DNA of 64,000 nt, taken from contig JAUJOW010000002.1 of assembly GCA_030447445.1 (NCBI GenBank), positions 130,208 through 194,207 of the forward strand, read 5' to 3'. The position numbers and the translations under genes were made by a program. Below the pieces are notes generated by a model. It was given only the letters and a program-made list of their open reading frames with translations. It was not told the origin of the DNA and made no database searches. This document shows, in pieces, positions 1 to 64,000 of this stretch. Every line of letters begins with the position of its first letter. Within the stretch, counting starts at the first letter, position 1. Origin of the DNA: Acidimicrobiales bacterium. Lineage in GTDB: Bacteria > Actinomycetota > Acidimicrobiia > Acidimicrobiales > Iamiaceae.

Positions 1-2
1 GC

Positions 3-1001
3 AACCTGTACCTCCACGCCGTGCACTCAGCCCTGACGAACGGGATCACCGGCGAGGACGTGATCCTGCACACCATCCCGCTGTTCCACGTCAACGGGTG
101 GGGCACGCCCCACTACGTCACCGGCCTCGGCGGGGTCCACGTGATGCTCGCCCGCTTCGACCCCGCCGAGGTGCTCCGCCTCATCGAGACCGAGCGGGTG
201 ACCCGCCTGTTCCTCGTCCCGGCCATGGCCACCGCCCTGCTCGCCTACCCCGACCTCGACGGCCGCGACCACTCGAGCCTGGTCCAGATCTCGGTGGGTG
301 GCGCGCCCTCGCCCCGGCCGCTGCTGGCCGAGCTCGAGCGCCGGTTCGGGTGCACGGCCATCTGCGGCTACGGCATGACCGAGACCTCGCCCACCCTCAC
401 CCGCTCCCTCGACAAGCCGGGCCTCGAGCCGTCGCTCGACCGGCGAGCCACCACCGGCCTGCCCATCGTCGGGGCCGACGTCCGGGTGCTCGGCCACGGG
501 GACGTCGAGGTGGCGTGGGACGGCGCCACCGCCGGTGAGGTCTGCGTGCGCTCGAACCACGTCATGAGCGGCTACTGGAACCGCCCGGGCGAGACCGCCG
601 AGGCCGTGCGGGGCGGCTGGATGCGCACCGGCGACGTGGCCACCGTCGATCCCGAGGGCTACCTCACCATCGTCGACCGCACCAAGGATCTCATCGTGTC
701 GGGAGGCGAGAACATCTCCGGCGTCGAGATCGAGAAGGCCCTGGCCGAGCACCCGGCCGTGCTCGAGTCGTCGGTGGTCGGCACCCCCGACGACCGGTGG
801 GGCGAGGTGCCCCGCGCCTTCGTCGTCCTCCGTGTCGACGTCCCCGCTCCCAGCGCCGACGACCTGCGAGCCCACGTCCGCCAACACCTCGCCGGCTTCA
901 AGGTGCCCAGGGACGTGGTCATCCTCGCCGAGCTCCCCCGGGGAGGCACCGGCAAGGTCTCCAAGCCGGCCCTGCGCTCTTGGACGCCCCCGCCGCCCTG
1001 A
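3..1001 (+). CDS. AMP-dependent acyl-CoA synthetase/ligase, C-terminal part (5' end outside window)
   Basis: Open frame continues upstream of the window (NLYLHAVHSALT...); ANL motifs GYGMTETSPT, GEVCVRSNHVMSGYWNRP, GWMRTGDVATVDPEGYLTIVDRTKDLIVSGGENIS, GTGKVSK. Confidence 0.93.
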   Translation, partial: NLYLHAVHSALTNGITGEDVILHTIPLFHVNGWGTPHYVTGLGGVHVMLARFDPAEVLRLIETERVTRLFLVPAMATALLAYPDLDGRDHSSLVQISVGGAPSPRPLLAELERRFGCTAICGYGMTETSPTLTRSLDKPGLEPSLDRRATTGLPIVGADVRVLGHGDVEVAWDGATAGEVCVRSNHVMSGYWNRPGETAEAVRGGWMRTGDVATVDPEGYLTIVDRTKDLIVSGGENISGVEIEKALAEHPAVLESSVVGTPDDRWGEVPRAFVVLRVDVPAPSADDLRAHVRQHLAGFKVPRDVVILAELPRGGTGKVSKPALRSWTPPPP

Positions 1002-1029
1002 GCGCGCCGAACCGCCCGGGTCGGCTCGG

Positions 1030-2331
1030 TCAGGCGGCGGCGAGCACCCCTTCGAGGATGGAGAGGCCCAGGTCGAGCTCGTCGTCGGACACGGTGAGGG
1101 GCGGCACGAGGCGCAACACGTTCTCGTCCTGACCGCAGGTGAGTACGATGAGGCCCGCTTCCAGGCAACGCCGCTGCACGTACGCAGCGGTGCCCTTGTC
1201 GGTCAGGTCCACGCCGATCATCAGGCCCAGGCCCCGCACGTCCCACACCGGGCCGCCGACGCCGACCATGGCCCGAAGCCGTTCGAGCGCCCGATCGCCG
1301 AGCACGCCGGCCCGGGCACAGAGGCCGCCGACCTCGATCACGTCGATGGTGGCGATGGCGGCGGCGCAGGCCACCGGGTTCCCGCCGAAGGTCGAGCCGT
1401 GGGCGCCCCTCGGCCAGCGCTCCATCAACGCACGGGAGGCGACGATGCCGCCGAGGGGTAGGCCCGAGGCGACACCCTTGGCGAAGAGCACCACGTCGGG
1501 GGCGACACCGAGGCGCTCGGCCGCGAACGGGGCGCCGGTGCGGCCCATCCCGGTCTGCACCTCGTCGAAGATCAAGACGATGCCATGGGTGTCGCAGCGC
1601 TCACGCAACCCGCCCAGCCAGGCGGCGGGGGGGACGAGGTAGCCGCCCTCGCCGAGCACCGGCTCGACGACCATGGCTCCCACGTCGCCGCCTCGGGCCT
1701 CGTGGGCGAGCACGTCGTCGAGCACCGCCAGAGCCGTCGCCACCTCCGACGCCCGCTCGCTCTCGGTGGCCCGCCCGGGGGGACCGCAGTACGGGGCGAT
1801 GTGCACGCCAGGCAACAACGGCTCGTAGCCGGCCCGGTAGGCGGCCTTCGCGGTCGTGAGCGAGGTGGCGGCCAGGGTGCGGCCGTGGAAGGCCCGGCCG
1901 AAGGCGATGACGCCGCCTTTGCCCGTGGCCCGCCGAGCCAGCTTGAGGGCGCCGTCGACGGCCTCGGCACCGGAGTTGCACAGGAACACCTGCGGCGAGT
2001 CGAGGAACGGGACCAACCGGCCGACTCGCTCGGCCAGCTCGATGTAGGGCCGATGGCGGACCACCACCGAGGTGTGGACCAGCCGGCGAGCCTGGGCCTC
2101 GACGGCAGCCACGACGTGGGGGTGGCAGTGGCCCACGTTGGTGACGGCGATGCCGGACCCGAAGTCGAGGAAGCGGCGTCCCTCCACATCGACCAGCCAG
2201 GAGCCCTCACCCCGTTCGGCCACCACGTCGAAGACGCCGGGCACCACGCCGGCGACGGCGTCTTCGCCACGGGCCAGCCAGTCCCCGGTGGCGCTGCCGG
2301 CGGCGACGGCGGCCGCGCGGCTCAGCGTCAT
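1030..2331 (-). CDS. class-III PLP-dependent aminotransferase (4-aminobutyrate/acetylornithine aminotransferase-like)
   Basis: 433 aa; FLDFGSGIAVTNVGHCHPHVV, CNSGAEAVDGALKLARRATGK, FHGRTLAATSLT, LIFDEVQTGMGRTG, FAKGVASGLPLGGIVAS. Confidence 0.92.
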   Translation of the reverse strand: MTLSRAAAVAAGSATGDWLARGEDAVAGVVPGVFDVVAERGEGSWLVDVEGRRFLDFGSGIAVTNVGHCHPHVVAAVEAQARRLVHTSVVVRHRPYIELAERVGRLVPFLDSPQVFLCNSGAEAVDGALKLARRATGKGGVIAFGRAFHGRTLAATSLTTAKAAYRAGYEPLLPGVHIAPYCGPPGRATESERASEVATALAVLDDVLAHEARGGDVGAMVVEPVLGEGGYLVPPAAWLGGLRERCDTHGIVLIFDEVQTGMGRTGAPFAAERLGVAPDVVLFAKGVASGLPLGGIVASRALMERWPRGAHGSTFGGNPVACAAAIATIDVIEVGGLCARAGVLGDRALERLRAMVGVGGPVWDVRGLGLMIGVDLTDKGTAAYVQRRCLEAGLIVLTCGQDENVLRLVPPLTVSDDELDLGLSILEGVLAAA

Positions 2332-3788
2332 GTCCCGTCCCCTGCGCCCGGTGTCGGTCGGTTGTCGAGCTGGGCTCGCTGAAGGCGGCCCGAGTAGTCG
2401 ACGTAGACGGTCTTGACCTGGCTGAACTGCTCGATGCCCCTGGTCCCGGCCTCCCTGAACCCGTTGCCGGTGTGCTTGGTCCCGCCGAAGGGGAGGGGGA
2501 TCTCGGCCCCGATGGTCGGGGCGTTGACGTAGACGATCCCGGCGTCGATGGCATCGACGGCAGAGAGGGCGGTGCCGATGTCGCTCGTGTAGACGGCCGC
2601 CGACAGCCCGTACTCGACGCTGTTGACCACGTCGACGGCGTCGGCGAGATCGGCCACCTCGAGCACGGCCAGCACGGGACCGAACACCTCCTCGCGGGCG
2701 ATGCGGTGATCGGGCTGGACGCCGGTGAGGACGGTGGGGGCGAAGAAGGTGCCGCCTACGCAGCCGTCGGGATGGAGAGCCGATGCCCCGTGGGCAACCG
2801 TCGCCCCCTCGGCGACGGCGTCGTCGACCATGGCGGCGATGCGCTCGCCGGCTCGGGCGTCGATCACCGGGCCGAGGTCGGCGCGGGGGTTGGTGGGGTC
2901 ACCGGCGACGAGCTCGGCCGCCCGCTTCACGATGCGGTCGACCAGCGGGCCGGCCACGTCGGGGTGGACGATCAGGCGGGATGTCGACGTGCATCTTTGG
3001 CCGGCGGTGCCGAACGCCCCAAACACGGCTCCGTCGGTGGCGAGGTCGAGGTCGGCGTCGGGGCGCACGACCATCGCGTTCTTTCCCCCCAGCTCGAGCG
3101 AGACGAGCCGGGGGCCACTCTCCATCGCCGACGCCGCCACCGCTCGCCCGGTCGGCACCGATCCGGTGAAGCTCAGCGCACCGACGCCCGGGTGGGTGGC
3201 CAGCGCAGCGCCCGGTTCGGCGTGGCCGTGGACCACCTGCACGAGCGCTTCGGGCACACCGGCGTCGGTGCAGGCACCCACGAACGCCTCGCAGCAGGCC
3301 GGGGCGTGCTCGGAGGGCTTGATCACGATGCCGTTGCCGGCCAGCAGGGCCGGGAAGATCTTCCAGGAGGGGATGGCCACCGGGAAGTTCCACGGGGTGA
3401 TCATCCCGACCACCCCCACCGGCTGACGCGTGGTCCAGCACAACTTCGAGGCGAGCTCGGAAGGCACCGTCTCACCCCATGCGGCGCGACTCTGGCCGGC
3501 CACGAAGTGGGCCATGTCGATGGCCTCCTGCACGTCGCCCCCGGCCTCCAGCAGGATCTTGCCCGCCTCCCGGGCCACGAGGTCGGCCAGCTCGACCTTG
3601 CGGGAGGCGAGGAGGGTCCCGGCGGCGGCGATGATCTCGCCCCGGGCCGGCACCGGCACGCGGGCCCACGCCGGCTGCGCCTCCCCGGCGGTGGCGACGG
3701 CCCGGTCGACGTCGCTCGCCGTGCTGGACGGGAAGGACCCGATGACGTCGGTGGGACGGGCCGGGTTGACCGATGCGAACGTGGCCAC
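2328..3788 (-). CDS. NAD(P)-dependent aldehyde dehydrogenase
   Basis: ELGGKNAMVV, GTAGQRCTSTSRLIV catalytic Cys motif, FGPVLAV. Overlaps the aminotransferase start by 4 nt. GTG start at 3788 chosen because GGAGGAGAT precedes it; longest ORF starts at 3833. Confidence 0.93.
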   Translation of the reverse strand: MATFASVNPARPTDVIGSFPSSTASDVDRAVATAGEAQPAWARVPVPARGEIIAAAGTLLASRKVELADLVAREAGKILLEAGGDVQEAIDMAHFVAGQSRAAWGETVPSELASKLCWTTRQPVGVVGMITPWNFPVAIPSWKIFPALLAGNGIVIKPSEHAPACCEAFVGACTDAGVPEALVQVVHGHAEPGAALATHPGVGALSFTGSVPTGRAVAASAMESGPRLVSLELGGKNAMVVRPDADLDLATDGAVFGAFGTAGQRCTSTSRLIVHPDVAGPLVDRIVKRAAELVAGDPTNPRADLGPVIDARAGERIAAMVDDAVAEGATVAHGASALHPDGCVGGTFFAPTVLTGVQPDHRIAREEVFGPVLAVLEVADLADAVDVVNSVEYGLSAAVYTSDIGTALSAVDAIDAGIVYVNAPTIGAEIPLPFGGTKHTGNGFREAGTRGIEQFSQVKTVYVDYSGRLQRAQLDNRPTPGAGDGT

Positions 3789-3848
3789 TGGATCTCCTCC
3801 GAACGGTCGAACTGTGACGAGCGAAGACGCCACTGTAACGTCTGTTCC

Positions 3849-4691
3849 ATGACCGTGGATGAACGGATCGTCGCCGCGAAGGACGAGCTGCCGCCGGCGG
3901 AGCGACGGGTAGCCGAGGCGGTGCTGGCCGACCCGGAGGTGGTGGCGTTCGGCACCGTGGCCCAGGTGGCGTCCCGGGCCTCCACCAGCGGCCCCACCGT
4001 CGTGCGCCTGGCCGGGCGCCTCGGCTTCGGCGGCTTCGCCGACCTACAGGACGCCATCCGGGCCGAGCTCGGCGAGCGGCTGCGCCCGGCCACCGTGCGC
4101 ATCCGGGAGCGACCGGTGCACGACGCCGTGGGCCGGACGTTGGCCGCCGAGCTCGAGAACGTCCACGCCACCCTGGAGGCGGTCGAGCCCGAGGCCTTCG
4201 GCGTCGCCGTTGGACTGCTGGCGAGCCGCCGGAGGAGCGTGCGGCTGCTGTCCGGAGACGCCACCCATGGTGTTGCCCACCTCCTCTCCTCGAGCCTCGG
4301 GCAACTGCGCGCCGGGGTCGAGCTGCTCGACGGATCCGAGGTCCGGGTGGCCCGCGACATCGCCGTCCTCACACCCGGTGATGTCGTGGTGGCCATCGAC
4401 CTGCGCCGCTACGAGCGCTGGGTGGTGGCAGCGGCGGCCGAGGCCCGCCGGCGGGGCGCCGAGGTGGTCGCCGTCACCGACAGCGCCCTGTCGCCGCTGG
4501 CCGTCGGCGCGTCGGCCACGTTCGTGGTCACCGCCGCCAACCCGGGCCCGTTCGACAGCCACGTCGGCACCCTGGCCATGGCCAACGCCCTCGTCGCCGC
4601 CGTGGCCGGCCGCCTGCGAGCTTCGGCGGCCGCACGACTCGACCGCATCGAGGCCGCCTGGCAGGAGACCGGCGCCCTGGTCGCCGAGTGA
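3849..4691 (+). CDS. MurR/RpiR-family transcriptional regulator (HTH + SIS domain)
   Basis: N-terminal ERRVAEAVLADPEVVAFGTVAQVASRASTSGPTVVRLAGRLGFGGFADLQDAIR; SIS-like DVVVAIDLRRYERWVVAAAAEARRRGAEVVAVTDS; divergent from the ALDH gene. Confidence 0.9.
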   Translation: MTVDERIVAAKDELPPAERRVAEAVLADPEVVAFGTVAQVASRASTSGPTVVRLAGRLGFGGFADLQDAIRAELGERLRPATVRIRERPVHDAVGRTLAAELENVHATLEAVEPEAFGVAVGLLASRRRSVRLLSGDATHGVAHLLSSSLGQLRAGVELLDGSEVRVARDIAVLTPGDVVVAIDLRRYERWVVAAAAEARRRGAEVVAVTDSALSPLAVGASATFVVTAANPGPFDSHVGTLAMANALVAAVAGRLRASAAARLDRIEAAWQETGALVAE

Positions 4692-4697
4692 CCCATC

Positions 4698-4749
4698 CGG
4701 TTCTCGGGACTCGGGCATGGTGATGGCCGTGCCCATGTCCCGAGAACCG
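4698..4749 (+). terminator. Long stem-loop between the rpiR-like and ggt-like genes, terminator-like
   Basis: Perfect 13-bp arms CGGTTCTCGGGAC (4698-4710) / GTCCCGAGAACCG (4737-4749), with an inner hairpin GGGCATGGT...GCCGTGCCC allowing GU pairs. Confidence 0.65.
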
Positions 4750-4778
4750 CGGGCCAGCGAGATCTAGGGTCGGCGACC

Positions 4779-6380
4779 GTGGCCGAGGGGTGGCCGACGG
4801 AGACCGTCAGGAGTGACGGCGGCGTGGTGTGCAGCGTCGACCGTCTCGCCTCCGAAGCCGGAGTCGCAATGCTCCGGGCCGGTGGCAACGCCGTCGACGC
4901 CGCCGTGGCCGCCAGCGCCGTCCTCACCGTGACCACGCCCCACATGTGCGGCATGGGTGGCGACCTGTTCGCGCTGGTGCACGGCCCGGCCACCGCCGCC
5001 GCCGAACCCCTGGTGCTCAACGCCTCGGGCCGGGCCGGCAGCGGCGCCGATCCCGACCGTCTCAGGGCCGAAGGACACACCCGCATGCCCTTTCGGGGCG
5101 ACGTGCGCAGCGCCCCGGTGCCGGGGTGTGTCGACGGTTGGCTCGCTCTCCACGGCCGGCTCGGCCGGCTCGGCCTACCCGACGTGCTGGCTCCGGCGGT
5201 GTCCCTCGCCGAGGGAGGCTTCCCGGCCTCGCCACTCCTGGCCTTCATGCTGCCCGCCCTGGAAGGCGTCGATGGTTGCGACGAGCTGACCGGTCCCGAC
5301 GTCGACACCGGTGACCACCTACGCCGGCCGGGTGCGGCCCGGACGCTGCGAGCCATCGCCGCCGAGGGCCGTGACGGGTTCTACGGCGGTGAGTTCGGCG
5401 AACGGCTGGTCGAGGTGGGGGCCGGCGAGTACACCGCCGACGACCTGGCCCGGCCCGGTGCGGACTGGGTCGCCGGCCTGGCCCTCGACGTGTGGGGCCA
5501 CCGGGTGTGGACGGTGCCGCCCAACTCGCAGGGCTACCTGTCGCTGGCCGCCGCCTGGATCGCCGAACGGGTGGGTCTGGCCGTCGGGGGCGAGCTCGAC
5601 CCGGCCGACGACGCCTGGGCGCACTGCCTCGTCGAGGCGTCCCGGCTGGCGGCCTACGACCGGCCCCAGGTTCTGCACGAACACGCCGATGCGACCCGCC
5701 TGCTGGCCCCCGACCGGCTGGCCGAGCGAGCCGACCGCTTCGACCCCCAGCGAGCCGCCGCGCTCCCCGGCCCTTCCAGTGCGGGCGGCACCATCTACCT
5801 CTGCACCGCTGACGGTGACGGCCTGGCCGTCAGCCTCATCCAGTCGAACGCCTCGGGCTTCGGTTGCCACGTGGCCGTCCCAGGGACCGGGGTGCTGCTC
5901 CACAACCGGGGCGTCGGCTTCTCCCTGGAGGCGGGCCACCCGGCCGAGTACGGCCCGGGGCGACGGCCCCCGCACACGCTCTCCCCCGCGCTCGTCACCC
6001 GGGACGACGGCTCGCTGCGCACCGTGCTCGGCACGATGGGGGGCGACTCGCAGCCCCAGGTGGTGGTCCAGATGCTGGCCCGGCTGCTCGTCGCCGGCCA
6101 GGATCCCGGGGCGGTCATCGGCGGGCCCCGGTTCACGCTGGCCGCCGACGGCAGCACCGGCTTCGACCTGTGGGAACGGCCCGACCACCACGTCCGGATC
6201 GAGCACCACTCCCCCGCGGCCTGGCGGGAGGGCCTCGAACGCCGTGGGCACCGGGTCGAGGTGGCCGAGCCCGACGTGGCCGGCTTCGGCCACGCCCACC
6301 TCATCGACCTCGACCGCGAAGGCCACCCCGCCGGCGCCGCCGACCCCCGCGCCATGGTGGGCGCAGCGTTGGGGGTGTAG
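4779..6380 (+). CDS. ggt: gamma-glutamyltransferase family protein
   Basis: 533 aa; MLRAGGNAVDAAVAASAVLTVTTPHMCGMGGDLF; GGTIYLCTADGDGLAVSLIQSN (candidate nucleophile Thr); MGGDSQPQVVVQML. Confidence 0.88.
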   Translation: MAEGWPTETVRSDGGVVCSVDRLASEAGVAMLRAGGNAVDAAVAASAVLTVTTPHMCGMGGDLFALVHGPATAAAEPLVLNASGRAGSGADPDRLRAEGHTRMPFRGDVRSAPVPGCVDGWLALHGRLGRLGLPDVLAPAVSLAEGGFPASPLLAFMLPALEGVDGCDELTGPDVDTGDHLRRPGAARTLRAIAAEGRDGFYGGEFGERLVEVGAGEYTADDLARPGADWVAGLALDVWGHRVWTVPPNSQGYLSLAAAWIAERVGLAVGGELDPADDAWAHCLVEASRLAAYDRPQVLHEHADATRLLAPDRLAERADRFDPQRAAALPGPSSAGGTIYLCTADGDGLAVSLIQSNASGFGCHVAVPGTGVLLHNRGVGFSLEAGHPAEYGPGRRPPHTLSPALVTRDDGSLRTVLGTMGGDSQPQVVVQMLARLLVAGQDPGAVIGGPRFTLAADGSTGFDLWERPDHHVRIEHHSPAAWREGLERRGHRVEVAEPDVAGFGHAHLIDLDREGHPAGAADPRAMVGAALGV

Positions 6381-6421
6381 CCGAAGGCTGGCGCTCCGAT
6401 CGAGCGACGGCCGGACCGCCG

Positions 6422-7294
6422 TCAGGGGCGGTGACCGACCGAACGGTCCGTACCGAAGATCGGCTCCCGGCCCTCCAGGTGGGCGATGACGGCTTCGACC
6501 TGGTCGGGGGAGCCGATGATGGCCGCCATGCGGCGGGACTCGTCCAGGAAGGACTCGGCCAGGGGACGTTGGCCGGCCGCGTTCAGGAGGGCCTTGGCCC
6601 CCTGCACCGCCTCGGGGCTCTTGCCGGCGATCTCCCGAGCGAGGGCGAGGGCGTCGTCCCTGGGCGACTCGGACAGCCGAGTGGCGAGGCCGAGCTCGAC
6701 GGCTTCGGTGCCTGACACCGTCCGCCCGGTGAAGGTGAGCTCCTTGGCCACGTCGAGGCCGACCAGGCGGGAGAGCATCTGCGTGCCGGTCATGTCGGGG
6801 AGCAGGCCCCAGCGGATCTCGAGCACCGACAGGGTGGCGTCGGGGGCGATGATCCGGATGTCGGCGCCGAGGGCGATCTGCAGGCCGCCGCCGAGGGCGG
6901 GACCGTGCAGGGCGGCGATGACCGGTTGGGGGAGGTCGGTCCAGCCGTAGGCCACCTCCTGGGCCCAGTTGGTGATGCGGCCGGGGAGGCGGTCGGTCAG
7001 GGCCCCGGCCGGCGGCGCCGGGCCATCGCCCTGGGCGCCATCACGGCCGGCTCCCTCGGCGCCGGTCGCACCACCGGCGAGCGCCGCGAACATGGCCATG
7101 TCCAACCCGGCGCAGAACCCCCGGCCCTCACCGGACAGGACCACCGCTCGGACGTTGGTGTCGGCCCGCAGGCGGGCGACGGCCTCGGCGATGGCGACGA
7201 ACATGGCCCGATCGAGGGCGTTGAGCTTCTCGGGACGGTTGAGACGCACATCGGCGACCCCTCCGTCGATGGTGACGGTCACCCGCTCGGCCAC
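6422..7294 (-). CDS. enoyl-CoA hydratase/isomerase family protein
   Basis: VTIDGGVADVRLNRPEKLNALD, VLSGEGRGFCAGLDMAMF, ALHGPALGGGLQIALGADIRI. GTG start at 7294 inferred from domain start; ORF is longer. Confidence 0.9.
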   Translation of the reverse strand: MAERVTVTIDGGVADVRLNRPEKLNALDRAMFVAIAEAVARLRADTNVRAVVLSGEGRGFCAGLDMAMFAALAGGATGAEGAGRDGAQGDGPAPPAGALTDRLPGRITNWAQEVAYGWTDLPQPVIAALHGPALGGGLQIALGADIRIIAPDATLSVLEIRWGLLPDMTGTQMLSRLVGLDVAKELTFTGRTVSGTEAVELGLATRLSESPRDDALALAREIAGKSPEAVQGAKALLNAAGQRPLAESFLDESRRMAAIIGSPDQVEAVIAHLEGREPIFGTDRSVGHRP

Positions 7295-7664
7295 GGGACC
7301 CAGTCCAGCACAGGACGATCTTGTGGACCGACGGTGGACGACCGCGGCCCGCCCTGGGGACGGAGGAGGCCGGCCCTGGGGACGGCCAAGAAATCTGCGG
7401 GGACAACTTGGGGATCTTCGGAAAACCCTTGACCACGGGTCCGTGAACGGCGCATCGTGAGGACATCCGGAGGTGCTCCTCAGGGAGTGCCAGCGGAGAG
7501 GTTCGCCGGCATCGGCGGCCACCTCCCTCGGGAGGCGGTGCGCAGCCGACGGACCGTCAGGGGTCGGCCCCGAGGAGTTGATCGGCTTCGGCCGGGAGGC
7601 TACTCGGGGCCACCTCGCGTCCGGGCCCGAGGCGATGGTGACGAGACGGCGGTACCGTCCCCGG

Positions 7665-8321
7665 ATGTCCCCCAAGTCGTTCCTCCTCGACGAGGCCCTG
7701 CACCGCTACATCGTCGAACACGGCACCCCGCCCGACGAGCACCAGTCGGCCTTGATCGAGCGCACCACCGCCCTCGGAGCCGTGGCCGGCATGCAGATCG
7801 CCCCCGAGCAGGGGGCCCTCCTCACGCTGCTCACCCGGATCCTGGGCACGCGGCGGGCCGTGGAGGTGGGTACCTTCACCGGCTACTCGGCGCTGGCCAT
7901 CGCCCGGGGCCTCGACGAGGGGGGCCGCCTCCTGTGCTGCGACGTGAACGAGGAGTGGACGGCGCTGGCCACCGAGGCGTGGGCCGGCGCCGAGGTGGCC
8001 GACCGCATCGAGCTCCGCCTCGCCCCCGCGCTCGACACCCTGCGATCGCTGCCCCCCGAGCCCACCGTCGACCTCGCCTTCGTCGACGCCGACAAGCAGG
8101 GCTACGTCGCCTACCACGAGGAGCTGGTCCCCCGGCTGCGCCGTGGCGGTCTGCTCCTGGTGGACAACACCCTGTGGGCCGGCCGGGTGGTCGACGCCGC
8201 CGCCGATGACGACGACACCGTGGCCATCCGTGGCTACAACGACCACGCGGCGGCCGACGACCGGGTCGACACCGTGTTGGTCCCCGTGGCCGACGGCCTG
8301 ACGCTCTGCCGCCGTCGCTGA
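7665..8321 (+). CDS. SAM-dependent O-methyltransferase (caffeoyl-CoA OMT-like)
   Basis: VEVGTFTGYSALAIARGL, CCDVNEEWTALA, DLAFVDADKQGYVAYHEELVPRLRRGGLLLVDNTLWAGRV. Confidence 0.92.
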   Translation: MSPKSFLLDEALHRYIVEHGTPPDEHQSALIERTTALGAVAGMQIAPEQGALLTLLTRILGTRRAVEVGTFTGYSALAIARGLDEGGRLLCCDVNEEWTALATEAWAGAEVADRIELRLAPALDTLRSLPPEPTVDLAFVDADKQGYVAYHEELVPRLRRGGLLLVDNTLWAGRVVDAAADDDDTVAIRGYNDHAAADDRVDTVLVPVADGLTLCRRR

Positions 8322-8371
8322 GGCCCGTCCCCGGCCGGCGACCGGCGCGCCGCCGGCGCCCGAGGCGGTGA

Positions 8372-9349
8372 TCAGCTCGACTCGTCCTGGCCCTCCAGGG
8401 CGGCTCGGGCTTCACAACGCGCCGCCTGCTCGTCCCGGCCGAGGGCCCAGAGCACCACGGCGAGGTCGTGATCGCACTGGGCGGCGTCGCGAAGCCGGCC
8501 GAGGTCGGCGTAGCCCTGGCGGGCGGCAACCAGGCGACGCCCGCCCTCGTCGGATCGGCCCATGGCGTGGAGGGCCACCCCGAGGTTCTGGTTGCAGGCA
8601 GCGACGTCACCCGCCCGGCCGAGGGACTCGAAGATGGACCGGGCCGCGAGCAGGCGCTCGACGGCGTCGTCGAGGCGGCCGACGTCGTGGCAGGCCACCC
8701 CCAGGTCGTACTCACAGACGGCGAGCGCGTCGGGACGACGGGCGGAGATGAACACTTCCCGCGCCTCGGTGAGCAGCCGGGCGGCCTCCTCGGGACGGCC
8801 GAGGGAGTGGAGCACGACCGCCCGGTCGAGGTCGCACACCGCCGCCCGCACCACCATCCCCGCGGTCCGGTGCTCCTCGGCGGCCTGCTGCAGGAGATCG
8901 GCGGCCTCATCGTGCCGGCCGTGGGATTGCAGGCTGACAGCCAGCGCGGCCCGACAGGCGGCCCGGTCGGCGGCGGTCGCCTCGACGGCGCCCCGCGCCG
9001 GGTCCAGCGAGTCGGCGGTCCCCGAAGGGCCGGAAGGGGAGGAGGAGGAGGAGGCGGCGGCGTCGAGTCGGACGAGCGCGGCCTGCAGCCAGTCGAGGGC
9101 CCCGTCCTGTTGACCGAGGTCGGCGAGGAGGTCGCCGACGAGGCGTTCGGCTCGGCCGGCGGCCGCCGACCAACCACAGACGATGAACAGGTTGACGGCC
9201 TCGACGGCGGTGGCGACGGCGTCGTCGAGCCGTCCGTGGCGCCGGTGATCGAGGGAGCGCGCCAGGAGGGCGCGCCCTCGGGCCGCATCCCCGCCCGGAG
9301 CAGGGTCGTCAACGGTCGCCGGCGACGCCGCCGGGTCGTCGTCGGTCAT
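8372..9349 (-). CDS. tetratricopeptide-repeat protein
   Basis: 325 aa with repeated LGRxxEAxxxLxxA / DLGVACHDVGRLDDAVERLLAARSIFESLG-type repeats. Confidence 0.8.
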   Translation of the reverse strand: MTDDDPAASPATVDDPAPGGDAARGRALLARSLDHRRHGRLDDAVATAVEAVNLFIVCGWSAAAGRAERLVGDLLADLGQQDGALDWLQAALVRLDAAASSSSSPSGPSGTADSLDPARGAVEATAADRAACRAALAVSLQSHGRHDEAADLLQQAAEEHRTAGMVVRAAVCDLDRAVVLHSLGRPEEAARLLTEAREVFISARRPDALAVCEYDLGVACHDVGRLDDAVERLLAARSIFESLGRAGDVAACNQNLGVALHAMGRSDEGGRRLVAARQGYADLGRLRDAAQCDHDLAVVLWALGRDEQAARCEARAALEGQDESS

Positions 9350-9503
9350 CCGTGCCCGCTCCCCACGGGAACGAGGATCTCACCTTCGCGGGTCCCGTTG
9401 GCTACCGTTCCCCGATCCGCCTCGGCGCTTGGGGAGCCGGCCCGGTTCCACTGGTCGCTCGCAACGCCGCGACCGCCTCTCGCCGCCGACCACGGAGGTG
9501 CCC

Positions 9504-10196
9504 ATGGCCAACCGACCCCGGATCGTGCTCCTCGGCCGGCAGGGCTCGGGCAAGGGCACGCAGTCGGCCCGCCTGGCCGCCCACCTCGGGGTGCCGCACG
9601 TATCGACCGGTGACCTGTTCCGCACCGCGGTGCGAGACGGCACCGCACTCGGGCGGCGGGTGGGCGACATCCTCGACGACGGCGGTCTGGTCCCCGACGA
9701 CATGGTCATCGAGGTGGTGCGTGAGCACGCTGCCCGCCGTGGGCTCGACGCCGGGGGCTACGTGCTCGACGGCTTCCCCCGCACCGTGGTCCAGGCCGAG
9801 GCCTACTTCGGCACCGACGCCGCCCTCACCCAGGCCGGGCACCGCCCCGACGTCGCCGTGGAGCTGGACGTGCCGGCCGAGCTCGTGCTGGCCCGGCTGG
9901 CGGCGCGGCGGGTGTGCCCGGTCGACGGTTGGACCACCACCGTCGAGGATCCGACGGTCGAGGCCGTCCGCTGCCCCGACGGGCACCTCGCCGTGCAGCG
10001 GCCGGACGACACGCCCGAGGCCATCGGTCGCCGCCTCGCCCTGTACGAGGTCGAGACCGGCCCTCTCGGGCCCTGGTTCGCCGCCCACGGCCTGCTCGCC
10101 CGCGTCGACGGCACCGGCGACCCCGACGTGGTGTTCCAGCGGATCCTCGACGAGCTCGAGCCGTTCCTCGACCGCTCCCCGGCCACCACGGGCTGA
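9504..10196 (+). CDS. adenylate kinase-like nucleoside monophosphate kinase
   Basis: P-loop RIVLLGRQGSGKGTQSARLAAHLGVPHVSTGDLFR; DGFPRTVVQAE; LID region RRVCPVDGW...RCPDGH. Confidence 0.85.
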   Translation: MANRPRIVLLGRQGSGKGTQSARLAAHLGVPHVSTGDLFRTAVRDGTALGRRVGDILDDGGLVPDDMVIEVVREHAARRGLDAGGYVLDGFPRTVVQAEAYFGTDAALTQAGHRPDVAVELDVPAELVLARLAARRVCPVDGWTTTVEDPTVEAVRCPDGHLAVQRPDDTPEAIGRRLALYEVETGPLGPWFAAHGLLARVDGTGDPDVVFQRILDELEPFLDRSPATTG

Positions 10197-10235
10197 GCTT
10201 GGCCGTCACGGCGCGCGGCGTTCACGGGGCTGCTG

Positions 10236-10271
10236 TTGACACGCTGACAGATCAGGCTAAGTTGCGCCTAA
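10236..10271 (+). promoter_or_regulatory. Putative sigma70-type promoter overlapping an imperfect dyad, upstream of the ABC importer operon
   Basis: TTGACA (10236-10241), 16-nt spacer, TAAGTT (10258-10263); dyad TCAGGC...GCCTAA (10252-10271). Confidence 0.45.
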
Positions 10272-10352
10272 CCGCCGGGTCATGACGGGTGTCACACCGA
10301 CTCGGCGAGCGTGCGGGAGCGCACACACATCAATCGACGACGGGGGAACACC

Positions 10353-11999
10353 GTGTCAGATCGCCGGTCCAGTGTCTCGAAGGGGATCGCTGCTGCGATC
10401 GCGTTGCTGCTCTTCGCCGCCGGGTGCGGCGGCGGCGATGCCGGCACGAGCTCCGATGAGGAGGCCGGCGACCCGGTACGGGGTGGGTCGGTGGCCTACG
10501 GCCTTGAGGCCGAGACCACCGGGGGCTGGTGCCTGCCCGAGGCCCAGCTCGCCATCTCCGGCATCCTGGTGGCCCGCACCGTCTACGACACCCTCACCGC
10601 GCCGAACGGCGACGGCGAGTACGTCCCCTACCTGGCCAAGTCGGTGGAGGGCAACGAAGACTCCACCGAGTGGACGATCACCCTCCGCGAGGGCGTCAAG
10701 TTCCACGACGGCACCCCGCTCGACGCCGAGGTGGTCAAGAACAACCTCGACGCCTACCGGGGCAAGTACGAGGGGCGGGCCCCCCTGCTCTTCCTGTTCG
10801 TCTTCCAGAACCTGACCGACGTGGCCGTGGTCGACGACATGACCGTCAAGGTGACCACCGAGAAGCCGTGGGTGGCCTTCCCGGCCTACCTGTTCGCCAG
10901 CGGCCGGCTCGGCATCATGGCCCAGTCCCAGCTCGACGACCAGGAGTCCTGTGACCGCAAACTGGTCGGCACCGGCCCGTTCAAGCAGAAGAGCTGGCGG
11001 GTGAACCAGGAGTTCGTGGCCGAGAAGAACCCCGACTACTGGCAGGAAGCCCCCGACGGCAAGCCCTACCCCTACCTCGACGAGATCCGCTTCCAGCCCA
11101 CTCCCGAGCCGGCCCAGCGCATCAACGGCCTCCAGGCCGGTCAGCTCCAGATGATGCACGCCTCGGGAGCCGACGAGTTCGTCGACCTGCGGGCCCTGGA
11201 GGAGGCCGGCACCGTCGAGCTCTACGAGTCCGAGAAGTTCGCCGAGGTCAGCTACGTGATGATCAACGCCTCGGTGCCCCCGACCGACGACGTCCGGGTC
11301 CGCCGAGCCCTGGCCATGGCCATCGACCGCCAGGAGTACAAGGAGATCATCAACCAGGGCCTGTTCACGATGGCCTCTGGCCCCTACGCCCCCGGCAGCA
11401 TCGGCTACCTCGAGGACAGCGGCTACCCGACCTACAACCCCGAGCGGGCCAAGGAGCTCGTGGAGGAGTACGAGGACGAGAAGGGTCCGCTCAAGATCAC
11501 CTTCAAAGGCACGCCCAGCCCGGCCATCCAGCGGGTGGCCCAGTTCCTCCAGGAGAGGCTGAAGGAGGTGGGCATCGAGTTCACGCTCCAGACCGTCGAG
11601 CAGTCCGAGCTCATCAACACCGCCATCAGCGGCGACTTCCAGCTCATCGGGTGGCGCAACCACCCCGGCGGCGACCCCGACGAGCAGTACGTCTGGTGGT
11701 ACAAGGGCAGCCCCGCCAACTTCGGGCGGTTCCAGGACGACGTGATGCAGGGGCTCCTCGACGAGGGCCGCTCCGAGGCCGACCCGGCCAAGCGCAAGGA
11801 GATCTACGAGGACGTCAACCGGCGCTTCGCCGACCAGGTGTGGAACCTGTGGGCCAACTGGACCCGCTGGGTGGTGGCCTACGTCGACGGTGTCCACGGC
11901 GTCAACCTGGAGACCGCCCCCAAGCTGCCCGACGGCAGCGATCCGTTCCCGGGTCTGGCCACCGGCCACCCCGTGCACGGCATCTGGATCGAAGAGTGA
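10353..11999 (+). CDS. ABC transporter substrate-binding lipoprotein, family 5 (peptide/nickel type)
   Basis: Lipoprotein signal IALLLFAAGC; TITLREGVKFHDGTPLDAEVVKNNL; ALAMAIDRQEYKEIINQG. GTG start at 10353 chosen. Confidence 0.93.
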   Translation: MSDRRSSVSKGIAAAIALLLFAAGCGGGDAGTSSDEEAGDPVRGGSVAYGLEAETTGGWCLPEAQLAISGILVARTVYDTLTAPNGDGEYVPYLAKSVEGNEDSTEWTITLREGVKFHDGTPLDAEVVKNNLDAYRGKYEGRAPLLFLFVFQNLTDVAVVDDMTVKVTTEKPWVAFPAYLFASGRLGIMAQSQLDDQESCDRKLVGTGPFKQKSWRVNQEFVAEKNPDYWQEAPDGKPYPYLDEIRFQPTPEPAQRINGLQAGQLQMMHASGADEFVDLRALEEAGTVELYESEKFAEVSYVMINASVPPTDDVRVRRALAMAIDRQEYKEIINQGLFTMASGPYAPGSIGYLEDSGYPTYNPERAKELVEEYEDEKGPLKITFKGTPSPAIQRVAQFLQERLKEVGIEFTLQTVEQSELINTAISGDFQLIGWRNHPGGDPDEQYVWWYKGSPANFGRFQDDVMQGLLDEGRSEADPAKRKEIYEDVNRRFADQVWNLWANWTRWVVAYVDGVHGVNLETAPKLPDGSDPFPGLATGHPVHGIWIEE

Positions 12000-12006
12000 C
12001 CGGGAG

Positions 12007-12039
12007 CCGATCGTGACCGCCGCTGATGGTCACGATCGG
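12007..12039. repeat. Perfect inverted repeat between substrate-binding-protein and permease genes
   Basis: CCGATCGTGACC (12007-12018), 9-nt loop, GGTCACGATCGG (12028-12039). Confidence 0.85.
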
Positions 12040-12089
12040 CCAGGCCGGTGCCCACACCCTGACGCTCCCGACACCCCGGAGGGACAGCA

Positions 12090-13080
12090 ATGGCAGCGCT
12101 GGTAGCCAAGAAGCTGGTCCAGCTGGTGCTCGTCGTCTTCCTGGTGACGCTGTTCACCTTCATGCTGGTGCAGCTCAAGCCCGGTGAGCCCGAAGACCTG
12201 CTCGTGCCCCTCAGCTCGGTGGGCACCACCGAGGAGGCCAAGCAGGTCATCGACGAGTACAAGGCCGACATCCGGGCCGACCTCAACCTCGACAAGCCGC
12301 TGTACGAGCAGTACTTCCTGTGGCTGGGTGGCTTCGTCACCGGTGACCTCGGCGACTACTACAACGTGTCGAGCCAGCGACCGGTCTCGGACCGGGTGAG
12401 CGACTCGCTGCCGGTGTCCATCCAGCTCATGGTCTACGCCCAGCTCCTGGCCCTGGTGGTGGCCATCCCCATGGGGGTGTACTCCGCCTACCGGGCCAAC
12501 CGCCCCTCGGACAAGGCCGCCAACACCACCGCCTTCGCGATGCTGGCCATGCCCAACTTCGCGCTGGGCCTGGTCCTCGCCTACTACGTCGGCGTGGTGC
12601 TGGGCTGGGTACCCCCCACCGGATACACCGCCCCCGACGAGAACCTCGTGGACCACGTCAAGACCATGGCCCTCCCCGCCCTCAGCCTGGCCGTCGGCCA
12701 GATCGCCATCTACATGCGGCTGCTGCGCAGCGACATGATCCAGACCCTCCAGGAGGACTTCATCCTCATGGCCAAGTCGAAGGGCATCTCCAACGCCCGG
12801 GTGCTGTGGCGCCACGCCCTGCGCCCGTCCAGCCTGACCCTGCTCACCGTGGCCGGCCTCAACGTCGGGGCGTTGATCGGCGGGCGCCGTGGTCATCGAG
12901 AACGTGTTCGCCCTGCCCGGCATGGGCGTCCTCATCGCCGAAGCCATCCTGAGCAACCAGTTCATCGCCCTGCAGAGCGGCGTGGCCATCATCGCCATCG
13001 GCTACGTGCTCATCAACTTCTTCCTCGACTTTCTCTACACCGTCCTCGACCCCCGGATCCGCAATGTCCGCGCCCGCTGA
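12090..13080 (+). CDS. ABC transporter permease (DppB/OppB-like), interrupted by a frameshift near 12881-12886
   Basis: First frame: MAALVAKKLVQLVLVVFLVTLFTFMLVQLKPG ... LNVGALIGG; continues in another frame as VVIENVFALPGMGVLIAEAILSNQFIALQSGVAIIAIGYVLINFFLDFLYTVLDPRIR. Confidence 0.88.
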
Positions 13081-14026
13081 ACCCACCGAAGCCATGCTCG
13101 GCCCGACCGGCTCCACCGGTCCCGGGGCCGCCACCACCGATCCCACCACCGAGCCCACCGACAGCGCGGTCACCAAGAAGAAGGGGTTGAGCATCGGCGC
13201 CTGGCTGGCCATCGGGTGGCTCGCCCTCATCACGGCGCTCGCCCTGCTGGCCCCGGTGCTGCCCATGGACGGGCCGAACGAGTCGTTCGGCGAGATCGCC
13301 CGCGAGGGGCCCGGCGCCGAGGGCCACATCCTCGGCGGCGACGGCATCGGGCGGGACATGTTCAGCCGGACCGTCTACGGGGCCCGGTCCTCGCTCCTCA
13401 TCGGGGTGGCCTCGATCCTCATCGGCCTCATCGTCGGTGGCCTGGCCGGGCTGATCGCCGGCTACTTCCGGGGTCGGCTCGACACGGTCCTCACCGGCAC
13501 GTTCGACATCCTCCTCGCCTTCCCCTCGCTCGTCCTCGCCCTCTCGCTGGTGTCGTTCTTCCGAGCCGATCCCGAGGCCGGCACCGGTGGGCTGCCGCCG
13601 GCCCAGATCGTGGTCGTCGCCCTCGGCATCGTCTCCATCCCGATCCTGGCCCGCATCACCCGGGCCAACACGCTCACCTGGGCCCAACGAGAGTTCGTCC
13701 TCGCCGCCCGAGCCCAGGGGGCGAAGCACCCCCGCATCCTCTTCAGGGAGGTACTGCCCAACGTGTTGCCGGCCATGTTCTCCATCGCCCTGCTCGGCAT
13801 CGGCGTGGCCATCATCGCCGAGGGCGGCCTCAGCCTCCTCGGCGTCGGCGTGGAGCTGCCCACCCCGTCGTGGGGGAACATCATCGCCGAGGGCCGGGGC
13901 AGCCTGCGCAACGCCCCCCACATCGTCTTCATCCCCTCGATCGCCATCTTCCTGACCGTCCTCGCCCTCAACTACATGGGCGACGTCATCCGCACCCGAT
14001 TCGACGTCCGGGAGAGCGCGCTGTGA
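13064..14026 (+). CDS. ABC transporter permease (DppC/OppC-like)
   Basis: LGGDGIGRDMFSRTVYGARSSLLIGV; FDILLAFPSLVLAL; GWSL-like LLGVGVELPTPSWGNIIAEGRG. Confidence 0.93.
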   Translation: MSAPAEPTEAMLGPTGSTGPGAATTDPTTEPTDSAVTKKKGLSIGAWLAIGWLALITALALLAPVLPMDGPNESFGEIAREGPGAEGHILGGDGIGRDMFSRTVYGARSSLLIGVASILIGLIVGGLAGLIAGYFRGRLDTVLTGTFDILLAFPSLVLALSLVSFFRADPEAGTGGLPPAQIVVVALGIVSIPILARITRANTLTWAQREFVLAARAQGAKHPRILFREVLPNVLPAMFSIALLGIGVAIIAEGGLSLLGVGVELPTPSWGNIIAEGRGSLRNAPHIVFIPSIAIFLTVLALNYMGDVIRTRFDVRESAL

Positions 14027-15378
14027 CCGCCCCCGTCCCCACCCTCGACCAGCGACCCGAGCCCGGCGGCGCGGGTTGCCTGCTCGAGGTGGACGACCTG
14101 CGCACCTCCTTCCGCACGGACCGTGGCATGGTGCGGGCCGTCGCCGGCGTGACCCTCAACCTCGAGCGGGGCAAGACGCTCGGCATCGTGGGCGAGTCCG
14201 GGTCGGGCAAGTCGGTGCTGGCCCGCTCGATCATGGGCATCGTGCCGAACAACGCCGAGCGGGAGGGCAGCATCCGCTTCGAGGGCACGGAGATCTCCGG
14301 CCTCTCCCAGGCCCGCATGCGGGAGTATTGGGGCCAGCAGATGGCGATGGTCTTCCAGGACCCGATGACGGCGCTCAACCCGGTGCTCAAGATCGGGCGC
14401 CAGATCACCGAGTCGCTCCACGAGCACCTCGAGTTCTCCAAGGAGGAGGCCAACCAGACCGCCCTGGCCCTGCTCAAGTCGGTCGGCATCCCCGAGCCGG
14501 CCCGGCGGCTGAAGGAGTACCCCCACCAGCTCTCGGGGGGCATGCGCCAGCGGGTGATGATCGCCATCGCCCTGGCCTGCGGCCCGAAGCTGCTGTTCGC
14601 CGACGAGCCGACCACCGCCCTCGACGTGACCGTGCAGGCCCAGATCCTCGACCTGCTCCAGTTCCAGCAGCGTGAGCGGTTCATGGGGATGATCCTCGTC
14701 ACCCACGACCTCGGCGTGGTGGCCGGCCGGACCGACCACATCGGGGTCATGTACGCCGGCCGCATCGTGGAGACCGGCCCCACCCGCACCCTGTTCGCCC
14801 ACGTGCGCCACCCCTACACCGAGGCGCTGCTGCAGTCGATCCCCAAGATCGAGCTGCCCAGCCACAGCCGCCTGCAGTCCATCGCCGGCCGGCCCCCCAA
14901 CCTGGTGAACACCCCGCCGGGGTGCACCTTCGCCCCCCGCTGCCCCTACGCCCAGGACCGCTGCCGCGAGGAGGAGCCGCCGCTGATCGAGGCCGAGCAG
15001 CCCGGCCACTTCCACCGCTGCTGGTTCCCGGTCGGCACCCCGGCCAACCCGGCCTACAACGCCGAGGCCAGCGCCGAGGCAACCGCCCGGGGCGAGGCCA
15101 CCTTCGACCGCATCGCCGCCGCCAAGGCCGACGCCGCCAGGGAGGACTCGACCGCCTCGGCCGGCTTCGCCCCCGCTCCGACCGCGGTCGACGGCGAGGC
15201 CGACGCCGACGCCGAGAGCTCGGTGAGCGCCGCGGGCGCGGGCAACGTCGGTGGCATCCACAACCGGGCCGGTGACGACGATGCCCCCGGCGGCGGGCGC
15301 CCCCGCCGGCGACAGCCCCTGCGGGCGCGACGTCAGACCTCGACCACCGACAACGGGGAGCGCACCGATGGCCGGTAG
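14023..15378 (+). CDS. ABC transporter ATP-binding protein (DppD/OppD-like) with long low-complexity C-terminal extension
   Basis: Walker A GESGSGKSVLARS; LSGGMRQRVMIAIALACGPKLLFADEPTTALDVTVQ; C-terminal oligopeptide domain CTFAPRCPYAQDRC; GTG overlaps upstream stop. Confidence 0.92.
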   Translation: MTAPVPTLDQRPEPGGAGCLLEVDDLRTSFRTDRGMVRAVAGVTLNLERGKTLGIVGESGSGKSVLARSIMGIVPNNAEREGSIRFEGTEISGLSQARMREYWGQQMAMVFQDPMTALNPVLKIGRQITESLHEHLEFSKEEANQTALALLKSVGIPEPARRLKEYPHQLSGGMRQRVMIAIALACGPKLLFADEPTTALDVTVQAQILDLLQFQQRERFMGMILVTHDLGVVAGRTDHIGVMYAGRIVETGPTRTLFAHVRHPYTEALLQSIPKIELPSHSRLQSIAGRPPNLVNTPPGCTFAPRCPYAQDRCREEEPPLIEAEQPGHFHRCWFPVGTPANPAYNAEASAEATARGEATFDRIAAAKADAAREDSTASAGFAPAPTAVDGEADADAESSVSAAGAGNVGGIHNRAGDDDAPGGGRPRRRQPLRARRQTSTTDNGERTDGR

Positions 15379-16423
15379 CGGTACCGCCCACCTCCGGCCG
15401 CCTGACGAGACCCTCCTGCGGGTGGAGAACCTGGTGGTGGAGTTCCCGTCCAAGCGGGGCAAGGTCAACGCCGTCTCCAACATCAGCCTCGACGTGAAGA
15501 GCGGGGAGACCCTCGGGCTGGTCGGCGAGTCCGGTTGCGGGAAGTCGACCACCGGCAAGGCCATCATGCAGCTCCCGCCGCCGACGAGCGGGAAGGTGCT
15601 CTTCAAGGGCACGGACCTCACCTCGCTCAAGTCGGCCGACCTGCGCCGGGTGCGGACCAGCATCCAGATGATCTTCCAGGACCCGATCTCGTCGCTGAAC
15701 CCGCGGCGCCGGGTGGAGGACATCGTGGCCGAGGGGCTGCGCATCTGGAGCATCGGTGACGACGCGTCGCGGGACCGCAAGGTCGACGAGGCGCTCGAGA
15801 CGGTCGGCCTCGACCCCTCCACGGCCAAGGGCCGCCGGCCCCACCAGTTCTCCGGGGGCCAGTGCCAGCGCATCTCGATCGCCCGGTCGGTCGTCACCGA
15901 CCCCAACCTGATCATCTGCGACGAGCCGGTGTCGGCCCTCGACGTGTCCGTGCAGGCCCAGATCCTCAACCTGCTCGAGGACATGAAGGAGCGCTACCAG
16001 CTCACGCTGATCTTCATCGCCCACGACCTGGCCGTGGTCAAGAACGTCAGCGACCGGGTGGCGGTGATGTACCTGGGCAAGATCTGTGAGATCGCCCCGC
16101 CGGACCAGCTCTTCGCACAACCGGCCCACCCCTACACCGCCGCCCTCCTCGACGCCATCCCCGTCCCCGACCCGACGGTGAAGCCCCACGAGCAGCCGAC
16201 GCTGGAAGGTGACCTGCCGTCTCCCGTTGCCCCGCCGAGCGGATGCCGGTTCCGCACCCGGTGCCCGAAGGCGCAGGAGCGCTGCGCCCAGGAGGAGCCC
16301 TGGGTCAGGGAGGTCGCATCAGGCCAGTTCGTGGCCTGCCACTTCCCGCTCGTGGGTGACGACGCCCCCCCGGTCGACCAGAGCACGACGATGCAGCCTC
16401 AGGCGGCGCCGGCGTCGGCCTGA
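15368..16423 (+). CDS. ABC transporter ATP-binding protein (DppF/OppF-like)
   Basis: GESGCGKSTTGKAIMQL; FSGGQCQRISIARSVVTDPNLIICDEPVSALDVSVQ; CRFRTRCPKAQERC. Confidence 0.93.
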   Translation: MAGSGTAHLRPPDETLLRVENLVVEFPSKRGKVNAVSNISLDVKSGETLGLVGESGCGKSTTGKAIMQLPPPTSGKVLFKGTDLTSLKSADLRRVRTSIQMIFQDPISSLNPRRRVEDIVAEGLRIWSIGDDASRDRKVDEALETVGLDPSTAKGRRPHQFSGGQCQRISIARSVVTDPNLIICDEPVSALDVSVQAQILNLLEDMKERYQLTLIFIAHDLAVVKNVSDRVAVMYLGKICEIAPPDQLFAQPAHPYTAALLDAIPVPDPTVKPHEQPTLEGDLPSPVAPPSGCRFRTRCPKAQERCAQEEPWVREVASGQFVACHFPLVGDDAPPVDQSTTMQPQAAPASA

Positions 16424-16451
16424 GCGCACCGGCACCTCGCGAGGAGGTGGC

Positions 16452-17162
16452 GTGAGTCGGCAGAGGAGGACGAGGACCCGACTGGAGCCCGAGGTGCGGC
16501 GCGAACTGATCCTGGATGCCGCCGAGGAGGTGTTCCGGGGACGGGTGATCACCGACGTCACCTTCGAGGAGGTGGCCGACGCCGCCGAGGTGTCCAGGGC
16601 CCTCGTCTACAACTACTTCGGCGACCGCAACGGGCTGCTGGCGGCGGTGTACGTCCGCAGCCTGGTCCGCCTCGACCGAACGCTCCTCGCCTCCCTCGAC
16701 CCCGGTCTGGCGCCCGTCGACCAGCTCCGGCCGCTGGCCCGCGCCTATCTCGGCTTCGCCCGGGACAACGGCGCCACGTGGCGGGTGCTGGCGTCCACCG
16801 GCGCCGTGCAACACCCGGCGGTGCAGGCCATCCACCGCACCCGCTTCGAACGGCTGGCGGCGCTCTGGGGTGGGTCGCCCGAGGCCCGGATCGCTGCTCG
16901 CACGGTGGCCGGCATGCTCGAGGCGGCCACCGTGGACTGGCTCGACGAGGACGGCATCGACGGCGAGGTCGTGGTGGACACGGTGTGCCGGCTCCTGGCC
17001 TTCGGGCTCAGCGGGCTCACCGGGCTCACAGGGCTAGCCGGGCTCCGCGGGGCCGGCGGGCTCAGCACCGAGGGTCAGATGCCGAAGGAGGCCCGGTCGA
17101 CGGCGTCCACGGCGTCGGCGGAGCCCCCCACGTCGACCCGGGCCGCGCCCGTCCGCCCGTAG
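16452..17162 (+). CDS. TetR-family transcriptional regulator
   Basis: N-terminal HTH RRELILDAAEEVFRGRVITDVTFEEVADAAEVSRALVYNYFGDRNGLLAAVY. Confidence 0.88.
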   Translation: MSRQRRTRTRLEPEVRRELILDAAEEVFRGRVITDVTFEEVADAAEVSRALVYNYFGDRNGLLAAVYVRSLVRLDRTLLASLDPGLAPVDQLRPLARAYLGFARDNGATWRVLASTGAVQHPAVQAIHRTRFERLAALWGGSPEARIAARTVAGMLEAATVDWLDEDGIDGEVVVDTVCRLLAFGLSGLTGLTGLAGLRGAGGLSTEGQMPKEARSTASTASAEPPTSTRAAPVRP

Positions 17163-17716
17163 AGGTAGAGCAGCACCTCGACGGGCGGGCCCGAGAGGAC
17201 GACGGTGCGTCGGCCCCGCCCGGCCCGCACCACCTCGCCGCCGTCCCGGCGAACCTCGAGGGTGACGTCTGGGGGGCGGGCCTTGGCCACCATCAGCGGC
17301 GCCGCCCGTCGCAACAGCCGCCACACGGCATCGTCGAGGTCGGGTCGGTCCGTACGAGACCCATCCCCGTTGGCCCGGCGCACATCCTCGTGGTGGACGG
17401 TGAACTCGAGGAGGTTGACGAGGTAGCGCACCGGCGCAATCCGCAGCGGGCCGGGCGGCGGGCCGCTCCGCACCCGCTGCACGACGCCGGGGTAGCCGTG
17501 GCGATCGAGCTCGGCGGTCATCGCCCGCTGGGCGGCGCCCGCGAACCGCTCGACCAGCATGCCCGGCATGGCCGTGGGGTGGCGCTCCCGGGCCACGAGG
17601 TGGGCGGCCAGGTCGGCGGTGGTCCAGCCGGCGCAGAGGGTCGGGGCGTCGGGGCCGAGGGCGTCGAAGCGGTCGCAGAGCTCGCCACGTTCACGGAGGT
17701 CGAGGTCCGAGGCCAC
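17075..17716 (-). CDS. DinB/maleylpyruvate-isomerase-like protein (TIGR03085-type)
   Basis: LGPDAPTLCAGWTTADLAAHLVARERHPTAMPGM...; VNLLEFTVHHEDVRRANG. GTG start inferred. Confidence 0.75.
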   Translation of the reverse strand: MASDLDLRERGELCDRFDALGPDAPTLCAGWTTADLAAHLVARERHPTAMPGMLVERFAGAAQRAMTAELDRHGYPGVVQRVRSGPPPGPLRIAPVRYLVNLLEFTVHHEDVRRANGDGSRTDRPDLDDAVWRLLRRAAPLMVAKARPPDVTLEVRRDGGEVVRAGRGRRTVVLSGPPVEVLLYLYGRTGAARVDVGGSADAVDAVDRASFGI

Positions 17717-17786
17717 GGCCCCGACCCTACGCCGTCCGCTCCGACGTCCGGCCGGTGGTGACCGGCATCCGTGCAAGCATGGCGGC

Positions 17787-18263
17787 ATGGCTTCCGCCCC
17801 GGACATGCAGATCGACGAGCAGACCATCTACGAGGTCACCCTCGACACCGACAAGGGGGCCATCGTGATGGATCTCGACCCTCGGCTGGCGCCCGTGTCG
17901 GTCAACCACTTCGTGGTCCAGGCCCGCGACGGCTTCTACGACGGTCTCACCTTCCACCGGGTCGTGCCCGGCTTCGTGATCCAGGGCGGTGACCCCGAGG
18001 GAACCGGACGGGGAGGGCCGGGGTACCGCTTCGCCGACGAGCCCGTGAAGGGCGAGTACACACTCGGCGCCGTCGCCATGGCCAACGCCGGGCCCGACAC
18101 CAACGGCTCCCAGTTCTTCATCTGCATCGACGACTGCCGCACGAAGCTCCAGCCGCTCTACAACCTCTTCGGGCACGTCTCCGAAGGGATCGAGGTGGCC
18201 CAGGCCATCGCCGTCGGGGACCGGATCCGCTCGGTCACGGTGCAGGAGCGCCCGGCGGGCTGA
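17787..18263 (+). CDS. peptidyl-prolyl cis-trans isomerase, cyclophilin type
   Basis: GAIVMDLDPRLAPVSVNHFVVQARDGFYDGLTFHRVVPGFVIQGGDPEGTGRGGPGYRFADE; ANAGPDTNGSQFFI. Confidence 0.96.
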   Translation: MASAPDMQIDEQTIYEVTLDTDKGAIVMDLDPRLAPVSVNHFVVQARDGFYDGLTFHRVVPGFVIQGGDPEGTGRGGPGYRFADEPVKGEYTLGAVAMANAGPDTNGSQFFICIDDCRTKLQPLYNLFGHVSEGIEVAQAIAVGDRIRSVTVQERPAG

Positions 18264-18278
18264 GCGTCCGCCCGGTGG

Positions 18279-19019
18279 TCAGCCACGCCCGAGCGGGAGC
18301 GTGGTGCCGTGGGGGGTGGTGCGGGCCACACCGGTGATCTGGCGCACGCCGTCGCCGTCAGGCTCCACCGTGGCGGTGGCACACCCGCCCTCGTGGTGGC
18401 TCTGGTAGGTGACGGCCACCCGGTCGGGGACGAGTTGGTCGCCCGACGCCGTCACGGCCCGGAAGTCGCCCCAGCGCACCTCGGTGGGCGGGGCGTCGCA
18501 GGGGGCGAACACCTCGGCCCACACCAGTGGCGAGCGCAGCGCCTCGCCGCCCCCGGGCAGGTCCCGCACGTTGGTGCCGTCGACCTCCCCCCGCCACCAC
18601 CCGGGCCGGTCCGCCGGCCGGACCCGCAGCTCGTACCGGTGACCGGGCACCCAGGGGAGGTCACGGGTGTTGGGGTTGCCGGTGGCGCTGGGAAGCGGCG
18701 AGGCGGCGCCGGCCAGCTCCCGCCCGTCGGCGCCGTACCCGCCCCAGTTCACCGCCGTCGCCCCGGGGTGGGCGGGGTGCCACTGGAGGCCGAGATGAGC
18801 GGCGCCGAGCTCCCGGCCGCCGGTGGCGAAGGACACCTGCAGCGCCCAGAAGTACAGCTCGGCCACGGCCGGAGGTGTGCGCACCTCGAGCGTGGCCGAG
18901 ACCTCCGTGATCCGCGAACGGGGATCGAGTCCGCCCCAGCGGAGGTGGAACGACGAAGCCCGGTTGGACGATGTCGGGTACCCGGTGAGGCGAGGAGCGG
19001 GCCGACGCCACCACGGCAC
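18279..19019 (-). CDS. conserved hypothetical protein, predicted beta-rich
   Basis: 246-aa ORF convergent with the cyclophilin gene; Trp-rich, e.g. AELYFWALQVSFATGGRELGAAHLGLQWHP; family not recognised. Confidence 0.55.
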   Translation of the reverse strand: MPWWRRPAPRLTGYPTSSNRASSFHLRWGGLDPRSRITEVSATLEVRTPPAVAELYFWALQVSFATGGRELGAAHLGLQWHPAHPGATAVNWGGYGADGRELAGAASPLPSATGNPNTRDLPWVPGHRYELRVRPADRPGWWRGEVDGTNVRDLPGGGEALRSPLVWAEVFAPCDAPPTEVRWGDFRAVTASGDQLVPDRVAVTYQSHHEGGCATATVEPDGDGVRQITGVARTTPHGTTLPLGRG

Positions 19020-19075
19020 CGCCCCAGCCTGGCACCATCTCGCACCCCGCCGCGACGGCCGGCCAGACTCACGAG

Positions 19076-20683
19076 ATGAGCGAGGCGGTCCAGCACAACC
19101 TGGCCGTCCTCCACGAGGCCGTGGCCGCCGCCGTCCCCCACCGCGAGTGCATCGTGTGGCGGGACCGGCGACTGACCTGGGCCGAGGTGACCGACCGGAC
19201 CCGTCGGCTGGCCGCCGTGCTCGGCCCGGGCCGGAGCGTCGACGGCTCGCCCGGCTCGCTCTCGCCTCACGCCCACGTCGCCCTCTACCTCACCAACGGC
19301 AACGAGTACCTGGAAGGGATGCTCGGAGCGATGAAGGCGCGGTGGGCAGCGGTCAACGTCAACCACCGCTACAGGGCCGGCGAGCTGGCCCACGTGCTCG
19401 GCGATGCCGACGCCGCCGCCGTGATCTACCACGGTCGCTTCGCCGCCACACTTGCCGCCGCCCTCCCCCGCCTCCCCCGGCTCCGGCGGCTCCTCCGGGT
19501 CGACGACGGCAGCGGCGACGACCTGCTCCCCGGGGCCGTGGACTACGAGGAGGCACTGGCCGCCGCCGATCCCACCCTCGTCTCCGTCCCCTGGTCGCCC
19601 GAGGACCGGTACCTCCTCTACACCGGCGGCACCACCGGCCACCCGAAGGGAGTGGTCTGGCGCCAGGCCGACTTCCTCGCCACCTGCCTGGGCGTCCGCG
19701 GCACCACCGGGGAGCTGGTCGACATCGCTCGCCGGGCCACCCTGCGGGCCCTGCCCGCCCCACCGTTCATGCACGGCGCCGCCCACTGGAACGCCATCAG
19801 CGCTTGGCTGGGCGGCGGCACGGTGGTCGTCCAGGACGTCACCCACCGCCTGGACGCCGCCGACGTGCTCGACACCTGCGAGCGCGAGGCCGTCACCTCG
19901 CTCCTCATCGTCGGCGATGCCTTCGCCCGGCCGCTGATCGACGAGCAACGGCGACGCCCCCGTGACCTGTCCGCCCTCCGCTTCGTCCTCACCGGCGGAG
20001 CCGTCCTCGGCGCCCCGGTCAAGGCCGCCCTGCTGGACCTGCTCACCGGGGCCCGGGTGGTCGACATCCTCGGCTCGTCGGAGACCGGCCGCCACGGGGT
20101 CACCACCACCGCATCGGCGGCCGAAGCCCGGACCGGGTGCTTCGCCCCTTCGGCCACGACCGTGGTGCTCTCGGGCGACCGGCGTCGGACCCTCGGTCCA
20201 GGAGATCCCGAGATCGGCTGGCTGGCCCAGCGAGGGAGGGTCCCCCTCGGCTACCTCGGCGACCCGGCGGCGACGGCGGCGACCTTCCCGGTCATCGACG
20301 GGGTCCGCTACGCCGTGGCCGGTGACCGGGCTCGGTTGTTGGCCGACGGCACCGTCGAGCTGCTCGGCCGCGACGCCGCCACCATCAACTCGGGCGGCGA
20401 GAAGATCTTCGCCGAGGAGGTGGAGCAGGCCATCCTCGCCCATCCCGCGGTGGCCGACGCCCTGGTGGTGGGACGTCCGAGCGAGCGCTTCGGCCACGAG
20501 GTCGTGGCCGTGGTCGCCCTGCGGGACGGAGCCGTCGCCACGGCCGAAGACCTGCGCTCCTCGTGCGCCGAGCACCTGGCCGGCTACAAGCTCCCCCGGG
20601 CCATCGTCTTCTGCGACGCGGTGCAGCGCAGCCCGAGCGGCAAGGCCGACTACGCCTGGGCCCGGGCCCAGACGACGAGATGA
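19076..20683 (+). CDS. AMP-dependent acyl-CoA synthetase
   Basis: LLYTGGTTGHPKGVVWRQADF; ILGSSETGRHG; TINSGGEKIFAEEVEQAILAHPAVADALVVGRP. Confidence 0.92.
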   Translation: MSEAVQHNLAVLHEAVAAAVPHRECIVWRDRRLTWAEVTDRTRRLAAVLGPGRSVDGSPGSLSPHAHVALYLTNGNEYLEGMLGAMKARWAAVNVNHRYRAGELAHVLGDADAAAVIYHGRFAATLAAALPRLPRLRRLLRVDDGSGDDLLPGAVDYEEALAAADPTLVSVPWSPEDRYLLYTGGTTGHPKGVVWRQADFLATCLGVRGTTGELVDIARRATLRALPAPPFMHGAAHWNAISAWLGGGTVVVQDVTHRLDAADVLDTCEREAVTSLLIVGDAFARPLIDEQRRRPRDLSALRFVLTGGAVLGAPVKAALLDLLTGARVVDILGSSETGRHGVTTTASAAEARTGCFAPSATTVVLSGDRRRTLGPGDPEIGWLAQRGRVPLGYLGDPAATAATFPVIDGVRYAVAGDRARLLADGTVELLGRDAATINSGGEKIFAEEVEQAILAHPAVADALVVGRPSERFGHEVVAVVALRDGAVATAEDLRSSCAEHLAGYKLPRAIVFCDAVQRSPSGKADYAWARAQTTR

Positions 20684-21591
20684 CCCGGGCCGGGGAGGAG
20701 CGGCGGCGGATCGTCCCCAGCCAGCCCATCGACCTGCCACTCACCCTCGGCCCGCTCCGCCGCGGCCGGGGCGACCCCACCATGCGCTTCGCCGTCGACG
20801 GCGTGTGGCGGGCCACCCGCACCCCCGACGGCGCCGCCACCGTGCAGCTCCGACCGGTCGGAGCCGAGATCGAGGCGACGGCCTGGGGGCCCGGAGCGGC
20901 CTGGGCGCTCCACCACGCCGGGGAGCTCGTCGGGGCCCACGACCAAGCTTCGGCCTTCCGTCCCTCCCACCCCCTGGTGGCCCGCCTGCATCGCCGACTG
21001 CCCGGCCTGCGCATCCCCCGGAGCCGGGCCCTGCTCGAGGCACTGGTCCCGTCGATCTGTGAGCAGAAGGTGACCGGTCTCGAGGCCCGGCGGTCCTGGT
21101 ACGGGATGGTGCGACGGTGGGGGGCGCCGGCCCCGGGTCCCGCCGACCTCCGGCTGCCCCCCGACCCCGCCCTGCTCGCCCGGCTCCCGTACTACGAGCT
21201 CCATCGTTGCAACGTCGAACGCAAGCGGGCCGACACCATCCGGCGGGTCTGTGCCCAGGCCGGACGGCTCGAGCCGCTCGTCCAGGCCCCCGTCGAGGTG
21301 GCCACGAACCGCCTCACGTCGGTGGCGGGGGTGGGGCCGTGGACGGCAGCCGAGGTGGGCCTCGTGGCCCTCGGCGACCCCGACGCGGTGAGCGTCGGCG
21401 ACTACCACCTCCCCCACCAGGTGTGCTTCGCCCTGGCCGGCGAGCCTCGAGGCAGCGATCAGCGCATGCTCGAGCTCCTCGCCCCCTTCGCCGGCCACCG
21501 CGCACGGGTGTGTCGCCTGTTGGTCCTGGCTGGCCTGGGCCCACCGCGGCGGGCACCACGCTCGGCTCCCCGGCGCATCGCCCGCATGTGA
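20680..21591 (+). CDS. DNA-3-methyladenine glycosylase II-like HhH-GPD protein (AlkA-type)
   Basis: LLEALVPSICEQKVTGLEARRSWYGMVRRWG; HhH-GPD LTSVAGVGPWTAAEVGLVALGDPDAVSVGDYHLPHQVCFAL; ATGA overlap with the upstream gene. Confidence 0.85.
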   Translation: MTRAGEERRRIVPSQPIDLPLTLGPLRRGRGDPTMRFAVDGVWRATRTPDGAATVQLRPVGAEIEATAWGPGAAWALHHAGELVGAHDQASAFRPSHPLVARLHRRLPGLRIPRSRALLEALVPSICEQKVTGLEARRSWYGMVRRWGAPAPGPADLRLPPDPALLARLPYYELHRCNVERKRADTIRRVCAQAGRLEPLVQAPVEVATNRLTSVAGVGPWTAAEVGLVALGDPDAVSVGDYHLPHQVCFALAGEPRGSDQRMLELLAPFAGHRARVCRLLVLAGLGPPRRAPRSAPRRIARM

Positions 21592-21664
21592 TCGTTCGGT
21601 CCTGCGGACAGCTTCGAAAACCGACGAATCGTTCGGTCCTGCGGACAGCTTCGAAAACCGACGA
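21591..21664. repeat. Two perfect tandem copies of a 37-bp unit
   Basis: ATCGTTCGGTCCTGCGGACAGCTTCGAAAACCGACGA at 21591-21627 and 21628-21664. Confidence 0.97.
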
Positions 21665-21726
21665 CCTCGCAATCCACAGGGTTGCCCCCTTCCTTCCCAC
21701 AGGTAGACCGCCGTAGCGTCTCGGTC

Positions 21727-21969
21727 ATGGCCATGTACGAGGTGACGATGAAGGACCGGACCGTCGAGCGGGTCCCCGAGGTCGACACCTACCAACAGGA
21801 AGGGACCATGACCACGTTCTTCCGCACCGGCGACGACCGCCGGACGATCGACTCGTGGAGCACCCGAGTGGCCAGCTACCGCACCGCCGAGCTGCTCGTC
21901 ATTCGCCGGCTGGACGAGCCCGCCGCCCGCGTCGGAGAGGTGACGGCCCTCCCCAAGCGCACCGCGTAA
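21727..21969 (+). CDS. small conserved hypothetical protein
   Basis: 80-aa ORF MAMYEVTMKDRTVERVPEVDTYQQEGTMTTFFRTGDDRRTIDSWSTRVASYRTAELLVIRRLDE; plausible codon usage, family unknown. Confidence 0.55.
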   Translation: MAMYEVTMKDRTVERVPEVDTYQQEGTMTTFFRTGDDRRTIDSWSTRVASYRTAELLVIRRLDEPAARVGEVTALPKRTA

Positions 21970-22012
21970 CATGTGCCGGCGCCAACTCCCGGGGCCGGGG
22001 CGCAACCCTTCG

Positions 22013-23506
22013 CTACTGGTTCCGTTCGTGGGTCCGACAGCGACCGAGCACGGCCTCGGCGGGCGAGCCGGTGTCGGCGAGGCGGGCGACACCGCGTAGC
22101 ACCTGGAGGTCGTCGGCATCCCACGCTCGTTCGGGGGCGTCGTTCACGTCGCGGGGCTCGGCGTTCCAGCACGCCGTCGGCTTCGACCACGCCCCCTGGG
22201 AGTGAACGGCCACGCTCACCGCGACCAGGGCCAGGGCGGCCGTCGCCAGGGCGCGGGGGCGCGCAGGGCTGGCCAGCACCTCCACCACCGGCAGGGCGAG
22301 CAGCACCAGCAGCGGCAACAGGTCGGCGGTGAAGCGGGGCCCGAAGGCGTGCCCGGCCCACCACTCCTCGGAGGTGGCCACCACCAGCAGGTGCAACAGA
22401 CAACCGGCGACGGCGGCCACGGTGAGCCCCTTGGGCAGCGGTCCCCGGTCCCGCATCCCCCATATCGCACCGAGCACGGCGAGGGCCACCACCGGTGAGA
22501 ACACCAGCAGGCCCCGATTGGGCGCCACCAGGCTGCCGAGCGCCCCTTCGGCCGCCGCCGACCAGTGCCCGATGCGGCCGCTGTCGTGGTACACGAGCAG
22601 GGGCTGGCCGAACGTGGCGAGGTTGACGGCGAGGAAGGGCACCAAGACGGCGACGGCGCCGACGGCGCACCACCCGAGCAGGCGACGGTGGGTCACGGTC
22701 ACCCACACGGCGAGCACCCCACCCAGCACCGCCATCGTGGGACGGACGGTGAACGCACCGGCCAGCGAGGCTCCGAGCACCAAGGCCAGCACGACCGGCC
22801 GTCCCCGGCCCATGGCCAGCCGAACCGCGGCCAGCACCGCCACCGACGCCAACAGCACCGCCGGCGTCTGGTTCCACAACGCTCGGCTGAGCGTCGACCA
22901 CGCCGGCGTGGCCAGGGCGACCACCAGGCCGACGGCGAACGCAGCCCGGCGGCGACGGCGGGCGGGCAACCGCTCCAACCCCTCCCACGCCGCCATCGAC
23001 AGGGCCAGCACGGCGAGGGCGGTGACGAGGGCGGCCGACGCCACCTGGGGCACGCCCATCTCCCCCGATGTGATCATCTCGTCCACGTCGGCGGCATCGA
23101 CGCCGACGGCGCCCAGCAGCTCGAGCCCGGCGACCGCCGGCATGGCGAAGAGTGCGGAGGTCCACGGGAAGTAGTCGTAGAGCAGGGCGCTCGGCCCCTC
23201 GTCACCCTGCCGGTAGTCACGGACGAACCGGAGCTCGCGGCCGGGCTCGTCGATCACCACGTAGTGGCCTTCGAGGGCGGCCCGGGGGTACTCGTCGAGC
23301 CCGAGGTCGTGGTGCAACAGCATGCTCTGGGCCGTGGGCACCGCCAGGTAGGAGTCGGCGTTGGTGACCACGGGGCTGGTGACGAACACCGCCAGGACCA
23401 ACGCGAAGAGCGCGCCCCGGGAACGGCGGAGGCGACGACCGGCCTCGCGCTCCCCGTCTGGGTCGACCTCGGCCGCGTCCGGGACCGTCGCCTCCGTGGT
23501 CGCCAA
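22013..23506 (-). CDS. polytopic membrane protein, GT-C glycosyltransferase-like
   Basis: 497 aa, many hydrophobic segments; ALWNQTPAVLLASVAVLAAVRL, SLVAPNRGLLVFSPVVALAVLGAIWG. Confidence 0.75.
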   Translation of the reverse strand: MATTEATVPDAAEVDPDGEREAGRRLRRSRGALFALVLAVFVTSPVVTNADSYLAVPTAQSMLLHHDLGLDEYPRAALEGHYVVIDEPGRELRFVRDYRQGDEGPSALLYDYFPWTSALFAMPAVAGLELLGAVGVDAADVDEMITSGEMGVPQVASAALVTALAVLALSMAAWEGLERLPARRRRRAAFAVGLVVALATPAWSTLSRALWNQTPAVLLASVAVLAAVRLAMGRGRPVVLALVLGASLAGAFTVRPTMAVLGGVLAVWVTVTHRRLLGWCAVGAVAVLVPFLAVNLATFGQPLLVYHDSGRIGHWSAAAEGALGSLVAPNRGLLVFSPVVALAVLGAIWGMRDRGPLPKGLTVAAVAGCLLHLLVVATSEEWWAGHAFGPRFTADLLPLLVLLALPVVEVLASPARPRALATAALALVAVSVAVHSQGAWSKPTACWNAEPRDVNDAPERAWDADDLQVLRGVARLADTGSPAEAVLGRCRTHERNQ

Positions 23507-23686
23507 GCTGTGTCCCCTACCGTTGCCAGGTGAGCGCAGGCGACGCTAGCTGGAGTTTGCCCGCGTCCGGCACGGCATGGGTGTGATGGTCAGGATCATG
23601 CCGATCGCAACCAATGGGACCCCACTACTCTCCAAGGTCGCGTTCAGGAAGAGGTCGTGGCCGAGCCGGCCGGGAAGCGGACAGCC

Positions 23687-25348
23687 CTAGTCCCGGGGCG
23701 GGGGCTGCGCCGGGAAGCGGGCCACTGAGGCGCGCTCGAAGAACGGGCCTTCCTCCCTGATCACCCGACCCCACGGGCGCTCCTGTTCGACGCGGTCGAG
23801 CAGCCGCTCACAGGAGAGGAGGTGGGTGCGGTAGCCGTCGGCAGAGACGACCCATATCTGGCGACCGGCGGAGCGGGAGAGGAGCTCGTCGCCGAAGTCG
23901 CTCGGCGCCACGGCGTCGGTCCGGTCCTGGTAGTCAACCCAGTCGACCCGCTTTGGGCTGTCGAAGCGGGGATAGGTGACGAGCTCGATGTCGTCGGACA
24001 ACGCCCGGTCCAGGGCCGGGCCAAGCTGGTCGGGGCAGGTGACGACGAGGTCGTCCCCGCTGGCCCGCGCCTCGATGGCCTCGGCCAGCTGGCCGGCCTG
24101 GGTCCGCTCGGTGACCACGTTGCGCACCCCGCCGATGAACCCGAGCGTGAGGACGCCGGCCAGGACGAGGCGGAAGGCCAGCCGGCCGGAGAACCGTGAG
24201 GCGCCCAGAGCGGCGAGGGCGAGCACGAACGGCACCAGGACGGCCAGGTAGCGGGTGGCGAAGGTCGAGGCCGTGGCGTACCCCATGGCGACGGCGACGG
24301 CCAGGGTCAGCGCGATGATGACGGCGGGCCGGCGGGCCTCGGGCCGCGTCGTCAGGTCGAGCTCGATGCGGTCGTCGGCCACGGGCCGGCCGAACACCGC
24401 CAACAGCAGCAGCACGAACAGCACCATGCCGAGGAGGACGGCCTCAGGCTCCGGCCCACCCCCCAGGTCGGCCAACGAGTTGGTGACCACCTGGGTGGGT
24501 CGCACGGGCAGGGCCCAGGGCGTGCCGGTGCGGTTCGACTGGTAGACGAGGCTCGGCACCCACGGCAGGAACAGCAACGATCCGCCCACGAGGGCGGCTA
24601 GCACGGCCAAGGTGTTGCGACGCTCGACGGCCCGGCCGGCCCGAGCGGTCCGCAACAGGCGCCACAACAGTGCGAGGCCGGCGGCGCCGAACAGCCACAT
24701 GGCCCAGTAGTGGGTGAGCAGGAGCGCTCCCGTGAGCAGCCCGAGCCCCAGGAGGCGAACCGGGTTGGGCCGCTCCAAGGCATCGTCGGCCACCAGCCAG
24801 GCGCCGACCGCCAGCACCATCGCCATGGCGTACATGCGGGTCTCGGTGCTGTAGCGGATGACGTAGGGCGACAGCGACACCAACGCCACCGCCGCCACCG
24901 CCGCCCGGCGTCCCCCGAGGCGACCACCGGCGATCCACATGAAGGGCAGGAGCGCCACCCCGAACACCCCCGAGAAGGCCCGGACGGCGACGTCACCCTC
25001 ACCGAAGACCTCCATCCACCCGTGCAGCAGCAGGTAGTAGAGGGGCGGGTGGCCGTCGTGGCGCAACGCCTCGGGGATGTCACCGAGGGGCAGGCGGGCG
25101 ATGTTGACGCTCAGCGCCTCGTCGAGCCACAGCGGCGACTTGGCCACGAAACGGAGGACGAGGCCGGCGGCCACGACCACGGCGAGGGCCAGCCCGTCGA
25201 GCCATCGAGGCCAGCGCGGCGGCGGAGGAACCGGGCGGGCGGCGGCCGGGACCGGCTCGGAGGCCGAGGCGGAGGCGGCGTCGCTCTCGACGCTGGTCGC
25301 GGACACGACGGGCGACTCTAGCCACGGGCGCACCGCCGGCCGTGGCAT
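23687..25348 (-). CDS. GT39-like (dolichyl-phosphate-mannose-protein mannosyltransferase-type) membrane glycosyltransferase
   Basis: FVAKSPLWLDEALSVNIARLPLGDIPEALRHDGHPPLYYLLLHGWMEVFGEGDVAVRAFSG - typical N-terminal DE loop. Confidence 0.85.
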   Translation of the reverse strand: MPRPAVRPWLESPVVSATSVESDAASASASEPVPAAARPVPPPPRWPRWLDGLALAVVVAAGLVLRFVAKSPLWLDEALSVNIARLPLGDIPEALRHDGHPPLYYLLLHGWMEVFGEGDVAVRAFSGVFGVALLPFMWIAGGRLGGRRAAVAAVALVSLSPYVIRYSTETRMYAMAMVLAVGAWLVADDALERPNPVRLLGLGLLTGALLLTHYWAMWLFGAAGLALLWRLLRTARAGRAVERRNTLAVLAALVGGSLLFLPWVPSLVYQSNRTGTPWALPVRPTQVVTNSLADLGGGPEPEAVLLGMVLFVLLLLAVFGRPVADDRIELDLTTRPEARRPAVIIALTLAVAVAMGYATASTFATRYLAVLVPFVLALAALGASRFSGRLAFRLVLAGVLTLGFIGGVRNVVTERTQAGQLAEAIEARASGDDLVVTCPDQLGPALDRALSDDIELVTYPRFDSPKRVDWVDYQDRTDAVAPSDFGDELLSRSAGRQIWVVSADGYRTHLLSCERLLDRVEQERPWGRVIREEGPFFERASVARFPAQPPPRD

Positions 25349-25359
25349 GCCAGCGGCTA

Positions 25360-26610
25360 TCAGCGGCGCTTCTGCCAGCGCTGCAGCGGGCGTTCCAGGG
25401 CGAAGTAGCTGACGGCGGCGCAGGCGAGGCCGGCGCCGAAGCCCACGGCCAGCAACATGGCCAGGTTGGTGGCCCCCGGCGGTGTGTCGAGCCAGCCGGG
25501 CACCTCCTTCATCCAGTCGTTGTGCCACAGGTACAACCCGTAGGACACCATGCCCACGGCCACCACCGGAGGCCACCGCAACGTCCGTCGGATCAGGCCG
25601 GCCCCCTGGTCACCGAACACGGCGGGCACGAGGAGGGCCACCCCGATGGCCCCGAAGACCAGTTGCCGCTGCTGCCAGGTGAACCCCACGTGGCCCACTC
25701 TGAACGGTGGTGGGCCGACCCGGTAGGCGTACCAGGCGAAGAGGGCGAGGGCGCCGCCCCACCACAGCGCCGGCCACCGGCCGGCACCCTCGGCCAGGGA
25801 CCGCCGCAGCAGCCCCCGCTCGACGCCGAGGCTGACCACGGCCACCCCCATGCCGAGCGCGAAGAGGTCGATGTTGTTGGGCAGCCAGGTGAACGAGACG
25901 GCCCGCATGGTGACGTCGGGCTCGGACCAGATGCGATCCGACGCGCTGAACGCCGCCCGGGAGAAGTAGCCGGCGGCGATGAGGACGGCGACCCCGACGA
26001 GCTCGGCCGACAGCGCCGCCGCCCCCGGGCGTCGACCGGCGAAACGGGCCACGACGGCGGCCCACACCGGCACGAGCAGGTAGAAGGCCATCTCGGTGCC
26101 GAGGCTCCAGGCCTGCACGATCCCCTCGAAGATCAGTTGGGCGTCGTAGATGTGCACGAAGGTGTAGAACCGCCACGCTCGGGACCACGGCCCCAGGTCG
26201 ATGACCCCGAGGGCCCAGAACACGCTCAGCGCCAGCCAGTAGGCAGGCACGATCCGCACGATGCGGCGGCGCAGGTACGTGCCGAGTGGCGTGGTGGGGG
26301 TGCCGTCGATGTGGGCCCGGGCGAAGGGCCGGTAGATCAAGAACCCGGACAGCACGAAGAAGATGGCCACGCCGAGGTCCATGACCGCCGCCGGCGTGAC
26401 GAAGGTCGGCGCCCGGGACGGGCCGGCCAGGGCGACGGCGTGGTGCACCACCACCAGCGAAGCGGCCAGGGCCCGGAGGCCCTCGAAGCAGGGGAAGTAG
26501 GTGGCGGTCGTGGCCGGGGTGACGGCACCGGCCACCCGGGGCGCCGGCGCGGTCGACGCTCCTACCGATCGCTTCCCCATGTCCGGGGGAGCGTACTCGG
26601 GACCCTGCAT
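25360..26610 (-). CDS. acyltransferase 3 (OafA/YrhL-type) membrane protein
   Basis: FEGLRALAASLVVVHHAVAL; DLGVAIFFVLSGFLIYRPFARAH; YLRRRIVRIVPAYWLAL; AWSLGTEMAFYLLVPVWA. Confidence 0.9.
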   Translation of the reverse strand: MQGPEYAPPDMGKRSVGASTAPAPRVAGAVTPATTATYFPCFEGLRALAASLVVVHHAVALAGPSRAPTFVTPAAVMDLGVAIFFVLSGFLIYRPFARAHIDGTPTTPLGTYLRRRIVRIVPAYWLALSVFWALGVIDLGPWSRAWRFYTFVHIYDAQLIFEGIVQAWSLGTEMAFYLLVPVWAAVVARFAGRRPGAAALSAELVGVAVLIAAGYFSRAAFSASDRIWSEPDVTMRAVSFTWLPNNIDLFALGMGVAVVSLGVERGLLRRSLAEGAGRWPALWWGGALALFAWYAYRVGPPPFRVGHVGFTWQQRQLVFGAIGVALLVPAVFGDQGAGLIRRTLRWPPVVAVGMVSYGLYLWHNDWMKEVPGWLDTPPGATNLAMLLAVGFGAGLACAAVSYFALERPLQRWQKRR

Positions 26611-26649
26611 GTGACCGATCGTCGGGCGCCCGTGCCACACTCGTCCGTC

Positions 26650-28215
26650 ATGCCCGATCAACCTGTCCCCTCCGCCGGGTCCGGTCGAGACCACGACGTC
26701 CTCGTCATCGGCGCGGGACCGGCCGGCCTCACCGCCGCCTTCTGCCTGCACAAGTACGGTGTGGCCTCGACCATCCTGGAGGCCGACGACGTGGTGGGCG
26801 GGATCAGCCGCACCGCCGAACGGGACGGGTGGCGGTTCGACATCGGCGGGCACCGGTTCTTCACCAAGGTGCCCCAGGTGGAGGCGCTCTGGCACGAGAT
26901 CCTGCCGGACGAGGACTTCCTGATGCGTCCCCGCATGAGCCGGATCTTCTACGACGGCAAGTTCTTCGACTACCCGCTGAAGGCCACCAACGCCCTGCGC
27001 AACCTCGGCCTCCTCGAAGCGGTTCGGTGCGTGGCCTCCTACGGCTGGGTGCGGGTGCGCCCGCCGAAGGACCAGACCCACTTCGAGGGGTGGGTGGCGG
27101 GCCGCTTCGGCTGGCGCCTCTACCGCACCTTCTTCAAGACCTACACCGAGAAGGTCTGGGGGATCCCGACCACCGAGATCCAGGCCGACTGGGCGGCCCA
27201 GCGCATCAAGGACCTGTCCCTCTCCAAGGCCATCGCCGACGCCGTGCTGCCCAAGCGCGGCAACCAGCCCCAGATCACCTCGCTGATCGACAAGTTCCAG
27301 TACCCCAAGTACGGCCCCGGGATGATGTGGGAGGTGTGCCGCGACAAGGTCGAGGCCCAAGGCTCCAAGGTGCTCATGAACAGCCCGGTCTCGGGGATCC
27401 GCCACCGTGACGGCCGAGCCGTGGCCGTCGTCTCCCGGTCGGCGGAGGGGGCCACCACCGAGTACCCCTGCACCGACGTGATCTCGTCGATGCCGATCAG
27501 CTCCCTCGTCTGCGCCATGGACCCGCCGGCCCCTCCCGAGGTGCGACGAGCGGCCGAGGGCCTGTCGTTCCGGGACTTCCTCACCGTGGCACTGGTGGTC
27601 CCCGAGTCCGAGGTGCCCTGGGACGACAACTGGATCTACATCCACTCCCCCGAGGTCCAGGTCGGGCGCATCCAGAACTTCGGGTCCTGGTCGCCGTACC
27701 TGGTCAAGGAGGGACGCAACGTGCTCGGCCTCGAGTACTTCGTGTTCGAGGGCGACCGGACGTGGACCTCACCCGACGAGGACCTCGTGGCCCTGGCCAA
27801 GCGCGAGCTGGCCGCCATCGGCCTGGTCGATCCCGACGAGGTGGAGGCCGGTTACGTGGTGCGGATGCCCAAGGCCTATCCCACCTACGACGAGACCTAC
27901 CGGACCAACGTGGACGTGCTGCGGGGCTGGTTGGCCGCCAACGTGGCCAACGTCCACCCGGTGGGCCGCAACGGCATGTTCCGGTACAACAACCAGGACC
28001 ACTCGATGTTCACGGCCATGCTCACCGTGGAGAACATCTGCACGGGTGCCAGCCACGAGATCTGGGCCGTCAACGTCGAGGAGGAGTACCACGAGGAGTC
28101 CGAGGGCGTGGGCCCCGAGGATGCCGGGCTCGACGACGCCAAGGGCACCGGTCGCGATGCCCCGGTGCTCCCCCGCTCCGCAGTCGACGAGGCCCGCCGC
28201 CGCCGGTCAGGCTGA
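26650..28215 (+). CDS. NAD(P)/FAD-dependent oxidoreductase (UDP-galactopyranose mutase/amine-oxidase-like)
   Basis: DVLVIGAGPAGLTAAFCLHKYGVASTILEADDVVGGISRTAERDGWRFDIGGHRFFTK; FYDGKFFDYPLKATNALRNLG; IQADWAAQRIKDLSL. Confidence 0.9.
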   Translation: MPDQPVPSAGSGRDHDVLVIGAGPAGLTAAFCLHKYGVASTILEADDVVGGISRTAERDGWRFDIGGHRFFTKVPQVEALWHEILPDEDFLMRPRMSRIFYDGKFFDYPLKATNALRNLGLLEAVRCVASYGWVRVRPPKDQTHFEGWVAGRFGWRLYRTFFKTYTEKVWGIPTTEIQADWAAQRIKDLSLSKAIADAVLPKRGNQPQITSLIDKFQYPKYGPGMMWEVCRDKVEAQGSKVLMNSPVSGIRHRDGRAVAVVSRSAEGATTEYPCTDVISSMPISSLVCAMDPPAPPEVRRAAEGLSFRDFLTVALVVPESEVPWDDNWIYIHSPEVQVGRIQNFGSWSPYLVKEGRNVLGLEYFVFEGDRTWTSPDEDLVALAKRELAAIGLVDPDEVEAGYVVRMPKAYPTYDETYRTNVDVLRGWLAANVANVHPVGRNGMFRYNNQDHSMFTAMLTVENICTGASHEIWAVNVEEEYHEESEGVGPEDAGLDDAKGTGRDAPVLPRSAVDEARRRRSG

Positions 28216-29508
28216 GTCCGCGGTCGCCGCCACCGCCGACAGCCGCCGCTCGCGGATGAGGGCATGTAGGCTGGCGCCGGCGGCCGAGGCGGCGATGGCC
28301 AGGAGCGGTACCGCCGGCACCTTGAACCGGGGGTCGCCGAAGAAGGCCAGGGGGACGGCCACGGTGGCGGCGGCGGCGAGCACGACCAGCAGGCGGTCGG
28401 GGCGGCGGCGGTCGACCAGCACCACCATGCCGGCCAAGCCGAGGGCGAGGACGGCGTAGTAGTACCCGTCGGCCAGCCTGGCGAGGAGATCCTCGGTCCG
28501 CTCGGAGATGAAGTCGTCCAGGTCGTAGGACTGCACCGCCCAGAGCCCGTCGTGATCGTCCCGGAACATGATCTTCGCCCGGCGCCACACCAGACCGACC
28601 TCGGCCGCCGGGTCATCGGCGATGTACTCCAGCGCTCGGTCGGTGAGCTCCCGGTCGTGGCGGATCTCGGCCGCCGCGCTGTCGGCTGTGCTCTCACCGG
28701 TGTCGCACGCCGACGTGAGGTCGAAGCCGCCTGTGGCCCCCGGGTGGTGGCCGATGCACAGGTTGTCACCGGTGTTGGTCGACAACAGCACGAAGCCGTC
28801 CATGCGAACGAGGTTGCGCACCGTCCAGGGCACGACGAAGAGGGCCACCACGGCCATGTAGATGGCGAGGCGGCGCACCACGACGCGCCAGTCCTGGCGC
28901 TCGACCGACCACACCACGGCCAGCACCGGGATCACGGCGAGGGAGATGGGCCGCACCATCACGGCGGCGGCGAACAGCGCCGCCGAGCCCACCAAACGAG
29001 GAACTGAGAGCTCTCGCCGCCAGACGAGGACGGCCAGGGCGCCCAGGAAGAGCGCGTTGAAGAGCGTCTCACTCAGCAGCGCGCCGGTGTGGAAGATCAG
29101 GTTGGGATACAGCGCGAGCACGAAGGCGGTGGCCACGGCCGCCGCCGTCCCGGCCAGCCGGCGGGCCACGACGGCGGCGAGACCCACGGTCGCCGCCCCG
29201 AGCAGGGCCTGGGCCAGCCCGGCAACGAGGGGCAGATCGTCGGGGAGGGGGGTATGGCGGGTCAGCCACTCGATGAACCCGAGGAAGAACGGGTAGCCCG
29301 GCGGGTAGTAGGCGGTGGGCTCACCGCTGGTGAACTGGACATAGCCGTCCCCCTCGGCGATCAGGTCGGCGTAGCCGGCGTAGCGGGAGGGATCGACCAG
29401 GCCGAGGGGCGGGCGGCTGGCGTAGAGCACCCACCCCACCCGCAACCCCAGCCCGAGGACGGCGGCGGCGAGCACCCACCGCCGGTGCCGGGCGGCGAGC
29501 GATGTCAT
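28207..29508 (-). CDS. GT39/ArnT-like membrane glycosyltransferase
   Basis: GVDPSRYAGYADLIAEGDGYVQFTSGEPTAYYPPGYPFFLGFIEWL; LALYPNLIFHTGALLSETLFNALFL. Confidence 0.87.
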   Translation of the reverse strand: MTSLAARHRRWVLAAAVLGLGLRVGWVLYASRPPLGLVDPSRYAGYADLIAEGDGYVQFTSGEPTAYYPPGYPFFLGFIEWLTRHTPLPDDLPLVAGLAQALLGAATVGLAAVVARRLAGTAAAVATAFVLALYPNLIFHTGALLSETLFNALFLGALAVLVWRRELSVPRLVGSAALFAAAVMVRPISLAVIPVLAVVWSVERQDWRVVVRRLAIYMAVVALFVVPWTVRNLVRMDGFVLLSTNTGDNLCIGHHPGATGGFDLTSACDTGESTADSAAAEIRHDRELTDRALEYIADDPAAEVGLVWRRAKIMFRDDHDGLWAVQSYDLDDFISERTEDLLARLADGYYYAVLALGLAGMVVLVDRRRPDRLLVVLAAAATVAVPLAFFGDPRFKVPAVPLLAIAASAAGASLHALIRERRLSAVAATADSA

Positions 29509-30227
29509 CAGCGGGCACGACGGAGCCGGTCCCGCGCCCCCCACAAGGTGACGAGGGCCATCGACTCGACCATGATCCGCACCGACATCTTGGACGTTCC
29601 TCGCACCCGGTCGGTGAAGGTGATCGGCACCTCGGCGGCGGTGGCGCCCCGCTGGGCCGTTCGGTGGGCCAGCTCCATCAGGAACCCGTAGCCGTTGGCC
29701 CGGGTGGTGCCGACCCGGATCTCCCGCAGCAGGTCGGCCCGGTAGGCCCGGAACCCGGCCGTGGCGTCCCGGACGTCGAGGCCGAGCAGGGCGACGGCGT
29801 AGCGGTTCCCGTAGCGAGACAGGGCCCGGCGCAGCGGTGGCCAGTGCGGGATCGACCCGCCCGGCACGTAGCGGGAGCCAATGGCGACGTCGGCCCCGTC
29901 GGCCAGCCGGGCCAGGAGCTCGGGCAGCACCGCCGGGTCGTGGGAGAAGTCGGCGTCCATCTGGACGAGGGCCTGGTAGCCCTCGTCCAACCCGTGGGAC
30001 AGACCGGCCCGGTAGGCGTTGCCCAGGCCGTCCTTGACCGGGCGGCGAAGCACCTTGACCTGGCCGGCGTCGGCGCCGACGGCCTCGGCCAGATCGGCGG
30101 TGCCGTCGGGGCTGTTGTCGTCCACCACGAGGATGTCCGCTGACGGGACGGTGTCGCGGACCTGCCTGAGGAGCGCTTCGATGTTGCCGGCCTCGTTGTA
30201 GGTGGGGACGACCACGAGGGTCCGCAT
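29508..30227 (-). CDS. polyprenol monophosphomannose synthase-like GT2 (Ppm1/DPM1 type)
   Basis: RTLVVVPTYNEAGNIEALLRQVRDTVPSADILVVDDNSPDGTADLA; LVQMDADFSHDPAVLPELL; GSRYVPGGSIPHWP. Confidence 0.93.
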   Translation of the reverse strand: MRTLVVVPTYNEAGNIEALLRQVRDTVPSADILVVDDNSPDGTADLAEAVGADAGQVKVLRRPVKDGLGNAYRAGLSHGLDEGYQALVQMDADFSHDPAVLPELLARLADGADVAIGSRYVPGGSIPHWPPLRRALSRYGNRYAVALLGLDVRDATAGFRAYRADLLREIRVGTTRANGYGFLMELAHRTAQRGATAAEVPITFTDRVRGTSKMSVRIMVESMALVTLWGARDRLRRAR

Positions 30228-30264
30228 GGGCGGCGAGGATATCCGAGGCCCGCCAGAGCCTCGC

Positions 30265-31986
30265 TCAGCGGCCGGCTGCCGACCGGTCGCAGCGCTCGTG
30301 CAGCTCGAAGTACCCGTCGTAGGAGCCGACCAGGCAGAACTTCCGCTCCACCACCCGGTTCGGCCCGTCGGGGCCGAAGTCGCGGGAGTCGTTTGGCTCC
30401 TCCCAGTCGCTCCAGGTGTCCGAGAGGATCAGCCAGTCCGCGGAGGCCACGTCGGCAGCCAGTCCGGAGTCGGGCGCGTTGGCCACCCCCGGGTCCATCT
30501 CGATGTAGTAGGTGGCCGGGGTCAGCTCGGGGAACAGGAAGTAGAAGAACGCGTCGCTGTAGGGGGTCTTGCGCAGGTCGACGGGCCCCACGAACAGCCG
30601 CTCCCCCGGCTCGGCCAGGGCATTGAGGTCCTCGATCAGCGCTTGGGCGGCGGTGGCCGCTTCGGGGCTGCCGTAGTAGAAGTTCCGCCCGTCCCGGCTC
30701 ATGGGGAAGCCGAACCGGTTGCGGCCGAGGCTCTGCTGGGTGAGGTCGACGTAGGGCCGGAAGGTGAAGTGCGGGATGGCCACGACCAGCAGCCCGGCCA
30801 CGACCCCGCCGGCGACGACGCCCCGCCACCCCGGTGGCAGGCGGCGGAGCGGTGACCGGCTCAGCTCCATGATCGCCACCGGCAGGAAGCCCAGCGAGAC
30901 GCAGCTGACCCACGCGAAGTGGGTGGTGTCGGGACGCTGCACGGCCTGGGGCAGCAGGCCGACGGCGAAGGCGCCCACCGTGAGCAGCACCCTGGCCCGG
31001 TGGGAGCGCGGTTGGCGGCGGACGGCCCGTCCGCCGACCACCGCCAACGTCACGGCGGCGACGATCACGAGGACGAACCAGAGGAACACCTGGTTCGACG
31101 TGGCCGGCGCCGGCAACGGCCAGGCCGGGGATCGCAGCACGCCGGCCCGTTGCAGGAAGCCGTCGAGCTCCCCCCACGAGGGTGGCACCGGCAGCGACCG
31201 GCCCCCCCGGAGCTCGAACACGGGGTCGAGCAGCATGCCCTCCACGGAGGGTCTCACGCCGGCCATGGCCACGTGGACCAGGTAGGGGGCGACGCCGAGG
31301 CCGACACCGGCCAACAGGCGGGCCACCCGGTCCCGGCTCTGGCCCCACACCATGGCCGTGCCGGCCAGTCCCACGGCCACCACCAGGTCGGGGCGGTAGA
31401 GGAGGGCCAGCCCGCCGAGCAGACCGGCCAGCAGGAGCCTCCTGCGGGCCGTCCCCGTGTCGTCGAGGCGACGAGCGGACAGCCCGACGGCCAGGCCGGC
31501 GAGCCCGAGGGCCACGGCACCGTCCCAGGCCAGGGCGGTGAGCCCGATGGGGGGGATGATGACGACGAGCGCGATCAGGCCGCAGGCGGTGGCCACCCGT
31601 CGACCCCACGGCAGGGCGAGCGCGAAGACGCCGAACACGATGCCCGCCTGCTGGGCGAGGCCGACGAGGCGCTCGGCGGCCAGCGAGGGTCCGAACACCT
31701 CGAACACCCCGGCCAGCACCCATACGCTGCCCGGTCCGTAGAGGTGGAGGAAGTCACGGTTGGGTACGTCGCCGGCGAGGAACCGCTCGGCGAACACCAG
31801 CATGAAGCCCTCCTCCATGGGCGGGCCCTGGTACCGCAGGAGGCCCCGCAGGGGGACGGCGAACGCCAACGCCACCACGGCGGCAGCCGCCGCCGTGGCC
31901 CAGCGCGGCGACAGTGCCAGCCGGCGGGGGCCGACGGGGGGACGGTCGGTGTCGACCGTTGACTCCTCGGGCTCGGTCTGCACCAT
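30265..31986 (-). CDS. polytopic membrane protein, GT-C-like (family A)
   Basis: 573 aa; LRYQGPPMEEGFMLVFAERFLAGDVPNRDFLHLYGPGSVWVLAGVFEVFG; C-terminal EEPNDSRDFGPDGPNRVVERKFCLVGSYDGYFELHERC. Confidence 0.8.
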   Translation of the reverse strand: MVQTEPEESTVDTDRPPVGPRRLALSPRWATAAAAAVVALAFAVPLRGLLRYQGPPMEEGFMLVFAERFLAGDVPNRDFLHLYGPGSVWVLAGVFEVFGPSLAAERLVGLAQQAGIVFGVFALALPWGRRVATACGLIALVVIIPPIGLTALAWDGAVALGLAGLAVGLSARRLDDTGTARRRLLLAGLLGGLALLYRPDLVVAVGLAGTAMVWGQSRDRVARLLAGVGLGVAPYLVHVAMAGVRPSVEGMLLDPVFELRGGRSLPVPPSWGELDGFLQRAGVLRSPAWPLPAPATSNQVFLWFVLVIVAAVTLAVVGGRAVRRQPRSHRARVLLTVGAFAVGLLPQAVQRPDTTHFAWVSCVSLGFLPVAIMELSRSPLRRLPPGWRGVVAGGVVAGLLVVAIPHFTFRPYVDLTQQSLGRNRFGFPMSRDGRNFYYGSPEAATAAQALIEDLNALAEPGERLFVGPVDLRKTPYSDAFFYFLFPELTPATYYIEMDPGVANAPDSGLAADVASADWLILSDTWSDWEEPNDSRDFGPDGPNRVVERKFCLVGSYDGYFELHERCDRSAAGR

Positions 31987-32143
31987 GGACGAAGCGGTCT
32001 GCCGATCGCAGGCGGTGATCTCGCCGGTCCCGTCGCTTGGTCGCGCGTAGGGTTGGTCGGCGCTGTCAGGAGCATAAGCAACCCGCCCCCGCCCGCCAGC
32101 CCGCCTTCGCCGCCGACCTTCGCGACGACGGACAGGAGGACCA

Positions 32144-33448
32144 ATGGCCGGATCCGATCGTCAGCCGAGCGCCACCGGGGTGGCAGCGGTCCTCGCCCCC
32201 CTCGTCCACCGCCTTCTCGGCAACGACCCCCCTGTGGCCGTGCGGGCCTGGGACGGCTCGGTCCTCGGCCAACCGGACGCGGCCACCACGTTGGTGCTGC
32301 GCTCTCCCGATGCCATCCGTCGACTGATGTACGCCCCCGGCGAGCTCGGCCTGGCCCGGGCCTACGTGGCTGGCGACCTCGACCTCGACGGCGACGTGTT
32401 CGACTTCCTGGCCGTGCGCGACGTCCTCGCCGGTCGCGACGAGCACCTCAGCGTGGGGCTCGGGCCCGGCGGGGTGCTCGAGGCTTGGCGGGTGGCCCGC
32501 CGACTGGCCCTGATCGGCCGTCCCCCGCCCCCGCCGGCGGAGGAGGCAAGGCTGCGGGGCAGGCTCCACTCCAAAGCCCGTGACGCTGCCGCCATCGCCC
32601 ACCACTACGACGTCGACAACGACTTCTACCGCCTGTTGCTGGGCGACAGCCTGACCTACTCGTGCGCGTACTGGTCCCCCTCCGCGTCGAACCTCGAGGA
32701 GGCCCAGGCGGCGAAGCACGAGCTGGTCTGCACCAAGCTGGGCCTGCGCCCGGGCATGCGGCTGCTCGACGTGGGCTGCGGCTGGGGCGGCATGGTCCTC
32801 CACGCCGCCCGCCACCACGGCGTCGAAGCGGTCGGGGTCACGGTGTCTCGCCGCCAACGGGCGCTGGCCGAGAAGCGGGTGGCCGAGGCGGGGATGGCCG
32901 ACCGGGTTCAGATCCGCTTCCAGGACTACCGGGACGTCGGCGACGGTCCCTACGACGCCATCGCCAGCATCGGCATGTTCGAGCACGTCGGCACCGAGGG
33001 GGTCGAGGCCTACTTCACCGGCCTGCACGCCCAGCTTCGCCACGGGGGCCGATTGCTGAACCACGCCATCTCCCGCCCGCCCGGGCCCGCCGCTGTCGAC
33101 CCCCGGTCGTTCATCGGCCGCTACGTCTTCCCCGACGGCGCGCTCCACGAGGTGGGCAGCGTGGTCACGGCCATGCAGGAGCACGGCTTCGAGGTGCGTG
33201 ACGTGGAGTCGCTCCGCGAGCACTACGCCCGCACCCTTCGGGTATGGGTGGCCAACCTCGAGGCCGGCTGGGACCAGGCCGTGAAGCTGGTCGGGGCACC
33301 GCGGGCCCGGGTCTGGCGCCTCTACCTGGCGGCGTCAGCGGTGAACTTCGAGCACGGCCGCACCAGCATCCACCAGGTGCTGGCGGTGAAGCCGCACCCC
33401 GACGGGCGCAGCGAGATGCCCCTGCACCGGCCTCCCGGACCGGCCTGA
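32144..33448 (+). CDS. cfa: cyclopropane-fatty-acyl-phospholipid synthase family methyltransferase
   Basis: AIAHHYDVDNDFYRLLLGDSLTYSCAYW; LDVGCGWGGMVLHAARHHGVEAVGVTVSRRQ; RIRFQDYRDV; IGMFEHVG. Confidence 0.94.
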   Translation: MAGSDRQPSATGVAAVLAPLVHRLLGNDPPVAVRAWDGSVLGQPDAATTLVLRSPDAIRRLMYAPGELGLARAYVAGDLDLDGDVFDFLAVRDVLAGRDEHLSVGLGPGGVLEAWRVARRLALIGRPPPPPAEEARLRGRLHSKARDAAAIAHHYDVDNDFYRLLLGDSLTYSCAYWSPSASNLEEAQAAKHELVCTKLGLRPGMRLLDVGCGWGGMVLHAARHHGVEAVGVTVSRRQRALAEKRVAEAGMADRVQIRFQDYRDVGDGPYDAIASIGMFEHVGTEGVEAYFTGLHAQLRHGGRLLNHAISRPPGPAAVDPRSFIGRYVFPDGALHEVGSVVTAMQEHGFEVRDVESLREHYARTLRVWVANLEAGWDQAVKLVGAPRARVWRLYLAASAVNFEHGRTSIHQVLAVKPHPDGRSEMPLHRPPGPA

Positions 33449-33464
33449 TCAGCGTCCCCGGCCC

Positions 33465-35917
33465 TCAGCCGACCGGCACCGGCTCCGGGGTCGCCGCGGC
33501 GCGCTCGGGGCCATCGCCGGCAGCCGCCTCGGCCGTCGACGACGAACGGGCGATGACGGCAATGGAGGCGAGGGCCAGCACGTAGGCCAGCACACCGGCC
33601 GTGAAGGCGGCCGTGATGCCGAGGAACAGGGCGAGGACGATGGCGAACACCGATGCGCACACCGACGTTGCCCCGTTGATCCCCCAGAGGAAGGCCGTGG
33701 GCGTGCCGGACCGGGCGGCGGCGGCGCGCATCCCGATGGAGAAGGGCATGCCCATGACGAGCCCGAGCGGCATCATCACGGCGACGGCGACGGCGATCCG
33801 GACCGGGGTGGTGGCACCGTCCATGCCGTGGATCACCCGGGGGGTGAGCCAACCCACCACGGCCACGACGACCACCAGGGCGACGAGCGGGGCGACGAGC
33901 GATCGGCGCCGCTCGGCGCCGACGAAGCGCTCGGTCAGCATGCTGCCGATGCCGCTGAACAACAGGACCGAGAACAAGGACACGCTCAGCCCGTAGGTCG
34001 GGTGGCCGAGGAAGATGCTGAGCCGTTGGAGCTGGGCGATCTCGATGAGCAGGAAGCCGAGGCCGATGCCCGCGAAGTAGGTGTAGAAGGGCACAACGCC
34101 GCGTTGGAGCAGCGCCTTGCGGCCGGTGCGCCGGGCGACGATCAACGGCAGCGCGATGCACACCGCGGCCAGGCCAAGCACGGTCAGGGCCAGGATGGCG
34201 AGCACCAGGACGGGCCGGGTCACCACGCTGTCGTTCAGCAGCCGCCGGCTGAACAGCGTGTCCTCGTCGGCCATCTGGAAGAAGAACGGCCGGTTGTCGT
34301 TCGGGGGCGAGAGGTCCTCGGCGAACCCCTCGAGCGCGGCGTCGGGGCCGCCGGGAGCGGCGATCTCGGCGAAACGGGGGTCGATGGACTCGTGCCGGGT
34401 GAGGACGGGGGTGAAGTCGAGCCGCTCCGCCTGGTCGCCCAGCTCCGCCACGTCGACGTCGGACAGGGGCGTCTCGCTCACGAGCAGCGTGGAGATGAGG
34501 TTGCCGTAGAAGCCGGGGGGGCCGTGGTAGATGACCATGTGGTCCCGCGGGTTGGCCACCCCCCGCTCGGTGAGGGCCTCGGCGGCGAGCCCGGCGGTGC
34601 GGTAGGTCTCGATCGGGGCGTCCTGGCCCACGGTGCGGAACCAGCGCGACACCGAGAGCATGCCGCCGGGCTTCAGCCGGTCGAAGAAGACGTCGAAGGC
34701 CTCGGTGGTGTAGAGGGTGTTCTCGCTGAGGGCGAAGGCGCCAGCGGAGGTGGCCGCCCACGTGTCGATCAGCGAGATCTGGATGATGTCGTAGTGCTCG
34801 TCGGTACGGGCCAGGTAGCTGCGGGCCTCGTCGTTCACGAACGTCACCCGCGGGTCCCGGTCGAGGTGGCCGGTGTAGTCGCCGTAGACGTTGTTGGTGA
34901 CGTCGAGGATGTCACCGTTGATCTCGACCCCGGTGACCGAGCGCTGTTCGAACTCCAGCGCCGACAGGACGTCGCGCCCGCCCCCGACCCCGATGACGAG
35001 CACGTCGGCGTCCTTGCGCACGTGGTGGGCGAGGTTGGTGATGTCGGCCCGGAGGAAGTCGCTCTCGTCGGGATCACCGGTGTAGCGGATCAGCCCCGTG
35101 CCGGCGGTGCTGTCGATGAGCATGCCGAGCTGCCCGTCGGTGGCCGGGTCGCCGTCGACGGTGAGGCGGGAGAAGGCGTTCCACCGCTCGAAGTCGTGGG
35201 CCTGCTCGCGGTTCTCCTTGGTCCAGAGGACCCGCACGAGCGGCCGCCCATCGGCCTGCAGGTTGGCGTTGACCAGCGCGAAGGCGACGAGCCCGACCAC
35301 CGCCACGGCGCCGATGGCGAGGGCGCCGGTTGCCGACGTCGGCGGCGAGGACGAGGGCCGCCACCCCGGCCACCGCACCGATGAGGAGCACGAGGCTGGG
35401 GCCGTCGATCCAGGAGAACAGGACCACGAGGAGGACGCATCCGAGGGCGGCGCCGACGAGGTCGGCGGCGTAGAGGCGGTTCACCCGGGTCGGGAAGCGG
35501 GTGAGCGCCAAGCAGACCACGATCCCGCTGAACACGAACGGGACCGAGATGACCACACAGGTGGCCACCACCGAGAGCAACCCCGACAGTCATGCGGGGC
35601 GTGAAGGGGATGTTCAGCTGGATGAGGAAGCACACCACCACCGAGACGCTGAACAGGGCCGAGTAGACCCACAGGTGGCGACGCACGTCGGCCTCACGGA
35701 AGCGGCCCGGGGAGAGGTGCACGACCAGGGCGCCGACGGTCAGGCCGAACAGGGCCACCGAGATGGCGAGGAAGGCGAAGTGGTACCACATGCTCACGCT
35801 GAAGATGCGGGTCAGCGCGATCTCGTACATCAGCGTGGACAGCGTGACCAGGAACAGCCCGAGGTAGGTCCCCCGCCGCGGCTGCACGGAAGGAGGTGCG
35901 GTGGCCACTGCGGTCAC
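33465..35917 (-). CDS. multi-TM protein with spermidine-synthase-like domain (SpdSyn-1), split by two apparent frameshifts
   Basis: Pieces in three frames join collinearly: MTAVATAPPSVQ...IPFTPRMTV / LSVVATCVVISVPFVFSG...AADVGN / ALAIGAVAVVG...; Rossmann VLVIGVGGGRDVLSALEFEQRSVTGVEIN. Confidence 0.8.
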
Positions 35918-35990
35918 GGGCGTCCTGCTTTCGAGGGAACGTGCAAGTGGGAAGCAACGCCCGGCGGGTCCCCCCGGGCCGTCTCAGACG

Positions 35991-37744
35991 TTAGCAGCGG
36001 CTGCCGTGTGACCCACGACCCACATCACCGACAGCGGCGGTAGAGAGCGACGAAGTCGCCGTAGTCGCGAACAAGGCAGTAGCGCCGCTCCACCACCTCG
36101 TTGGGCTCGTCGGAGCCGGCCTCCTCGAGTCGTTGGGCTCGTCCCAGGCGTCCCAGATGTTGCTGGCCACGAAGAAGTCGGCTCGGGCCAGCTCGGCCAG
36201 CCCCGAGTCATCGCTGTTGGCGACACCAGGATCCATCTCCACGTAAGCCGTGCCCGGTCGCTGCTCGGGCAGCAGGAAGTACAGGTAGGCGTCGCTGTAG
36301 TGGGTGTAGCGCAGGTCGGCGGGGCCGACGATGACCCGGTCTCCAGGGTCGGCCAGCCGCTCGACGTCGTCGATCACCGCTTGCAGCTCGGCGATGGCGG
36401 GACCGTCCCCGAGCCAGAAGTTCCGGCCATCGTTGTTCACGGCGGCCCGGTCGGCGTCCTTGCCGAAGGACTGGCGGGTGAACTCGACGTAGTAGCGGGT
36501 GGTGAAGAAGGGGATGAAGGTGACGAGGGCAGCCAGGACCAGCCCGCCGGCGACGACGGCCCGGGTGCCCGACGTGACCGACCGCAGCGGCCGGCCCAGC
36601 GCCTCGTGGACGGCCACCGGGAGGAACCCGAGGACGACCACGCTCACCCAGCCGAGGTGCGTGGGATCCGGCGCTGGAGCGCCTGGGGCAGGAGACCGAG
36701 ACCGAGTAGCCCGACGCACAGCAGCGTGCGAGCGCGGGCCGAAGAGCGGTCCCGACGGACCCGGGTCGCACCCACGCCGACCACGAAGACGGCGCTGGCC
36801 AGGAGACCGAAGAACCAGATGAACAGCTGCACCCGCTCATCGAGGTGGGGCAGCGGCCAGGGCGGACCGATGAGCCGGGCCACCTTGTGGAGGGCTCCGT
36901 CGAAGGTGTCGAGGATGGCGGCGCCGGCAGCGTCCGCCCGCCCCGAAGCTTGAACACCGGGTCGACCAGCATGCCCTGGACGACGTTGCCCGGTCCGGCG
37001 GTGACCAGGTGGATCAGGTAGGGCGCCAGCCCGACCGCAACACCGGCGAGGAGCGGCCGCCGGCCGACTCGGCCGACGCTCCAGGCCAGTGCTCCGTAGC
37101 CGAGACCGACGGCGACGATCAGGTCAGGCCGGAAGAGGAGGGCCAGGCCGGCGAGGAGGCCGCCGAACAGAAGCCCTCACACGGGGGCTCCGGCTCCGCA
37201 GTCGGGGGTCCACGGGGGCAGAGCCCCCGTGAGGCGACGGCCAGGCCGGCCACGGCGAGGGCGATGGCCCCGTTCCAGGCCATGGCCGCCAGCCCCACCG
37301 GGAACAGGGTGATGAGCACGGCCACCAGCCCGACGGCGGTGGCGATGCGACGCCCCCAGGGCAGGGCGAGGGCGAACAGGCCGAAGATCACACCGAGGTG
37401 CTGCACGAGCCCCATCACCCGCTCGGTGGCGAGCGACACGCCGAACAGCTCATAGGCGCCGGCCAACAGCCACAAGCTGCCGGGCCCGTACAGGTGGAGG
37501 AAGTCACGGTTCGGCACCTGGCCCTCGAGCACCAGCTCGGGGAAGACGAGCATGAAGCCCTCTTCCATGGGAGCGCCCTGATGGCGGAACAGCTCTCGCA
37601 GGGGAGGGCCACGGCCAGCGCCACGATGGCCACAGCAACCACCGTCCGCCAGGGGTGGTCCCGGCCGCCCGCCCCCGATCGGGTCGCGCCGGTGCGGTGA
37701 TCTTCGGTGCGGTGGTCTTCGGTGGGGGTTTCGGTGCTCACCAT
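35991..37744 (-). pseudogene. decayed paralog of the GT-C-like family A gene at 30265-31986
   Basis: Collinear fragments in all frames: QGAPMEEGFMLVFPELVLEGQVPNRDFLHLYGPGSLWLLAGAYELFG; MLVDPVFKLRGGRTL; DERVQLFIWFFGLLASAVFVVGVG; DGRNFWLGDGPAIAELQAVIDD...YTHYSDAYLYFLLPEQRPGTAYVEMDPGVAN. At least five frame changes. Confidence 0.78.
37180..37231. repeat. GC-rich palindromic (REP-like) element inside the GT-A pseudogene
   Basis: 11-bp arms CACGGGGGCTC (37180-37190) / GAGCCCCCGTG (37221-37231), plus nested CACGGGGGC-AGA-GCCCCCGTG (37211-37231). Confidence 0.6.
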
Positions 37745-37943
37745 GGCTGGTCCTCGGCCGCCCACGCTCGACTGCTCCACACCGCTGCGGCTCGGGCCAC
37801 GTCGGGCCGGCACGCTCGGGTCGCTCTTCGCCGACCCTAGTGGCGCTGGCCGCCGACGTCGGACCGGGCGGTCGAGTCTCCCGCCGGCGCGACGATCCCG
37901 TTCTCGCCGACCGGTACGTTGGCCGGTCGAAGAAAGGACGGCC

Positions 37944-38999
37944 ATGGCCCAGGCGGTGCGCACCGCCCCCGCTGCGGAGCCGGCGTCTCCCCGGGCCGGC
38001 GGTGAGGTCCACCTTCCCTACATGCCAGCGCTGGACGGTCTGCGGGGGCTGGCCGTGGCTGGTGCTGCTCTCCACGCTGGCCACCTCGTCGGCGGCTACG
38101 TCGGCGTCGATCTGTTCTTCGTCCTGTCCGGGTTCCTCATCACCTCACCGCCGGTGACCGAGGGCCGCACGGCGGGCGGCATCGACCTGGTCCGCTTCTG
38201 GGCTCGCCGAGCCCGGCGCCTGCTGCCCGCGCTGGCCGGGGTGATGGTGGCGGTGGTGGCCTACGCCTGGCTGCTGGCCGAACCGGTCGAGCTGGCCCGC
38301 ATCCGGGCCGGTGGCCTGGCCACCCTCGCCTACGTGGCCAACTGGCGAGCTGTCGTGGCCGAACAGGACTACTTCGACCTCTTCGTCTCACCGTCGCCGC
38401 TCCAGCTGCGCCCGGACCCTCCCATCGCCGTGTTCAACGCCGCTCCGCCGGGCTGCACGTTCCCGGGTGGGGCGACTCGGAGCCGCAGCAGCGACGGCAC
38501 CGTCCATGCCGACCCGCGCCTGGACTGCCAGGAGCGGTGGGAGCGCGACCTCGCTGCGTTCGACCCCCACCGTCGTCGTCCTCGCTCTTGGCGACCCCGG
38601 CGACGGTGAGCTCGAGTACCGAGGGAATGGCTCCACCCCTGCACGGAGGCCTACGACCAGTGGTACCGGCGAGGTTTGCAGCGGGCCATCGACGTGCTCG
38701 GAGCGGACGGCGCCACGGTGGCCATCGTGACGCCCGCCTATGCCCGCAGCTTCACCTCCGACCTCCACTATGAGCGCGCGGACTGCGTCAACGCCATCAA
38801 CCGCAGCGTCGCCGCTGAACGTCCCGAGGCCACCCTGGTCGATGTCGCCCGCCACGTCTGTCCCTCCACGCCGTCGAGCTGCCGAGACCGCATCGGCGAC
38901 GTCGAGTTGCGACCGGATGGGGTGCACTACCGCGACGAGGGGGCCCGTCTCGGGTCGGCTTGCATCCCCCGCGATTTCCGCTCGCAAGGCTCCGCCTAG
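37944..38999 (+). pseudogene. acyltransferase-3/SGNH protein with large internal deletion and frameshifts
   Basis: AT3 N-terminus ALDGLRGLAVAG...GYVGVDLFFVLSGFLIT...FWARRARRLLPAL...DYFDLFVSPSPLQ runs directly into SGNH-type C-terminal sequence VFNAAPPGCTFPGG...DCQERWERDLAAFDPTVVVLALGDPG...RAIDVLGADGATVAIVTPAYARSF...DVELRPDGVHYRDEGA. Confidence 0.8.
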
Positions 39000-39046
39000 G
39001 ATGCGGTGCCCTAGCCACAAGATCCCGGTTGGGTAGGGTGGCGGCG

Positions 39047-40975
39047 ATGCCCCCGCCCACGAACCTCTTGCGGCGCGGCGCGAGTGTGGACCTCGACGGT
39101 GGGGCCGCCGGCACCTCAGCGACACGGGCACCGGACGAAGCTCCGATCGAGCGGCGGGACCGCCGATGGCCCGACGCCGGAGCCGTCGTCGTGCTCGTGC
39201 TCCTCGGGCTGCTGGCCATCCCGCTGATCGTGGCGCTGGTGGCCCTCCGCCACCCCAGGTGGTACCCGCTCAGCGACATCGCCCAGACCGAGCTTCGAGT
39301 GCGCGACGTCTGGAGCTCCCACCCGCCCCTCATCGGCCTCGGGGGGCGGATCGGCGCTGTCGGAGCCGACCAGGGCAGCCACCCTGGCCCGCTGAGCTTC
39401 TGGGCCCTCTGGCCGCTCTACCAGGTCTTCGGAGGCGGCGCCTGGGCCCTCAAGGCGGCGACGGCAGCGTTGAACGTGATGGCCATGGGCTCGGTCCTGT
39501 GGCTGGCGCTTCGACGGGGCGGGGTCGCGCTCGCCCTCGGCGTCGGCGCCGCCACCGCCGTGCTCACCCACTCCTTCGGCGCCGCCGCGTTGACCGAGCC
39601 CTGGCTCCCCTACCTCTCGATGGTGTGGTGGGTCGTCTTCCTCCTGGCGGTGTGGTCGTTGCTCTGCGAGGACATGTCCGTGCTGCCACTGGCCGTCTTC
39701 GCCGGCTCGCTCTGCGTGCAGACACACATCTCCTATGTCGCCCTGGTGGTCGGGTTGGGAGCGCTGGGGCTCGCCGCCGTGCTTCGCAGCCTGCTCGCTC
39801 AACGGCGGGACCCCGATCTTCGGCGCCGCACGATCCGGTGGTCCCTCATCGGCGTCGGGACGGGCGTGGTGCTCTGGCTCCCGCCGATCATCGAACAGGT
39901 CACCAACCGCCCGGGCAACCTCGCCACGATCTACCACCACTTCAGCGACCCGCCCGAGGACCACCTCGGCGTCGCCAAAGGCATCGAGCACTTGCTGATC
40001 CACCTCAACCCGTGGACGCTCCTCACCGAAGAGGTGGCGGCGAACCGGTTCATCGTCGGCTCGACCGTTCCCGGCATGGTGCTCCTCGCCGCCTGGGCCG
40101 TCTCGGTGGTCGTCGCCTGGCGGCTGCGGCACCGAGCACTGGTGCGCCTCCACGGCCTGGCGGCGGCGGCTCTCGCGCTGGCCGTCGTCTCGATGAGCCG
40201 GATCTTCGGACCGGCGTGGTACTACCTGACGCTCTGGGGCTGGGGGATCAGCGCCCTGATCATGGTGGCCGTCGGCTGGACCCTGTGTACGACCGTCGAA
40301 CGGACGGTGGACGGTCCCCGCCACCAGCGGTTGGCCGTCACCGGGGCGGTGGGCATGCTCGGCGTCGTCGTCCTGTCCACCCTCTCGTTCTCCCTGGACG
40401 CCGCCCACGCCGAGGTGAGCCAGCCGGAGCTCTCGGCCACCATGGACGTGCTCGTACCCCAGACCCTCGACGGGCTCGACGATCCCGCCACGCCCGGCGG
40501 CGGTCGCCGTCCCTACCTCCTCACCTGGGCGGACCCAGCCTTCGGCGGGGCCCGGGGGTTCGGCCTGTTCAACGAGCTGGACCGCCACGGGATCGAGGTC
40601 GGCGCGGTGGAGTACTGGCAGGCGGTGGTGACCCGTGCTCGGGTGATCGAGCCGGAGGAGGCGACGGCGGAGGTGCACCTTTCCGTCGGCGCTGACATCG
40701 CAGCCTGGCAGGCCAAGCCGGGCACCCGTCGCGTGGCCTACGTCGATCCGGCCAGCCCGGAGGAACGGGCCGAGTACGAGCGGCTCCGCCTCCTGGTGAT
40801 CGACGAGCTCTTGTCGGAGGGGCGGCCTGAACTGGTGCGCAGCGTCGACCAGAACCCGTTCGTCCTCCAGTCGGACATGACCCTCTCCCGGACGTTGCGC
40901 GACCGGGTGCGCCGCATGATCTCCTTCGGCCAGCCGGCGGCCGTGTTCGTCGCGCCGGTCGATCTCGCCGGTTGA
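39047..40975 (+). CDS. polytopic membrane protein, GT-C-like (family B)
   Basis: ALRHPRWYPLSDIAQTELRVRDVWSSHPPLIGLGGRIG...QGSHPGPLSFWALWPLYQVFGG; multiple TMs. Confidence 0.82.
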   Translation: MPPPTNLLRRGASVDLDGGAAGTSATRAPDEAPIERRDRRWPDAGAVVVLVLLGLLAIPLIVALVALRHPRWYPLSDIAQTELRVRDVWSSHPPLIGLGGRIGAVGADQGSHPGPLSFWALWPLYQVFGGGAWALKAATAALNVMAMGSVLWLALRRGGVALALGVGAATAVLTHSFGAAALTEPWLPYLSMVWWVVFLLAVWSLLCEDMSVLPLAVFAGSLCVQTHISYVALVVGLGALGLAAVLRSLLAQRRDPDLRRRTIRWSLIGVGTGVVLWLPPIIEQVTNRPGNLATIYHHFSDPPEDHLGVAKGIEHLLIHLNPWTLLTEEVAANRFIVGSTVPGMVLLAAWAVSVVVAWRLRHRALVRLHGLAAAALALAVVSMSRIFGPAWYYLTLWGWGISALIMVAVGWTLCTTVERTVDGPRHQRLAVTGAVGMLGVVVLSTLSFSLDAAHAEVSQPELSATMDVLVPQTLDGLDDPATPGGGRRPYLLTWADPAFGGARGFGLFNELDRHGIEVGAVEYWQAVVTRARVIEPEEATAEVHLSVGADIAAWQAKPGTRRVAYVDPASPEERAEYERLRLLVIDELLSEGRPELVRSVDQNPFVLQSDMTLSRTLRDRVRRMISFGQPAAVFVAPVDLAG

Positions 40976-41090
40976 CGAGCAGTGGCAACGGCTCGAGTTG
41001 AACCGGGACCGGGCATGACATGACCGCTCGGACGGGCAGCTCGAGGCCATGAATCGCACCCCTGGGGGTGTGGGCCTAGGCTCCCGCCCC

Positions 41091-41399
41091 ATGCTCTGGT
41101 TCGAGCGGCAGGTCGTCGCCACCCTCGTGAGCACCCTCGACGACGGCCGCCGCACCGAGATCGAGGGCTTCGTCGACGGCGCCCTGGCCGCCCAGCCCGC
41201 ACACATCCGGGCCGGTGTGGCCGCCGAATCCCTGCTCATCGGCGCCTGGTCCCGGCTGACCGGGGGCGGTGGCGGCGACGGTGGCCCCCACCCCGTCCGC
41301 ATCGAGTCGCTCGAGGCCAGCCCGATCGGCCCCGTCCGCCAGTACGTCCGCCTGCTGCGCTCCCTCGTCCTGTTCGCCGAGCACGAGCTGGCCCCGTGA
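41091..41399 (+). CDS. small hypothetical protein coupled to GMC oxidoreductase
   Basis: 102 aa MLWFERQVVATLVSTLDDGRRTEIEGFVDGALAAQPAHIRAGVAAESLLIGAWSRL; stop overlaps GTG start of the next gene (GTGA). Confidence 0.7.
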   Translation: MLWFERQVVATLVSTLDDGRRTEIEGFVDGALAAQPAHIRAGVAAESLLIGAWSRLTGGGGGDGGPHPVRIESLEASPIGPVRQYVRLLRSLVLFAEHELAP

Positions 41400-42826
41400 G
41401 GCCGTCGACCATCGACACCGACATCCTCGTCGTCGGGTCCGGCGCTGGAGGGGCCGTCACCGCCTCCACGCTGGCGGCGGCCGGTCGGACCGTGACCGTG
41501 GTCGAGGAGGGTCCGTGGGTGGACCCCGACGCCCTGGACCCGTTCTCCATCGAGGAAATGGTGGCCAAGTACCGCTACCGGGGGGCATCGGCAGCGCTGG
41601 GCGCTCCGGTGGTCGCCTACGCCGAGGGACGGTGCGTCGGCGGCAGCACCGAGATCAACAGCGGGTTGTGGCACCGGGCCCCGGGCGACCTCATCGACGA
41701 GTGGCGCAACACCTACCAGATCGACGAGTTCACCCCCGACACCATCGCCCGCTACTCCGAGCGGATCGAGGACGACCTCGGCGTCTCCCGCCTGCCAGGG
41801 GCACCGCCACCGTCGTCGGCCATGCTCGAGCGGGGGGCCACCAAGCTCGACTGGCGGGCGGTCGAGTTCGCTCGGGTCTTTCGCTACGAGGCGAGCGGCC
41901 GGGGGACCAAGCAGACCATGGCCCGCACCCTGCTGCCCCGGGCCGTGCACGACGGCGCCGAGGTGATCCCCGACTGCCAGGTGCTGAAGCTGCTGCACCA
42001 CCACGACCGCGTGGTCGGCGCCCGCTGCCGCCGCCACCTCGACACCGGGCAGGACGAGGTGCTCACCATCAACGCCGAGCACGTCTTCGTCTGCGGCGGG
42101 GCCATCCAGACCCCCGCCCTACTCCAGCGCAGTGGGTTCCGGGCCAACATCGGCAATGGCTTGAAGCTCCACCCCACCATCAAGATCGCCGCCCGCTTCC
42201 CCCACCCCCTCGACCACGGCGACGTGCCGATGCACCGCATCACCGAGTTCTCCCCTCACCTCAGCATCGGTGGTTCGCAGAGCCGACGGGGTCACGTGGC
42301 CCTGGCGTTGGCCGAGTCGGGCACCGAGCACACCGAGGCCATGGAGGATTGGGAGAACGTCTCCATCTACTACGCCGCCATCCGCAGCGACGCCGGGGGC
42401 CGGGTGATGGCCGTGCCCGGCCTGCGGGCGCCGATCGTGACCTACCGGCTCACCGAGGGCGACCTGAGCCGGCTGGCGCGCGGGCTGGTGCACCTGGGCG
42501 AGGCGCTGCTCGCCGCCGGGGCCACCGAGCTGTACCCGTCGGTGACGGGGGCGCCGGTGGTCCGCCGGCCCGAGGAGCTGGCGCAGTGGTGGGCGGCCGT
42601 CACCAGGACCAACGCCAACCTCATGACCGTGCACATGACCTCGACGGTCCGGATCGGTGAGGACCGCGACCGCACCGGAGCCGACAGCTTCGGCCGGGTG
42701 TGGGGAACCGCCAACCTGCGGGTCAACGACGCCGCGCTCGTGCCCGACGCCCCCGGAGTGAACCCGCAGGCCTCGATCATGGCCATCGCCGCCCGCAACT
42801 GCGACCACTTCCTCGCCGGCGCATGA
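41396..42826 (+). CDS. GMC-family FAD oxidoreductase
   Basis: DTDILVVGSGAGGAVTASTLAAAGRTVTVVEEG; GRCVGGSTEINSGLWHR; C-terminal WGTANLRVNDAALVPDAPGVNPQASIMAIAARNCDHFL. Confidence 0.92.
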   Translation: MRPSTIDTDILVVGSGAGGAVTASTLAAAGRTVTVVEEGPWVDPDALDPFSIEEMVAKYRYRGASAALGAPVVAYAEGRCVGGSTEINSGLWHRAPGDLIDEWRNTYQIDEFTPDTIARYSERIEDDLGVSRLPGAPPPSSAMLERGATKLDWRAVEFARVFRYEASGRGTKQTMARTLLPRAVHDGAEVIPDCQVLKLLHHHDRVVGARCRRHLDTGQDEVLTINAEHVFVCGGAIQTPALLQRSGFRANIGNGLKLHPTIKIAARFPHPLDHGDVPMHRITEFSPHLSIGGSQSRRGHVALALAESGTEHTEAMEDWENVSIYYAAIRSDAGGRVMAVPGLRAPIVTYRLTEGDLSRLARGLVHLGEALLAAGATELYPSVTGAPVVRRPEELAQWWAAVTRTNANLMTVHMTSTVRIGEDRDRTGADSFGRVWGTANLRVNDAALVPDAPGVNPQASIMAIAARNCDHFLAGA

Positions 42827-43902
42827 CCGAACCGAGGACGGCCGGCGCACCAACGCCGGCGGGAGGGAGCGACCGCGACGCGACCGGTCCCCCCCGGTCC
42901 GTGATCACCGGGGCAGCCGGCTGGCTCGGGCAGAACCTGGTGCGCCGCCTGGCCGGCGACGGGCGGTCGGTCCGGTGTCTGGTCCACGACGCCGATGAGG
43001 CGCCGCTGCTCGAGCTCGTCGGGCGCGACGCGGAGGTGGTGGTGGGCGACACCCGCGACCCCGCTGCCGTGGACCGGCTGTTCGACGGTGTCGGCCCAGC
43101 CACGGTGTTCCACGCCGCCGCCGTGATCCACCCCCGGAACGGGACCCGTGAGTTCTTCGACGTCAACGTGGGCGGCACCCAGCTCGTCCTCGACCGGGCC
43201 CGCCGGTCCCGAGCCCGCCGGTTCGTGCACGTCTCCTCGAACTCGCCCTTCGGCGCCAACCCGACGCCCGACGACCGCTTCACCGAGGACTCGCCGTACA
43301 ACCCGTACCTCGGCTACGGCCAGTCGAAGCACGAAGCCGAACAGATCGTGTGGCGGGCCGGCGAGCGGGGCGACCTGTCCACCGTGATCATCCGCGCCCC
43401 GTGGTTCTACGGGCCCTACCAGCCGCCCCGCCAGACCCAGTTCTTCGCCGCCGTGCGCAAGGGGCGGTTCCCACTGCTCGGCGACGGCTCGAACCGGCGC
43501 TCGATGGTGTACACCACCAACCTCGTGGACGGGCTCCTCCTCGCCGAGGCCGCCGATGTTGCCCCGGGCCGGGCCTACTGGATCGCCGACGCCGAGCCCT
43601 ACGCCATGCGGGACGTGATCACCACCGTGCGGGAAGCGCTCGCCGCCGAGGGGCTCGCCGTGTCGTCCCGCCAGCTGCGGATCCCCGCCGCCGCCGGCGT
43701 GGTGGCCGAGCGGATCGACCGGGTGCTGCAGGACCGGGGCCGGTACGTGCAGGCCCTCCACGTGCTGGGTGAGCTCAAGGACACCATCGCCTGCGACATC
43801 GGCCGGGCCCGAGCCGAGCTCGGCTACGAGCCGTCGGTGGCGCTCCTCGAGGGCATGCGGAGCAGCATCCGGTGGTGCCTCGACCGGGGCGAGGCCATCT
43901 GA
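42823..43902 (+). CDS. NAD-dependent epimerase/dehydratase (extended SDR)
   Basis: SVITGAAGWLGQNLVRRLAGDGRSVRCLVHD; YGQSKHEAEQIVWRAG; ATGA overlap with upstream gene. Confidence 0.9.
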   Translation: MTEPRTAGAPTPAGGSDRDATGPPRSVITGAAGWLGQNLVRRLAGDGRSVRCLVHDADEAPLLELVGRDAEVVVGDTRDPAAVDRLFDGVGPATVFHAAAVIHPRNGTREFFDVNVGGTQLVLDRARRSRARRFVHVSSNSPFGANPTPDDRFTEDSPYNPYLGYGQSKHEAEQIVWRAGERGDLSTVIIRAPWFYGPYQPPRQTQFFAAVRKGRFPLLGDGSNRRSMVYTTNLVDGLLLAEAADVAPGRAYWIADAEPYAMRDVITTVREALAAEGLAVSSRQLRIPAAAGVVAERIDRVLQDRGRYVQALHVLGELKDTIACDIGRARAELGYEPSVALLEGMRSSIRWCLDRGEAI

Positions 43903-44933
43903 TGGGTCGCACGGTGCTCGTCACCGGGGGCAGCGGCTACTTCGGCACCACCCTCGTCGACCTCGCCCTCGATCGAGGCGACCGGGTGCGGGTGTTCGAC
44001 CTGAACCCCCCGGGGTCCCGTGACGGTGACGTCGCGCACGTCGCCGGCGACGTGCGCGACCGGGACGTGCTGCACGCGGCCTGCGACGGCGTGGACGTCG
44101 TCCTGCACAACGTGGCGCAGGTCCCCCTTGCCCGCGACCGCGACCTGTTCTGGTCGGTGAACGTGGTCGGCACGGCCAACCTCCTGCTGGCCGCCCGAGA
44201 CGCCGGCGTGGCCAAGGTGGTGCACACGTCGACGAGTGCCATCTTCGGCATCCCCGAGTCCAACCCGGTCACCGAGGACACCCCTCCCCGCCCACTCGAA
44301 GCGTACGGCCGGGCCAAGCTGCAGGCGGAGTGGTTGTGCCGTGAGGCCATCGAAACCGGGCTCGACGTGAGCATCGTGCGCCCGCGCACCATCCTCGGCC
44401 ACGGTCGCCTCGGCATCATGGCCATCCTGTTCGAGTTCGTGGCCGAGGGTGCCCCGGTGTTCGTGCTCGGCGACGGCAGCAACCGGTACCAGTTCGTCCA
44501 CGCCGACGACCTCGCCGACGCCTGCCTCCGGGCCGGCGACCGGGCCGGACCGGGTGTCTACAACGTCGGCGCCACCGACTTCGGCACCATGCGGGAGACC
44601 CTCCAAGCCCTCGTCGACCACGCTGGCACCGGCTCCAGGGTCCGGTCGCTGCCCAGCGCTCCCGCCGCCGCCGCCCTGGCCGCGCTCACCGGCGTCGGCC
44701 TCGCTCCGTTCGCCCCCTATCACTGGCTGCTCTACGGCGAGTCGTTGTGGTTCGACACCGCCCGGGCCCAGACCGAGCTGGGATGGCGACCCCAGCGGTC
44801 CAACGCCGAGATGGTGGTGGAGTCCTACGAGTGGTTCCTCGCCCACCGCCACCAACTCGCTGGCGCGGCAGGCTCCCACCACCAGTCGCCGGCCAAGCTG
44901 GGTCTGCTGCGCATCCTCAAACGACTCCCGTGA
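43902..44933 (+). CDS. NAD-dependent epimerase/dehydratase (extended SDR)
   Basis: TVLVTGGSGYFGTTLVDLALDRGDRVRVFDLNPPG; YGRAKLQAEWLCREA; GDGSNRYQFVHADDLADA. Confidence 0.92.
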   Translation: MGRTVLVTGGSGYFGTTLVDLALDRGDRVRVFDLNPPGSRDGDVAHVAGDVRDRDVLHAACDGVDVVLHNVAQVPLARDRDLFWSVNVVGTANLLLAARDAGVAKVVHTSTSAIFGIPESNPVTEDTPPRPLEAYGRAKLQAEWLCREAIETGLDVSIVRPRTILGHGRLGIMAILFEFVAEGAPVFVLGDGSNRYQFVHADDLADACLRAGDRAGPGVYNVGATDFGTMRETLQALVDHAGTGSRVRSLPSAPAAAALAALTGVGLAPFAPYHWLLYGESLWFDTARAQTELGWRPQRSNAEMVVESYEWFLAHRHQLAGAAGSHHQSPAKLGLLRILKRLP

Positions 44934-46264
44934 GGACGCGGACCCCCTCGCCCGCACAGGCCCCGTCCGGGTCGGTGGCGGCCTCAACCGCGACACGACG
45001 GTCGACCAAGCCCTTCGACGGCAAGGACGTCCGAATCGTCGCCATCTGCTTCCTGGTGGCGCTGGCGCTGAGGCTGGCGTTCGTCATGATCGTCGAGCGT
45101 CCCTCGTTCAGCTTCACCGACGCGTTCTTCTACCACTTCTACGGCGAGTCGTTGGCCGAGGGGCGTGGCTATGTCCGCGTGGACGGCTCCCCCACGGCGC
45201 AGTGGCCACCGGGCTTCTCGTTCCTGCTGTCGCTCGTGTACCGGCTGTTCAGCGCCGACCCGCTCAATGGGGAGATCCTGAACGCCGTGCTCGGGGCCCT
45301 GACCGTGGCCCTGCTCTACGTCGTGGCCCGCCGGGCCTTCGGGCGGGCCGAGGCGGTCGTTGCGGCGGTGTGGATGGCCGTGTTGCCCGGCCCCATCCTC
45401 TGGGCCGACGTCTTGTTCACCGAGACCTTCTACACCTTCATGCTGGTCGCCTTCTTCGCGATGTTGGCCGTTCTGCCGACCCGGTGGTGGGCGGTGTTCC
45501 TGCTCGGCGTGGTGGTGGGCATGTCCGCGCTCGTCCGCGGTGAGGGGCTCTTCCTCGCCCTCCCCGCGTTGGCGCTGTGGTGGCGGCAGACCAACCTCCG
45601 CACCCTGGGTGCCCGGGCCGCTGTCCTCGGTGCGGCCAGGGTGCTGGCCATCACGCCCTGGACCATCCGCAACGCGGTACAGCTCGACACCTTCGCCCCC
45701 GTCTCCTCGAACGTGGGCGCCACGTTGTGGGCCGGTCACAACCCCGCCGCCTACGGCGGGCCGACCTACTACCAGGACTACGAGCGCTTCGGTGACGACA
45801 TCGTGAAGCGGGAGGTCGAGTCGGCCAAGTACCTGCGGGGCGAAGCCCTCGACTACATGGTCAGCCACCCCGTCCGTGAGCTCCAGCTCATCCCGCTCAA
45901 GCTGATCTACCTGAACCGGGGCGACGCCCAGGTGCTCGAGCTGGTCAACAGCGCCGCCCCCGGCGACCGCAAGCCGCTGAAGCGCACCGACGAGATCCGC
46001 CTCGAGGTCCTGGCCGACATCGGCTACTACGGCCTGCTCACGCTCACGGTCATCTCGGTGGCGCTGCTACGCCGTGACCTCTGGCGCCGACCCATCACGC
46101 GGGCGGCGCTGGTGGCCATGATCACGTCGCTCGTGCTGTACGGGTTCTTGTACTTCGGGAGCTACCGGTACCGCTTCCCGCTCGAACCGCTGATGATCCT
46201 CGTGGCTGCCCCGCTGGTCACCAGCGTGTGGCGGACACGGTCGACGCTGCCGCTCGCCGCCTGA
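44930..46264 (+). CDS. GT39/ArnT-like membrane glycosyltransferase
   Basis: FTDAFFYHFYGESLAEGRGYVRVDGSPTAQWPPGFSFLLSLVYRLF; VWMAVLPGPILWADVLFTETFYTFMLVAFFAMLAV; GTGA overlap. Confidence 0.88.
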   Translation: MRTRTPSPAQAPSGSVAASTATRRSTKPFDGKDVRIVAICFLVALALRLAFVMIVERPSFSFTDAFFYHFYGESLAEGRGYVRVDGSPTAQWPPGFSFLLSLVYRLFSADPLNGEILNAVLGALTVALLYVVARRAFGRAEAVVAAVWMAVLPGPILWADVLFTETFYTFMLVAFFAMLAVLPTRWWAVFLLGVVVGMSALVRGEGLFLALPALALWWRQTNLRTLGARAAVLGAARVLAITPWTIRNAVQLDTFAPVSSNVGATLWAGHNPAAYGGPTYYQDYERFGDDIVKREVESAKYLRGEALDYMVSHPVRELQLIPLKLIYLNRGDAQVLELVNSAAPGDRKPLKRTDEIRLEVLADIGYYGLLTLTVISVALLRRDLWRRPITRAALVAMITSLVLYGFLYFGSYRYRFPLEPLMILVAAPLVTSVWRTRSTLPLAA

Positions 46265-46269
46265 CGGTG

Positions 46270-48252
46270 ATGCAACCGAGCGGCGACGCCCGACTCGCCT
46301 CCCGCTTCCTCCCGGTGGCCGTGGCCGCCGCCCTGGCGCCGATCGTGGTCGCCACGGCGCGAGCCGTCGACCGAGGCTGGCTCCCAGTGGGCGACAACGC
46401 CTTCTTCGCCATCCGCGCCGCTGACGTCCTCACCTCGCATCCGCCGCTGCTCGGGACGTGGACGTCCAACTCGCTCGCCACCGGGATCGACGCCAACAAC
46501 CCCGGACCGCTGTTCTTCGACCTCCTGTCCCTGCCTGTCGGCGTTCTCCCGGGCGGCGCCGGGCTTGCCGTCGGAGTGGCCATCCTCAACGCGCTGACGG
46601 TCATCGGCATCGCGCTGCTCGCTCACCGTCGCGGCGGCCCCCTGCTCGGCATCCTTGCCACCGCCGTGTCGGCCGGGCTGTGCTGGGCCATGGGCAGCGA
46701 GCTGCTCTTCGACCCCTGGCAGCCCCACGCCATGCTCCTCCCGTTCCTCTGCTTCCTCCTGTTGATCTGGTCCCTCACCTGCGGTGACCTGGTGCTCCTC
46801 CCGGTGGCCGCCGGCGTCGGCAGCCTCCTCCTCCAGACCCATCTCAGCTACGCCGTGCTGGTGCCGGTGCTCGCCGTCTGGGGAGTCCTCGGCCTGGTTC
46901 TCGACCTGCGCCGTCGCCGCCGGGAGCACCCCCAGGCCTGGCCGTCCCTGTCGCGGCGGTTCGCCGTCTGGGGGGCGGCGGGCGCCGGGGTGGGGCTGGT
47001 CGGCTGGGTTCAACCGCTGATCGAGCAGTTCACGGCCGCCGGCGACGGGAACTTGACTCGCCTGGCCGACACCCTCGGCGAATCGGCGAGCGGAACCGTC
47101 GGTTACAGCCGGGCAGCGCAGCTGCTCGCCAGCGTCACCACCCTGCCACCGTGGTGGCTTCGACCGTCGTTCGGGGAGGCATGGCTCCCGTCGCCCGACG
47201 CCATCGTGGTCGAGCCCGACAGCGCATCACTGCCCTCGGTGCCCCTGGCCGCCGGTGCCCTCGCCGCCCTCGCCGCCCTCATCGCATGGTGCCTGTGGGA
47301 CGCCCACCGCCGGGACGACCGGGTGGCGTCGAGCGCGGTCATCACCGCCGCCGTGGCCCTCGTCGCCGGGATGGTGACCGCCGGGCAGGCCCCCATCGGG
47401 TTGTTCGGGCTCGCCCCCCACCAGTTCCGGTGGCTGTGGCCCTTGGCCGCGTTCACCGCCTTCGCCATTGCCGCCGCCCTCGCCCGCCGGGTGGCTCCAT
47501 CGCCGGTCCCTCGACGAGCGTTGGTCGGGGGCTTCTCCGTCGCCGCCGTCGTCCTGTCCCTCCTCAACCTGCCGACCTACAACCAAGGCGTCGGCCCGAG
47601 CGCCGACGACTACGCCATCCCGGTGATCCGCGACCTCGGCCGCCAGATGGGCACGCTCGAGGGCCGGGGCACGTTGCTGGTGGACCTGGAAGGCGAGGAG
47701 TTCGCCAGCCCGTACAGCACGCCGATCATGGCCGAGCTCCAGCGCCGGGACATCCCCTTCGTCGTCAAGGACCCGACCACCATTCGCCAGCTCGGCCCGA
47801 CCCGGCGCTTCACGGGCAGCAACGCCGACGCCACGCTGACCTACCGGGTGGGCAACGGTACGCGCAAGCCACCGCCGGGCAGCCGGCGGGTCGCCCTCCA
47901 CGAGGCGCTGTCGGCCTCCGAACGTGAGGAGCTGGACGAGCTACGGGCCCGCATCGCCGTCTACCTCGCCGAACGCGACGGCCTCGAGCTGAACCGGCGC
48001 GGCAGGGCAGTGGCTCGGGCCGGCAAGCTGCCCCAGAGCCGGGCCAAGGCATCTGGCCAGCCGGTGTCGCCGGAGGCGCTCCTCGCCTCCCGAGAGGTGC
48101 TGTACACGGTCCAGGAGGACCTCCTCGTGCTCGACGAGGTCTGGGCCCCCCGGTTCGAGCGCTACGCCCGCCTCCAGGACCGGTTCGACGAGCAGACGGT
48201 GGCGCTGTTCCTCGGGCCGGTGGACGGCGCCTCCGCTGGCGGGCCTCCCTGA
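46270..48252 (+). CDS. polytopic membrane protein, GT-C-like (family B paralog)
   Basis: DRGWLPVGDNAFFAIRAADVLTSHPPLLGTWTSNSLATGIDANNPGPLFFDLLSLPVG; begins 6 nt after upstream stop. Confidence 0.82.
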   Translation: MQPSGDARLASRFLPVAVAAALAPIVVATARAVDRGWLPVGDNAFFAIRAADVLTSHPPLLGTWTSNSLATGIDANNPGPLFFDLLSLPVGVLPGGAGLAVGVAILNALTVIGIALLAHRRGGPLLGILATAVSAGLCWAMGSELLFDPWQPHAMLLPFLCFLLLIWSLTCGDLVLLPVAAGVGSLLLQTHLSYAVLVPVLAVWGVLGLVLDLRRRRREHPQAWPSLSRRFAVWGAAGAGVGLVGWVQPLIEQFTAAGDGNLTRLADTLGESASGTVGYSRAAQLLASVTTLPPWWLRPSFGEAWLPSPDAIVVEPDSASLPSVPLAAGALAALAALIAWCLWDAHRRDDRVASSAVITAAVALVAGMVTAGQAPIGLFGLAPHQFRWLWPLAAFTAFAIAAALARRVAPSPVPRRALVGGFSVAAVVLSLLNLPTYNQGVGPSADDYAIPVIRDLGRQMGTLEGRGTLLVDLEGEEFASPYSTPIMAELQRRDIPFVVKDPTTIRQLGPTRRFTGSNADATLTYRVGNGTRKPPPGSRRVALHEALSASEREELDELRARIAVYLAERDGLELNRRGRAVARAGKLPQSRAKASGQPVSPEALLASREVLYTVQEDLLVLDEVWAPRFERYARLQDRFDEQTVALFLGPVDGASAGGPP

Positions 48253-48347
48253 TCGACGCAGGGCGGTCGCTATGCTGCCGCTGGCCCCTCGCTTGACGTG
48301 GGCGGCTGAGCGGCGCACCTCCTCGAGCGAAGCGGATCTCTTCGTGC

Positions 48348-50687
48348 ATGGCCCAGACGACGGACGAGCTGACGACGGACGCCACAGGAGCGGCGGCCAT
48401 CGCGTCGAGGCCATCTGAGAACGACGCCCCTCCGTCGCCTCCGGAGCCGGGCAAACGACGGAGCCACAACCTCGAGATCCCGCTGATCAGCTTCGCCGCC
48501 CTGCTGCTCGAGATCAGCTGGACTCGGGTCTCGTTCAAGCTCTTCTACTACTGCACCTATCTCGTCATCGGCCTGGCCCTGCTCGGGATCGGCTGCGGGG
48601 CGGGTGCTCGTGGCCTTGTCGGGCCGCCTGCGGCGGGCCACCACCGACTCGATCCTCGTCTGGGGTTCGCTCTGGGGCGGGCTCAGCCTCGGGCGCGGCT
48701 ACCTGCTGATCGCCCGCATCGACATCGCCTCGCTCGAGATCTGGACTACGGCACGTCCCGCTCCATCACCAGCCTCGCCCTGCTGCTGGCGATCTGCCTG
48801 ATCCTGTTCGCCTCCTTCGTGGCCGTGGGCGTCATGATCGCCACCCTCTTCTCCCGTGAGGGCGACCGCATCGGCCGCCTCTACTTCGCCGACCTCCTCG
48901 GGGCTGGCCTGGCCTGCGCCGTGGTCGTGTCCCTGCTCTCGTTCATCGGCCCGGTGGCCACGATCATGCTCGCCGGCGTCATGCTCTCCCTCACCGGCGT
49001 GGGCGTCGCCCTGCGGGGAGGACGGCGAGCCCGCGCTCGGGCGGTGCCCGCCGGCCTCGTCCTCGCCGTCCTCCTGGGCGTCGCCGTCGTAGCCCCCGAC
49101 GCCGTCCTCCCCCCGCCAACGAGCAGACTCGGTCAAGGAGGAGTTGACCGACGAGAACTCGATCTACTCGTCGTGGAGCCCCATCTTCCGGGTCGACGTT
49201 CGCGACCGAGGCGCCTCCCGCGTCCTCTTCCACGACGGCCTGCACGGGTCGAGCATCTACCAGTTCGACGATGACGTCTCGAGCCTGAGCCGCTTCGATA
49301 CCGACCCTCGATCGCTGCCCTTCGCCGTGGTCGGCGCGAACCCGGAGAACGTGATGATCATCGGTGCGGCGGGGGGACACGAGACCTCTCGTCGCTCTAC
49401 TACGACGCCGGCCACATCGATGCCATCTCGCTCAACCCCGTCACCCACGACCTGGTCGTGTATCGAATGGCCGACTACGCCGGTCGCATCGCCGACCGCC
49501 CCGAGGTGAACTACGTCCACGGCGACGGCCGGTCCTTCCTGGCCCGCAGCAACGACAGCCACGACATCGTCTGGTACCCGCCCCGACAGCTACTCAGCGC
49601 GAACGCGACCACGGCAGGGGCCTTCGTCCTGTCCGAGAGCTACCTCTACACCAGCGAGACGATCAAGGAGAGCCTCGAGCACCTGGGGCCCGACGGCATC
49701 GTGGCCGCGCAGTTCGGCGAGGTGAACTTCGAGGCCAAGCCGAACCGCACCACCCGCTACGTGAGCACGGTTCGGGATGCGCTGGCCGACGTCGGCGTCG
49801 ACGACCCTTCGCGCCACCTGCTCGTGGCCACGTCCTCCACCGACGTCGGCGCGTCGGTGGTGTCCACCATCCTGGTCAAGCGCTCACCGTTCACCGACGA
49901 CGGACCCTTCTTCTGGCACTTCAGCGAGCTGAAGGATGTCATCGGCAACTTCGGTGACCCCATCGACCGCTTCGATCACGAGGATGCCACCGGCGAGCGG
50001 GTGCTGCTCCTCCTGCTCGGCGTGGCCACTCTCTTTGCCGCCGTCTTCCTCCTGTTGCCCTTCCTCACCATCCGCAAGACGTGGGCGGCGCTTCCCCGCA
50101 AGCCCCGCTCGGCGCTGTACTTCGCGTCGCTCGGCCTGGGCTTCATGTTCTTCGAGATCACGCTGATCCAGCGACTCACGTTGTTCCTCGGGTACCCGAC
50201 CTACTCGTTGACCGTGACGTTGGCCTCGCTGCTCGTCTTCACCGGCGTGGGCGCCCTCCTCTCCGAGCGCTGGAATGCCCACCCCCGACGGGTCGTGCCG
50301 GTGATGCTCGGCGTCGTCGCCGCCCTCACCGCCTTCTACCTGTTCGGCCTGCCCGTCCTCACCGACGCCCTGCTGGTATGGCCGCTCATCCCCCGGGTGC
50401 TGGTGGCCTTCCTCGTGCTGGCGCCGCTCGGCATCTGCCTGGGCACGTTCATGCCCCTCGGCCTGGGGGCGGTGGCCAGGCTGACCGAGCACTCCCGGGA
50501 GTACGTGGCCTGGGGGTGGGCCGTGAACGGCTTCGCCTCGGTGATCGGAGCTGTTCTGACCACCATCCTGGCCATGACCTTCGGCTTCGCGGTGGTGCTG
50601 GTCTTCGCCCTCGCCGTCTACTGCGTCGCCCTGCTCGTGCTGCCGGGACTCCTGCGAGCGGCGCCGATGGCGGCCACCGACTCGTAG
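48348..50687 (+). CDS. multi-TM protein with spermidine-synthase-like domain (SpdSyn-2), split by about four apparent frameshifts
   Basis: Collinear pieces: ISFAALLLEISWTRVSFKLFYYCTYLVIGLALLGIGCG / VLVALSGRLRRATTDSILVWGS / DYGTSRSITSLALLLA...GRLYFADLLGAGLA / DENSIYSSWSPIFRVDVRDRG...NVMIIGAAGGHE / ISLNPVTHDLVVYRMADYAG...FFEITLIQRLTLFLGYPTYSLTV. Confidence 0.75.
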
Positions 50688-50826
50688 AGGTTGCGCGGAT
50701 AGGTCACGTCGTGTCCCCGAAAGCGGCGCGGCTTCGCCGCAAACACCCACCGCGCTTGATGGAGACCTCGCCTATCGGCTCGACCTCTTGGCACTCGAAG
50801 GAGGGCGTCCCTCGGCTCGTGTGCGG

Positions 50827-52863
50827 TCAGGCGCTGGCCGGCACCGGCGAGCCGGTGAGGTGGCGGCGGCCGAGCACGAACGCCAACCCGTACAGGACGG
50901 CCACGAGCACCAGCAACATCCGGTAGCCGACGACAAGCGCGCCGTACTCGAGGAGCCCACCGACCATCGCGCCGAGCAGGTTGGCGCCGAAGGCCGACGC
51001 CGAGGAGCCGACGTCCTTGAACCGCTGCGTGAACACCAGGTTGGCCAGGAAGATCGGCGTGAAGGCGAGGACCACGGCGGCGACGAAGCGGAGCCCGATG
51101 GGAAGGGAGAGCAGGCGCTCGGAGGGCACGGCGAAGGACACGACCAGTGCGGCCAGCAGCACGAGGTAGAGGCGGGCCGGGCGCTTGAAGGACAGCCGGC
51201 GCGAGACCTCGACTGCCGCGAGGACGCTCAGGAGGACACCGGCGAACACGAGCGCGTTCACCACCCAGGTGGTGCCGAAGAGCAGGGCGAACTGCACGAC
51301 GTTCTTCGTCTCCAACAGCAAGAAGGCCGCCCCCATGAAGAAGAGGTCGGCGTAGGAGGCCATCTGGCCCAACGGCCCCGACGCCGCCCGCACGGCGACG
51401 ATCGAGACGAGCAGGATCAGGGCGATGGTGACGAGATAGAAGACCGGGAGGGTCCGCTCCCGGAGGTAGGGGAAGGGGTGGTCGTCGGTGGCCGGTTCGG
51501 GCGCCGATTCAACCGACGCCGGCGAGGCCGTCGCGCACCGCACCGAGCCGGGATCCTCGCTGGCGAAGAGGAACGACAGGCGGCCGAGACCCTCGGAGGC
51601 GTCAACGCACGGTGGACGGTCGTAGACCTCCTCGAGGGTCCCGGCCAGCCGGTCGATGAGCCACTGCTCGACGTAGTAGTTGTACATGGCGAAGACGCCG
51701 TCGGGACCTAGGTGGTCGCGGGCGGACTCCATCGCCTCCTGGGTGAACAGGTAACTCTCCAGGCGGAGCGAGGACTGCCCGGAGACGAGGGTTATGGAGT
51801 CGGGCAGGGCGAAGAGGATCAGGTCGTAGCGCTCGTCGGAGCGTTCGAGGAAGGCTCGACCGTCGTCGATGTGGACGTCGACGCGAGGATCGGCGTAGGG
51901 CTTGTCGGGGTGGAGCTCGGTACCGAGCTCGTGGAGGCGAGGATCGATCTCCACGGCGTCGACGTGGCCGGCGCCCTGCTCGAGCGCGGTGGCGACGTCG
52001 TTGCCGGTGCCCGCCCCCACGATCAACACGTTGTCGAGGCTGGCCGGCCGGGCCGACTGGTACACCCGCGAATAGAGCGAGTTCTCGTCGGTCTCGAAGA
52101 TGGCCTGGTGGGGCACCCCGTTGACCCGCACGAACGGGGCCGGCTCTTCGTCCACGGTGACCTTGTAGTACGGGGACCAGCTCGCCCCGGCGGCGAAGGT
52201 CTCGAGCCCGAGCATGACGAGGAGGGCGGCCAGGGCACCGACCTGCAGCACGGTGATGCGGGGGCGGTGGGCGACGAGGAGCACGAGCCCGGCGACGATG
52301 CCCCATGCCAGCGGTGGGGCCCGCAGGAACGACAGCGCCGTGAACCCGACGATCCCGGCGATGCTGCCCACGATGTCGAGCCGGTAGGCCTCGAGCGGCT
52401 CGAACTGGACGAAGGCGCGGGCGACGCCCTCGGCGATGAAGGCCAGCGTCGCTGCCACCACCACGAAGATCACGGCCAGGACCAGCTCGCGGGGCGGGCC
52501 GCTCGTCTCGAGCGTGCCGAAGAAGATCAGGTCGCTGCCGGCCCCTTCGATCTCGACCGGGAAGAAGCGTACGAAGGCCACGAGGACGGCCAACGCCGGG
52601 AGCGAGTACGGGAACAGGTCCCGCTCCCGGTGGGCCCGGAGGAAGCCGATGCCGATGCCCAGGAAGCTCCCGAGCAGGACGAAGTTCGAGAAGTACGAGA
52701 GGTGCAGGACGTTGGAGCCGGTCCAGCGGATCAACGCCAGCTCGACGAACAGCATCACGAAGCTCAACAGGACGAGGCGGACACCGGGACGCAACCCGGT
52801 TCGCGGCATGGTGTCGGTGATGGCCAGCGCTCTCGTCTCCTGCTCGCCCCTGGAGCCGGTCAC
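50827..52863 (-). CDS. multi-TM protein with spermidine-synthase-like domain (SpdSyn-3), intact
   Basis: 678 aa; TDENSLYSRVYQSARPASLDNVLIVGAGTGNDVATALEQGAGHVDAVEIDPRLHELG...DPRVDVHIDDGRAFLERSDERYDLILFALPDS. Confidence 0.87.
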   Translation of the reverse strand: MTGSRGEQETRALAITDTMPRTGLRPGVRLVLLSFVMLFVELALIRWTGSNVLHLSYFSNFVLLGSFLGIGIGFLRAHRERDLFPYSLPALAVLVAFVRFFPVEIEGAGSDLIFFGTLETSGPPRELVLAVIFVVVAATLAFIAEGVARAFVQFEPLEAYRLDIVGSIAGIVGFTALSFLRAPPLAWGIVAGLVLLVAHRPRITVLQVGALAALLVMLGLETFAAGASWSPYYKVTVDEEPAPFVRVNGVPHQAIFETDENSLYSRVYQSARPASLDNVLIVGAGTGNDVATALEQGAGHVDAVEIDPRLHELGTELHPDKPYADPRVDVHIDDGRAFLERSDERYDLILFALPDSITLVSGQSSLRLESYLFTQEAMESARDHLGPDGVFAMYNYYVEQWLIDRLAGTLEEVYDRPPCVDASEGLGRLSFLFASEDPGSVRCATASPASVESAPEPATDDHPFPYLRERTLPVFYLVTIALILLVSIVAVRAASGPLGQMASYADLFFMGAAFLLLETKNVVQFALLFGTTWVVNALVFAGVLLSVLAAVEVSRRLSFKRPARLYLVLLAALVVSFAVPSERLLSLPIGLRFVAAVVLAFTPIFLANLVFTQRFKDVGSSASAFGANLLGAMVGGLLEYGALVVGYRMLLVLVAVLYGLAFVLGRRHLTGSPVPASA

Positions 52864-53307
52864 AGGGTACGCGCACCGTAGCCTTCAGCCGGTGACTGCC
52901 GTCTCAGCGCGCTCCGCAGCAGTCCTGAGCGGGCCTCCGGCGACGGAACCTCGAACGAGCTTCAGGGCGGACCGGCGGCGGTTCTTGGCAGGCTGTCTGG
53001 CCGGAGCGCTGCTCGCTGCCGTCCCGTTCGTCTGGATGCTGAACGTCGGCCGGCTCGACCTCACGCAGCGTCACCCTCTCGGAGGGTTCTACGACGCCCA
53101 GGCCCAAAGCCTGCTCGATCTGCGCTGGGACGTGCCCGAGGGGGCGTTGGGGACCGAGGCCTTCATGGTCGACGGCAAGTCCTACCAGTACCAGGGCCCG
53201 GTCCCCGCCCTCCTCCGTCTACCGGTCGTCGCCCTCACCGACCGCTACGACGGTCGCCTCACCCAGCTCTCCATGCTGGGGGCCTTCGCCGCCACCATGT
53301 TCTTCGC
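52791..53307. repeat. 517-bp segmental duplication, copy A (copy B 55562-56078)
   Basis: Same length in both copies, about 90% identical where compared by eye; spans the 5' end of a SpdSyn-3-type gene, the intergenic region and the 5' part of GT family D. Confidence 0.88.
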
Positions 53308-53479
53308 AACATCCGGGAGCCGACGACGAGCGCGCCGTACCCGAGGAGCACACCGGACCATCGCGCCAAGCAGGTGGAATGGTGGTCCCGGTCTTGCGGG
53401 AGCTGAGGTGGTGGCAGCGGTCAAGAGTTCAGCAGAGCTCGGTGGCGGCGTCCTCAGGCTCGGCGGGGATACGCAGTGA
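52892..53479 (+). pseudogene. truncated copy of the GT-C-like family D gene
   Basis: Matches the N-terminus of 55663-57726 (VTAVSARS...GGFYDAQAQSLLDLRWDVPEGALGTEAFMVDGKSYQYQGPVPALLRLPVVALTDRYDGRLTQLSMLGAF) until about 53307, then unrelated sequence. Confidence 0.9.
53306..53378 (-). pseudogene. 3'-terminal remnant of a second SpdSyn-3-type gene
   Basis: gcaacatccgggagccgacgacgagcgcgccgtacccgagg... aligns to gcaacatccggtagccgacgacaagcgcgccgtactcgagg... at 50913, with about five substitutions and one indel. Confidence 0.85.
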
Positions 53480-55171
53480 GGTATTGGAAGGGGCGTCGAC
53501 GAAGTTCTCGAGGAAGCGGCCCACGGTCAGCGGCTCGGTGTACGAGGCGCGGAACTGCCTGAGCCGAGGGCACTCGAGGACCAAGCGGGCCACGGCCACC
53601 CGCATGTCGAACGGAGCGCGGTCGGGATCATCGAGCGGCGTCGTGTACACCAGCGGGAAGGGGAAGTCGTCCTCGTCGAGGTCGGCGCCGGGCTGTGTGC
53701 CGGTTGCGACGATCCACGGCGGTGGGAGTGGCTTCTCATGCCCGGGCACAGCGCGCCGAGTGAGCCCGAGGTGGGCGGCGAGCGGGTTGCCGAGGCCGAG
53801 CACGTCGAGCATGAAGACGTCCGTCCCGAGGGCATAGCCGGAAACGCCGACGCCGTAGGCCGCGTGCAGGGTGCGCTGACCGGCGATGGGCTCCGCTGGC
53901 AGGCGAACCCCGTGGTAGAAGAAGCCGCCTTCGGCGGTGGCGGCCACCCGTCCGGGTTGCGAAGACGTCCACCCGTAGTCCGCGACGGTCACGGGATTCC
54001 TCCTGGCCAGGATCGTGTCGTCCACATGCGTGCGAAGGAACAGGCCGCAGACGACAGCCCAGGGCACCACGAGGAAGGCGAGGGCGTACTGCCGGCGCAG
54101 CGGGACCACCGCGACGGGGGCGCCCAAGGCGAACAGGTACGGAAGCAAGAGCCTGGCCTGGATCCAGTCGCCGCCGACCTTGATGACGTAGAGGGAGCCG
54201 ACGAAGGCGGCGCCGACGAAGGCGAGCACTACGGCGAGCCCCCGCCGGTCATCGCGACGACCCAGGTGGCGCAGCAATGGTGGGTAGGCACCGACGGTCA
54301 GCGCACCGAGCGGCAGCCAAAGAGCATACGGATCAGTGAAGTCCCGCAAGTACTGCCAGCCGGTGGACCACCGCGAGAGACCGGCCTCCTTGGCGACGGC
54401 CGTGTTCGGCACGAGGACGCCGTAGTACCCCATGCGGAAGACCTGGTATGCGAACGGGAGGACCAAGACGCAGGCGACCAGCCGGAGGCGGTCCGACCAT
54501 CGGTCCTGGCGCCAGCCGGCGACGAGCACGGCGAAAGCGAAGGCCGCAGTGAACAGGCCGAGCTCCGGCCGGATGAGCGGCCCGACGCCGACCAGCAGAG
54601 CGCCGGGGATCCCGAGTCGCCGCCCGGACCGGGACCACCGGGCGAGGATGAGCAGACAGGCGCCCAGCCAGGCCAGGACCAGCCCGCCCTCGAGCCCGGA
54701 GGAAGCGTAGATCCACGCAGGCGTCACAGCGACGTAGGCCGCCATCCCTAAGGGCAGACGGATATCATCATCGGTGCCTCGTGGGAGGAGGGCCGTCGCG
54801 CCCGCCATCGCCAGGGCTACGGCAGTGATCGTGAGGCCGATCCCCAAGAGAACGGCGATCCACTCGAGCCGGAAGGGCGAGATGACGTCGGCGACGGCGA
54901 GGAGGAGCACCCAGAGCGGGCTGGTGGAGGCCTCAACCCGTTCCCCGGCGTTGAACACTGGTCCGTTTCCAGCGAGGAGCTGATTGACCACCCGCAGGTG
55001 GATGAACCCGTCGTCCGCCACCCACCGGAACGCCCAAGCCCGCTCTGCCATGACAAACAAGGGAATGGCCAAGAGAAGCCAGCGCAGGAGCGCTCCCCTT
55101 GAGGTGCGTACGGGTGCCGGTTCGCTGGCGGAGGGAGCCCCAAACCTTGTCGTCGTGAGGCCGTCCGCCAC
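53429..55171 (-). CDS. aftB: AftB-like (GT89) terminal arabinofuranosyltransferase homolog
   Basis: RWVADDGFIHLRVVNQLLAGNGPVFNAGERVEASTSPLW; SSGLEGGLVLAWLG; LPFAYQVFRMGYYGVLVPNTAVAKEAG; DVFMLDVLGLGNPLAAHL...PGHEKPLPPPWIVA match the mycobacterial AftB pattern as recalled. Confidence 0.82.
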   Translation of the reverse strand: MADGLTTTRFGAPSASEPAPVRTSRGALLRWLLLAIPLFVMAERAWAFRWVADDGFIHLRVVNQLLAGNGPVFNAGERVEASTSPLWVLLLAVADVISPFRLEWIAVLLGIGLTITAVALAMAGATALLPRGTDDDIRLPLGMAAYVAVTPAWIYASSGLEGGLVLAWLGACLLILARWSRSGRRLGIPGALLVGVGPLIRPELGLFTAAFAFAVLVAGWRQDRWSDRLRLVACVLVLPFAYQVFRMGYYGVLVPNTAVAKEAGLSRWSTGWQYLRDFTDPYALWLPLGALTVGAYPPLLRHLGRRDDRRGLAVVLAFVGAAFVGSLYVIKVGGDWIQARLLLPYLFALGAPVAVVPLRRQYALAFLVVPWAVVCGLFLRTHVDDTILARRNPVTVADYGWTSSQPGRVAATAEGGFFYHGVRLPAEPIAGQRTLHAAYGVGVSGYALGTDVFMLDVLGLGNPLAAHLGLTRRAVPGHEKPLPPPWIVATGTQPGADLDEDDFPFPLVYTTPLDDPDRAPFDMRVAVARLVLECPRLRQFRASYTEPLTVGRFLENFVDAPSNTSLRIPAEPEDAATELC

Positions 55172-55529
55172 GGCGACAATGTACCTCCAGGAGCGAGGTG
55201 GTCAGGCCGTGCCCGCCACGGCCAACGCCTCAAGGGAGGCTGCTTGATTGATGCAGGCAAGGGAGTCAGAGACCAGTGCGCTCCCGCGATGGCCCGCAGA
55301 TTGCTGGCGGCGCGAGCGGTCCGGCACCGTCGGTGACTGAGCCTGGCCAGCTCCGATCGAGTTGGGCGGTGCCGGCCTCGGACTGCCGGCGCCGGCCGAG
55401 CCGGTTGGCGCAGCGGATCTAGATGTAGTGCCCACGTTCAAGGGGTCGTCTGTGGTGCACGACCCCATCGGCGTCTCCGCGGACAGCGGCCGGCGTCGGT
55501 GTCCGCCCAGCTTGCCCCACCGCCGCAGC

Positions 55530-55639
55530 ACGAAGGCGACGAGGACGGCCAACGCCGGGGCGCAACCCGGCTCGCGGCATGGTGTCGGTGATGGCCAGCG
55601 CTCTCGTCTCCTGCTCGCCCCTCAAGCCGTTCAGAGGGT
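55530..55639 (-). pseudogene. 5'-terminal remnant of a second SpdSyn-3-type gene, with internal deletion
   Basis: 30 bp matching 52571-52600, then directly sequence matching 52789 onward; 188 bp missing at a shared CCGGG. Confidence 0.85.
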
Positions 55640-56078
55640 ACGCGCACGGTAGCCTTCGGCTGGTGACTGCCGTTTCAGCGCGCTCTGAAGCGGTCCGGAT
55701 CGAGCCTCGGGCGGCGGGACCTCGAGCGAGCCTCCGGGCGGATCGCCGCCGGTTCTTCGGAGGCTGCCTGGCGGGAGCGCTGCTCGCTGCGGCCCCGTTC
55801 ATCTGGATGCTGAACACCGGCCGGCTCGACTTCACGCAGCGTCACCCTCTCGGGGGGTTCTACGACGCCCAGGCCGAGAGTCTGCTCGATCTGCGCTGGG
55901 ACGTGCCCGCAGGGGCGTTGGGGATCGAAGCCTTCCTGGTCGACGGCAAGGCCTACCAGTACCAGGGCCCGGTCCCCGCCCTCCTACGCCTGCCGATCGT
56001 CGCTCTCACCGACCGCTACGACGGTCGCCTCACCCAGCTCTCCATGCTCGGTGCCTTCGGGGTGACCATGCTCTTCGC
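55562..56078. repeat. 517-bp segmental duplication, copy B (copy A 52791-53307)
   Basis: See copy A. Confidence 0.88.
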
Positions 56079-57726
56079 CTCGCGACTGAGCTGGCAGATC
56101 CGCCGGCTGTTCGGTCCCGACGGGACCGTCACCCGAGGCGAGGCGATCGCCGCCGGCGGGTTCATCCTGTCCCTCGGCGCCGGTTCCAGTCTGATGTTCC
56201 TCGCCGGCCAGGCGTACGTCTACCACGAGGCGATCCTCTGGGGGGTCGCCTTCGCCCTGGCCGCCTACGACGCCTTGGTTCGTCATCTGTCCGACGGCTC
56301 CTCTCGGGCCCTCGTGTTGACCGGTGCGTTCGCATCCCTGGCTCTCTTGACCAGAGCGTCGGTTGGTCTCGGACCGGTCCTGGCCCTCGGCTCGGTCGTG
56401 GGGCTGCGGGCGACGAGGGCCTTGTGGACGAAGCGTCGGCCGGAGTGGCGCAGGCTTCTCGGGCTGTTCGCGGCCTGCGTGGTGCCCGTCCTGTTCTATG
56501 CCTCCGTGAACCAGGCCAAGTTCGGGACGTTCTTCAGCGTCCCCATCTCCGCCCAGGTCGCCTCAGAGGTCGACCCGACCCGAGCCGAGTTCATACGGGA
56601 GAACGGCGACAGCTTCTTCGGTCTCCAGTACGTGCCGACCGCCGTCCTCCAGTACCTGCGACCGGACGCCCTCGAGCTCGAGCGCCAGTTCCCCTTCGTC
56701 GACTTCCCGGCGCTGGCCGAGAGCATCGGGGAGGTGCGCTTCGACCGGATCGACCGCGCGTCGAGCGTGCCCGCCACCATGGGCTGGATGGTGGTCCTCG
56801 GCGCGATCGGTGTGGTTGCTGTGGCGGGGCGCCGTACGCGCGGGAGCCGAGCGGCGGCCGCCGCCTTGGGGCCGCCCGTGCTCGGAGCGCTACTGGCGTT
56901 GGGGGTCACGGTCACGATCGGATACGTCGCTCAGCGCTACCTGGCCGACTTCATCCCCCTGCTCGTGCTGGTGAGCCTGGTCGGTCTCCACCATCTGTCA
57001 GCCAGGATGCGCGAGGGCGCCGCCTGGCCCAGGACGATGGCGGTCGCGCTCGGCCTCGGTGCTCTCGCCGCGTGCTACGTCAACTTCTCCCTCGCGCTGT
57101 TCTACGAGCGGCAGTACGGGTTCGTTCCCGAGGCCGTCAGGGCGGAGCTGATCTCCTGGCAGCTCGACGTCGACGCCGTGCTGCCAGGCGACCAATCTCC
57201 TCGGCTGCGATCCACCAGAGCGGTCGGTGCGTTGCCTCGTTCGGCCGATGAGGGAGAGCTGGTGGTGGTGGGTGAGTGCGCGGGGCTGTACCAGTTCGAC
57301 GGTGAGCTCTGGCGGCCGGTGGAGCGCACCAACGCCATCGGCCGGTTCAGGTTCGAGCTCCGGCTGGCCGACGCTGCGCCGAACGCCCGCTACGAGCTGG
57401 TCGGGCGGGGTTCTGGCGATGACCGGCGATCCCTGGTGCTCGAGCGCAGATCGAACGAGCGAGTGGCCTTCGTCTTCAGGTCGCCGGGCTCGCCTGCTGT
57501 GGCCGGCCCGGCTCACGAGATCAACCCCGACGTGCCGTTCGTGTTCGACGTGGTGATGGACCGGCGGCTCAACAGCTTGCAGGTGGTGGCCGACGGCCGG
57601 TCGCTGCTCGGGAGGCTCTACGCCGCTCCCGACGACCGCCTTCGGGTGGGCACCGACCTCCCGGGCGAGCTCGTCGAGCAGCCCCTCGAGGCGCCGGTCT
57701 GTCAGGAGCTGGTCAAGCGGCGGTGA
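55663..57726 (+). CDS. polytopic membrane protein, GT-C-like (family D), with soluble C-terminal domain
   Basis: 687 aa from GTG 55663; GGFYDAQAESLLDLRWDVPAGALGIEAFLVDGKAYQYQGPVPALLRLP; TM-rich middle; soluble tail ELVVVGECAGLYQFDGELW.... Confidence 0.82.
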   Translation: MTAVSARSEAVRIEPRAAGPRASLRADRRRFFGGCLAGALLAAAPFIWMLNTGRLDFTQRHPLGGFYDAQAESLLDLRWDVPAGALGIEAFLVDGKAYQYQGPVPALLRLPIVALTDRYDGRLTQLSMLGAFGVTMLFASRLSWQIRRLFGPDGTVTRGEAIAAGGFILSLGAGSSLMFLAGQAYVYHEAILWGVAFALAAYDALVRHLSDGSSRALVLTGAFASLALLTRASVGLGPVLALGSVVGLRATRALWTKRRPEWRRLLGLFAACVVPVLFYASVNQAKFGTFFSVPISAQVASEVDPTRAEFIRENGDSFFGLQYVPTAVLQYLRPDALELERQFPFVDFPALAESIGEVRFDRIDRASSVPATMGWMVVLGAIGVVAVAGRRTRGSRAAAAALGPPVLGALLALGVTVTIGYVAQRYLADFIPLLVLVSLVGLHHLSARMREGAAWPRTMAVALGLGALAACYVNFSLALFYERQYGFVPEAVRAELISWQLDVDAVLPGDQSPRLRSTRAVGALPRSADEGELVVVGECAGLYQFDGELWRPVERTNAIGRFRFELRLADAAPNARYELVGRGSGDDRRSLVLERRSNERVAFVFRSPGSPAVAGPAHEINPDVPFVFDVVMDRRLNSLQVVADGRSLLGRLYAAPDDRLRVGTDLPGELVEQPLEAPVCQELVKRR

Positions 57727-57744
57727 TGCTCCGGCTCACGACGC

Positions 57745-59184
57745 TCATGCCGGGGTGAGCTCGTAGAGGAACTGATAGCCGAACAGGGTCGGCCGGAGCG
57801 TGACCGTGGCCCGATCCACCACTCCGACGGCTCTGCGGAGCCCGCTGTCACCGGAGTGCTCCTTGTCGGCACCGCGGTCGACGATCTCGAGCGGGAGGCC
57901 CGTCGCTTCACGGCGTCGGACCTTCCAGCCGTGGACGCTGATCAGGTTCTCGAAGCTGCGGCGGGTGAAGAAGCGCACGTGGTCGTGATCGAGGATCCCT
58001 CGTCGGTCGTAGTCGAATCGACCGAGCGCCACCCGCGTGCGGGGGTACCAATGCCCGAAGTTCGGGATGCTGAGCACGAAGACCCCTCCGGGGGCGAGGA
58101 CGTCGCGCACCTGGTCGAGGATCCTCTCGGGTCGGCGAACGTGCTCGAGCACGTCAGCGGCCAGGACCACATCGAACTCACCGGCCACCTCCACGGGCAG
58201 GCCGGCGTCGAGGTCGGCGGCCACGAAGCGATCCACTCGCTCCTTGACGCCCTCCCGAGGCTCGAGGTCCACCCCTGTCACCTCGTGGCCCCGATGGCGC
58301 AGCTGCTCGTCGATGGAGCCATCGGCGCACCCCAGGTCGAGGACCCGGCCAGGGGGCCGCTGGGACAGCCATCCCAGCACGAGCTGGTGCGAGGAGTCGG
58401 CCGCCTCCTTCATCTCGTAGCCGGCGCTGGCAAAGGCGAGCTCCCCGGTGCCGAAGCCCATCTTGTGGGCCCGATAGCGCAGCACAACGCCAGTGATGTC
58501 CTTGGCGTACTTCAGGCCGTTGACGTAGCAGACCTCGTCGCCGTAGTAGGTCGGGATGGGGACCTCCACGATGCGCTTGCCCGCTTCGAGGAGTTGGACG
58601 ATCACCTGGGTGTCGAAGTCGAAGCCATCGCTGTTGCGTTCGAACGGGATGGAGCGCAGCGCGTCGACCGAGTACGCCCGGTAGCCGGAGTGCCACTCCG
58701 AGAGCGTCGCCCCTGCGATCGTGTTCTCGAGCCGGGTGAGGATGCGGTTGCCGAGCCACTTGTACAGGGGCATGCCCCCGGCCCGAGCGGTCCCGGGGTC
58801 GAGCATGCGGGACCCGAACACGGCGTCGGCTTCCCCCCGTTCGAGCGGGCCGACCATCTCGGGGAGGAGCTCGGGGGCGTACTGGCCGTCGCCGTGGAGC
58901 AGCACCACGATGTCGATGTCGTTCTCGATGGCCCAGCGGTAACCGGCCTTCTGGTTGCCTCCGTAGCCCAGGTTGCGCGGGTGGCGGATCACCTCCAAGG
59001 GCAGGTCATCGGTGATCTGCTGGTAACCGAGTCCGACGAGATAGGTCGCATCGGAGGAGTGGTCATCACCCACCAGGATCTTCGTGATACGAGACCGGAA
59101 GCCGTCGGGGATACGGTCGAGCACCTGGGAGAGCGCGGACGCCGCGTTGTAGGCTACGACCAGGACGCCAATGCGCGTTGGCAT
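57745..59184 (-). CDS. GT2 glycosyltransferase fused to C-terminal SAM methyltransferase
   Basis: GT2: RIGVLVVAYNAASALSQVLDRIPDGF...LLHGDGQYAPELLPEMV; methyltransferase: GRVLDLGCADGSIDEQLRHRGHEVTGVDLEP...VVLAADVLEHVRRPERILDQVRDVLAPGGVFVLSIPNFGHW. Confidence 0.93.
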   Translation of the reverse strand: MPTRIGVLVVAYNAASALSQVLDRIPDGFRSRITKILVGDDHSSDATYLVGLGYQQITDDLPLEVIRHPRNLGYGGNQKAGYRWAIENDIDIVVLLHGDGQYAPELLPEMVGPLERGEADAVFGSRMLDPGTARAGGMPLYKWLGNRILTRLENTIAGATLSEWHSGYRAYSVDALRSIPFERNSDGFDFDTQVIVQLLEAGKRIVEVPIPTYYGDEVCYVNGLKYAKDITGVVLRYRAHKMGFGTGELAFASAGYEMKEAADSSHQLVLGWLSQRPPGRVLDLGCADGSIDEQLRHRGHEVTGVDLEPREGVKERVDRFVAADLDAGLPVEVAGEFDVVLAADVLEHVRRPERILDQVRDVLAPGGVFVLSIPNFGHWYPRTRVALGRFDYDRRGILDHDHVRFFTRRSFENLISVHGWKVRRREATGLPLEIVDRGADKEHSGDSGLRRAVGVVDRATVTLRPTLFGYQFLYELTPA

Positions 59185-59193
59185 CCCGCGATT

Positions 59194-61475
59194 TTAGCTG
59201 TTGGTCACCTCCAGGCTGACGTGCAGCGGCTCGTTCCCACGAGGCGAGAACCACCCATAGCCAACCTGCATCATGTCGATTGCGTAGTCGTACCTTCCCG
59301 GCCGAAGCGGCTGTCCCTCCTCGTCGACAGCCCGCAACCTGATGGTGACGTGGAACTCCTCTCCGGGATAGGTCCACGAGGGGAGCTCGACGTGGGCGCT
59401 GGCGGGAACCGCGCCAGAGGAGCCATCGATCTCCGGGCGAGCCCCGACGCGAACCCGGCCCGGCTCGTCGAAGCTCTTCGCGTCCGGCCACGGCGAGCCC
59501 GTGCCGCTGTGACGGCCCCGTAGCCCCAACCGAAGGTCCGCGCCGGCCCGAGCTCTGAGGTGGCCGGTCGGGTACCCCGCGTCGAGCCAGAGCTCGGCTC
59601 GTCGTGCTTCTTGGGGCAGGCTCGTCGGGAACCCGGCCGGCAGGAGCTTGCCCTCCCGCTCCAGTCTGGCTTGGTCGGCTCCAGGTAGGACCCACAGGCC
59701 GAGCGCAAAGGAACCGAAGGGCGAACCCTCCGGCTTGTCGATGAGCGCGATGCGACCACCCCGCTCGCGCAGCTCCCTGGAGCCCAGCGCGTGGAACACG
59801 AATGCTTCGGGGGGATGGTCATCCACCGAGGGCCAGGGTTCGACGTGCAGCTCTGGCAGGTAGAAGAGGTAGTGGGGGGGCGGGCCTGCCCTCGGGTCGG
59901 TGCTCAGCGCTGCTCGCTCGACCCCCAGCTCCTCCACCTGATCCGGGAGCCGCCAGCTCTCGAAGTACTCGTCGGCTGCCACCTGGGTCACCCCGCCGAC
60001 GGCGAGCCAGAGCGAAAGAGGAAGGAGCAGCAACCGCGGAGCTCGCTTGTTCAGACAAGAGACGGCGAGCAGCGCCTGTGCCCCGAGGGCCACCCCAGTC
60101 GCCGTCACCACCAGGTGACCCTGGTCCCGGAAACGGGCGACGTCGGGCACGCCGAACGGCGTGTAAAAGAGGTCGAGGTCGCCTGGCTTGTGCCCGGCCA
60201 GCAGGCCAAGGGCGAGGCCCCCGGTGACCAGCATGACGGCCCAGCTGCTCGTCACCAACCGACTGGTGCGCGTTTCCGCAAACAGGAAAGCGACTCCGGC
60301 CGCGACCCACAGCGGCACGAATGCCTCGTTGTACCGGCCGAAGATGAACCCATCTGAAGGAAAGCGGTTGAGGCTGAAGTACAGCGATGACGTCATGAAG
60401 ATCACGAGCCCGCTTCCCAACAAGAACACCGTCGTCAGGCGTGGTGGCGTGGCCAGGAGCGGCGAGAGCCTCGGCCACCGAGGCGATGGATCCTGGATGG
60501 GAGAGGGCTGGCCCCAGCGTCCTGGTCCGAGCTGGGTGGCGAGGAGCCCCAGACCGAGGGCGGCGATGCCCAGGGTTCCGACGGCGATGTACCAGGCGTG
60601 GCCGACCATCTCGATGACGAGCCGGTAGAAGTCGGTCGGGTTCACGAAGAACTTGCGGTACTCCGGGATGCGGTCCGTCTGGTTGGTCGACAGCTCTCCT
60701 CCAGCCCAGAGCGTGGAAATGAGCCTCGATCGGAGGAGCCGAGTGGCGATCAACAACTCCACGGTGAGGGCGATGCTGCAGGCGGCGAGGCGAGTGCCGA
60801 CCAGGCCCACGACGGCGGCGACAGCCATGATCGCCAGCGCCCACAGCACCACGAACGTGAACCGTTCGTGCGTGGCGAACAGCAAGGCGATCGATGGACC
60901 GAACAGCAGGCGCTGCCAGGACGGACGCGGCGTCAGGTACAGCCAGCAGGCCAGCACGGAGGCCGCCGACAACGGCAGGATGAGGTTCTCGGCAAGGGCG
61001 AGGGAGGTGTCGTAGAAGGTGGCGGGAACTCCCGCGCCGACCACGGCGGCGGCCATCGCCGTAGGCCGTCCGGTGTCGAGGATACGTCTGCAATAGAGGT
61101 AGAGGAGGGGCACCAACGTCGCCATGAGGAGGGCGTTCACGACGAGGACCGCTCGTGTGAGCAGTTCGGGATCGTCGAACAGCCAGAAGGCGGAACGAGG
61201 AACAAGGAGTAGCCGAAGCCGTAGTAGGCAAGCTCAGGCAGCAGGTGATCATGAGGATCGCCACTCAGCCAGCGAGCGTTGGCCAGATAGCCGAACTGGT
61301 CGGCCGGACTCCGTGCCAGGAACGTAATCTCGCTGGTCACCCACACGTGGAGGCCCGCTAGGGCGACGGTCATGACGAGCAGGATCGGGGCGGGGTTGCC
61401 GGCGAGGAACGCGCCGAAGCGAGAGCCGAGAGGTGAGCTGCCGCCACCCCGGGGTGGGCCGCCCGCCGCACTCAT
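59194..61475 (-). CDS. polytopic membrane protein, GT-C-like (family E), one apparent frameshift near 61187-61192
   Basis: N-terminal piece ...FLARSPADQFGYLANARWLSGDPHDHLLPELAYYGFGYSLFLVP joins (FWLFDDPELLTRAVLVV)NALLMATLVPLLYLYCRRIL...; C-terminal beta-rich tail. Confidence 0.78.
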
Positions 61476-61505
61476 GACGCCAGGATCCTATCTCTTGCCC
61501 CTCAC

Positions 61506-61554
61506 GACATCGTTCCGGCCTGGGGGAGGTGGGTGAGTCAAGACATCGTTCCGG
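61506..61554. repeat. 13-bp direct repeat GACATCGTTCCGG, two copies 36 bp apart
   Basis: 61506-61518 and 61542-61554. Confidence 0.9.
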
Positions 61555-61714
61555 TTGGGGACGTGTGGTCCCTCGAGGCAGGTGGCCACGACCGGGCCGA
61601 CCGGTACGCTCGCCCGATGCGCCGCCCGCGACGGCGGTCCACGGCCGAGGCCGGTGCCCGCCGGCTCGACTGTCGTCCCCCGAACCCGGGGTCGAGGAGC
61701 GTGGCCGGCCGTCG

Positions 61715-61945
61715 GCGGCCACGGTGGACGCCCTGGTGGCGGCGCTCGTCCCGATCCTCGTGGCCACCGTCCGCGCCGTCCGAGGCGGTTGGTTGCCGGT
61801 CGCCGACAACGCCTTCTTCCGGATCCGGGCCAACGACGTCCTCACCAACAACGATCCGCTGCTCGGCACGTGGGCGTCGGTCTCCGTGGCGTTGGCGCCC
61901 GCGCGAGATCCCGGGCTCCACTTCGACGGGCCAGTCGGCGAGACT
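61715..61945 (+). pseudogene. N-terminal fragment of a GT-C-like family B gene
   Basis: VAALVPILVATVRAVRGGWLPVADNAFFRIRANDVLTNNDPLLGTWASVSVAL matches 46270-48252 VAAALAPIVVATARAVDRGWLPVGDNAFFAIRAADVLTSHPPLLGTWTSNSLA, then homology ends. Confidence 0.85.
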
Positions 61946-62065
61946 CGGGGTGTGACCGTCGTCCGGGATCCGGAGCCGGCACAGCACGGCTCCGTCACCG
62001 CCCACCCCCAATCGGCCACACCGCCACGTTGGACGCCGAGGGGCGCATTGTCCATACACTTGCGC

Positions 62066-63544
62066 ATGAGCGGGTGGAGGGATCTGCGATTCTTTGCGTC
62101 GCCCGTTCGACGGTGGTGGTTCGGCCTCGGGACCATCATGCTGATCGGGTTCGGCATCCGCCTCTTGTACGTGCACGTGCACACCCAAGACATAGCGGTG
62201 CTGAGCGACCCGTTCTATTACCACGGCGGCGCCAACCTGCTCGTCGAAGGCCACGGTTTCGTGGACCCGTACCACTTCGTTCTCGAAGGGCGGTCGCTCC
62301 CGGGGGCCTACCACCCGCCGGGTTATCTGCTCAGCCTTGCCCTGGCCTCCCTAGCCGGGTTCAAGAACCTCTTTGCCCACCAGGTCTGGAGCGCCATGCT
62401 GGGCACCGCGACCATCGCGGTGACGGGCCTGGCGGGACGGCGCATCGCTGGAGCCCGGGCCGGTCTCGTGGCGGCCTCTGTCTCCGCCGTCTACCCGAAC
62501 TTCTGGTTCAGCGACGCCCTGGTGATGTCAGAGACCCTGGTGCTGCTCGCGATGGCGGCCACACTGCTGGCGGCTTACCGCTTCTGGGACCGTCCGGACT
62601 TCGGGCGGGCGGTGGTGCTGGGCGTATTCCTCGGGGTCACTGCGCTCAGCCGATCGGAAGCGGTGCTCCTGCTGTTGCTCCTGGCCGTGCCCCTGGTCGC
62701 CTTCTTGCCCAAGGACGGGTTCGCCTGGCGACGTCGCCTCGCCCTGCTGGCGATGATCTGGGGCGCCGCCACCGTGATCGTTGGGCCTTGGGTCGCCTAC
62801 AACCTGAGCCGGTTTGAGGAGCCTGTGTACCTGTCGGTGTCTTATCACACACTGCTGGCGGGAAATTGTGAAGACCGGTACGAGGGAGACCTCGTGGGGT
62901 ACTGGTCGGTGGGCTGCGTCGTCCGTCTGAACTGCCCGAACTTCGACAAGGCGGAGAGGGATCTCACCTCGCCGTGTCTGCTCAAGGTCGATCCCGAGGG
63001 GGACGGTTCCACCCACGAGCTCCGCTACCGGGAGCAGGCCATCACGAACCTTCGTGAGAACCTCGACCGGCTGCCCTTCCTAGTTTTCGCCAGAGAGGGC
63101 CGGACTTGGGGTTTCTACCGGCCGGGCCAACAGCTCCAGCTCGACACGCTATCTACACGCGAAATCGAGCTCTCGCGGCTCGGTCTCGGCATCTACTACA
63201 CACTGGTCGCCGGCACGATCGCCGGGACCCTGATCCTGCGTCGGCGTCGTGTGCCAGTGTTCCCGCTCCTCGTCCCCATAGTAAGCGTCGCCCTGACCGT
63301 GAGCCTCACCTTTGGGGAGACCCGTTACAGGGCACTAGCCGAGGTCTCGCTCGTCCTCGGCGCCGCCGTGGCGTTTGACGCGGTGCTGCCGAGTCGCCGT
63401 CGCCCGAGCCCGCCCCAATCCCCGGAGCGCAGCTCAAGGCCAAACACCGCCGCCGTCACCAAGAGCCGGACGATGACCAAGCCGACCGGATCGGAGCTGT
63501 CGATTGGTTCAGTGGTCAATGACGATGGTGACACCACACGATGA
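62066..63544 (+). CDS. GT39-like membrane glycosyltransferase
   Basis: LSDPFYYHGGANLLVEGHGFVDPYHFVLEGRSLPGAYHPPGYLLSLALASLAG; AVYPNFWFSDALVMSETLVLLAMAATLLAAY. ATG at 62066 inferred. Confidence 0.87.
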   Translation: MSGWRDLRFFASPVRRWWFGLGTIMLIGFGIRLLYVHVHTQDIAVLSDPFYYHGGANLLVEGHGFVDPYHFVLEGRSLPGAYHPPGYLLSLALASLAGFKNLFAHQVWSAMLGTATIAVTGLAGRRIAGARAGLVAASVSAVYPNFWFSDALVMSETLVLLAMAATLLAAYRFWDRPDFGRAVVLGVFLGVTALSRSEAVLLLLLLAVPLVAFLPKDGFAWRRRLALLAMIWGAATVIVGPWVAYNLSRFEEPVYLSVSYHTLLAGNCEDRYEGDLVGYWSVGCVVRLNCPNFDKAERDLTSPCLLKVDPEGDGSTHELRYREQAITNLRENLDRLPFLVFAREGRTWGFYRPGQQLQLDTLSTREIELSRLGLGIYYTLVAGTIAGTLILRRRRVPVFPLLVPIVSVALTVSLTFGETRYRALAEVSLVLGAAVAFDAVLPSRRRPSPPQSPERSSRPNTAAVTKSRTMTKPTGSELSIGSVVNDDGDTTR

Positions 63545-64000
63545 CGACCGACCAGAAGCGCTCAAACTGGGCGGGGGAGCACACCAGACGGTCGACCACC
63601 ACAGCAGCACCGCCTACGCGCCGTCGCCGGCCACCTCGCTGAGCAGCCGCTCATAGGCGGGAGCGCACGACCTCGTAGCGAATGCAAGCGGCCGATGTCT
63701 CGAAACCCGGGGTCGACCAGCTATGGCAGGCCCGATGCCAGGCGCTCCTCGGCCTGCTTTCGGCGGTGCACTGAAGGCGGTGACGGGATCGAGGTCGACG
63801 ACCCTGACGCCCTTCTGGGCCTTGGCATCGCCCGGCCAGTCTCGTAGTTCACGCCTACCAGGGTGTCCCTCATCGAGATCTGGCGGCGCCAGCGGGTTTC
63901 GCTGAGCGTAATCAACGGGTGCCTGACCGCATCCCCGTCGGGTCAGTGTACCGTTCCCGCAGTGGCCAGGGGGACCCGGGAAGCTGGCGGTGCAGGCGCA

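Follow-up and report, generated by a model that had tools for sequence, protein, structure and literature searches.

The surface-sugar locus analysed here carries a 2.39-kb partial tandem duplication next to a full-length glycosyltransferase gene, and the arrangement of its remnants would be the scar left by an exchange of the gene that stands divergently on its 5' side, in an envelope-glycan locus. The reading that we somewhat prefer is that the array is a hybrid between two allelic versions of the locus, in which either of two genes could stand beside the glycosyltransferase gene, and not the result of an invasion by a foreign gene. The window, that is, the whole stretch of 64,000 nucleotides that was analysed, belongs to a metagenome-derived Acidimicrobiales genome of 3.07 Mb in 37 contigs that is 86% complete. 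We use as working labels S for a gene resembling spermidine synthase genes (SpdSyn-like), GT-D for a gene whose product has a GT-C fold, GT-D' for its truncated copy, and A and B for the two copies of a repeat. S (50827..52863, minus strand) is intact and encodes a membrane protein with a spermidine-synthase-like domain (Pfam Spermine_synth, E=6e-9); its likely start is the ATG at 52809, and homologues in five genomes of the family align from residue 19-27 on. Left of S, at 48423-49901, lies another SpdSyn-like gene, a relative of L058 1-1971, which is frame-broken and shortened and is either a pseudogene or affected by sequencing errors. GT-D (55663..57726, plus strand) is full length; its reading frame is open from the ATG at 55579, and the conserved start is probably the GTG at 55663. 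Between S and GT-D lies an intact gene for an AftB-like GT-C glycosyltransferase (53429..55171, minus strand), and the convergent 3' neighbour of GT-D is a GT2-methyltransferase fusion identified by Pfam (57745..59184, minus strand), after which a 648-aa gene on the minus strand comes next in the gene order of the 50-61 kb region.

A block of about 0.5 kb at ~52784-53306 (copy A, plus strand), containing the start of S, the intergenic region and the first ~166 codons of GT-D, recurs at 55555-56077 (copy B, plus strand) without gaps and with ~90% identity. A blastn comparison of 52752-53307 with 55525-56078 gave 87.8% identity over 556 bp (E=0); the alignment is ungapped from 52784 onward, and 445 of the 496 bases in 52784-53279 are identical. 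The 517-bp repeat without length change (52791-53307 and 55562-56078) reported in a preliminary description of this DNA is thus borne out, as is its statement that GT-D is cut at about 53307 and followed by a match to the 3' end of S: positions 53306-53375 match 50913-50981, in the 3' part of S, with 91% identity over 70 bp (E=7e-22, blastn). At 53306/53307, GT-D breaks off at codon ~166 and the sequence resumes as that from 50913 onward, with ~2 bp (GC) common to the two parental sequences; the first unit thus ends where the next one begins, in the same orientation and with nothing between them, as a tandem duplication demands. This join is the seam of a partial tandem duplication of 2.39 kb (50913-53306), comprising S and the first 166 codons of GT-D in head-to-tail order, and the tandem duplication of S (minus strand) and GT-D (plus strand) proposed earlier is supported by it. 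In the left unit, S is intact. Since the segment 50913-53306 is followed at the join by its own left end, GT-D in this unit was probably truncated at birth rather than cut afterwards.

The second unit is colinear with the first as regards both ends of S and the start of GT-D, and the middle of S has been replaced. The 3' end of the second S is a relic at 53306..53378 (minus strand). Its 5' end is a scrap at 55530..55577 (minus strand), in which 30 bp of the interior of S (55530-55559 versus 52571-52600, 29/30 identical, E=9e-8, blastn) continue directly into the initial ~20 bp of S. About 188 bp (52601-52788) are missing inside the scrap, with CCGGG microhomology at the join; the lost segment lay between short CCGGG-type repeats, so deletion has been reducing the second S in size. 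The preliminary description had placed the 5' end of the second S at 55530-55639; a 5' scrap is indeed present, but it is not continuous S, and beyond ~55579 the sequence common to both copies is the S/GT-D intergenic region. As had been claimed, the two short matches (of 73 and 30 bp in that description) are above chance: the ungapped score of the seam match is 37, versus a best of 12 among 60 shuffles, and that of the 5' scrap is 27, versus 16 in shuffles. A search of the whole genome (37 contigs) gave no further matches beyond those of the block, the seam and the 5' scrap. The AftB-like gene and a unique spacer of ~350 bp (55172..55529) lie between the two S scraps, which, like the seam, keep their original order and orientation, in agreement with the earlier placement of this gene. 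Only chance-level matches to the spacer were found in the window region, its own genome, the loci of relatives and 100 relatives, and neither the spacer nor the region left of the AftB-like gene gave a significant match to any further part of S. The joins that can be read show 2-8 bp of microhomology only, and no insertion sequence was recognised. It should be noted that the genome is metagenome-derived, and its 37 contigs and 86% completeness would leave room for an assembly chimera. Given the ~10-12% difference between the copies and their distinct surroundings, repeat mis-assembly is unlikely, and the scraps follow the original gene order, which a random join would not give; we therefore consider a chimera very improbable.

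GT-D' (52892..53479, plus strand) resembles GT-D by tblastn in residues 1-167 only, up to ~53307, and its translation continues to a stop at 53477-53479. With the GT-D orthologue of the relative L021 (72% identical to GT-D) as outgroup, the changes on branch A are spread over codon positions 1, 2 and 3 as 5/10/8, which is as expected if A is unconstrained, and those on branch B as 5/2/12; the second-position excess on A has a permutation p of 0.02 in a small sample of 42 changes. Within the limits of that sample, copy A looks like a neutral, unconstrained relic and B like a working gene. The possibility that copy A encodes a functional mini-protein was rejected, as the copy breaks off inside the second membrane helix and has accumulated changes that look free of constraint.

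The closest relative at the locus is L021 (JAUJNP010000004.1), an Acidimicrobiales metagenome assembly from another genus of the same family. In L021, AftB (minus strand), GT-D (plus strand) and the following genes form a single conserved block of ~7.5 kb without S, which matches 53429-55178 (77% nucleotide identity) and 55678-61394 (80%) and sits at a different place in the locus than in the window genome. The homology between the two AftB/GT-D intergenic regions is weak at best (p ~0.04) and was not used. The S homologue of the L021 genome is ~160 kb away from this block, and in three further genomes (G003, G010 and G013) S adjoins a GT2 gene (the homologue of 29508-30227) or other genes of the locus, not GT-D. 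Among the genomes compared, S adjoins GT-D only in that of the window. Among 24 genomes of the family, the AftB/GT-D pair was otherwise present only in L021 (G008), and the same relative was the sole other genome with the pair in a scan of 85,000 genomes. In G352, an AftB-like gene and GT-D are divergent with another gene between them, and this genome is too distant for polarising the event. Because the pairing is common to both genomes, AftB/GT-D probably predates their split, which would make AftB/GT-D the older arrangement of the lineage and S the newcomer, with the polarity taken from one relative.

This bears directly on the history proposed in the preliminary description, in which an ancestral S/GT-D pair was duplicated in tandem and an incoming AftB gene was then inserted into the second S. 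Such a history accounts for the local sequence in the fewest steps, as the ends of S flank AftB. However, AftB already adjoins GT-D in L021, in a block without S, and this pair probably formed before the A/B duplication, so that AftB would have had to leave and then return to the same spot in the same orientation. Judged on this one relative, the view of AftB as the newcomer that replaced the middle of S is not supported, and we regard it as unlikely.

The relative ages are suggested by divergence at 4-fold sites, which is 0.16 (15/92) between A and B, versus 0.35 for GT-D, 0.46 for AftB and 0.36 and 0.40 for neighbouring genes between the window and L021. Because 0.16 is well under 0.35-0.46, the A/B duplication appears to be much younger than the split of the two genomes, roughly 40% as old. 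A different order of events would be that the whole array is older than the split, that L021 lost S and kept a fragment of GT-D', and that gene conversion in the window genome later evened out the differences between A and B. This would explain the adjacency of AftB and GT-D once, and L021 does contain a GT-D relic of 140 bp (6186-6326, residues 51-95); it occupies the matching side of AftB, has the same orientation and is separated from AftB by another gene. That gene (L021:6338-8152) encodes a 604-aa membrane protein and is an inverted paralogue of window 38960-40975. Speaking against so old an array is the 3' tail of S: it is not part of the A/B repeat, yet it differs from S at only 5 of 69 positions (~7%), fewer than would be expected of a relic of such age that had been free of selection. 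In addition, the L021 relic and copy A have no junction in common. In the region of overlap with the L021 relic, sites favour the grouping of A with B by 5:1:1, and the relic would most simply be independent of copy A. We consider this order of events somewhat less likely still than an inserted AftB. It may also be envisaged that AftB and GT-D stayed put, that an S/GT-D' fragment was inserted to their left, and that the 5' end of GT-D in copy B and the S scrap were copied from A by one-sided repair. Although this would fit the gene order of L021 and the high A/B identity, it does not by itself explain the 3' tail of S left of AftB, and the B-L021 divergence shows no step at the edge of the repeat (~19% inside, 21% overall); we hold it to be improbable.

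The AftB/GT-D pairing is probably the older one, yet the S scraps require that AftB came to lie within a copy of S, and for this reason we favour, by a modest degree, a hybrid of two alleles. We infer that S-type and AftB-type versions of the locus were joined within a population by unequal or illegitimate recombination, the S/GT-D arrangement having arisen later than AftB/GT-D. GT-D' would have been left behind as a decaying relic, and AftB and the intact GT-D would constitute the working pair. A point against a two-allele hybrid is that the position of AftB inside the frame of S would by itself suggest that AftB came after S.

Both members of the pair presumably move sugars from polyprenyl-phosphate donors to a surface glycan, as judged from fold and homology. 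The AftB-like protein matches the solved mycobacterial AftB (PDB 9dlf), a terminal beta-(1->2)-arabinofuranosyltransferase, with E=3e-63 and keeps the equivalents of D62, R221 and R372, the catalytic Asp and the substrate-binding Arg residues needed for AftB activity (PMC12041299). The homology covers the GT-C core and part of the C-terminal domain, whereas the protein is shorter (580 aa versus 669 aa). Its NF041481 match (E=8e-78) scores 262 bits versus an equivalog cut-off of 1050 bits. By sequence we thus predict an AftB-like GT-C enzyme; because its score is under the NCBIfam equivalog cut-off, the arabinan substrate is putative. Transfer of arabinofuranose from a polyprenyl-phosphate donor is likewise a prediction. 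GT-D has no Pfam match. Its AlphaFold model (pLDDT 88.5) has a GT-C fold, closest to AftA and PglB, and places it as a predicted member in the GT-C superfamily. Like AftA, PglB and ArnT (PMT being another GT-C enzyme), it would combine this fold with a soluble C-terminal domain, but it differs in its low TM-scores (0.24-0.39), in having no Pfam match and in that its C-terminal domain is galectin-like. Of the acidic residues in the first outer loop, E89 is invariant and D68 nearly invariant in 27 relatives. As to S, the likeness to SpeE, a polyamine aminopropyltransferase, is confined to a Rossmann part at residues ~273-442, whereas S is much longer, hydrophobic and far under the SpeE cut-offs. 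The name spermidine synthase is not warranted for S, which scores 43 versus 260 bits for the curated SpeE equivalog and reads ALPDS where SpeE has D-x-x-D-P.

The GT-D family (window 55579-57726) is scattered over the order, with relatives in 39 of 397 genomes (E<=1e-20). The GT2-methyltransferase gene is the immediate 3' neighbour in about a third of the GT-D loci (~12 of ~36), and the recognisable 5' neighbours differ: AftB in L021, a GT2 gene in G094, G186, G232 and G395, a 61529-like gene in G081 and G152, and another GT-D in G248. These counts are indicative, being based on 1.5-kb flanks and on genes resembling those of the window, and they support the suggestion of the preliminary description that partners beside GT-D are swapped in a modular manner. 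A third N-terminal GT-D fragment is present in G033 (residues 27-163); a possible fourth relic in G234 was discarded as it corresponds to a contig end. It is conceivable, if rather doubtful, that exchanges have recurred throughout the order at the divergent 5' side of GT-D, where the partner has been replaced repeatedly while the GT2-methyltransferase side was kept, and that copy A, L021 6186-6326 and the G033 fragment (27-163) are scars of such exchanges. Separately, ~6 kb beyond the end of the window, the window genome contains a degenerate third copy of GT-D (G000:C33:200185-201330, in L048), with residues 106-473 in two frames, which again faces a copy of the GT2-methyltransferase gene. 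The same region past the window end has a 3.3-kb direct duplication with 94.5% identity (G000:C33:196284-199580 and 208670-212011), each copy of which encodes the same 645-aa protein (100% identity); the GT2-like genes flanking it are duplicated in inverted orientation (85%).

Comparable events are known from the galactose-initiated O-antigen clusters of Salmonella, in which wzy remnants shrink by serial deletion, wzy is partially duplicated, clusters are recombinant hybrids, and different genes occupy one position in different groups (PMC3715488). Remnants, partial duplication, hybrid clusters and allele exchange would all have their likeness at the window locus. The two systems differ in that many Salmonella serogroups have been sequenced and their junctions carry insertion sequences or H-repeats, whereas the window locus has one close relative for comparison and 2-8 bp of microhomology. 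By analogy, the window locus can be regarded as a well-preserved case of a known kind, that of gene remnants and allele swaps, in a poorly studied lineage. Such remnants and swaps are well documented in O-antigen loci, and the general understanding of them is unchanged. What the locus provides is a legible fossil of the exchange of glycosyltransferase partners at a surface-sugar locus of an uncultured actinobacterial lineage, with a dated order of events, and it draws attention to GT-D as a GT-C family that lacks a Pfam match, as well as to AftB-like enzymes of the Acidimicrobiales.
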